Assembly: GCA_015152455.1 (NCBI GenBank)
Contig: SUTY01000009.1
Coordinates: 1 to 34,802 of the forward strand
Origin: Cyanobacteria bacterium SIG32
GTDB taxonomy: Bacteria; Cyanobacteriota; Vampirovibrionia; Gastranaerophilales; Gastranaerophilaceae
Length of the DNA: 34,802 nucleotides
Direction of reading: 5' to 3'
Shown: one piece after another, positions 1 to 34,802 of the stretch
How the letters are laid out: every line of letters begins with the position of its first letter
How positions within the stretch are numbered: the stretch's first letter is position 1
Notes under the pieces: generated by a model
Database searches by the model: none
What the model saw: only the letters and a program-made list of their open reading frames with translations
Told to the model about the DNA's origin: nothing
Made by a program: the position numbers and the translations under genes

Positions 1-119
1 ACTGTATCCAAAGAGTCAGCACCCAAATCAGCAGTGAAGCTAGCTTCTGGAGTAACCAAAGCTTCATCACAGCTTAATTGATCTACAACAACTTTTTTTA
101 CTTTTTCTAATGTACTCAT
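1..119 (-). CDS. acpP: acyl carrier protein (partial; C-terminus lies off the window's left edge)
   Basis: Reverse translation from CAT at 117-119 gives [40 protein letters not shown], with the ACP phosphopantetheine DSL motif; adjacent to fabG/fabD/fabH. Confidence 0.93.
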
Positions 120-218
120 GTTTTTTTCCTCTTATTTATTGTGTATTACACTATTTCTTCTAAATTATACTATTTCAAGATAATATTGCAAGATTTTCGC
201 AAAATTGTTACAGTTCGT

Positions 219-252
219 AAAAAAGGCAAAGCCCAATAGCTTCGCCTTTTAA
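219..252 (-). terminator. rho-independent terminator downstream of fabG
   Basis: Minus-strand hairpin AAAAGGCGAAGC-TATTGG-GCTTTGCCTTTT (one G.U pair) followed by a T run. Confidence 0.7.
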
Positions 253-260
253 AACCGAAT

Positions 261-992
261 TTATAACATTAAACCGCCCGCAACTTCAATAGCTTGACCT
301 GTAACATATTCAGTATCAAGAGCTAAGAATTTAACAACTTTTGCGATATCTTCAACTGTGCCTAAACGTTTCATTGGAATAGCTTTTAAATATTCATCAA
401 TGTTAGGTAATTCAGCTGTCATAGCAGTTTGGATAAAGCCAGGACATACTGCGTTTACTCTGATGTTTCTTGAACCAAATTCTTTTGCAAGAGTTTGTGT
501 GAAACCAATCAGACCAGCTTTAGATGCTGAGTAGTTAGCTTGACCAGCGTTACCATGACGACCAACAATAGATGACATATTAATAATAGAACCTTGTCTA
601 GCTTTTGACATGTGTTTAATAACGGCATTAGTTACGCAGAAAGCTGAAGTTAAGTTAACTTTGATAACGCTTTCCCATTGTGGCATATCCATTCTTAAGA
701 ACAGACCATCTCTTGTAATACCGGCGTTATTTAACAAGATGTCAATTTTGCCGTGTTCTGCAATCATTTTATCAACGTTTTCTTTAACAGCGTCATAGTT
801 AGAAACGTCAAAGCTATAGAAATAAGCATTTACGCCACAAGCTTTGATTTCATCTAATGCAGGTTGAGCTTTTTCAGCATCACAAATATCGTTAATAATA
901 ATGTCACAACCAGCTTTAGCTAATTCAAGAGCACAACCTAAACCAATACCTCTTGAACCGCCTGTAATTAAAGCAATTTTTCTTTCTGTCAT
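261..992 (-). CDS. fabG: 3-oxoacyl-[ACP] reductase
   Basis: SDR fold: TGGSRGIG, NNAG, YSASKAG catalytic motif, VNAVCPGFI; fab cluster context. Confidence 0.96.
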   Translation of the reverse strand: MTERKIALITGGSRGIGLGCALELAKAGCDIIINDICDAEKAQPALDEIKACGVNAYFYSFDVSNYDAVKENVDKMIAEHGKIDILLNNAGITRDGLFLRMDMPQWESVIKVNLTSAFCVTNAVIKHMSKARQGSIINMSSIVGRHGNAGQANYSASKAGLIGFTQTLAKEFGSRNIRVNAVCPGFIQTAMTAELPNIDEYLKAIPMKRLGTVEDIAKVVKFLALDTEYVTGQAIEVAGGLML

Positions 993-1042
993 TTTAAATT
1001 TCTCCTTATTTAATGTCGGGAAACCGACCTGTACTATACTTT

Positions 1043-1987
1043 TTAAACTCCTGCCATTTCAGCATTTAATGCTTCAACTGTTGCTTCAAGCGAAGCTACG
1101 TCGTATACGTTATATACATTTGCATCAGAAGCAATCTTTTTATTTAGACCAGCAAGAACTTTTCCTGGACCGATTTCAATAAATGTATCAACACCTTCTG
1201 AAACCATTTTTTCAATAGTTTGAGTCCAATACACTGATGAATAGATTTGTTTTGGCATTTTAGCTCTAAAATCTTCTTTTAAAGTTGTAGCTTCAGCATC
1301 AACGTTTGTAATAACAGGAATTGATGCATCATTTAATTCAATGTCTGCAATAAACTCACCGAAATTACTCCCTGCTGATTCCATAAATTTAGAATGGAAC
1401 GCTCCAGATACTGCTAAAGGAACAACACGTCTTACGCCATTAGCTAGAAGATAATCACTTGTAGCTTTTACAGCATCTTCTGCGCCTGTAATAACAACTT
1501 GGGCTGGCGAATTATAGTTTGCTACGTCAACATAACCAACTTTATTTCCTTCTTCCAGGCCAGCTTTTAAAACTTCTTCGCTAGCATTAAGAACAGCTGC
1601 CATTGCACCACCTTTGGTTTCACTCATTAAGTCAGCACGTTTTTGAATAGCTCTAAGAGTGTTTTCTAAAGACATAACGCCCGCAGAAAACATTGCACAA
1701 TATTCACCTAAAGAATGTCCAGCAACATAATCCGGTGTAATATTACATTTTTCACGAAGCACTTCCATAGCTGCAATTGACATTGTTACAATACAAGGTT
1801 GAGTGTTAACAGTTTGTTTTAAATTTTCTTCAGGCCCTTCAAAACAAAGCGATGAAATGTTTTTACCTAAAGTTGAATTAGCTATTTCAAACACTTCTTT
1901 TGCAGTATTTGAACTTTCATATAAATCTTTTCCCATACCAACAGTTTGTGAGCCTTGTCCTGGAAATAAGAATGCTATTTTTTTCAT
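1043..1987 (-). CDS. fabD: malonyl-CoA:ACP transacylase
   Basis: FLFPGQGSQ, GHSLGEY catalytic Ser motif, AFHSKFM, EIGPGKVL. Confidence 0.96.
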   Translation of the reverse strand: MKKIAFLFPGQGSQTVGMGKDLYESSNTAKEVFEIANSTLGKNISSLCFEGPEENLKQTVNTQPCIVTMSIAAMEVLREKCNITPDYVAGHSLGEYCAMFSAGVMSLENTLRAIQKRADLMSETKGGAMAAVLNASEEVLKAGLEEGNKVGYVDVANYNSPAQVVITGAEDAVKATSDYLLANGVRRVVPLAVSGAFHSKFMESAGSNFGEFIADIELNDASIPVITNVDAEATTLKEDFRAKMPKQIYSSVYWTQTIEKMVSEGVDTFIEIGPGKVLAGLNKKIASDANVYNVYDVASLEATVEALNAEMAGV

Positions 1988-2008
1988 TTATTTTATTCTC
2001 CTTTTAAA

Positions 2009-2311
2009 TTATTTTTTGCTAGTGTTTGCTAAACTATCTCTCACTGCTTGCATGCCTAAAGCATAATTTGTCTTTGCTATGCTGTCTAGTTTTAAATCTT
2101 CTCTAATATCACGAGCAGCTTCATAGTAGTCTTCTATTGGCCTATTAGTATATGAATATTCTTCAACGTGTTCGTGTTTGACGGAATTAAGTTTTCTATC
2201 CTTATTTGCTTCATGCACAAATACTCCTGCTGAAATCAAACCAATAAATCCTAAAGTAATAGGAATCGCAGACTCTTTTAATATTTTTCGTGTCATAGGA
2301 TCAATTTTCAT
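2009..2311 (-). CDS. small uncharacterised single-TM protein between fabH and fabD
   Basis: ORF with N-terminal hydrophobic segment (AIPITLGFIGLISAGVFV); compact spacing within a co-directional cluster. Confidence 0.7.
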   Translation of the reverse strand: MKIDPMTRKILKESAIPITLGFIGLISAGVFVHEANKDRKLNSVKHEHVEEYSYTNRPIEDYYEAARDIREDLKLDSIAKTNYALGMQAVRDSLANTSKK

Positions 2312-2319
2312 CAGACCTC

Positions 2320-3330
2320 CTAGCAGATTCCTTCTCTTAATCTAACAATAGCTCCGCCCCAAGTCATGCCTGCACCAAAGCCTGTTAGAATTGCAGTTGA
2401 GCCAAGCTTTACTTTGCCTTGTTCAACGCTTTCTACTAGAGCTAAAGGAATAGAAGCTGCAGAAGTGTTACCGAATCTTTCAATATTAGTGACAACTTTT
2501 TCATCAGAATAACCTAGTCTTTCTTGAACAGCTTGAATAATTCTCAAATTAGCTTGGTGAGGAATCAAATAATCAATATCTTCATTTTTCATGCCAGCGT
2601 CAGCAACCAGTTTTTCAACATATTCAGGAAGGACACGAGCTACAAATCTATAAACCTCTTTACCGTTCATAGTAATAAAAGATGGCTTTTCTGTATTTGG
2701 TTCGACGAGCGGACAGTTTTTACCAGCTAAATTATATTGAATAATTTCTCCAATAGACCCATTTGAACGTATATCAATAGATATAATGTCATCAATACCG
2801 TCTTCTGAAGCTGTAACGACCATAGCTCCAGCACCATCACCAAATAATATTGATGCAGATCTATCAGACCAATCTAATAGTCTTGAGTTATTATCTGTTG
2901 CCACAAGTAAAATATTTTTATACATGCCTGATGCAATAAAACCTCTTGCTATAGTTAGTGTATAAATAAGCCCAGTGCATGCTGCTGTAATATCAAAAGC
3001 AGGTATTTCGTTTGGTATATTTAATGTGGCTTGAATCTGGCAACCAACTGCAGGATATAATTGAGGAGGAGCAGATGCTGCAACAATTATCATATCAATA
3101 TCTTCTGCTTTTATACCTGACTTTTCTAAAGCTTTTTTAGCAGCTTCAATTCCTAAGCTAACCGCATCTTCGTTTCCAGAAACCATTCTTCTTTCTTTGA
3201 TACCGGTTCTTGAATATATCCATTCATCAGATGTATCATATAACTTAGTTAAATCATTATTTGTAATAACAGTTTTTGGTACACTATACCCAACTCCTGC
3301 GATTCTCAAAGGAATTGCATTGCTAATCAT
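2320..3330 (-). CDS. fabH: 3-oxoacyl-[ACP] synthase III
   Basis: TSDEWIYSRTGIKERR, active-site ITAACTGLIY, IPHQANLRII, NIERFGNTSAASIPLAL. Confidence 0.96.
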   Translation of the reverse strand: MISNAIPLRIAGVGYSVPKTVITNNDLTKLYDTSDEWIYSRTGIKERRMVSGNEDAVSLGIEAAKKALEKSGIKAEDIDMIIVAASAPPQLYPAVGCQIQATLNIPNEIPAFDITAACTGLIYTLTIARGFIASGMYKNILLVATDNNSRLLDWSDRSASILFGDGAGAMVVTASEDGIDDIISIDIRSNGSIGEIIQYNLAGKNCPLVEPNTEKPSFITMNGKEVYRFVARVLPEYVEKLVADAGMKNEDIDYLIPHQANLRIIQAVQERLGYSDEKVVTNIERFGNTSAASIPLALVESVEQGKVKLGSTAILTGFGAGMTWGGAIVRLREGIC

Positions 3331-3384
3331 CTTCTATACTCCTCTTTTTCAAAAGCAAAATTTTGCTCATTTTGTATTTTATCA

Positions 3385-3422
3385 CAAACAAAAAAGTCGT
3401 GACAGTTTATCACGACTTTTTG
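3385..3422 (-). terminator. terminator-type hairpin between plsX and fabH
   Basis: AAAAAGTCGTGA-CAGTTTA-TCACGACTTTTT, 12-bp perfect stem with A/T tails on both sides. Confidence 0.75.
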
Positions 3423-3444
3423 TTAATTTTTTTTAATTTTATTA

Positions 3445-4500
3445 CTAAATCATTTCTGAAATCTTAGTATTAACGCCTGTTTCTACAGCATTTTTTGCAA
3501 CTCTTACAGCATTTTTAATAGCATAAGCTCTGCTTCTACCGTGTGAAATTACTGTAATTCCCTTTACGCCAAGAAGTAAGCAACCGCCGAATTCTTCATA
3601 ATTGATTCTGCCGTATATTCTTCTTAAGAAAGGTTTTGCTAAAAGTCCAACAATCATACCCAAGAAATCAGATTTGAATGTGCTTTTAATCATCTTGAAT
3701 AATAATGTTGCAGTGCCTTCTGTAACTTTTAGGACAACATTTCCTACAAAACCGTCACAGACAACAACATCACAAACGTTTAAGAATAGCTCTCTACCCT
3801 CAACGTTACCCATGAAATTGAATTTTTCTTTTTCTTCTTCTAATAGATTGTAAGCTGCTTGAGCAAGTTCGTTACCTTTACCAGCTTCTTCGCCGATGTT
3901 AAGAACACCGACTCTTGGGTTTTCAACGCCAAGAACATTTTTAGAAAAAGTCATGCCCATAACAGCAAACTGTTTTAGCATTTGTGGAGTACAATTGCTG
4001 TTTGCACCACCATCAATTACAACTATAGGTTTTTTCATTGTAGGAAGTGTAACTGCAATAGCTGGTCTATCAACACCAGGAATTCTTCCTAAACCAAACA
4101 AGCTTGATGCCATTGCTGCGCCTGTCGAACCAGCTGCCACCAAAGCGTCTGAACTTCCTGTCGCAACAGAGTTTACCGCTAAAACGATTGAAGAATTTTT
4201 CTTTTTACGAATTGCTTGTCCTGGAGCTTCGCCCATTTCAATAACTTCTGAAGCATGGGTAATTTTAATATCCAAAGATTTCACATCAACATGAACTCTT
4301 CTTTTTCTACCAGCTTTTCCACAATCAGATAGAAAACCTTCTTTCTGAATTTTTTCTAAACAACTTTCTATTCTATCTTCCTTACCAACAAGTTCAATAG
4401 CGACTCCATATTCTGCAGCAGCCCATACAGCACCTGCAACTATTTCAAATGGAGCGTTATCTCCTCCCATTGCGTCAATGGCTATTCTAGTCATTCTCAC
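3445..4500 (-). CDS. plsX: phosphate acyltransferase PlsX
   Basis: IAIDAMGGDNAP N-terminus, VDGGAN, NIGEE, CDGFVGNVVLK motifs. Confidence 0.96.
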   Translation of the reverse strand: MRMTRIAIDAMGGDNAPFEIVAGAVWAAAEYGVAIELVGKEDRIESCLEKIQKEGFLSDCGKAGRKRRVHVDVKSLDIKITHASEVIEMGEAPGQAIRKKKNSSIVLAVNSVATGSSDALVAAGSTGAAMASSLFGLGRIPGVDRPAIAVTLPTMKKPIVVIDGGANSNCTPQMLKQFAVMGMTFSKNVLGVENPRVGVLNIGEEAGKGNELAQAAYNLLEEEKEKFNFMGNVEGRELFLNVCDVVVCDGFVGNVVLKVTEGTATLLFKMIKSTFKSDFLGMIVGLLAKPFLRRIYGRINYEEFGGCLLLGVKGITVISHGRSRAYAIKNAVRVAKNAVETGVNTKISEMI

Positions 4501-4578
4501 CTCTTTTTATTCCATAATCCCAATTTACTTATTTGTGCGGAAAGCTCTTTACTTTCCGCAGTAATAAATAAATTGTTA

Positions 4579-4950
4579 TTATTCAGCTGAAGTTTCTTCT
4601 GCTTTTTCTTCTGCAGGAGCTTCTTCAACGGCTTCAGTAGCTTCAACAACTTCTTCCGCTTTAACTTCTTCAACAACTTCTTCTACTTTTGTTTCTTCAA
4701 CTTTAGCAGCTTTTTTTGTTGATTTTTTAGGAGCTTTTTTAGCTTCTTTAACTTCTGTAGCTTCTACGAAGCCTTCAGCTTTTCTTGAAACAACTTTACC
4801 TTTGTATTGACCACAAGCTGTACAAACTGTGTGAGCTAATGCAACTGCTCCGCAGTTAGGACATTTTGTAGTTGTAGGTTTTGTTGCTTTCCAATTTGAT
4901 CTTCTTTTTCCTTGAGCGCTGTGCCCTGTTCTTTTCTTAGGTACTGCCAT
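4579..4950 (-). CDS. rpmF: 50S ribosomal protein L32 with long acidic C-terminal extension
   Basis: MAVPKKRTGHSAQGKRRSNWK and paired zinc CxxC motifs (CPNC / CTAC) typical of L32; then about 60 extra residues rich in E/A/K/V. Confidence 0.93.
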   Translation of the reverse strand: MAVPKKRTGHSAQGKRRSNWKATKPTTTKCPNCGAVALAHTVCTACGQYKGKVVSRKAEGFVEATEVKEAKKAPKKSTKKAAKVEETKVEEVVEEVKAEEVVEATEAVEEAPAEEKAEETSAE

Positions 4951-5098
4951 TTTTTTATATTTCCTTTCTAGATTTTTTTATTATACCACCGCATTTTGCT
5001 TTTACTATTACTAACTTATTTTATCATTTACTTGGCAAAATACTATATTATTTTATTGGTTTTGACCTTTCTATTATTGTACTACTTATATTTTCGGG

Positions 5099-5587
5099 TT
5101 AATTTTCTTTTTCAATCTTGATATTCTTGAAAATATCCATTCTTGAGTCATGTTCATGATAGTTTTCATCAGACACAAACATGTCTTCATTACAATTTAT
5201 ACCACAAACCTTTTTATTTGGTAAAGCTAATATTACAGATTGATACAATAAGTCATAAATGTCAATTTCTTTTTCGCCATTTAAGTCTGTTATGAATTGT
5301 CCTCTTTGTAGTTCAAATTCAGATGAATACTCGTCTTGAAGAGATTGCTTTGCATAAGTCTCTTCGATATCAATATCTAAATCATAATCAAATTCATGTA
5401 AACATCTATCACAAGTTAGCTTTAATTTTCCTTGAGCAGTTCCTGTAATTTCTATAAATTGTCCTAAAGATTTTAATTCTAAATCTGCACAGATATTCGC
5501 ACCAAATTCTTCCATGTATTCGTTAAATTCATAGAATAAAATTTTATTAGGTTCTTTTTCAATGTCTTCAATTAGGATTTTATTCAT
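5099..5587 (-). CDS. yceD: DUF177/YceD-family protein
   Basis: Length and position immediately upstream of rpmF (classic yceD-rpmF-plsX synteny); LTCDRCLHEFDYDLDIDIEETY is typical of DUF177. Confidence 0.85.
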   Translation of the reverse strand: MNKILIEDIEKEPNKILFYEFNEYMEEFGANICADLELKSLGQFIEITGTAQGKLKLTCDRCLHEFDYDLDIDIEETYAKQSLQDEYSSEFELQRGQFITDLNGEKEIDIYDLLYQSVILALPNKKVCGINCNEDMFVSDENYHEHDSRMDIFKNIKIEKEN

Positions 5588-5594
5588 AGTTTTA

Positions 5595-5840
5595 TTATGC
5601 GACAGGTTCTTCTTGTAATACTAGACCAGCAATTTGTGTTGAAACAAAACAAAGCTTTTTAATAGGTCCTATTGGTTCTTTTTCAACAAGAACTGGAGTA
5701 GGGCTTTTCATAAGTTGTTTTAATTCAGCATAAACAGCTTGTGGGTTATCAAAATACATAACAACAGGAGTTGCTGATCCTTTTAAAAATAAGATAACAG
5801 CTTGTCTTGTTTTTTGTGGCGTATTGAATTGTTGAACCAT
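5595..5840 (-). CDS. uncharacterised 81-aa protein upstream of yceD
   Basis: Complete ORF, 7-bp gap to yceD, co-directional. Confidence 0.7.
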   Translation of the reverse strand: MVQQFNTPQKTRQAVILFLKGSATPVVMYFDNPQAVYAELKQLMKSPTPVLVEKEPIGPIKKLCFVSTQIAGLVLQEEPVA

Positions 5841-5913
5841 TTTGTGCTCCTTTATTTTTATTACACGGTTGTATTATACTATAAAAACAGTGATAAAGTG
5901 AATAGGTGCTCAA

Positions 5914-6501
5914 GTGACCAAGAGAAAAATGTTTAGTGATATCAATGAAATACTACAAAATGATGGTGTGATAGCTTTTGTAACAGATACTGTTTGGGGA
6001 ATTGGCTGTCTACCTTCAAGTGAAAAAGCTGTGCAAAGAATTTATGAAATAAAAAAACGTGAAGCAAAAAAACCACTGATATTAATGTCAGATGATGTTT
6101 ATCCACTATTTGACTATGTCAAACAACCAATTGAAAAACAAGCACAAAAACTTATTAAAGACCATTTTCCTGGTGCATTGACTTTAGTCGTTGAAAAATC
6201 AGAAAACACACCTGATTATATAACCTCAAACATGAATACCGTCGGAATTCGAGTTCCAGATAATGAAACTTTTGCAAATATTTGTAGAAATATAGATGCT
6301 AGAGTTCTCGCAACAACAAGTGCAAATATTTCTGGCGAAGCTCCAGCATTGACTTATGAGGAAGCTTTAAATTATATTGGAGACAAGGTAGATTTAGTGA
6401 TTCCAGATTATGGATGTGTAGCAAAAGGAAAAGCTTCAACAGTTGTTGGTTTTAACGATGGAGAAGTTGTTATCTTTCGTCAAGGAGAAATCCAACTTTA
6501 A
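5914..6501 (+). CDS. tsaC: L-threonylcarbamoyladenylate synthase (Sua5/YciO/YrdC family)
   Basis: FVTDTVWGIGCLP, YEIKKREAKKPLILM, FPGALTLVV, TVGIRVPDN, TTSANISGEAP. GTG start. Confidence 0.9.
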   Translation: MTKRKMFSDINEILQNDGVIAFVTDTVWGIGCLPSSEKAVQRIYEIKKREAKKPLILMSDDVYPLFDYVKQPIEKQAQKLIKDHFPGALTLVVEKSENTPDYITSNMNTVGIRVPDNETFANICRNIDARVLATTSANISGEAPALTYEEALNYIGDKVDLVIPDYGCVAKGKASTVVGFNDGEVVIFRQGEIQL

Positions 6502-6511
6502 GGAGTAGGCA

Positions 6512-6652
6512 ATGTATATATCACCAGTTAATAATATAAATTTCAATGGTAGTTTTAAAAAGACTCGCGAACTAGAAAAATTATATCCTCAAACTGATTT
6601 TAAAGAATCACAAGATGAACTAATACAAAAAATTAATGAAAAATTAGTTTAA
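6512..6652 (+). CDS. 46-aa small ORF (MYISPVNNINFNGSFKKTRELEKLYPQTDFKESQDELIQKINEKLV), missed by the ORF track
   Basis: ATG preceded by AAGGAG (6500-6505), immediately downstream of the tsaC-like gene. Confidence 0.55.
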   Translation: MYISPVNNINFNGSFKKTRELEKLYPQTDFKESQDELIQKINEKLV

Positions 6653-6662
6653 TTATAGATTT

Positions 6663-6968
6663 TTATCGTTTATAAATTTGCTTAGCTCTATTCACAATCG
6701 GCTGATAATATTTGTGTAAATCTGCTCGCATATTGTAAAACTCTACAGCTTTTTTGCTGAAATACATGGTGAGTCCAGTCATCAAAACTGTATTAAAAAG
6801 AACGTGTCTTCGTGCTGCATTCACCGCTAATAGCATCTCTATTGCGGCAACTCCAGCTTCCATACGGCACATATTTTTAACATTATGATATGTTCTCGAA
6901 ATTCCTCCACCTTTGCGTATGTGGGTTGAACGATATATAGAATTTTTTACAGCAGTAATTTTAGACAT
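6663..6968 (-). CDS. uncharacterised 101-aa protein
   Basis: Complete ORF with a hydrophobic/amphipathic centre; start region lies inside a perfect inverted repeat (see findings). Confidence 0.6.
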   Translation of the reverse strand: MSKITAVKNSIYRSTHIRKGGGISRTYHNVKNMCRMEAGVAAIEMLLAVNAARRHVLFNTVLMTGLTMYFSKKAVEFYNMRADLHKYYQPIVNRAKQIYKR

Positions 6969-7023
6969 AATAATCTTCTATAAAATCTTATGTCTAATTA
7001 AAAACATGTAAATTTATTTTTTG

Positions 7024-7398
7024 CTATACTTCTGTTTCAATATACGGATTTAATTTTTCCTCGCCAGAAAGTACATAGCTCTCTAAAGCACGACCTATAT
7101 GAACAGGTCGAACTTGCCCTTCTGTGTTTTGTGACGTGGAAACAAAAGTATAACTAGGGTTTGAATTGTATTGTGAAACAGCATTTTCTTCGCAGTATTT
7201 CATATACTCATCATAAGTCACGATGCCGTCGCCATTGAAATCCATTACCTCGTTGTAATTATCTTCACCTTTGGTCGCAAAAACTCTTTCTTTGTCTTCT
7301 TCAAGAATCTTTTCTAAAGTTGGTTTATTAGTCCTTGAAGCTTGAAAAAGGTTAGTATCAAGCATGTTCATTCGTAGTTGGTTGATAGTTGAAGTCAT
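7024..7398 (-). CDS. EF-hand domain-containing protein
   Basis: Canonical calcium-binding loop DFNGDGIVTYDEYMKYCE. Confidence 0.75.
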   Translation of the reverse strand: MTSTINQLRMNMLDTNLFQASRTNKPTLEKILEEDKERVFATKGEDNYNEVMDFNGDGIVTYDEYMKYCEENAVSQYNSNPSYTFVSTSQNTEGQVRPVHIGRALESYVLSGEEKLNPYIETEV

Positions 7399-7486
7399 AA
7401 CACATAGCCCTCTTATTTATTTTTTTAGAGTGATTATATTATTATAAACTGTGTTTTGGTAACCTCAATCGTTCTCAAGAGCTAAA

Positions 7487-8518
7487 TTAGGGGGTATTCT
7501 TAAGAATAGTTTTTATCATTATGTCCTCACCAAAGAGTTGTGTATCATAAATTCTAAACCTTTTGCAATCTGCAATTTTTTCTAAACTATCTCCGTCAAA
7601 GCAACTTTTTGCGGAATTATCGTTTACAATCTTTGGAGCAATAAACTGATATATTTCATCAACTAAATTTTCTCTTAGAAAAGCTCCAGCTAATCTGCCA
7701 CCACATTCGACAAAAACAGAACAAACCCCTCGATGATAAAGCTCTTCTAAAACATTTCTTAAATCTAATTGGTTATTTTTTAATGATGTATTATCTTTAT
7801 TTGCAATGTATATCTGCCCCTGTTGATAAATTTTTGCATCTTTTGAAGTTCTATTATCTTTGTCAAGAATGCATTTAATTTGTCCCTCATTGACTTTCAT
7901 AGTAGGATTATCTGCAATTACAGTGTTAGAAGATGTTAGGATACAATCAAATTCTTCACGCATTCTATAGACTTCTTTTCTTGATTCTTCAGAGGTAATC
8001 CATTTAGAATCACCTGTTTTTGTTGCAATCTTTCCGTCCATTGTTGTAGCAGTTTTTAACACAACATAGGGAAGTTTTTGGGTAATGTTTTTGAAAAAAA
8101 TACGATTCAAGAATCTAGCTTCTTCCTCTAAAACGCCTTCAGTAACTTCAATTCCTGATTCTTTAAGTTTAGATAAACCATTAACTTTTGGATTCGGATC
8201 TCTAGAGGCGATAACAACCCTTTTTATTTTTCGTTCAATAATTAAATCAACACACGGTGGAGTCTTGCCATAGTGCGAACATGGTTCCAAATTTACATAT
8301 AGAGTTCCTTTTTCTGCTTCATTATTTCTTAATTTTAGAAGAGCGTCCCTTTCTGCGTGGTTTTCACCATATTTTTTATGGTAACCTTTTGATACTATAT
8401 TTCCATTTATATCCAAAATTACACATCCAACCATTGGATTGGGTGAAACCTTACCTCTGCCTTGTTCTGCCAGTTCAAGACACATGTGCATATATTTTTC
8501 ATCTAAACTTTTTTGCAT
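7487..8518 (-). CDS. ribD: bifunctional diaminohydroxyphosphoribosylaminopyrimidine deaminase / 5-amino-6-(5-phosphoribosylamino)uracil reductase
   Basis: HAERDAL, LEPCSHYGKTPPC deaminase zinc motifs; VVLKTATTMDGKIAT, GDSKWITS reductase motifs. Confidence 0.95.
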   Translation of the reverse strand: MQKSLDEKYMHMCLELAEQGRGKVSPNPMVGCVILDINGNIVSKGYHKKYGENHAERDALLKLRNNEAEKGTLYVNLEPCSHYGKTPPCVDLIIERKIKRVVIASRDPNPKVNGLSKLKESGIEVTEGVLEEEARFLNRIFFKNITQKLPYVVLKTATTMDGKIATKTGDSKWITSEESRKEVYRMREEFDCILTSSNTVIADNPTMKVNEGQIKCILDKDNRTSKDAKIYQQGQIYIANKDNTSLKNNQLDLRNVLEELYHRGVCSVFVECGGRLAGAFLRENLVDEIYQFIAPKIVNDNSAKSCFDGDSLEKIADCKRFRIYDTQLFGEDIMIKTILKNTP

Positions 8519-8573
8519 ATTTTTATTATAATCAAATCTTTGATTTCAAGCAAAAAATTGGTATAATTAACTT

Positions 8574-9680
8574 ATGGACGGATTTAATATTGGTAAAATT
8601 TTATTGGGATTGAGAAACCCAGAGCTTTTTTTAAAAAAAATAAATAATGGAGAGAATAAGGTTAATAGTTTTGCTCCAGAAATTAATTCGTCAATAGGAA
8701 GTGGTAAACCAAATGCAAACCAATTAATACAAAATTTACAAAGTATGACTAATATTACCCAAATGCTTCAAATGAATCATTTGGCGAGCATGGACAGGTC
8801 AGTATTTATAAAAAATTTATTAGGTTTACCGCAAAATTTGTCTGAAGTATTGTTAAATGCACAGAATTTAAAGCACTCCCTTAATGGAGGAACATTAGGG
8901 TTGAGTGGTATTGATCAAAATTTATTACAGAACCAAAAAACGATAGCTGCACTTTTTGACGATATTGATCAAATACAGATAAATCCAGAGGCACAAGTGA
9001 ATCAACTTTCTGCTCAGACGAAACAAGATGCGGTTGCTTTAATGTTTAGTGGCATGATAAGTATGCCTGATATTTCAAAATTGATTTTGCAAAATGGTAA
9101 GCAAGCTGTAGCTGCATTGATTATTGCAATGGCTTCTGCTTCAAAACAAGGTTTGAGTAACGAGCAAATACAAGAAACTTTAGGGATAATAAATTCTTGT
9201 ATCTTAATGGCGGAATCTAATAATCCGGCACAATCACTTAAAAGCTTAATGATGCTGTACCTCCCTTGGTTACCTTTAAATGAGGGGGTTGGTTTTGATT
9301 TAGAAATAACTGCTCCTGATGGAGAAAATGATTTAAACGATTCAAAGCTTACGGTTTTAATTCAGACTAAAAATTTTGGTAATCTTAAGGGGATTTTTGC
9401 TTTAACAACAACTAATTCTGTTGATATTTTAATTTTTTGCTCAGAAAACTTTCCTAAAAAACTTTTGCAAAAATTGTTAATGGAAGAAAGTACTTCGCAC
9501 GCAATGAATACTAATATAGATGTAGAAGAAGTACAGCCAATAAAAGAAGAAAATGAAGTACACGAAACAAAAGTAAATCTTTCTGCAACAAATGAGATGA
9601 ACCCGTATTTGTTACTAATGGCACATGCTTTTATAAGAAATACTATCTTAATAGATAATAATGGTTTGGTTCAGGATTAG
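8574..9680 (+). CDS. uncharacterised 368-aa protein; weak resemblance to FliK-like/hook-length-control C-terminal domains
   Basis: Long intact ORF; LMLYLPWLPLNEGVGFDLEI...TKNFGNLKGIFALTTTNSVDILIFCSE pattern recalls FliK-like C-terminal domains (inference only). Confidence 0.6.
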   Translation: MDGFNIGKILLGLRNPELFLKKINNGENKVNSFAPEINSSIGSGKPNANQLIQNLQSMTNITQMLQMNHLASMDRSVFIKNLLGLPQNLSEVLLNAQNLKHSLNGGTLGLSGIDQNLLQNQKTIAALFDDIDQIQINPEAQVNQLSAQTKQDAVALMFSGMISMPDISKLILQNGKQAVAALIIAMASASKQGLSNEQIQETLGIINSCILMAESNNPAQSLKSLMMLYLPWLPLNEGVGFDLEITAPDGENDLNDSKLTVLIQTKNFGNLKGIFALTTTNSVDILIFCSENFPKKLLQKLLMEESTSHAMNTNIDVEEVQPIKEENEVHETKVNLSATNEMNPYLLLMAHAFIRNTILIDNNGLVQD

Positions 9681-10723
9681 TTTTTTACAGGGATTCTTTT
9701 TGCCAATTGTGTTGCAAGAATAATAGCTTTTTCTGCAAAGATTATAGGTAAATTATCTACATTTCCTTGAATAGAGACCAATGCAGAGTTGTATACAAAT
9801 TTTTCTGGTACGCCAGCTAAAATAAGTCCCTCCATTGTTGCAAATAATCGATTTGCTATATAGTCTATGTTAAGGGATTTAACAACAGATTCAGTCATTA
9901 CAGGAACAATGCCCCAGTTTATTTTTCCTCCACGACTTATAAATTCTATTATTTGTTCTGGTATTATGCATAAATTATTTGGATTATTGTATGCATCAAA
10001 TGAAATTATGTCTACACCAGCATTAATAGGTATTTGCCAGTCACATTTTTCCATAGATTGGATTGCTACGATTGCTCCTGCAGATTTTAATTTCTCAACA
10101 ACCCTTGATAGCATAGTTGTAATGAGTTCATTAGTTATTTCTTCGTTTTCTCTTTTGAGTGTGCCTAATTGGCATAGTAGAGGTTCCTCTAAAACAATAA
10201 CAGGAACGGTTGAAGGATTGATTTCTTTTATTTTTTCTATTGCCCAAAGAGCTTTTACGCAAATTGATTGAATAAATAATTTTCTAAAGCTTTTATCTGC
10301 AAGTATTTGTTCTTCTGCTGCGTTCATAAGCATTTGTGAGATAGTAAATGGACCTAAAAGATTAACATATGCATTTGCAGGTTTGAATTTTTTTATTATT
10401 TGAAAATATTTTTCTAAAAAAGGTGCTTCAAAGGCAAATGGTTCTAGAGTTTTTATATCAGGGTTATTATATGCCTTATCCAGCTTTTGTAAACCTTGTT
10501 TATATGTATTTGAACCAATTTTTAATGTTATTTTACGATCTTTAACTTTTATGCCAGGAATGTTGCTAAGGGTACGTTTCAGTAGAGTGTCATCGTCCGA
10601 TATTTTGGGTAAAAAGCTTATGAATGGGTTTTGTTCAAAAAGCTTTGCGACCATGCGAGTTGCTGGTTCAATTTCTTCATATGCTAAAGCTCCCAATGGG
10701 ACACATCTCGATGCTAATTTCAT
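9677..10723 (-). CDS. methionine synthase (MetE C-terminal)/uroporphyrinogen decarboxylase-superfamily-like protein
   Basis: Overall TIM-barrel-like pattern: NLLGPFTISQML, VIVLEEPLLCQLG, QSMEKCDWQIPINAGVDIISFDAYN, GGKINWGIVPV. Confidence 0.65.
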   Translation of the reverse strand: MKLASRCVPLGALAYEEIEPATRMVAKLFEQNPFISFLPKISDDDTLLKRTLSNIPGIKVKDRKITLKIGSNTYKQGLQKLDKAYNNPDIKTLEPFAFEAPFLEKYFQIIKKFKPANAYVNLLGPFTISQMLMNAAEEQILADKSFRKLFIQSICVKALWAIEKIKEINPSTVPVIVLEEPLLCQLGTLKRENEEITNELITTMLSRVVEKLKSAGAIVAIQSMEKCDWQIPINAGVDIISFDAYNNPNNLCIIPEQIIEFISRGGKINWGIVPVMTESVVKSLNIDYIANRLFATMEGLILAGVPEKFVYNSALVSIQGNVDNLPIIFAEKAIILATQLAKRIPVKN

Positions 10724-10746
10724 TTTTCCACTTTCTTATATACAAA

Positions 10747-10781
10747 AACGTGCCGAATTTTATATCGGCACGTTTTATGAT
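10747..10781 (-). terminator. terminator hairpin downstream of rplI
   Basis: AAAACGTGCCGA-ATTTTATA-TCGGCACGTTTT, 12-bp perfect stem. Confidence 0.8.
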
Positions 10782-10794
10782 ACCATTTTTTTGC

Positions 10795-11298
10795 TTATGC
10801 TTCAACTGTTTCTTCAGTAACTTCTTCTTCAATTGATTCTTTAACAACTTCAGAAGCTGTAACAATAACTTTTAATTCAGTTCTAACTTTAGAAGTTAGT
10901 TTGATAAGCATTGTGAATTCACCAATTTTATTGATAGGAGCGTTTAGTGTAACTGTTTTTCTATCAACTTCAATGTTAGCTTTTTCTTTTAATTCTTCAC
11001 AAAGTTTTTTAGTTGTAATTGTACCGAACAATTTTCCGCTTTCGCCAGCTTTAGCTGAAAGTTCAATTTGACCTAATTTTTCAATTTCAGCAGCTTTTGC
11101 TAAAGCTTCTTGGTGTAATTTTTCTTGTTTAGCTTGGATTCTAGCTAAATTTTGTTCTCTGTTTTTCAAAGCACCTTCTGTAGCAACTTCAGCAAAGTTT
11201 TTAGGTAACAAGAAGTTTCTTGCGTAACCATCTTTAACATTAACTAATTCACCTGCTTCGCCAAGGTTTTGAACATCTTTTTTCAATATTACTTGCAT
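10795..11298 (-). CDS. rplI: 50S ribosomal protein L9
   Basis: MQVILKKDVQNLGEAGELVNVKDGYARNFLLPKNFAEVAT signature; acidic C-terminal tail. Confidence 0.97.
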   Translation of the reverse strand: MQVILKKDVQNLGEAGELVNVKDGYARNFLLPKNFAEVATEGALKNREQNLARIQAKQEKLHQEALAKAAEIEKLGQIELSAKAGESGKLFGTITTKKLCEELKEKANIEVDRKTVTLNAPINKIGEFTMLIKLTSKVRTELKVIVTASEVVKESIEEEVTEETVEA

Positions 11299-11406
11299 TT
11301 CTATATTCTCCTTTTGTCTATTTTCGGTAGTGTTAGTTTAATAATAACCAAAAGAATATTATTTGTCGAGGGGTTAGGGGTAAATGGGGTAAATATTATT
11401 AAATTT

Positions 11407-11440
11407 TGTTAAGCCTACTCCACTGAATGTATGATAAAAT
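11407..11440 (+). promoter_or_regulatory. candidate sigma70-type promoter for the sRNA candidate
   Basis: TTGTTA (11407-11412) - 17 nt - TATGAT (11430-11435). Confidence 0.5.
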
Positions 11441-11441
11441 T

Positions 11442-11558
11442 CAAAACTTACTAAAGAAAATAGAAAAATTACCGATAAGACTAGTATGGAAAACCAAAAG
11501 GTTTTTCATACCTCCTCCCCAAGTCTGGTAGCCGTTCTCAAATGAATGGCTTTTTTTT
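11442..11558 (+). ncRNA. candidate small RNA ending in an intrinsic terminator
   Basis: TACC(gata)AGACT pairs with AGTCTGGTA (11470-11482/11522-11530), enclosing an 11-bp hairpin TATGGAAAACC-AAAA-GGTTTTTCATA and an unpaired CCTCCTCCCC; then terminator AGCCGTTC-TCAAAT-GAATGGCT + T8. Confidence 0.55.
11530..11558 (+). terminator. rho-independent terminator (plus-strand direction)
   Basis: AGCCGTTC/GAATGGCT stem followed by eight T; no A tract on the opposite side, so it is directional. Confidence 0.75.
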
Positions 11559-12360
11559 ATGCGTTTTGGTATTCTTTATAATACTTTGTAACGTTGGTAA
11601 TATAGCATCTCGTTTCTTTAGGGGCTTTTTCTATTCCTTTTTTTGCTAAATTTCCAGCTCCCCAATTATACGCGGCGAGAGCTAATTTGACATCTCCGTC
11701 ATATTTTTTTAATAGTTGTGAAATTAATTTTACGCCACCGTTAATGTTCTGTTCTGGATCCCAAGGATCTGTTACGCCAAGGCTTTTGGCCGTTGACGGC
11801 ATTAATTGCATTAATCCCATGGCATTGCATCTTGATTTTGCTCTTGGTTGAAAACAAGACTCTTGTTTTATTATTGCCTTAACAAGGTTAGGGTTGACGT
11901 CATATTTTTTGCTATACTTGAGTATAAGATCGTTATAGGTATTGTGTTCTGATGTGCTGAGAGTGCTTTGATAAGGTGCACCTTTTGTTTTATCGTCTTT
12001 TTTATCATTATTAGATGAACCTGTTGTGCTTATAAACGTGTCGCCACCAAAAAAGAAATTTGTTTGAAATTGTGGAGTAGGCACATTAAAACTCTGCATA
12101 TTTGTATTTATGTTAAACCCTGTAAAAACAGGCGTATTATATTTCAAATGAGGAGTTACTGACGGTAGCTTATAATCTGCAAAACTTGTTAAATTATATC
12201 CAGATGTAAAATAATTCGGTGTAAAACAAGACGATGTGTAATCCATACTTTCCCTGTTATAGGTGCTATAACCCCAGTTACACACACCAAGACCACCGAA
12301 CATTCCATTGAACATTCCGTGGAGAAAACCAAAATTAAAATTGTGTAAAAAAGCGCTCAT
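11557..12360 (-). CDS. lytic transglycosylase (SLT domain) with aromatic/Asn/Gly-rich N-terminus
   Basis: KAIIKQESCFQPRAKSRCNAMGLMQLMPSTAKSLGV...LALAAYNWGAGNL SLT/goose-lysozyme-like motifs. Confidence 0.9.
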   Translation of the reverse strand: MSAFLHNFNFGFLHGMFNGMFGGLGVCNWGYSTYNRESMDYTSSCFTPNYFTSGYNLTSFADYKLPSVTPHLKYNTPVFTGFNINTNMQSFNVPTPQFQTNFFFGGDTFISTTGSSNNDKKDDKTKGAPYQSTLSTSEHNTYNDLILKYSKKYDVNPNLVKAIIKQESCFQPRAKSRCNAMGLMQLMPSTAKSLGVTDPWDPEQNINGGVKLISQLLKKYDGDVKLALAAYNWGAGNLAKKGIEKAPKETRCYITNVTKYYKEYQNA

Positions 12361-12500
12361 AAATATACCGTATATATACTATATATATTTAAAGATAATT
12401 GCCTGAAAGAAATTGCCCTTTTTGTTAAGAAAGATTAAGAGCATAAAAAGTTATATTATTATGTTATAATTAAGCTACACATTTAATTAAAGGGAGAGCT

Positions 12501-14453
12501 ATGAACAAAAATCAATCAATTGGCATGTATGTAATACTCGGTATAATGGTTATGGCGTTTATATCAATGCTGTTTTCAGGTCCTACGTCAAGCACGGAAG
12601 AACTTTCTTATACTACTTTTATTCAGAAAGTTGAGAACAAAGAAATCAAAAGTGTAGACATGGGGCGTGATACTTTACTTGCAATTCCATTCAAACAGCC
12701 AGAAACTAAAAAAGCAGAGGTAAATCCTTTGTATGGCGAAATTAAGGCTCCAAAATTGCAGTATAAAGTAGCATTTCCTGATAATTCTGATATTTTACCT
12801 ACATTACAAAAAAATAATGTAGAAATTAATGTAAAAAAATCAAGTGAGTCAGGCTCTATGTTTGGTCTTGGCTCATCATTTATAACAATACTTCTTGTTC
12901 TTGGTTTTATCATGTTAATAATAAAATCTATTCAAGCTGGTGGTGCTCAAGCAATGTCTTTTGGAAAATCAAGAGCAAAAATGCTTATGGATAATAAAGT
13001 TAAAACAAGATTTTCCGATGTTGCTGGTATTGACGAAGAAAAGAAAGAATTAGAAGAAATTGTTGATTTCTTAAAACACTCTGATAAATATGTAAAACTT
13101 GGCGCCAAAATACCAAAAGGGGTTCTTTTAGTAGGTTCTCCTGGTACGGGTAAAACATTGATGGCAAAAGCTGTTGCAGGAGAAGCTGGTGTTCCATTTT
13201 TCTCTATAAGTGGTTCTGATTTTGTTGAAATGTTTGTAGGTGTTGGTGCAAGTAGGGTTAGAGATTTATTTGAACAAGCTAAAAAACATCAACCTTGTAT
13301 TGTTTTTATCGATGAAATTGATGCGGTAGGTCGTCAACGTGGTGCAGGCTTAGGTGGTGGACACGATGAGAGAGAACAAACACTTAACCAATTACTTGTT
13401 GAAATGGACGGATTTGATGAAAATACAAATATTATAATCCTTGCCGCAACTAACCGACCTGATATCTTAGATAATGCTCTACTAAGACCAGGGAGATTTG
13501 ATAGACAAATTGTTATCAACAAACCAGATGTATTAGGAAGAGAACAAATCCTAAATGTTCACGCTAAAAATAAGCCTCTTGCAAAAGAAGTTGAAATAAA
13601 AACTCTTGCGAAACGTACACCTGGATTTACAGGTGCTGATTTGCAAAATTTACTTAACGAAGCTGCACTTCTTGCAGCTCGTCATAACAAATCAGAAATC
13701 GAAATGCCTGATTTAGAAGAAGCTATCGATAAAGTTATGGCTGGGCCAGAGAAGAAAAGTAGAATTATTTCAGATGAGGAAAAAGAGAACACCGCTTATC
13801 ACGAAGTTGGACATGCTCTGCTTGCAAAACTTCTGAAAAATTGTGACCCTCTTCATAAGGTGTCAATTATCCCTAGGGGAATGGCTTTGGGTATTACCCT
13901 AACATTACCTGAAAAAGATCACTTAACAATGAGAAAACAACAATTGTTGGATAGAATAACGATGATTCTTGGTGGCAGAGTTGCTGAAGAGCTTATTTAT
14001 GGAAAAGATAATGTTACAACAGGAGCTTCAAATGATTTAGAAAAAGTTTCTGCTCTTGCTCGTAGTATGGTTACGACTTATGGTATGAGCGATAAGATGG
14101 GAAATCTCGCTTACGGAAAAGAACAAGAACATGTGTTTATGGGTAGAAATTTTGGTAACACAAGAGATTTTTCTGAAGAGATAGCTGCTGATATTGATAA
14201 GGAAATTAAGAAAATAGTAGATACTCAATATGATTTGGCAAAACAATTATTAAGCGATAACAGAGACATGCTTGAATATATTGCAAAACAACTTCTTGAA
14301 AAAGAAACCCTTGATGAGAAAGAGTTTGAAAGTCTTATGAGAGATGTTCGCATTGAACGTGGCGAAGAAGTTCCTCCGTTGGAAGAAGAAGCTGTTGAAG
14401 CAGATGATGCAAATACAAATGAAGAAAATAATGGAGAAGATAATAATGGATAG
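12501..14453 (+). CDS. ftsH: ATP-dependent zinc metalloprotease FtsH
   Basis: [23 protein letters not shown] Walker [17 protein letters not shown] region, HEVGHAL zinc motif, N-terminal TM. Confidence 0.98.
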
Positions 14454-14946
14454 AGATGAATTGATATTTCAAGAATACAAAATGTATGCAGAACAAAAGG
14501 AAAATTTTATTGATAGAAATTTTAGAACAAATCGTTTTTATATGATTTCCTTTGTTGCAATAATCTTTGCAATGATCTTTACCGGTAATGTTGTATTTAT
14601 GGAAAGATTATCTGCAACATTGCTTTTTTCTTTAATTGGTATTGCTGTTTGTATTTTATGGTGGATGAACGTTGATTCTTATAACACGCTGATTAAAATT
14701 AAATTTGCAAATGTCCTTGAAGTTTTAGAAGAAAAACTCCCTGTAAAACCATTTACAGATGAATATAAAGCTATTGAAGAATTTAGAAATAAAAAAATCT
14801 TTATGTTTTCTGATATTCAAAAAATTATTGCTGTAGTTGGAGCATTATTTTTCTTTGCAGTATTTGTAAGTGAACTATCTCCCATTGTTGTAAGAGTTTT
14901 TGAAAAAATTGTATCTCTTTTGGGAGTAGTAAAAGGCGGTATTTAG
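14446..14946 (+). CDS. small two-helix/multi-TM membrane protein (RipA-like family guess)
   Basis: Start at 14446 (overlaps ftsH stop by 8 nt) is more plausible than the ORF-track start 14344, which runs out of frame through ftsH. Hydrophobic segments and EEFRNKKIF. Confidence 0.75.
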   Translation: MDRDELIFQEYKMYAEQKENFIDRNFRTNRFYMISFVAIIFAMIFTGNVVFMERLSATLLFSLIGIAVCILWWMNVDSYNTLIKIKFANVLEVLEEKLPVKPFTDEYKAIEEFRNKKIFMFSDIQKIIAVVGALFFFAVFVSELSPIVVRVFEKIVSLLGVVKGGI

Positions 14947-14966
14947 TTTAAAAATGGTAGATAAGT

Positions 14967-15587
14967 ATGAAAGAGAATAGCGTTGTAGTTAATTGGAACT
15001 ATGTAACATTATCATTAATTATTTTTGCGTTGTTTACTGTGGCGGTTTTATATATGCCCGGTCTTCGAGAAATTGATACAGAAATTCTTAAAGCTATAAG
15101 AAAGTTTTTAGGGCAGTTTCCAAATTACATTCCTGTTTTCTTTTCTAACTATGGCGGTGTTGGAAATTTTTGGTGGCCACAAATTGCCGCAGGTTCAGTA
15201 TTGGTGTCACATAGGAAATTTTTAAAGGCTTTTTTACTTATTTTCTTTACCCAAGGTTCATATATACTTATTGATGTAATTAAGAATCTGATTTGTCGTG
15301 AAAGACCAGGATTAAACATATATTCTGGTTATAGTTTCCCATCAGGTCATACAACAATTACGATGTGTTTTTACGGAATTATAATATACTTAATAATGAC
15401 TCATACAAGAAGCCAATTTTGGAGAATATTCTTGTCGGTATTCTTTGGTTTCATGATTTTTATGGTTGCGATTTCAAGGCTCTGGTTAGGGGTACATTTC
15501 CCTACAGATGTTTTGGCTGGTTTATTTTTAGGCTTCTTGTTTGTTAATTTGTTTATTATTTTAGATAAATTTTTTGCTGCAAGATAA
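14967..15587 (+). CDS. PAP2-family phosphatase
   Basis: KNLICRERPG, YSFPSGHTT, SRLWLGVHFPTDVLAG, the three PAP2 signature motifs. Confidence 0.93.
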   Translation: MKENSVVVNWNYVTLSLIIFALFTVAVLYMPGLREIDTEILKAIRKFLGQFPNYIPVFFSNYGGVGNFWWPQIAAGSVLVSHRKFLKAFLLIFFTQGSYILIDVIKNLICRERPGLNIYSGYSFPSGHTTITMCFYGIIIYLIMTHTRSQFWRIFLSVFFGFMIFMVAISRLWLGVHFPTDVLAGLFLGFLFVNLFIILDKFFAAR

Positions 15588-15588
15588 A

Positions 15589-17928
15589 TTAGTCAAATAA
15601 GTCAATTTGCATGAACTTATTTTTATAACTATTTATTGTATTCATTAGCTCTGATAATTCAGCATACTTTGTAGTATGTAGAGTATTAGCGATACTTATA
15701 TCTGCAACAAAACCTATTTCATAAAACTTGTCGTCTCTGTGTTTAATTTTTATCATGCCAGCTTCTTGGAATATTTCAAGCAAAGTTTCAATAACTTCTT
15801 CGGTTACTCCTAAAGCTGATGCACCTCTATGTAATTCAAATTTTCCTTCAAGATTATTTAAACAGTATCTAAGCATGCTAGCGAAAGTTTTTAGAATTTT
15901 TTCTTCGTCAGATTTATAGCATTGATAATTCATATAATGAATTGTTGAAGCACAAACGGTTTGTTTAATTTTATGTAAGACATCCTCATCACAAGGGTAG
16001 TCAAAAAACATTAGAACATCGTTCTTGGTAGCTGTTTGTCTGTTAATGATGTTTTCATAGATGTATTTGTAAGGCTTTAAAGTCTCTTTAAGCTTAATGT
16101 CTTCTACAAAAATAGAAATTCCTAACTTAGAATTTTTAATATAATCATCAACTTGTGAATAAATATTTGTTTTTTTCCTATGGTCATAAATTTTTATTTC
16201 AGATTTTTCTTCTTCATTTAATGCTTCTGAATGAACATCTTTTATTATCAATTGGATATCTGTTGAGCCATTAAATGTATTTAGTTGTGGTGCAAAAGCA
16301 ATGTCAAGCTTGTCACCAGCAATTAATGGGATATCACCTTTTGACCACCACACACAATCCTTTGAACCATTCGGAGTATCAATAATTAATTTTAAATGTT
16401 CTTTTGTTGAACCCATTAATTTTTTTTGTTTAAGTGTCATATTCTTTATTGCAAATGTTGGTGAAGGGTTAGACATGCCAAAAGGTTCAAGCTTATTAAT
16501 TTCTTCAACAAGAGAAATATCAATGTCATCAGCGTTAAGTTCTAAATCTATATCCAATGATGGATTTAGAACCTGTCCATTTAACATCTCATCAACAGTT
16601 TGGTTCAATGCTTTTTTAATATTTTCAAAAGAAGTTTTTTCTTCGCTAAAAGAAAAACCTCCTGCAAGTTTGTGACCACCAAAACCATCTAAATACTCTG
16701 CCAAGTTGGATATTATATCATATAAGTCCAATTCTTTTACACCACGAGCAGAGCATCTATATTGTTTCGATTCTTCATGAAAAGTCATTATAAATGCTGG
16801 TTTATAATATTTTTCAACAAATTTGGAAGCAACAATCCCTACTATTCCGATATGCCAGTCTTTATTAAAAAGTACTATTGCATTATCTCTCATGCCAGAA
16901 GCTTTCCATATTTCGTCGGCTTGTTCAAAAGTTTCATTACAAAGTTCTTGTCGAATCTTGTTATAATTTTCAAGTGTAATTATAGACATTTCGATTTCTT
17001 GTTTATTTTCAGAAGTTAATAATTTAACTGCAGCATCAACAGTATCTAAACGGCCCGATGCATTAATTCTTGGTGCAATTGTAAATGCAACTTGCTCCGA
17101 AGTTAATCCGTTATCAAAGTTCACACCTGCGACATCGAGCATACGCTTTAAGCCATAGTGTTTGCCTGCTGCAATTAGTTCTAAGCCTTTTGCTACAAAA
17201 TATCTATTTTCTCCAACTAAAGGAACTAAGTCTGCTATTGTTCCAACGGTTACAAAAGGTAATAAATCATAACTATAATTTAGTTGGTTATATTTTTCTA
17301 AGATGCCTTGTGCTAGTTTGAATGCTACACCAACGCCGGCAAGAGATGTCATATATTCAATTTGTCTAGTGGTAAGTTTTTCGTCTAAAGCATTCATTGC
17401 TTTTGGATTAATTATTGCATAAGCTTCAGGTAATTCATCAGGTGCTTCGTGGTGATCTGTAATAATAATGTCTTTGCCAAAACTTTTGATAAATTTTACT
17501 TCTTCAAAATTGCTAATACCGTTATCAACAGTAATAATTAGTTTAGGCTTTTTTTGAGCCATAAGCTGAACAAGAGCTTTTGTATTAAGTCCATGCCCTT
17601 CTGTTTCACGATTAGGGATATAAAAATCTACTTCTCCACCAAGATGTTTTAATGTTTTTAGTAGAACAGAAGTTGATGTGACTCCATCAGCATCAAAATC
17701 TCCGTATATTAAAATATTTTCCTTTTCATCAATTGCTTTTGAAATTCTATTTACAGCTTTTTGCATGTCACAAAATGCATTAGGGTGTAATAATGTAATT
17801 TCAAGAGGATGCAAAAAATCTTTTTTTGCATCCTCGGAAGTAAATCCCCTCGCCTCTAAAAGTCTATCAATTAATGACTTTTTATTATCAATATTGGTTT
17901 TTAATACCCATTCCTTTGTACAACGCAT
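15589..17928 (-). CDS. recJ: single-stranded-DNA-specific exonuclease RecJ with extended C-terminus
   Basis: IYGDFDADGVTSTSVL, ITVDNGISN, ITDHHEAP, APRINASGRL, FGGHKLAGGFSF. Confidence 0.95.
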   Translation of the reverse strand: MRCTKEWVLKTNIDNKKSLIDRLLEARGFTSEDAKKDFLHPLEITLLHPNAFCDMQKAVNRISKAIDEKENILIYGDFDADGVTSTSVLLKTLKHLGGEVDFYIPNRETEGHGLNTKALVQLMAQKKPKLIITVDNGISNFEEVKFIKSFGKDIIITDHHEAPDELPEAYAIINPKAMNALDEKLTTRQIEYMTSLAGVGVAFKLAQGILEKYNQLNYSYDLLPFVTVGTIADLVPLVGENRYFVAKGLELIAAGKHYGLKRMLDVAGVNFDNGLTSEQVAFTIAPRINASGRLDTVDAAVKLLTSENKQEIEMSIITLENYNKIRQELCNETFEQADEIWKASGMRDNAIVLFNKDWHIGIVGIVASKFVEKYYKPAFIMTFHEESKQYRCSARGVKELDLYDIISNLAEYLDGFGGHKLAGGFSFSEEKTSFENIKKALNQTVDEMLNGQVLNPSLDIDLELNADDIDISLVEEINKLEPFGMSNPSPTFAIKNMTLKQKKLMGSTKEHLKLIIDTPNGSKDCVWWSKGDIPLIAGDKLDIAFAPQLNTFNGSTDIQLIIKDVHSEALNEEEKSEIKIYDHRKKTNIYSQVDDYIKNSKLGISIFVEDIKLKETLKPYKYIYENIINRQTATKNDVLMFFDYPCDEDVLHKIKQTVCASTIHYMNYQCYKSDEEKILKTFASMLRYCLNNLEGKFELHRGASALGVTEEVIETLLEIFQEAGMIKIKHRDDKFYEIGFVADISIANTLHTTKYAELSELMNTINSYKNKFMQIDLFD

Positions 17929-19118
17929 GTTATTTGCTCCAGAACTTCAATTGCTTTTTTCAATTGAACATCATCTTTATTTTTTACATTTTCTTCTGTT
18001 AATTCTATCACAACATCAGGGGTAATACCTTTTTTGTTTATATCTTGTCCAGATGGTGTTAAATAGCGTTGTATAGTAATGTTCATACCAGCTTCATCTG
18101 GTAATTTATTTATTTCCTGTACTAAACCTTTACCAAAAGACTGTTCTCCGACTATTGTTGCACGGTGATTATCTTTTAGTGCTCCTGATAAAATTTCACT
18201 AGCAGAAGCGGAGCCTTTGTTAATTAAAATTACGATAGGCTTGTCTGTAACTTGTCCGTAACGAGCTCTTGTAGTACTTTTATATCTATCTCTGTCAACA
18301 GTACTTACAATTGGGCCACCTTTTAAAAGCATATCTGATATGTATATAGCATTCGTTAAAAGTCCACCAGGGTTTGAACGTAAATCTATTATAATACCTT
18401 TTTTGCCTGCGGCATTATTAAACAAGGTTTCCATTTCTGTTGCGGCATTTTTGCTTATAAAAGAACTTAGTCTTATGTATTGGATATCTTCTGGGATAAC
18501 GGTTGTTTCAATAGGCGGTTTACAAGATACGGATTTAACTTCAATTTCATCACGGACTATGCTATAGATCTTATTTGGAACACCTTTGCGTTGGATTAAA
18601 AGATTAACTGTGGTGCCTTTTTCTCCTCTGATTTTATCAGCTGCAGCATCTATGTTAATTCCTTTTGTGCTTTCGCCATTAATCTCAAGAATTTTATCAT
18701 CAGCTAAGAGACCAGCTCGTTCTGCTGGTGAATCCTCGAGGGGAGCAATAATAACAAGCTCTCCATCCCTGAGACCTATTTGTGTTCCGATACCCTTCAA
18801 GGAACCCTTAATAGCCTGTGTTTCTTCGGAGAATTCTTTTGGCGGTAAGAATCTTGTGTAAGGGTCATTTAAGCTTGCAAGCATTGTATCAATTGCAATA
18901 TATGCATCTTCTTGTGTTTTGAGTTTATGATCGTATCTGTATCTCCACTTTGCCCAATCTTGAGAATTGTTAGTTGGGTCGTAAAACTTTTTATTAACAA
19001 TTTTCCACACATCATCATATAATTCTGCAGGTGTTGCTGCTATGCTCAATCCACAAGACATATAGATTGCAGTTATAATTGCTAAGCCTGATTTTATAAA
19101 TCTTTTCATTAAAAACAC
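17901..19118 (-). CDS. S41-family C-terminal processing peptidase (CtpA-like)
   Basis: Signal peptide; DPYTRFLPPKEF, PDZ region, IRLSSFISKNA, IIDLRSNPGGLL, NKGSASASEILSGALKD, GEQSFGKGLVQ. Start may be 19106 (MKRFIKSG). Confidence 0.95.
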   Translation of the reverse strand: MFLMKRFIKSGLAIITAIYMSCGLSIAATPAELYDDVWKIVNKKFYDPTNNSQDWAKWRYRYDHKLKTQEDAYIAIDTMLASLNDPYTRFLPPKEFSEETQAIKGSLKGIGTQIGLRDGELVIIAPLEDSPAERAGLLADDKILEINGESTKGINIDAAADKIRGEKGTTVNLLIQRKGVPNKIYSIVRDEIEVKSVSCKPPIETTVIPEDIQYIRLSSFISKNAATEMETLFNNAAGKKGIIIDLRSNPGGLLTNAIYISDMLLKGGPIVSTVDRDRYKSTTRARYGQVTDKPIVILINKGSASASEILSGALKDNHRATIVGEQSFGKGLVQEINKLPDEAGMNITIQRYLTPSGQDINKKGITPDVVIELTEENVKNKDDVQLKKAIEVLEQITCVVQRNGY

Positions 19119-19204
19119 TCCTATTTTATAATATAGTACACAATTAGTTACAATTTAGTCAAATATTGGCAAAAAATTTTTTTTGGTGCATTAATGAGAA
19201 TATA

Positions 19205-20710
19205 ATGAAAATAAATTCTTTAATTACAAATCCTTTCAGCAAAGAAAATTCTTGTAAAACGCCAAGTTTTAAAAAGGCGGATTTTTTTGTACCTATTAAG
19301 CAAATCAATGGAATGGTTTGTGGCTGTTGTGGAAAAAAGGTTTTAAGTGTTGATACATTAGTTAAAGCACAAACCCCACTTGGAAAGCCACTTGGGTATA
19401 TTATAGAAAAAGGTGGTATGGATTTCGTTAAAAAAAGATTTCCAGCAATCTGGGATATTTTGGAAAGTTTTGCGCAGAAGTATCCTAAAAATAATCTTGA
19501 TGAAATTGTTGAAATTAGTGAAAATTACTCTCGTTTGAAATACAGCGTCGCTGAGGAGGTAGGTTTATTAGAAATAAAAGATGAGTCCAAAGAACGCATT
19601 GATGCAGATAGGCGTATTGGTAGATTTTTCTATGACATGATAGATCACGGACGAGCTATTATGAAAGGTTCTTCTACTGTAATGAAAGCTATGTTACCAC
19701 TAAAGCCTTTTTTGACTGGAACTAAGAAAGAAGTTTTTGAACAATTTGAAATTTATGCAAGAAAATATCCCAAAAAGAGACTCTCTGAGATTGTTAAATT
19801 AGATGAAGTTCGTAAATTTCATGAAGCAAAAAATATTTTGCAACGAGCAGCTACTCGTGAAAAAATGGATTACCATTTTGATAATATACGTTTAATGGTT
19901 AAAAAGAAAAATCCAGCTGCCGTCGAACAGTTTGATGAATTAAAACGCACAGTAATAGAAATGTTTAGAACAGAAAAAGATCCAGCAGCACGTTTATCTG
20001 TTGCAAAGGATATGTATAGCGAGGCATTGAGTACAAATAAATGTGAAAAACTTATACCTGCAGTAATGCAAGAATTGGAACAACTTCCAGAAACATTTGT
20101 TACTCTTGACTCATTCTTTGCATCTGCGGCTATTCACAAAGCTAATGATTCAGTTCTCTTATCTTTGTTGTTTAGTCCTATACTAGCAACTGAAGAACAT
20201 GTTGTTGCTGTCTCTCAAAATGGAACTGATAGAGTTGAAAATAAAATAGTATTGTGTCGTGAGTGTAATGCTTTTAGATATAGTAAGCCATATTCTCAAT
20301 TTATAGCTTATCATCCTGATATGCCAGAAAATTTGCAAAAGCAAATAGACTTAGTTGTTGAAGAACATATAAAAGGTAACTTGCCAGAGAATTTGAGATT
20401 TTATCCTGTAAAAATTGCAAAAACTTTGAAAGATTCCTCAAAGGGCAAGATTAATTTGAATATAGATAAATATTGTGAGTATGAAATAGCAAAATCGGTA
20501 CCTCTTTTGAAAAAATATAGAGAAGAAATTAAAGAATTACGAGAAAAAAGAGATAAAAAGATTGCGTATACCGTAAAAAACAATAAAATTAGTACTTATA
20601 TGAAAAAAAGTCTATCCGAATTGAATGAAAAAATTATAGATTTAAAAGACAAAATCTTTTTGGAAGAGAATATTCAAAGCAGAATAAAAGACTATTATAA
20701 AGATAAATAG
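19205..20710 (+). CDS. uncharacterised about 501-aa protein with split HNH/treble-clef-like signature
   Basis: N-terminal MVCGCCGKKVLS (CxxC), then a long helical charged region, then EEHVVAVSQNGTDRVENKIVLCRECNAFR (H...D...N...CxxC-N). ORF-track start is 19166; ATG at 19205 (MKINSLITN) seems likelier. Confidence 0.7.
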   Translation: MKINSLITNPFSKENSCKTPSFKKADFFVPIKQINGMVCGCCGKKVLSVDTLVKAQTPLGKPLGYIIEKGGMDFVKKRFPAIWDILESFAQKYPKNNLDEIVEISENYSRLKYSVAEEVGLLEIKDESKERIDADRRIGRFFYDMIDHGRAIMKGSSTVMKAMLPLKPFLTGTKKEVFEQFEIYARKYPKKRLSEIVKLDEVRKFHEAKNILQRAATREKMDYHFDNIRLMVKKKNPAAVEQFDELKRTVIEMFRTEKDPAARLSVAKDMYSEALSTNKCEKLIPAVMQELEQLPETFVTLDSFFASAAIHKANDSVLLSLLFSPILATEEHVVAVSQNGTDRVENKIVLCRECNAFRYSKPYSQFIAYHPDMPENLQKQIDLVVEEHIKGNLPENLRFYPVKIAKTLKDSSKGKINLNIDKYCEYEIAKSVPLLKKYREEIKELREKRDKKIAYTVKNNKISTYMKKSLSELNEKIIDLKDKIFLEENIQSRIKDYYKDK

Positions 20711-20713
20711 ATC

Positions 20714-21550
20714 TTACATAGCCATCAATAGTTCACGGATAACTTTTGTCGCTACAGCAGTAGAAGCACCACTTGAGTCATAATCAGGTGCTAGTTCTAC
20801 AACATCAGCTCCCACTATATTGAATTTTGATAAATATTTAAACCAATCAACTAATTCTTTAAAATCAAGCCCTCCAACTTCAGGAGTACCGGTTCCTGGC
20901 ATGATTGAAGTATCTAAAACATCTAAGTCGACAGTTACAAAAATTGGTTTATCCTTGAAACAATCAAGCTCGTGATGCTCTTTAATCAATGTGTTATGCT
21001 TCTTCATTAACTCAAATTCTTCTTTCATACCTGAACGAATACCGATTTGCTTAAGATTTTCAAATCCAACAATATTTGCAGAATGACGAATTACTGCTGA
21101 ATGAGAAAGAGGCTCTCCGATGTATTCTTCTCTTAAATCTGTATGGGCATCAAAATGCACAATCGCTAAATCGTTATAGAATTCGCTAACAGCTTTAATT
21201 TCAGGTAATGTTACCAAATGCTCTCCACCAATTCCAAAAACTCTTTTACCGTCTTTATAAATTTGTCTAACATTTTCTTCTATAACATCTAAAGATTTTT
21301 TAGTATTTCCAAGCGGAAACTCTAAATCGCCAACATCGTGGAAGTTACAATCCTCTAAGTGTTTATCAAAATATGGAGAATATTCTTCTAGCCCCCAGCT
21401 TGCAAGGCGTATTTGCTCAGGAGCAAATCTTGAACCGGGACGATATGAAACTGTACCGTCAAAAGGCATTCCAAGCATTACAATATCTGATGAGTTGTAA
21501 TCTTCATTTTGCCCCATCCAATTTCTATCCAAAAAAGGTCCTTTAAGCAT
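20714..21550 (-). CDS. speB: agmatinase/ureohydrolase family protein
   Basis: GGEHLVTLP, IVHFDAHTDLRE, VTVDLDVLDTSIMPGTGTPEVGG metal-binding motifs. Confidence 0.92.
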   Translation of the reverse strand: MLKGPFLDRNWMGQNEDYNSSDIVMLGMPFDGTVSYRPGSRFAPEQIRLASWGLEEYSPYFDKHLEDCNFHDVGDLEFPLGNTKKSLDVIEENVRQIYKDGKRVFGIGGEHLVTLPEIKAVSEFYNDLAIVHFDAHTDLREEYIGEPLSHSAVIRHSANIVGFENLKQIGIRSGMKEEFELMKKHNTLIKEHHELDCFKDKPIFVTVDLDVLDTSIMPGTGTPEVGGLDFKELVDWFKYLSKFNIVGADVVELAPDYDSSGASTAVATKVIRELLMAM

Positions 21551-21818
21551 GATATTTCTCCTTTAATTTCTGTTTTAATATTATATTATAAATAAAACCA
21601 TATATTTGATAATTATTTAGAACTAATCCTAAAGTATTATTTCTTAATATATTTTAACAACATGAAAGAATATTAATTCTATTGAATTGTAAGCCAAGCT
21701 TATACTCATATAATAGTATTTTTGTATATAAATATTGATTAAAAATTATTTTATTGGTATATTTTTATTGGGCCCTAATAGTCCTTTAGTAGTACACATT
21801 AAAAGAGAGTTTAAAATT

Positions 21819-23510
21819 ATGACATTACCAAACGTAGCGTATTTCTCAATGGAAATTGCAATGGATCAGTCACTTAGCACTTATTCAGGTGGTTTAGGAT
21901 TTTTGGCTGGATCTCACATGCTTTCTGCAGGTTATTTACAAATGCCAATGGTTGGCGTAACAATGTTGTGGTCTTATGGTTACTATGATCAACGAATAGA
22001 TCAATCAGGTAACGTAGAAGTTGCATACATAAGAAAGTATTATGATTATTTAGAAGACACAGGAATTGTTGTTGACGTAGATACTTTTGGAGAAAGAGTT
22101 AAAGTAAAAGCATTTAAAGTTAATCCTGAATTGTTTGGCACTTGTCCTGTTTATTTATTGACAACAGACATTGATGGTAACAGCGATTGGGCAAAAAGCA
22201 TTTCTCATAGGTTATATGATGGCAATGAAAAAATAAGAATCGCACAAGAAACAATTCTTGGTATCGCTGGTGTCCGAGTATTGCAGGCAGCTGGATATAA
22301 ATTTGATGTTGTTCATATGAATGAAGGTCATGCACTTCCTGCAGCATTTGAACTCTTAAGACAATATAACGGAAACTTACAAGAAGTAAGATCAAAAACT
22401 GTATTCACAACTCACACTCCAGTTGCGGCTGGTAATGAAGTTCACTGGGTTGACACTTTACTTGAAGGCGGCTTCTTTGCTGGTGCTAGTCGTGAAACAG
22501 CAATTCAATTGGGCGGAGAAAATTTCTCGCTTACTGTTGCAGCATTAAGAATGTCAAGAATTGCAAACGCAGTATCACAATTACACGGTCTTGTTGCTAA
22601 CAAAATGTGGGAATGGGTTGAAGATAGATGCCCAATTAGAGCAATTACTAACGCTGTAAACTTACATTACTGGCAAGATAAACGTATGAATGGTGATAAA
22701 TCATTTGATGAATTATTATCAGCAAAACGTGAAATGAAAGAAGAATTATTTAGATACATTGCCAATGTTGCAGGCAAGAGATTTAATCCTGATGTATTAA
22801 CAATCACTTGGGCTAGAAGATTTGCGGATTACAAACGTGCTTGGTTAATCTTAATGGACAAGGATAGAATCCAAAAATTATTAGATGAAAATAAGGTTCA
22901 AATAATTTTTGCTGGTAAATTCCACCCAGATGATGTTATGGGTAAAGAAATGTTCAATAAATTATTGAACCGTTCTCATTCATTGAAAAATGTAGTTGTG
23001 CTTCCTGGATACGAACTACAACTTTCAGGTATGCTAAAACGTGGTTCAGATATTTGGTTGAACACTCCACTAAGACCATTCGAAGCTTCAGGTACTTCAG
23101 GTATGTCAGCTAACATGAACGGAGCTCTTCACTTATCAATCTTTGACGGTTGGACTGTTGAGGGTACTTTCCACGGTATCAATGGTTATACTGTTGAATA
23201 CGAAGGTCTTGATGATGATATGCCTTGGGAAGAAAGACACTGGAAAGATCATGAATGTGTAATGGATATCATTGAAAATCAAATTATCCCTACTTACTAT
23301 AAAAATAAAGAAGAATGGGGCAGATTGATGAGACAAGCAATCAGAACAGCTGAAGCTTACTTCAATTCTGACAGAATGGTAATTGAATACTACAATAGAT
23401 TGTATGAACCAATCGCTCACGATGATTGCTCAGCTGGTGAAAAGAAAAAAGAAATGAACATTTCTGAAACACCAACATTCGATGCTTGGACATATTCAAA
23501 TATTAAATAG
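21819..23510 (+). CDS. glgP: alpha-glucan phosphorylase (GT35, GlgP-type)
   Basis: VAYFSMEIAMDQSLSTYSGGLGFLAGSH; VHMNEGHA; FTTHTPVAAGNE; FAGKFHPDD; PLRPFEASGTSGMSANMNGALHLSIFDGW. ATG at 21819 preferred over 21735. Confidence 0.93.
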   Translation: MTLPNVAYFSMEIAMDQSLSTYSGGLGFLAGSHMLSAGYLQMPMVGVTMLWSYGYYDQRIDQSGNVEVAYIRKYYDYLEDTGIVVDVDTFGERVKVKAFKVNPELFGTCPVYLLTTDIDGNSDWAKSISHRLYDGNEKIRIAQETILGIAGVRVLQAAGYKFDVVHMNEGHALPAAFELLRQYNGNLQEVRSKTVFTTHTPVAAGNEVHWVDTLLEGGFFAGASRETAIQLGGENFSLTVAALRMSRIANAVSQLHGLVANKMWEWVEDRCPIRAITNAVNLHYWQDKRMNGDKSFDELLSAKREMKEELFRYIANVAGKRFNPDVLTITWARRFADYKRAWLILMDKDRIQKLLDENKVQIIFAGKFHPDDVMGKEMFNKLLNRSHSLKNVVVLPGYELQLSGMLKRGSDIWLNTPLRPFEASGTSGMSANMNGALHLSIFDGWTVEGTFHGINGYTVEYEGLDDDMPWEERHWKDHECVMDIIENQIIPTYYKNKEEWGRLMRQAIRTAEAYFNSDRMVIEYYNRLYEPIAHDDCSAGEKKKEMNISETPTFDAWTYSNIK

Positions 23511-23528
23511 ATATAGTATTTGTATAAT

Positions 23529-23562
23529 AAAAAAGATGAGATGAGAATCTCATCTTTTTTTT
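23529..23562 (+). terminator. rho-independent terminator after glgP
   Basis: AAAAAAGATGAGAT-GAGA-ATCTCATCTTTTTTTT. Confidence 0.85.
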
Positions 23563-23634
23563 ATTAAATTTTGCATTGACCACATGGTCTATTCTTTTTG
23601 AGAAAGTTCAACCCTTTGGTCGATGTCTACTCTA

Positions 23635-23640
23635 TATAAT
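23635..23640 (+). promoter_or_regulatory. candidate -10 box upstream of the flagellar operon
   Basis: Perfect TATAAT about 100 nt before the first operon ORF; no convincing -35 at 17-nt spacing (GACCA-CA-TGGTC dyad upstream). Confidence 0.4.
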
Positions 23641-23736
23641 GTATATTAAACTACTATTGTAGACTAAGGTGGGGTGGATTATATCCTCATCAAATAAAGA
23701 CTTGGTAGGTAGTATAAAATAGAGGAGAGCAGGAAG

Positions 23737-24288
23737 GTGCAGCTTTCGAGCTTAAACGTAACTTTACAACGTATAAGTACGATTGAAAATCAAATTCAAT
23801 CGATTAATTCGTTTGCTCAAAAACCAAACACAGATTTTCAAAAAATACTTAATGCTAAGGTTGAAAATAAGGCTAATCCAACTAATGTTTCACGAGCAGA
23901 AATTGATAATTTAATTAGTAAATATGCTGATAAAAATGGCTTAGATGAAGATTTTGTAAAGGCTGTTATAAATCAAGAATCTGGCTTTAATCCAAATGCG
24001 ACTTCTCATTGTGGCGCAATGGGACTTATGCAATTGATGCCTTCCACTGCACAAGGATTGGGTGTTACAAATGCGTATGATGCTGAGCAAAACATTGAAG
24101 GAGGAACAAAATATCTTAAAGGATTAATGGATAGATTCGGTAATGACAAACAGTTAGCATTGGCTGCTTATAATGCTGGCCCAAATGCTGTAAAAAAATA
24201 TGGGGGAATTCCTCCTTATGCTGAAACACAGAATTATGTAAAAAAAGTTTTGAGTAAATATGACACATATAAAGGAGCGGGTGTATGA
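23737..24288 (+). CDS. lytic transglycosylase (SLT domain) at head of the flagellar operon
   Basis: VKAVINQESGFNPNATSHCGAMGLMQLMPSTAQGLGV...LALAAYNAGPNAV; GTG start with preceding AGGA; overlaps the next ORF by 4 nt (ATGA). Confidence 0.9.
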   Translation: MQLSSLNVTLQRISTIENQIQSINSFAQKPNTDFQKILNAKVENKANPTNVSRAEIDNLISKYADKNGLDEDFVKAVINQESGFNPNATSHCGAMGLMQLMPSTAQGLGVTNAYDAEQNIEGGTKYLKGLMDRFGNDKQLALAAYNAGPNAVKKYGGIPPYAETQNYVKKVLSKYDTYKGAGV

Positions 24289-25103
24289 TAGTTAGAGGCT
24301 TAGAATCAGCAGCTAAGGGCATGGTCGCTCTTATGGATATGAATGATAGAATTGCTAATAATTTAGCAAATGTGAATACTGTTGGTTTTAAAAAAGGTGA
24401 ATTGCGTTTTAAAGATGTTATGGAGTCTGCGGTATATTCTCAAGAGGGATCTATTTTGAGAAATGATACTTCAAGATATTTGGGAACTGTAAGTATGGGT
24501 TCACAAGCCCTAAATTATGTGCACGATTTTTCGCAAGGTGCACTAGAAAAAACTACAAGCCCTTATGATGTAGCAATTGAGGGTGATGGTTTCTTCAAAA
24601 TTCAAGATTTAGAGGGCAAGGTATCTTATACTAGAAATGGTTCTTTCTGTGTTAATTCAGACGATTATTTGGTTACAAAGCAGGGTGAATTTGTTCTTGA
24701 CGTTAACAATCGTAGAATTAGAATGATTCCTGAAGATTGGGATCCTGAATTAATGCGTGACAGAATGGAAATTATAATTGGTGAAAGCGGTATGATTGAA
24801 ATGAACTCGTATACTCAAAAAATTCCAATGCAAACAATTGGTGTTTTTGATTTTTCTGACAAAGAAGATTTGTTTGAGATTGGAGATACTAAATTTGTAC
24901 CAATGAGTGCGGATAATAGAGAATTGAGAGCCGAAAAATTTAGTATTCAGCAAAATATGTTGGAGCTTTCAAATTCAAACGTAATTAAGGAAATGATTAA
25001 TACAATTCAAACTTCAAGAAATTATGAATCGCTTACAAAAGTTGTAAGTACAAACAATGAGCTACTAAGGACAGCAGTGTCTGTAGGTAGAATAGGACAA
25101 TAA
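24285..25103 (+). CDS. flgF: flagellar basal-body rod protein FlgF-like
   Basis: MIVRGLESAAKGMVALMDMNDRIANNLANVNTVGFKK; YDVAIEGDGFFKIQ; C-terminal rod motif. Confidence 0.85.
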   Translation: MIVRGLESAAKGMVALMDMNDRIANNLANVNTVGFKKGELRFKDVMESAVYSQEGSILRNDTSRYLGTVSMGSQALNYVHDFSQGALEKTTSPYDVAIEGDGFFKIQDLEGKVSYTRNGSFCVNSDDYLVTKQGEFVLDVNNRRIRMIPEDWDPELMRDRMEIIIGESGMIEMNSYTQKIPMQTIGVFDFSDKEDLFEIGDTKFVPMSADNRELRAEKFSIQQNMLELSNSNVIKEMINTIQTSRNYESLTKVVSTNNELLRTAVSVGRIGQ

Positions 25104-25130
25104 AAATAACTAAACTTAGGAGAGGATAAA

Positions 25131-25916
25131 ATGTTAAGAGCACTAACAACAGCAGCAACAGGTATGATTGCACAACAAAATTACCTTGATGTTATTGCAA
25201 ACAACGTAGCGAACGTTAATACTACTGCGTTCAAAAAATCTAGAATTGAGTTTCAAGATTTACTTTCTCAAGCAGCGAGAACTCCGGGAGCTTTGATGAA
25301 CCAAGGAACTTACCAACCAGTAGGTGTTGAAATTGGGCTTGGGGTTAAGACCGCTGCTACAACTCGTGTATTTACACAGGGTATTGCAATTTCAACAGGT
25401 CGTCAACTTGATATTGAAATTGAGGGTGAAGGTTTTCTACAAGTAATGAAAGAAGATGGTTCACTAGCGTACACTCGTGATGGCTGTCTTCAAGTTGACT
25501 CTTTAGGTCAGCTTTGTACGAACGATGGTTTATTGATTCAACCATCAGTTTCTATCCCTCGTGATGCAACTGAGGTAACAATTACTCAAGATGGTAATAT
25601 TTCTGTTACATTGCCAGGACAAACTCAACAATCAATAGTTGGTTCTTTGCAATTAGTTAAGTTCCAAAACCCATCAGGTTTATTGTCTATTGGACATAAC
25701 CTGTACAAAGAAACTCAAGCTTCAGGTAATCCTGTACAAGATACACCAGGTCAAAACGGTTTAGGCTTAATTCAACAAGGTATGTTAGAAGGATCAAACG
25801 TGCAAATCGTTGATGAATTGGTTGGATTGATTAAAGCAGAAAGGGCTTTTGAATCAAACTCAAAATTGATTAATTCTTCAAGCAATATCTTGCAATTAAC
25901 CAATAATATGTCTTAG
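25131..25916 (+). CDS. flgG: flagellar basal-body distal rod protein FlgG
   Basis: MLRALTTAATGMIAQQNYLDVIANNVANVNTTAFKKSRIEFQDLL; LDIEIEGEGFLQV; MLEGSNVQIVDELVGLIKAERAFE. Confidence 0.95.
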   Translation: MLRALTTAATGMIAQQNYLDVIANNVANVNTTAFKKSRIEFQDLLSQAARTPGALMNQGTYQPVGVEIGLGVKTAATTRVFTQGIAISTGRQLDIEIEGEGFLQVMKEDGSLAYTRDGCLQVDSLGQLCTNDGLLIQPSVSIPRDATEVTITQDGNISVTLPGQTQQSIVGSLQLVKFQNPSGLLSIGHNLYKETQASGNPVQDTPGQNGLGLIQQGMLEGSNVQIVDELVGLIKAERAFESNSKLINSSSNILQLTNNMS

Positions 25917-25940
25917 ACAGTAAATAGTGAGTAGTAAATA

Positions 25941-26645
25941 GTGAGTAGATTTTTAATTACAGCGTTAATAATGATGATAGCGGGGATGAGTGTTCAGGCT
26001 CAAACTGTTACTTCTGCTGAAATTAAAAGTCAGATTGCTAGTCAGCTTGAAAATATATACAAAAAGAATATAAATGCAGAAGTAGAAGTAAAAATAACTG
26101 CGACACCATTTGCAGAACTTCAGCTGCCAGACGGAGAGGTTACATATAAAGTAGTTCAAGGTGCAGATAAAATTGTTCCAAGAGATATTAAAAGAGTTGA
26201 TATTTATGTAAACAATGCCTTTGTAAGAACATTAAATCTGCCTGCACAAACAAGTGTTTATAAAGAAGTCTTAGTTGCTGCAGATTTTATAAACAGAGAA
26301 CAAGCAATTACAAGAGAAGCTACTTTGGTAAAAAGAATTGATGTTTCACAAAAAATAGATTATATTTTGCCAGAAAAGATGTTATCAAAAGAGATGTCTG
26401 CAAAAAAAGCTTTTCAAAAAGGAGAGATAATCGACAAGCGTTTTGTTAAAATGAAGCCTGATGTTGCGAGGAATGGAGATGTAAGAATTTTCTTTGTATC
26501 AAATGGTGCAGTAATGATTTCAATTGATGGAACTGCAATGGCAGACGGCATGACTGGTGATTATATCAATGTTGAGAACAGGAATTATAAAAAAGTTTAT
26601 ACAGGAAAAGTGATTGGGGAAAACAGAGTACTGGTAAATATTTAA
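25941..26645 (+). CDS. flgA: flagellar P-ring assembly chaperone FlgA
   Basis: Secreted SAF-like protein between flgG and flgI; INREQAITREAT...KKAFQKGEIIDKRFV. GTG start. Confidence 0.82.
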   Translation: MSRFLITALIMMIAGMSVQAQTVTSAEIKSQIASQLENIYKKNINAEVEVKITATPFAELQLPDGEVTYKVVQGADKIVPRDIKRVDIYVNNAFVRTLNLPAQTSVYKEVLVAADFINREQAITREATLVKRIDVSQKIDYILPEKMLSKEMSAKKAFQKGEIIDKRFVKMKPDVARNGDVRIFFVSNGAVMISIDGTAMADGMTGDYINVENRNYKKVYTGKVIGENRVLVNI

Positions 26646-26664
26646 AAAAATAAAGGGTAAGTAT

Positions 26665-27765
26665 ATGAAAAAAGTTTTAGCAACAATATTAACGTTAATA
26701 ATGGTATCAGGCTTAATTCCTGCTAATGCTATTGAAGCAAAAGTAAGAATTATGGATTTGACTCATATTAAGGGTGTTCGTGAGAACCAGCTTGTTGGAT
26801 ATGGTGTTGTTGTTGGCTTACCTGGAACTGGTGATAACTCTCGTTCAACTCAGATTACTAACAAAATGTTACTAAGAAATTTAGGTACTGTAATTGAGCA
26901 AGAAAACTATATTCAAAAAGGTGCATCTGCAGCTGTTATTGTAACGGCAACAGTTCCGCCATTTTCTAAAAACGGAGATAAAATTGACGTTACAGTATCA
27001 GCTATTGCTGACGCTAAAAGCTTAGAGGGTGGTGTTTTGGTTCAAACAATCCTTAAAGCACCAAATGGTGAGGCTGTAGCAGTAGCTCAAGGTCCGCTTT
27101 CTGTTGGTGGTATCAACAAGATAGCTGGTGGTTCTTCTGCAAGAACTGCAATTACTACTTCTGGTAGAATTCCTGGTGGTGCAATTATCGAACGTGATAT
27201 CTACACAGAAATTGGTGATGAATCTTCAATCACACTTTGCCTAGACAAGTCTGATTATACCCTTGTTTCAAGAATAGCTAATACAGTATCAAAGCTTGCA
27301 CCAGCTCAAGCAATTGACGGTAGCTCTGTAAGAGTGGAAATCCCACAAAGGTTTATAAATGACAGAGTAACTTTCATTTCTTTACTTGAAAATCTTGAAG
27401 TTGCTCCAACACTAGAAAAAGCGAAAGTTGTAGTTAATGAAAGAACAGGTACTGTTGTAATTGGTGCTGATGTAAAACTGCTTCCTGCTGCTGTAGCACA
27501 CGGAAATATTACTGTAACAGTTTCTACAACAAACGAAGTTTCTCAACCAAATGGTTTTGCAAATGGAGCTACGGTTGGTTTTGAGAATGCAGATATAGAA
27601 ATTACAAAAGCTCCAGGCAGTTTGGTCGAAATGCCTGCCAATAGCAATCTAAATGATTTAATCAGAGCATTAAATTCAATTGGGGTTGCTCCTGTTGATT
27701 TGATTTCAATACTACAAGCATTGAAAAAATCAGGTAGCTTGCAAGCAGAGTTGATAATTATTTAG
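26665..27765 (+). CDS. flgI: flagellar P-ring protein FlgI
   Basis: VRIMDLTHIKGVRENQLVGYGVVVGLPGTGD; VRVEIPQRF; VVNERTGTVVIGADV; LNSIGVAPVDLISILQALKKSGSLQAELIII. Confidence 0.97.
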   Translation: MKKVLATILTLIMVSGLIPANAIEAKVRIMDLTHIKGVRENQLVGYGVVVGLPGTGDNSRSTQITNKMLLRNLGTVIEQENYIQKGASAAVIVTATVPPFSKNGDKIDVTVSAIADAKSLEGGVLVQTILKAPNGEAVAVAQGPLSVGGINKIAGGSSARTAITTSGRIPGGAIIERDIYTEIGDESSITLCLDKSDYTLVSRIANTVSKLAPAQAIDGSSVRVEIPQRFINDRVTFISLLENLEVAPTLEKAKVVVNERTGTVVIGADVKLLPAAVAHGNITVTVSTTNEVSQPNGFANGATVGFENADIEITKAPGSLVEMPANSNLNDLIRALNSIGVAPVDLISILQALKKSGSLQAELIII

Positions 27766-27773
27766 GAGAAAAT

Positions 27774-28124
27774 ATGGATTTTTCAACACCGACATTAGAT
27801 GTAATAAAACATGATTTGAAAAACGCTCAAGTCGTTAACTCTGACCAAGTGCTTTATAACAGAATTAAAGGGGCTGGCGATTCTAAAGAGCAACTTAAAA
27901 AAGCTGCACAGGAATTTGAAGCGATATTTATTACTAAAATGCTTTCTGAAATGGATAAAACCGTAGATAGAGAGGGTGGTTTATTTGGTGATAAAACTCA
28001 ATATGTAGATACATTTAAATCAATAGTTTATCAACAAATGGGTCATGATATTGCAAGTAATCCTCGTTCAAGCTTTGGAATGGCAGAACAAATTTATAGA
28101 CAGATGGAAAAATACGTCAAATAA
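27774..28124 (+). CDS. flgJ: FlgJ-like rod-binding domain protein (no muramidase domain)
   Basis: KAAQEFEAIFITKMLSEM...YVDTFKSIVYQQMGHDIAS...GMAEQIYRQM. Confidence 0.88.
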   Translation: MDFSTPTLDVIKHDLKNAQVVNSDQVLYNRIKGAGDSKEQLKKAAQEFEAIFITKMLSEMDKTVDREGGLFGDKTQYVDTFKSIVYQQMGHDIASNPRSSFGMAEQIYRQMEKYVK

Positions 28125-28137
28125 GAAGGGAAAATAA

Positions 28138-28425
28138 ATGTTATCATCAGTAGGACAAAATAATAGTGTACAAACATTTTCAGCAGTAAATGCTTTAAGA
28201 AATTCTGCTAATCAGTTGAATAAGCCTGCAGAAAAAAATCAAGACAGTATTATTGAAGAGACTTCTACAGCAACAAAAGTTGCGCCAAAAGGTTTATTGG
28301 AAAGGGTTGACGTTTCGGATATAAGAAAATGTGCTGAATATGTTGGTGAGTTCAATATAACTGATGACGATATTAAATACGGACTTATGTATGGAAGAAG
28401 CGTGATTGCTGAGTTTCTGTGCTAA
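28138..28425 (+). CDS. uncharacterised 95-aa protein inside the flagellar operon (FlgM-like role possible, unproven)
   Basis: Complete ORF with SD (AAGAAGGGAA), between flgJ and flgH; disordered N-half and short helical C-half. Confidence 0.65.
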   Translation: MLSSVGQNNSVQTFSAVNALRNSANQLNKPAEKNQDSIIEETSTATKVAPKGLLERVDVSDIRKCAEYVGEFNITDDDIKYGLMYGRSVIAEFLC

Positions 28426-28446
28426 TAAAAAATTTGGGGAAGAGAT

Positions 28447-29061
28447 ATGAAAAAACTAATAGTATCAACTTTAATATTAATGGCAATGTGTGCTTTACCT
28501 GTAGTACACGCTGAGTCCTTGTTTACTCTTGGGGCACAACAACAGTATCAAGGTGTTCCTCGATCACTTTTTGGTGGGGTTCAGGCTCGTCAAATCGGAG
28601 ATTTAATTTCAATTATTATGAGTGAAAATATTTCATTAAATGATAATTTGACATATTCTTCAGAAAAATCATCAACAACAGTTGATACTTTTACAACGTT
28701 TTTAAATAAATGGTTCGGGCTTTCATTAAAAGATTCCGATGGATTTGGCGGTTCTAATGAAGTTTCAAATTCTGCAGTAGGTTCTAGAGCAATGAAATTA
28801 GGTGATAGAATTGCTTGTCAGGTTGTTCAACAACTACCTAATGGTAATTTAACTGTTCAAGGTAAAAAGACTATTGTAAATGGTAATGAAAGAATGGATT
28901 TTATTGTAACAGGTGTTGTTGACCCAAGATGGTTAAATGTTAATGGAGAGATATACTCATATAATGTCTCTAACCTACAATTTGCACTTTCTGGTAGAGG
29001 CAATATCTCAAGAAATCAAAACGAAGGCATATTCAACAGATTTATCAAGTATCTGTTCTAA
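28447..29061 (+). CDS. flgH: flagellar L-ring protein FlgH
   Basis: Signal peptide; SLFGGVQARQIGDLISIIMSENIS; LPNGNLTVQGKKTIVNGNERMDFIVTGVVDPRWLN. Confidence 0.94.
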   Translation: MKKLIVSTLILMAMCALPVVHAESLFTLGAQQQYQGVPRSLFGGVQARQIGDLISIIMSENISLNDNLTYSSEKSSTTVDTFTTFLNKWFGLSLKDSDGFGGSNEVSNSAVGSRAMKLGDRIACQVVQQLPNGNLTVQGKKTIVNGNERMDFIVTGVVDPRWLNVNGEIYSYNVSNLQFALSGRGNISRNQNEGIFNRFIKYLF

Positions 29062-29075
29062 TTAAGGGTATAAGA

Positions 29076-29576
29076 ATGTATACACAACAGTTTAAAAAAT
29101 TAATAGCATTAATAGATAAAGAGATAGAAGCTTATTCTAAATTAAAAGATCTTTTTGAAGAAAAAAAAGAACTTCTTAAAAAAGCAAAAGCTGATGACCT
29201 TGGTGTGCTTGATAATAAAATTCTTGCTCTAAATGACTCAATTGTTAAGCTGAACAATGCTCGCAAAAGTGCATCTATTGAGCTCATAGGCAAAGACGGT
29301 TGTATGTCAGATTTCATAAGCTTTGCAGAGGTAAATCAACCAGACCAAAAAGAGGCACTTTTGTTAAGAAAAGATAAGATTTGTAACAATTTTGAGCAGT
29401 TGGCGTTACTAAATAATCAAAATGTGGAATTGATAAAACATGGCATTACAATCACCAACAAGATGTTGGAAACTATTGTAAATGCATTTGCTCCTCAAGG
29501 AAGTATCTACAATGGAGCAGGAAAGACTACAGACACACATGATTTAGACATGTGGACCATAAACGAAGAAATATGA
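29076..29576 (+). CDS. flgN: FlgN-family flagellar chaperone
   Basis: All-helical about 165-aa protein immediately upstream of flgK; ALIDKEIEAYSKLKDLFEEKKELLKK. Confidence 0.8.
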   Translation: MYTQQFKKLIALIDKEIEAYSKLKDLFEEKKELLKKAKADDLGVLDNKILALNDSIVKLNNARKSASIELIGKDGCMSDFISFAEVNQPDQKEALLLRKDKICNNFEQLALLNNQNVELIKHGITITNKMLETIVNAFAPQGSIYNGAGKTTDTHDLDMWTINEEI

Positions 29577-29631
29577 TGTGGGAATGCCTATGTCATCAAG
29601 AATGTGTTAATGAGATAAAACGAGGTAAACA

Positions 29632-31263
29632 ATGGTTAGCTTATTCAGTTCATTAAATATCGCATCAAACGCACTGACTGTAAACGAGTCAGCAATTAGC
29701 GTTGTGTCACATAACGTTGCGAATATGAATACAGAGGGTTATTCAAAACAAAGAGTTAACCTTGCTACAAGAAATATTTCTGGGGCTATTGGTGACAATG
29801 TACAAGCTCAAATCCGTGCTAACGGTGGGGTTATGATTGCTAATGTAACCAGATATAATGATGCTTATTTGAATAGTTATTATAGAGATCAGCTTTCAAT
29901 TTTAAAAGAATATGAAGAAAAGTTAGGTAATATTGGTGACTTAGCGGACATCTTTGATGATTTAGAGGGAACTGGGATTAGTGATGCTTTAGCTAGTTTT
30001 TACGAAGCAGTAAATAACCTGAACGAGTATCCTGCAAGTTCAACTGCTAGAGTGAACTTTATTGAGAGTGCAAAAACATTAACAGCAACTTTGAATGCAA
30101 AAAGTGTTCAATTAGATGAGTTGAATGCAAAAGCATTGGGCGATGGAAAAAGTCTTGAGGCTTTGGAAAATTCAAAAATTTACAACCAATTTGAAGTGTT
30201 CAACAATAAGCTAGAAGAATTAGCTGAATGTAATAAAGCATTGACAATTACTCAGACTGGTACTTTAGAAGCAAATAATCTTCTTGATAGAAGAGATATG
30301 ATTTTAAACGAGATTGCTGAATTTGTTGATATAAATATCGATGAAAAACCAAATGGTTCAGTAGATTTATATGTTGGTGGAATAGCTATGGTTAGCGGTT
30401 CTGTCGTGACAGGTGAATTGGAAATCCAAACAGCAGAACAATATTGTTTGTCGCAAGATCCACCTATTGATTATCCGAATGGTTGGGTAACTGAGGATGG
30501 AAAGCCTCGTGAAAATGCTGTTTTGAGTATTGTTAATAATTCTGGAGAAACAAAACAAGTAGTTGTTTCTGATGCAAATTCAATAATTAACAGCGGTGCA
30601 TTAGGTGGAATGTTGCATTCTGCAGACTTAGATGCTGACGGAATGAACGTAGGTATTGCACAAGATAAATTAAATCAGATTTCTCAAGCAATTGCTGATT
30701 TGTTCAATACTTTAAACACTAGAGAGGGCGCATATCACATTAATCCAGATAATACTAATATTTTAAGCGACGCTAATAAAGTTAATATCTTTAATGTTGA
30801 TGCTGACGGTAAAACTACAGCAGGAACAATTTCTGTTAATGAAGAACTTTTAACAGAAAAAGGTTGTTGGCTTCTATCTTGTGCATATTTTGACCCAAAT
30901 GGAGATACTTTTGACGAAAGAGCTATCGGTAATGCACAAAACGTAGTAGCAATGCTTGGAACAAGAAGTCAAAACTTAGACGGTCAAAATGGTATTCCTG
31001 ATTTAGGTGGTATGACTATTGAAGATGCTTATACGAGTTTGTTAGGTAAAATAGCTGCAAGTGGAAGCAATGGCCAAGCATTAGTGGATACACAAGGTAA
31101 TGTTGTTGATTCAATCTATAATCAAATCAAAAGCAATAATAGTGTTGATTTGAATGAGGAATTGGTGGATTTGGTTAAATATCAAACTGCTTATTCTGCT
31201 GCGGCACAAGTTTTCAATACTTGTAATGCTTGTTTAGATACATTAATGAGTTTAGGAGGTTAA
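29632..31263 (+). CDS. flgK: flagellar hook-associated protein 1 FlgK
   Basis: SLFSSLNIASNALTVNESAISVVSHNVANMNTEGYSKQRVNL; C-terminal VDLNEELVDLVKYQTAYSAAAQVFNTCNACLDTLMSLGG. Confidence 0.95.
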   Translation: MVSLFSSLNIASNALTVNESAISVVSHNVANMNTEGYSKQRVNLATRNISGAIGDNVQAQIRANGGVMIANVTRYNDAYLNSYYRDQLSILKEYEEKLGNIGDLADIFDDLEGTGISDALASFYEAVNNLNEYPASSTARVNFIESAKTLTATLNAKSVQLDELNAKALGDGKSLEALENSKIYNQFEVFNNKLEELAECNKALTITQTGTLEANNLLDRRDMILNEIAEFVDINIDEKPNGSVDLYVGGIAMVSGSVVTGELEIQTAEQYCLSQDPPIDYPNGWVTEDGKPRENAVLSIVNNSGETKQVVVSDANSIINSGALGGMLHSADLDADGMNVGIAQDKLNQISQAIADLFNTLNTREGAYHINPDNTNILSDANKVNIFNVDADGKTTAGTISVNEELLTEKGCWLLSCAYFDPNGDTFDERAIGNAQNVVAMLGTRSQNLDGQNGIPDLGGMTIEDAYTSLLGKIAASGSNGQALVDTQGNVVDSIYNQIKSNNSVDLNEELVDLVKYQTAYSAAAQVFNTCNACLDTLMSLGG

Positions 31264-31266
31264 TAA

Positions 31267-32373
31267 ATGGTCTCAAGAGTAACTTCATCATCAAGATATG
31301 CTCAATTGTTGGCTGATATGCAAATGAATCAGTTTAACTATGAAAAATTGACTGCGCAATTGACTTCCGGTCATAAAATAATGAAAATAACTGATGATCC
31401 AATTGCTTCAGTGAATATTTTGAATACAAATAAACAATTAGGCCAAATAGAAACATTTGAACAAAATGTTAATATGGCTACAGCTGAACTAAGTGCTTTA
31501 GATGATTTGCTAGATTTGGCAAATGGATACTTGTCTCAAGCTTGGGATAAAGCGGTTCAAGCGAATAACCAAACTTATGGTGAAAGTTCTTTAAAAGCAC
31601 TTAAAGTTGAGATAGACGAAATTACAAAAACAATGGTCGATTTAGCTAATACTCAATATAACGATAATTATATTTTCTCAGGAGCTAATACTAAAACTCA
31701 AACATATACAATGGATGAAGATGGAAACATTGTGTATAACGGAACACCTCAGGACAATCCAGATTATGTTCGTCAAACAGAAGTTGCTGACGGAGTGTTT
31801 GAGACAATAAATACAACAGGTGATAAAGTTTTTGGCTATTATCAAAAAGTTCAAGAGACAGATGCTAATGGTAATAAAGTTTATTTAGATGAAAACGGTG
31901 ATAGAGTTATTGAATCTTTAGATGCTAATGGTGATAAGGTTTATACTTACGAAGCTGGTGGTGATTATGCCGGAAAAGTTGAAGATTTGAAAAAATCATA
32001 TACAGATGAAGAAGATTTTTCCGGTGTTATGGGTGCTTTGAAAAAATTAAGTAATTCTATTCAAAAAGTCTTAGATGGTGAAACAGAAGCTGGGTACGAT
32101 GAAATGAAATCAACTCTAACAATGTTTGCAAATTCTCTGAATGATATAACAACAGAACAAACAAAGTTTGGCGGTGTTTATAATCGTATGGAAATGTCTA
32201 CTTCAACATTGGAAACAAATAGCGAAAATTTACAAACTTATTTATCTGAAATTAATGACATTGATTATGCTCAAGCTATAACTCAATGGATGAACGCTCA
32301 ATATGCTTATCAAGCAAGTTTACAAGTAAGCTCAGCAACAATGAATATGAGCTTGTTAAATTATATACAGTAA
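31267..32373 (+). CDS. flgL: flagellar hook-associated protein 3 FlgL with DxNGD-rich insert
   Basis: MVSRVTSSSRYAQLLADMQMNQFNYEKLTAQLTSGHKIMKITDDPIAS; 3 nt after flgK; C-terminal AQAITQWMNAQYAYQASLQVSSATMNMSLLNYI. Confidence 0.93.
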   Translation: MVSRVTSSSRYAQLLADMQMNQFNYEKLTAQLTSGHKIMKITDDPIASVNILNTNKQLGQIETFEQNVNMATAELSALDDLLDLANGYLSQAWDKAVQANNQTYGESSLKALKVEIDEITKTMVDLANTQYNDNYIFSGANTKTQTYTMDEDGNIVYNGTPQDNPDYVRQTEVADGVFETINTTGDKVFGYYQKVQETDANGNKVYLDENGDRVIESLDANGDKVYTYEAGGDYAGKVEDLKKSYTDEEDFSGVMGALKKLSNSIQKVLDGETEAGYDEMKSTLTMFANSLNDITTEQTKFGGVYNRMEMSTSTLETNSENLQTYLSEINDIDYAQAITQWMNAQYAYQASLQVSSATMNMSLLNYIQ

Positions 32374-32413
32374 GGTTAATTGAGCTCTTCACGGATGAGG
32401 AGCTCGTAACCTT
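32372..32413. repeat. imperfect inverted repeat straddling the flgL stop codon
   Basis: AAGGTTAAT-TGAGCTC-TTCACGGATGA-GGAGCTC-G-TAACCTT; 7-bp outer and 6-bp inner stems. Confidence 0.7.
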
Positions 32414-32454
32414 AAAAAAGTTTAGTCTACAAATTTTTATATACTTACCATTTT

Positions 32455-32480
32455 TAGGGACATGTGAATGTCCTTTTTTC
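32455..32480 (+). terminator. rho-independent terminator after flgL
   Basis: AGGGACAT-GTGA-ATGTCCTTTTTT. Confidence 0.8.
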
Positions 32481-32526
32481 TTTTTTAGACAAATATTTTT
32501 AAGATACAAAATACGTTTGTAACAAA

Positions 32527-32679
32527 TTGTAAACACGAGTTTTAATGTAGCCGAAACCCAGTTATAATGCCCTATATGATATGATATGATATGATGGGAT
32601 GGGAGGGGAGCAATTATTTTAACCACAAAGTTTTTAAATCCATGTAGGTCAATTTTCTTATAACGAAAGGTGGTTAATT
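32527..32679 (+). promoter_or_regulatory. promoter/leader cassette copy 1
   Basis: TTGTAAAC ... GAGTTTTAAT ... TATAAT (32563-32568; 17 nt from TTTTAA) then GCCCTATATGATATGATATGATATGATGGGATGGG; 111-nt distance to ATG 32680. Near copy at 33624-33776. Confidence 0.7.
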
Positions 32680-33234
32680 ATGGTGTTAGCATTTACTATT
32701 CCGAATCAAAATCCTGTCTTAGGTCCAGCACAAGGTAACAAACAGGAAATTAGTGTTTACGATCCAAATTTAGGTAATCATAGATCTCTTGTAGCAACGC
32801 CAGAAGATTGTGATAAGTTCGTTAATGATAGAAATGATGCTTTAGAGAAAGATAATAAAAGGACTTTAAAAACTTGGTTATATTCAACTCTTGCTGGTCT
32901 TGGTATTGGTGGAGCTGCAGGTGCTATTAAGGCTAAGAAAGACGCAAAAACTGTCAATGCGCTTATTGATACTTTTAATGCTGAACTAAAGAATGGTAAA
33001 AAATATTTTGATTTAAAAATTCCTAACAAGTATAGTTTTGAAATAAAGTTTTTGTACGAACAAGCAAAAAATTCATTTAATAAATTAGGAATTAAAGATA
33101 TCTTAAAAGGTGCGGGAATTGGTGGTGTGGCAGGAGCTGTAGCTGCATTTACTATAGGATTATTAGCTTCTATTAAAAATTCTAGTAAATCAACTGATCA
33201 AGTTACGCAAGAATTTATTGCTCAACATAAATAA
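32680..33234 (+). CDS. uncharacterised 184-aa protein with two glycine-rich hydrophobic segments
   Basis: AGLGIGGAAGAI and GAGIGGVAGAVAAFTIGLLASI (glycine-zipper-like) separated by a charged region; RBS GAAAGGTGG upstream. Confidence 0.75.
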   Translation: MVLAFTIPNQNPVLGPAQGNKQEISVYDPNLGNHRSLVATPEDCDKFVNDRNDALEKDNKRTLKTWLYSTLAGLGIGGAAGAIKAKKDAKTVNALIDTFNAELKNGKKYFDLKIPNKYSFEIKFLYEQAKNSFNKLGIKDILKGAGIGGVAGAVAAFTIGLLASIKNSSKSTDQVTQEFIAQHK

Positions 33235-33246
33235 AAGGAGGTTAAA

Positions 33247-33531
33247 ATGTCAATAAATACGACTAATATGTCAAATGTAATGTTTAGAAGTTCTGCTGTT
33301 ATGGGAAAACCAATGGCTGTGGATAATTATTCAAATCCAGAAATTCAAAAATTTATATCTCGTGTAAAAGATGAAACGGAGTATCTTAAGGTAGAAAGAG
33401 AATATTCTGCTTTAATAGATTTGTATGATGCAGACGAGACAACTCCAGAACAGAGAAATGCTTTAGCGCCAATGATAAAAGATGCTAGCAAAAGAATGCT
33501 TGATGCTAAAATAAAGCTTAATTGGGTGTAA
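33247..33531 (+). CDS. uncharacterised 94-aa protein, co-transcribed with the previous ORF
   Basis: Strong SD AAAGGAGG, 12-nt gap from the upstream stop. Confidence 0.7.
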   Translation: MSINTTNMSNVMFRSSAVMGKPMAVDNYSNPEIQKFISRVKDETEYLKVEREYSALIDLYDADETTPEQRNALAPMIKDASKRMLDAKIKLNWV

Positions 33532-33556
33532 GTATTTTTAAATAAATGAAAAAGTT

Positions 33557-33588
33557 ATCTAAGGTGCGTCATTTGACGCACCTTAGAT
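33557..33588. terminator. perfect inverted repeat, probable terminator
   Basis: ATCTAAGGTGCGTCA-TT-TGACGCACCTTAGAT, 15-bp perfect arms. No strong T tract on the plus side. Confidence 0.55.
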
Positions 33589-33623
33589 ATGAAAAAATCT
33601 TAAATTTTTGCAAATGTAAACTT

Positions 33624-33776
33624 TTGTAAACCTGAGTTTTAATAGGGCTGAAACTTAGTTATAATGCCCTATATGATATGATATGATATGATGGGATGGG
33701 TGAGTAGCAATTATTTTTTCTTCAAAAACTTTATGTCTATGTAAGGGGAATACTTAAAGTTAATTGGAGGATTATT
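33624..33776 (+). promoter_or_regulatory. promoter/leader cassette copy 2
   Basis: TTGTAAAC-CTGAGTTTTAATAGGGCTGAAACTTAGT-TATAAT (33660-33665) then the identical GCCCTATATGATATGATATGATATGATGGGATGGG; 111 nt to ATG 33777. Confidence 0.7.
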
Positions 33777-34181
33777 ATGGTTAAATCAATTGCATTAGCG
33801 ATTCAAAGAGGATTAAAAAGCAAATGCTTACAATCTGTTATTAGACGAGGAGATAGAACGATATTATTATTTAGGCACCCTAAAACTGGGGCTACTGTAG
33901 TGAAAAGCTGTTCTTCTACTGGAATTGTAACTGCTGGCTATAAAGCTGGAGAAAGAACTAATAAAATAGTAAAAGATTTTAATGTTTTCGGCAATCTTGA
34001 ACAACGGGCGCATTTAATGCCGAGCGTGTATAATCCTGATAAACTGGTTCAGCAACTAAGTTTCGCTAACAATACTTATGTTGCAAAAAATGGTAAATTA
34101 ATAGAATATTTAAATGGTAAAAAAATTTCGGAAGTTCCTAGAAGTATGGAAAAAGTTGTTGATTCTATTGTGTGGGCATAG
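33777..34181 (+). CDS. uncharacterised 134-aa protein behind leader copy 2
   Basis: Complete ORF, SD TTGGAGG; no recognised domain. Confidence 0.7.
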   Translation: MVKSIALAIQRGLKSKCLQSVIRRGDRTILLFRHPKTGATVVKSCSSTGIVTAGYKAGERTNKIVKDFNVFGNLEQRAHLMPSVYNPDKLVQQLSFANNTYVAKNGKLIEYLNGKKISEVPRSMEKVVDSIVWA

Positions 34182-34194
34182 CTTTGTAGCTTTG

Positions 34195-34223
34195 TAGGGT
34201 GGGCAAAGCGTTAGCGTACCCAC
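34195..34223. repeat. REP-like palindromic intergenic element
   Basis: TAGGGTGGGCAAAGCGTTAGCGTACCCACTA, inverted GTGGG/CCCAC with AGCGTTAGCGT core; preceded by AGCTTTGT direct duplication. Confidence 0.4.
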
Positions 34224-34242
34224 TAAAGATTTCTGATAAACT

Positions 34243-34273
34243 AAAAGAGATTAGGTATAACCTAATCTCTTTT
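34243..34273 (-). terminator. terminator hairpin adjoining tRNA-Gly 3'-end copy A
   Basis: AAAAGAGATTAGGT-ATA-ACCTAATCTCTTTT, 14-bp perfect stem. Confidence 0.8.
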
Positions 34274-34277
34274 TATT

Positions 34278-34293
34278 AGCGGAAGACGAGACT
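34278..34293 (-). repeat. tRNA-Gly 3'-end fragment, copy A
   Basis: AGCGGAAGACGAGACT = reverse complement of AGTCTCGTCTTCCGCT; part of a 27-bp direct repeat (34269-34295) with copy C (34681-34707). Confidence 0.65.
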
Positions 34294-34450
34294 CGTCTTG
34301 GATTTGCTCCACGCTCGAATAGTCTCGTTTACGAACCTACGGTTCTATCAAACTCGATATTCTCGCTATCCGGACTAGCACTTTGTGCGTCGTCCGTCCG
34401 CAAATCCGCCGAACTCGCAAAGGTCTCTTTCTCGCCAGTATCTACCTAAC

Positions 34451-34489
34451 AAAATAAGCCGATAGAACTAAAGTCCAACGGCTTATTTT
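34451..34489 (-). terminator. terminator hairpin adjoining copy B
   Basis: AAAATAAGCCG ... CGGCTTATTTT, 11-bp perfect stem. Confidence 0.75.
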
Positions 34490-34507
34490 GGAGCGGAAGA
34501 CGAGACT
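34489..34507 (-). repeat. tRNA-Gly 3'-end fragment, copy B (includes encoded CCA)
   Basis: TGGAGCGGAAGACGAGACT: minus strand AGTCTCGTCTTCCGCTCCA. Confidence 0.65.
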
Positions 34508-34651
34508 GTCTTGACCTGTTCGCATTAAACGTGTCTACGTGTTTTGCTACAGAGTTTTCAACTCTTTGCAAAAGCACTACGCACTCTGCTCACAGGTCGC
34601 TCGAACTCGGTAAAGTGCTTGCGCACTGGAGTTCTCGTCTCTATCATTCCA

Positions 34652-34689
34652 AATAAAAAGGACTCACTTTTCAGTGAATCCTTTTTATT
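34652..34689 (-). terminator. terminator hairpin adjoining copy C
   Basis: AATAAAAAGGACTCACT-TTTC-AGTGAATCCTTTTTATT, one mismatch in 17. Confidence 0.75.
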
Positions 34690-34733
34690 AGCGGAAGACG
34701 AGACTCGAACTCGCGACAGTCTGCTTGGAAGGC
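34690..34733 (-). pseudogene. tRNA-Gly(UCC)-like 3' half, copy C
   Basis: Minus strand GCCTTCCAAGCAGACTGTCGCGAGTTCGAGTCTCGTCTTCCGCT: anticodon loop CTTCCAA, intact T-arm GCGAG-TTCGAGT-CTCGT and acceptor 3' strand CTTCCGC; no matching GCGGAAG 5' acceptor strand or D-arm upstream. Confidence 0.65.
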
Positions 34734-34802
34734 TCTTTCATAGCCTTTTTTGTGATTTTTACTGATGTCGCTTGATATGGTTATAGCCCTTATTTATCAA
34801 TG

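Follow-up and report, generated by a model that had tools for sequence, protein, structure and literature searches.

Tandem tRNA-end cassettes with folded cores in Candidatus Gastranaerophilales: candidate non-autonomous mobile units at tRNA genes

Transfer RNA genes serve as integration anchors for several kinds of mobile DNA. For example, the integrative elements that enter tRNA 3' ends by means of tyrosine integrases, among them the tycheposons and satellites of cyanobacteria, cross over within the tRNA gene, whose 3' end is restored while the old end is displaced, and casposons also use tRNA 3' ends. The anticodon loop is a usual crossover region of integrases. Tandem growth at a single anchor is known from the cassette arrays of integrons (attI/attC, IntI), short folded sequences in multiple copies are represented by MITEs and by the palindromic repeats of the REP/REPIN type, and the elements that exploit Xer (IMEX) integrate site-specifically without being autonomous. 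A bacterial SINE, in turn, would take its 5' part from one tRNA and involve reverse transcription. A literature search, incomplete in its coverage, found nothing on repeats of the kind described below.

The array considered here lies in the window, that is, the whole stretch of 34,802 nucleotides analysed, which is the entire contig C37 of the 98-contig draft genome (G000) of Cyanobacteria bacterium SIG32, and its right edge stands about 70 bp short of the contig end. The original prediction had recognized three tandem tRNA-Gly 3' ends, each with a strong terminator hairpin, and this description holds. The 16-mer AGCGGAAGACGAGACT is exact at 34278-34293, 34492-34507 and 34690-34705 (plus strand), has no further site in the window at up to two mismatches, and was found in none of 100 dinucleotide shuffles, and each copy is followed, on the minus strand, by an inverted repeat with a strong fold (Table 1). 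The other details of the prediction were also recovered: an exact 27-bp stretch is common to copies A and C (34269-34295 and 34681-34707), copy B carries the CCA, and copy C reaches the anticodon loop, being 100% identical to positions 30-73 of an intact tRNA-Gly(UCC) at G000:C36:10822-10894, with sequence unrelated to the tRNA on its 5' side. The tRNA ends and hairpins are nonetheless the smaller part of the array, as most of its 430 bp belongs to two segments that had gone unnamed, core A (covariance model R1, 34295-34419, 127 bits) and core B (model R2, 34508-34606, 100 bits). The module of unit 1 consists of a half resembling the reverse complement of the tRNA-Gly T-arm and a half in direct orientation, which flank a small hairpin.

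Table 1. Parts of the tRNA-Gly array in the window, in the order in which they are read on the minus strand
Feature	Coordinates	Strand	Remarks
Copy C: last 44 nt of tRNA-Gly(UCC), from anticodon loop through discriminator, without 5' half	34690..34733	-	
Unit 1, terminator-like perfect hairpin abutting the tRNA end	34651..34689	-	Inverted repeat I1; fold z -7.3
Unit 1, 5' module: GGAATGATAGAGACGAGAACTC...GAGTTCGA	34601..34650	-	Recurs in relatives, arms matching the local tRNA
Core B: structured mobile hairpin with CAAGAC end	34508..34600	-	Fold z -4.3
Copy B: tRNA-Gly 3' end from the T-loop (34492-34507) with encoded CCA (34489-34491)	34489..34507	-	
Unit 2, terminator-like hairpin	34450..34490	-	Inverted repeat; fold z -7.5
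Unit 2, 5' module: GTTAGGTAGATACTGGCGAGAAAG...GCGAGTTCG	34410..34449	-	Alignment A1
Core A: structured mobile hairpin GCGGATTT...CAAATCCAAGAC	34295..34409	-	Fold z -4.9; sharp ends in unrelated hosts
Copy A: distal tRNA-Gly 3' end	34278..34294	-	
Distal terminator-like hairpin	34243..34273	-	Inverted repeat I3; fold z -6.2

ARAGORN detects no tRNA in the window. The intact tRNA-Gly(UCC) stands on another contig (C36), amid core genes and without an array, and none of the 34 intact tRNA genes read in G000 is followed by a copy of its own end, so the window array, the single one of this genome and separated from its tRNA, is an orphan. Given the intact gene, the idea that the fragments might be unique and have no intact tRNA-Gly behind them falls away, and the recurrence of the pattern in dozens of independent assemblies makes an assembly artefact unlikely. 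This tRNA-Gly(UCC) and that at G012:C2:3490-3562 differ in type from the usual one of the genus, and G012 holds both types. Beside the array, an ORF of 134 aa (33777-34181, plus strand) has no Pfam or NCBIfam match, and its ortholog, sought for an empty allele of the window locus, was missing from 15 further genomes of the genus.

When the array was searched against 40 relatives, the stretches separating the tRNA ends proved to be conserved independently, at many sites, and their alignment yielded two families, core A (consensus parts GCGGATTT...AGTCCGGATAGCGA...GAGCGTGGAGSAAATCCAAGAC) and core B (GCGACCTGCGAGC...GCGAGCAGGTCAAGAC). Compensatory changes occur in 18 of the 31 predicted pairs of core A and in 15 of 20 in core B, which points to strong covariation in both; the structures were predicted from the same alignments used for this count, which favours them, and the changes are numerous despite that. 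The window copies of both cores fold far better than shuffles, and neither core matches an RNA family in Rfam, at gathering or at relaxed thresholds.

The two cores are widespread in the window's family of Candidatus Gastranaerophilales. Core A was found in 97 of 148 genomes of the order, with 1 to at least 23 copies each, and in 128 of 392 genomes of the phylum; among the matches listed in the phylum search all are within the window's family, and two matches in the order search fall in another family. Core B occurs in 47 of 60 relatives, at up to 44 copies per genome. The named records with the A end are MAGs of Candidatus Gastranaerophilales or Melainabacteria, together with uncultured or rumen MAGs, and core A also lies on one contig labelled Muribaculaceae (L165), which may be misbinned. 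In phage and plasmid collections no core match was obtained, the tRNA-end part alone giving matches, and one IMG/VR contig has one core copy. At L271, an IMG/VR contig, a truncated gene start (ATGGCTACGATTTTAACAAATGCACA) is followed by core A and then by the intact start (about 3770-3960).

In high-copy genomes, core A measures 110-120 nt and has identical ends across unrelated hosts, such as the centres of inverted repeats (for example, between CTGAACTT and GTTTCAG) and short tandem repeats, which it occupies between TA and A. At L230-L249 the hosts are 8-bp tandem repeats (GGCACTAA, GTGATTAA, CGTCTTAA, GGGAATAA) of several genomes, with the same position of the core, and at L188 (about 1306-1450, minus strand) a B-like core lies within the loop of the first hairpin of an A core. 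Given the sharp ends in unrelated hosts and the B-like core inside an A core, the core, which is short, non-coding, multi-copy and exact at its ends, is an independently mobile hairpin, with the tRNA cassettes as one setting among others.

In the relatives, whose genomes are drafts, one per species, intact tRNA genes are immediately followed by the units, and it is the end of the tRNA at that site that is repeated. In G002, the genome surveyed without selection, 11 of 41 tRNA genes show their own end again within 1200 bp on the downstream side and one shows it upstream, the upstream match and one of those downstream being neighbouring tRNA-Pro genes. Among the 154 tRNA loci read, which were picked for matching elements, so that their frequencies are not population estimates, such a copy lies downstream in 61 and upstream in 3, and 52 of the 61 downstream copies are also preceded by an element end. 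The duplicated 3' end of the local tRNA thus bounds the element in 52 arrays, and ten isotypes are represented. The units measure about 150-200 nt, carry no gene, and stand in tandem with their conserved folded cores and CAAGAC at the end; in two arrays (L080, L097) one unit is present twice with another in between. At L081 (G016:C3:103500-106200, about 788-1700), and also at L133, the gene of a Clp_N-domain protein is placed between two tRNA-Asp ends, as if a unit had captured it.

The recurrence of one architecture at many tRNA genes bears on the two interpretations first offered for the locus. It agrees with the serial acquisition of a cassette made up of a tRNA end and a terminator, whereas a SINE-like family derived from tRNA had to be abandoned, as only the 3' end is involved, this end matches the local tRNA with no single source tRNA, and the units share a structured core that is itself not derived from tRNA.

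The tRNA is also reflected in the module, the stretch from terminator to core: its left arm is similar to the local T-arm in reverse complement, and its right arm is the T-arm's 5' half. Modules with such arms are present in nearly all of the arrays read, and the match of the arms to the local tRNA exceeds all 5000 permutations (6.58 versus 5.02, sd 0.17), a statistic limited by the dependence among related loci. For unit B of the window, folding predicts that the left arm pairs with the copy of the tRNA end and closes a three-way junction, and when tRNA ends were exchanged between isotypes as a control, the predicted pairing fell modestly, from 6.7 to 5.3 pairs.

The comparison of loci between species provides a record of insertion, displacement and exchange. 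In front of a conserved gene whose sequence reads as pgi-like, the tRNA-Gly(UCC) locus carries no unit in G006, G008 and G012, and a B unit is present there in G011 and G013. At tRNA-Gly(GCC), the terminator and module are 87-94% alike in G002, G013, G010 and G009, but the 110 nt that follow belong to core A in two of these species and to core B in the other two; the A and B stretches are 38-40% alike, which is the level of unrelated loci, and the exchange falls exactly at GTTCG, in the T-loop. The terminator AATTAAAAGACCGTAGGACTTTAGTTCTAACGGTC adjoins the tRNA in G006, with nearly the same arrangement in G007, and heads the second unit in G002, where a newer unit stands between it and the tRNA. 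By reading, the middle terminator of the window has its inner part (CCGTTGGACTTTAGTTCTATCGG) in common with AATTAAAAGACCGTAGGACTTTAGTTCTAACGGTC and resembles in that part the terminator of the tRNA-Gly(GCC) loci of these three species. The displacement of AATTAAAAGACCGTAGGACTTTAGTTCTAACGGTC to second place, together with the exchange of A and B, indicates that each unit arrives with a tRNA end and a terminator of its own and displaces the older ones from the tRNA. The empty and filled alleles and the displaced terminator lend further weight to serial acquisition.

Given these observations, we consider it probable, with some reserve, that the locus consists of two non-autonomous mobile units in tandem, which were inserted serially behind a tRNA-Gly(UCC) gene. 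Each unit would comprise a tRNA 3' end from the T-loop onwards, a terminator, a short module that mirrors the T-arm, and a core (A or B) with the CAAGAC end. Site-specific strand exchange in the T-loop at insertion would allow the incoming unit to provide a new 3' end and terminator, with which the tRNA would remain functional, and would shift the old tRNA end and old terminator downstream, the array being the product of repeated insertion. The cores can also replace one another or insert separately, at the apex of inverted repeats, and the 5' half of the window's tRNA copy was presumably lost later, which would have left the orphan. The most likely agent would be an enzyme acting in trans at T-loop-like sites, perhaps a tyrosine recombinase, for which the core, as one folded DNA strand, would be the other partner. 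The T-loop is not the only target of core A, and its presence in palindromes and short tandem repeats that are not tRNA counts against serial insertion. The modest effect of exchanged tRNA ends on the predicted pairing, the single, tRNA-less array of G000 and the few arrays with the same terminator on both sides speak against it as well, and so does the result that no recombinase was tied to the units.

The main rival, to which we give a low probability, is transposition with a long target duplication, in which module and core would insert behind the tRNA, the 60-90 bp from the T-loop to just past the terminator would be copied on both sides, and the distal terminator would then be free to decay. 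Identical terminators are indeed found on both sides in a few arrays, given that the duplication at L072 is exact over about 62 bp, which take in the terminator and the 10 nt after it, and L300 and L313 have nearly the same, so that long target duplication or tandem duplication fits these arrays better; at L079, moreover, the nine nt past the terminator are equal on both sides despite the decay of the distal terminator. In most of the 52 arrays, however, the two terminators are unrelated and the distal one is often itself an intact hairpin. The proximal terminators of the same tRNA are alike across species in 14% of pairs (score of at least 25), as against 3% of proximal-distal pairs, and a terminator that adjoins the tRNA in two species and stands second in a third is also difficult to reconcile with target duplication.

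We rank lower still, as improbable, a local tandem duplication with unequal crossing-over between tRNA ends, after which hairpin MITEs (A and B) would have been inserted into the duplicated T-loops. Two arrays (L267, L171) have the appearance of plain tandem duplications, and core A clearly inserts alone at the apex of unrelated inverted repeats, but a core end precedes the distal end copy in those 52 of 61 cases, the T-arm-matching module accompanies nearly all arrays, and duplication cannot account for different terminators within one array. It is very improbable that the locus is an ordinary integrase scar, in which an island entered the anticodon loop of tRNA-Gly and left copy C as an attachment remnant amid unrelated debris: the start of copy C at the anticodon loop and its foreign 5' flank suit this reading, which explains at most the lost 5' half, but copies A and B have their start in the T-loop, next to conserved elements that recur at many tRNAs, and no integrase gene lies beside the array. 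Equally slight is the chance that the units are functional RNAs, such as regulators or tRNA decoys, kept by selection and not mobile, as the strong covariation and the insulation between terminators might suggest, since related genomes hold from 0 to more than 40 copies, at varying positions, the distal units are subject to decay, and core A is missing from many near-complete genomes of the window's family.

None of 60 genomes has an integron integrase (IntI, TIGR02249) above the curated cut-off, and the weaker matches are mostly Xer-like in size; Xer-like proteins are widespread. A short tyrosine recombinase is common in carrier genomes and lies near elements at L054, L115, L153 and L166; its presence does not track copy number, and it is absent from the carriers G013 (18 B and 3 A copies) and G000. 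Among 20 recombinase loci taken with 1.5 kb flanks, B matches were found at two and A matches at none. At L219, where the contig ends in core A and a tRNA-Gly end, the sequence reads as a large serine recombinase gene close to the tRNA end and, at the opposite end, as a short tyrosine recombinase gene. An autonomous partner of core A, sought through unpaired A ends, gave truncated or nested copies only, and the loci read contain no autonomous transposon with matching ends, nearly all of the 172 paired ends being 90-130 nt apart. These searches found neither a partner transposase for the cores nor a recombinase tied to the units.

The units appear to form a hitherto undescribed family of very small mobile elements, which occupy tRNA genes while leaving them intact and belong to an uncultured lineage of gut bacteria related to cyanobacteria. 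With ten isotypes, many species, and both empty and filled alleles, they offer natural replicate experiments on tRNA genes as integration anchors, and in annotation pipelines they will turn up as false tRNA fragments and as intergenic repeats without explanation.

Compared with the known systems, the units differ from a bacterial SINE in containing only 3' ends, those of the local tRNA. They recall the integrative elements of tRNA 3' ends in the crossover proposed within the tRNA and in the fate of the tRNA end, and differ in their small size, in encoding no integrase, in the use of many isotypes by the same core, and in their tandem arrays. With MITEs and REP/REPIN-type repeats they share the short, non-coding, multi-copy and folded form, the sharp ends and the location at palindromes, while the covarying multi-stem core, the association with tRNA-end cassettes and the lack of a partner transposase among our findings set them apart. 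The enzyme proposed here to act in trans would liken them to IMEX, whose target is dif and not the T-loop of a tRNA. As in integrons, tandem arrays grow at one anchor, the same unit occurs at separate places, and each unit is delimited by a structured hairpin, the outer arm of which is predicted to pair with the sequence of the next unit; unlike integrons, the anchor is a tRNA gene, the units are almost all non-coding, each with a tRNA end and a terminator, and no integron integrase above the cut-off accompanies them in the 60 genomes. The study of these units may thus reveal a hairpin-based recombination system outside integrons and, as a bolder and doubtful extension, one distinct from them, which would be anchored at the tRNA T-loop, would use folded single-stranded hairpins (A, B and their relatives) as exchange sites, would have arms copied from or adapted to the target tRNA, and would build cassette arrays that occasionally capture genes, as the tRNA-Asp array of L081 may illustrate.
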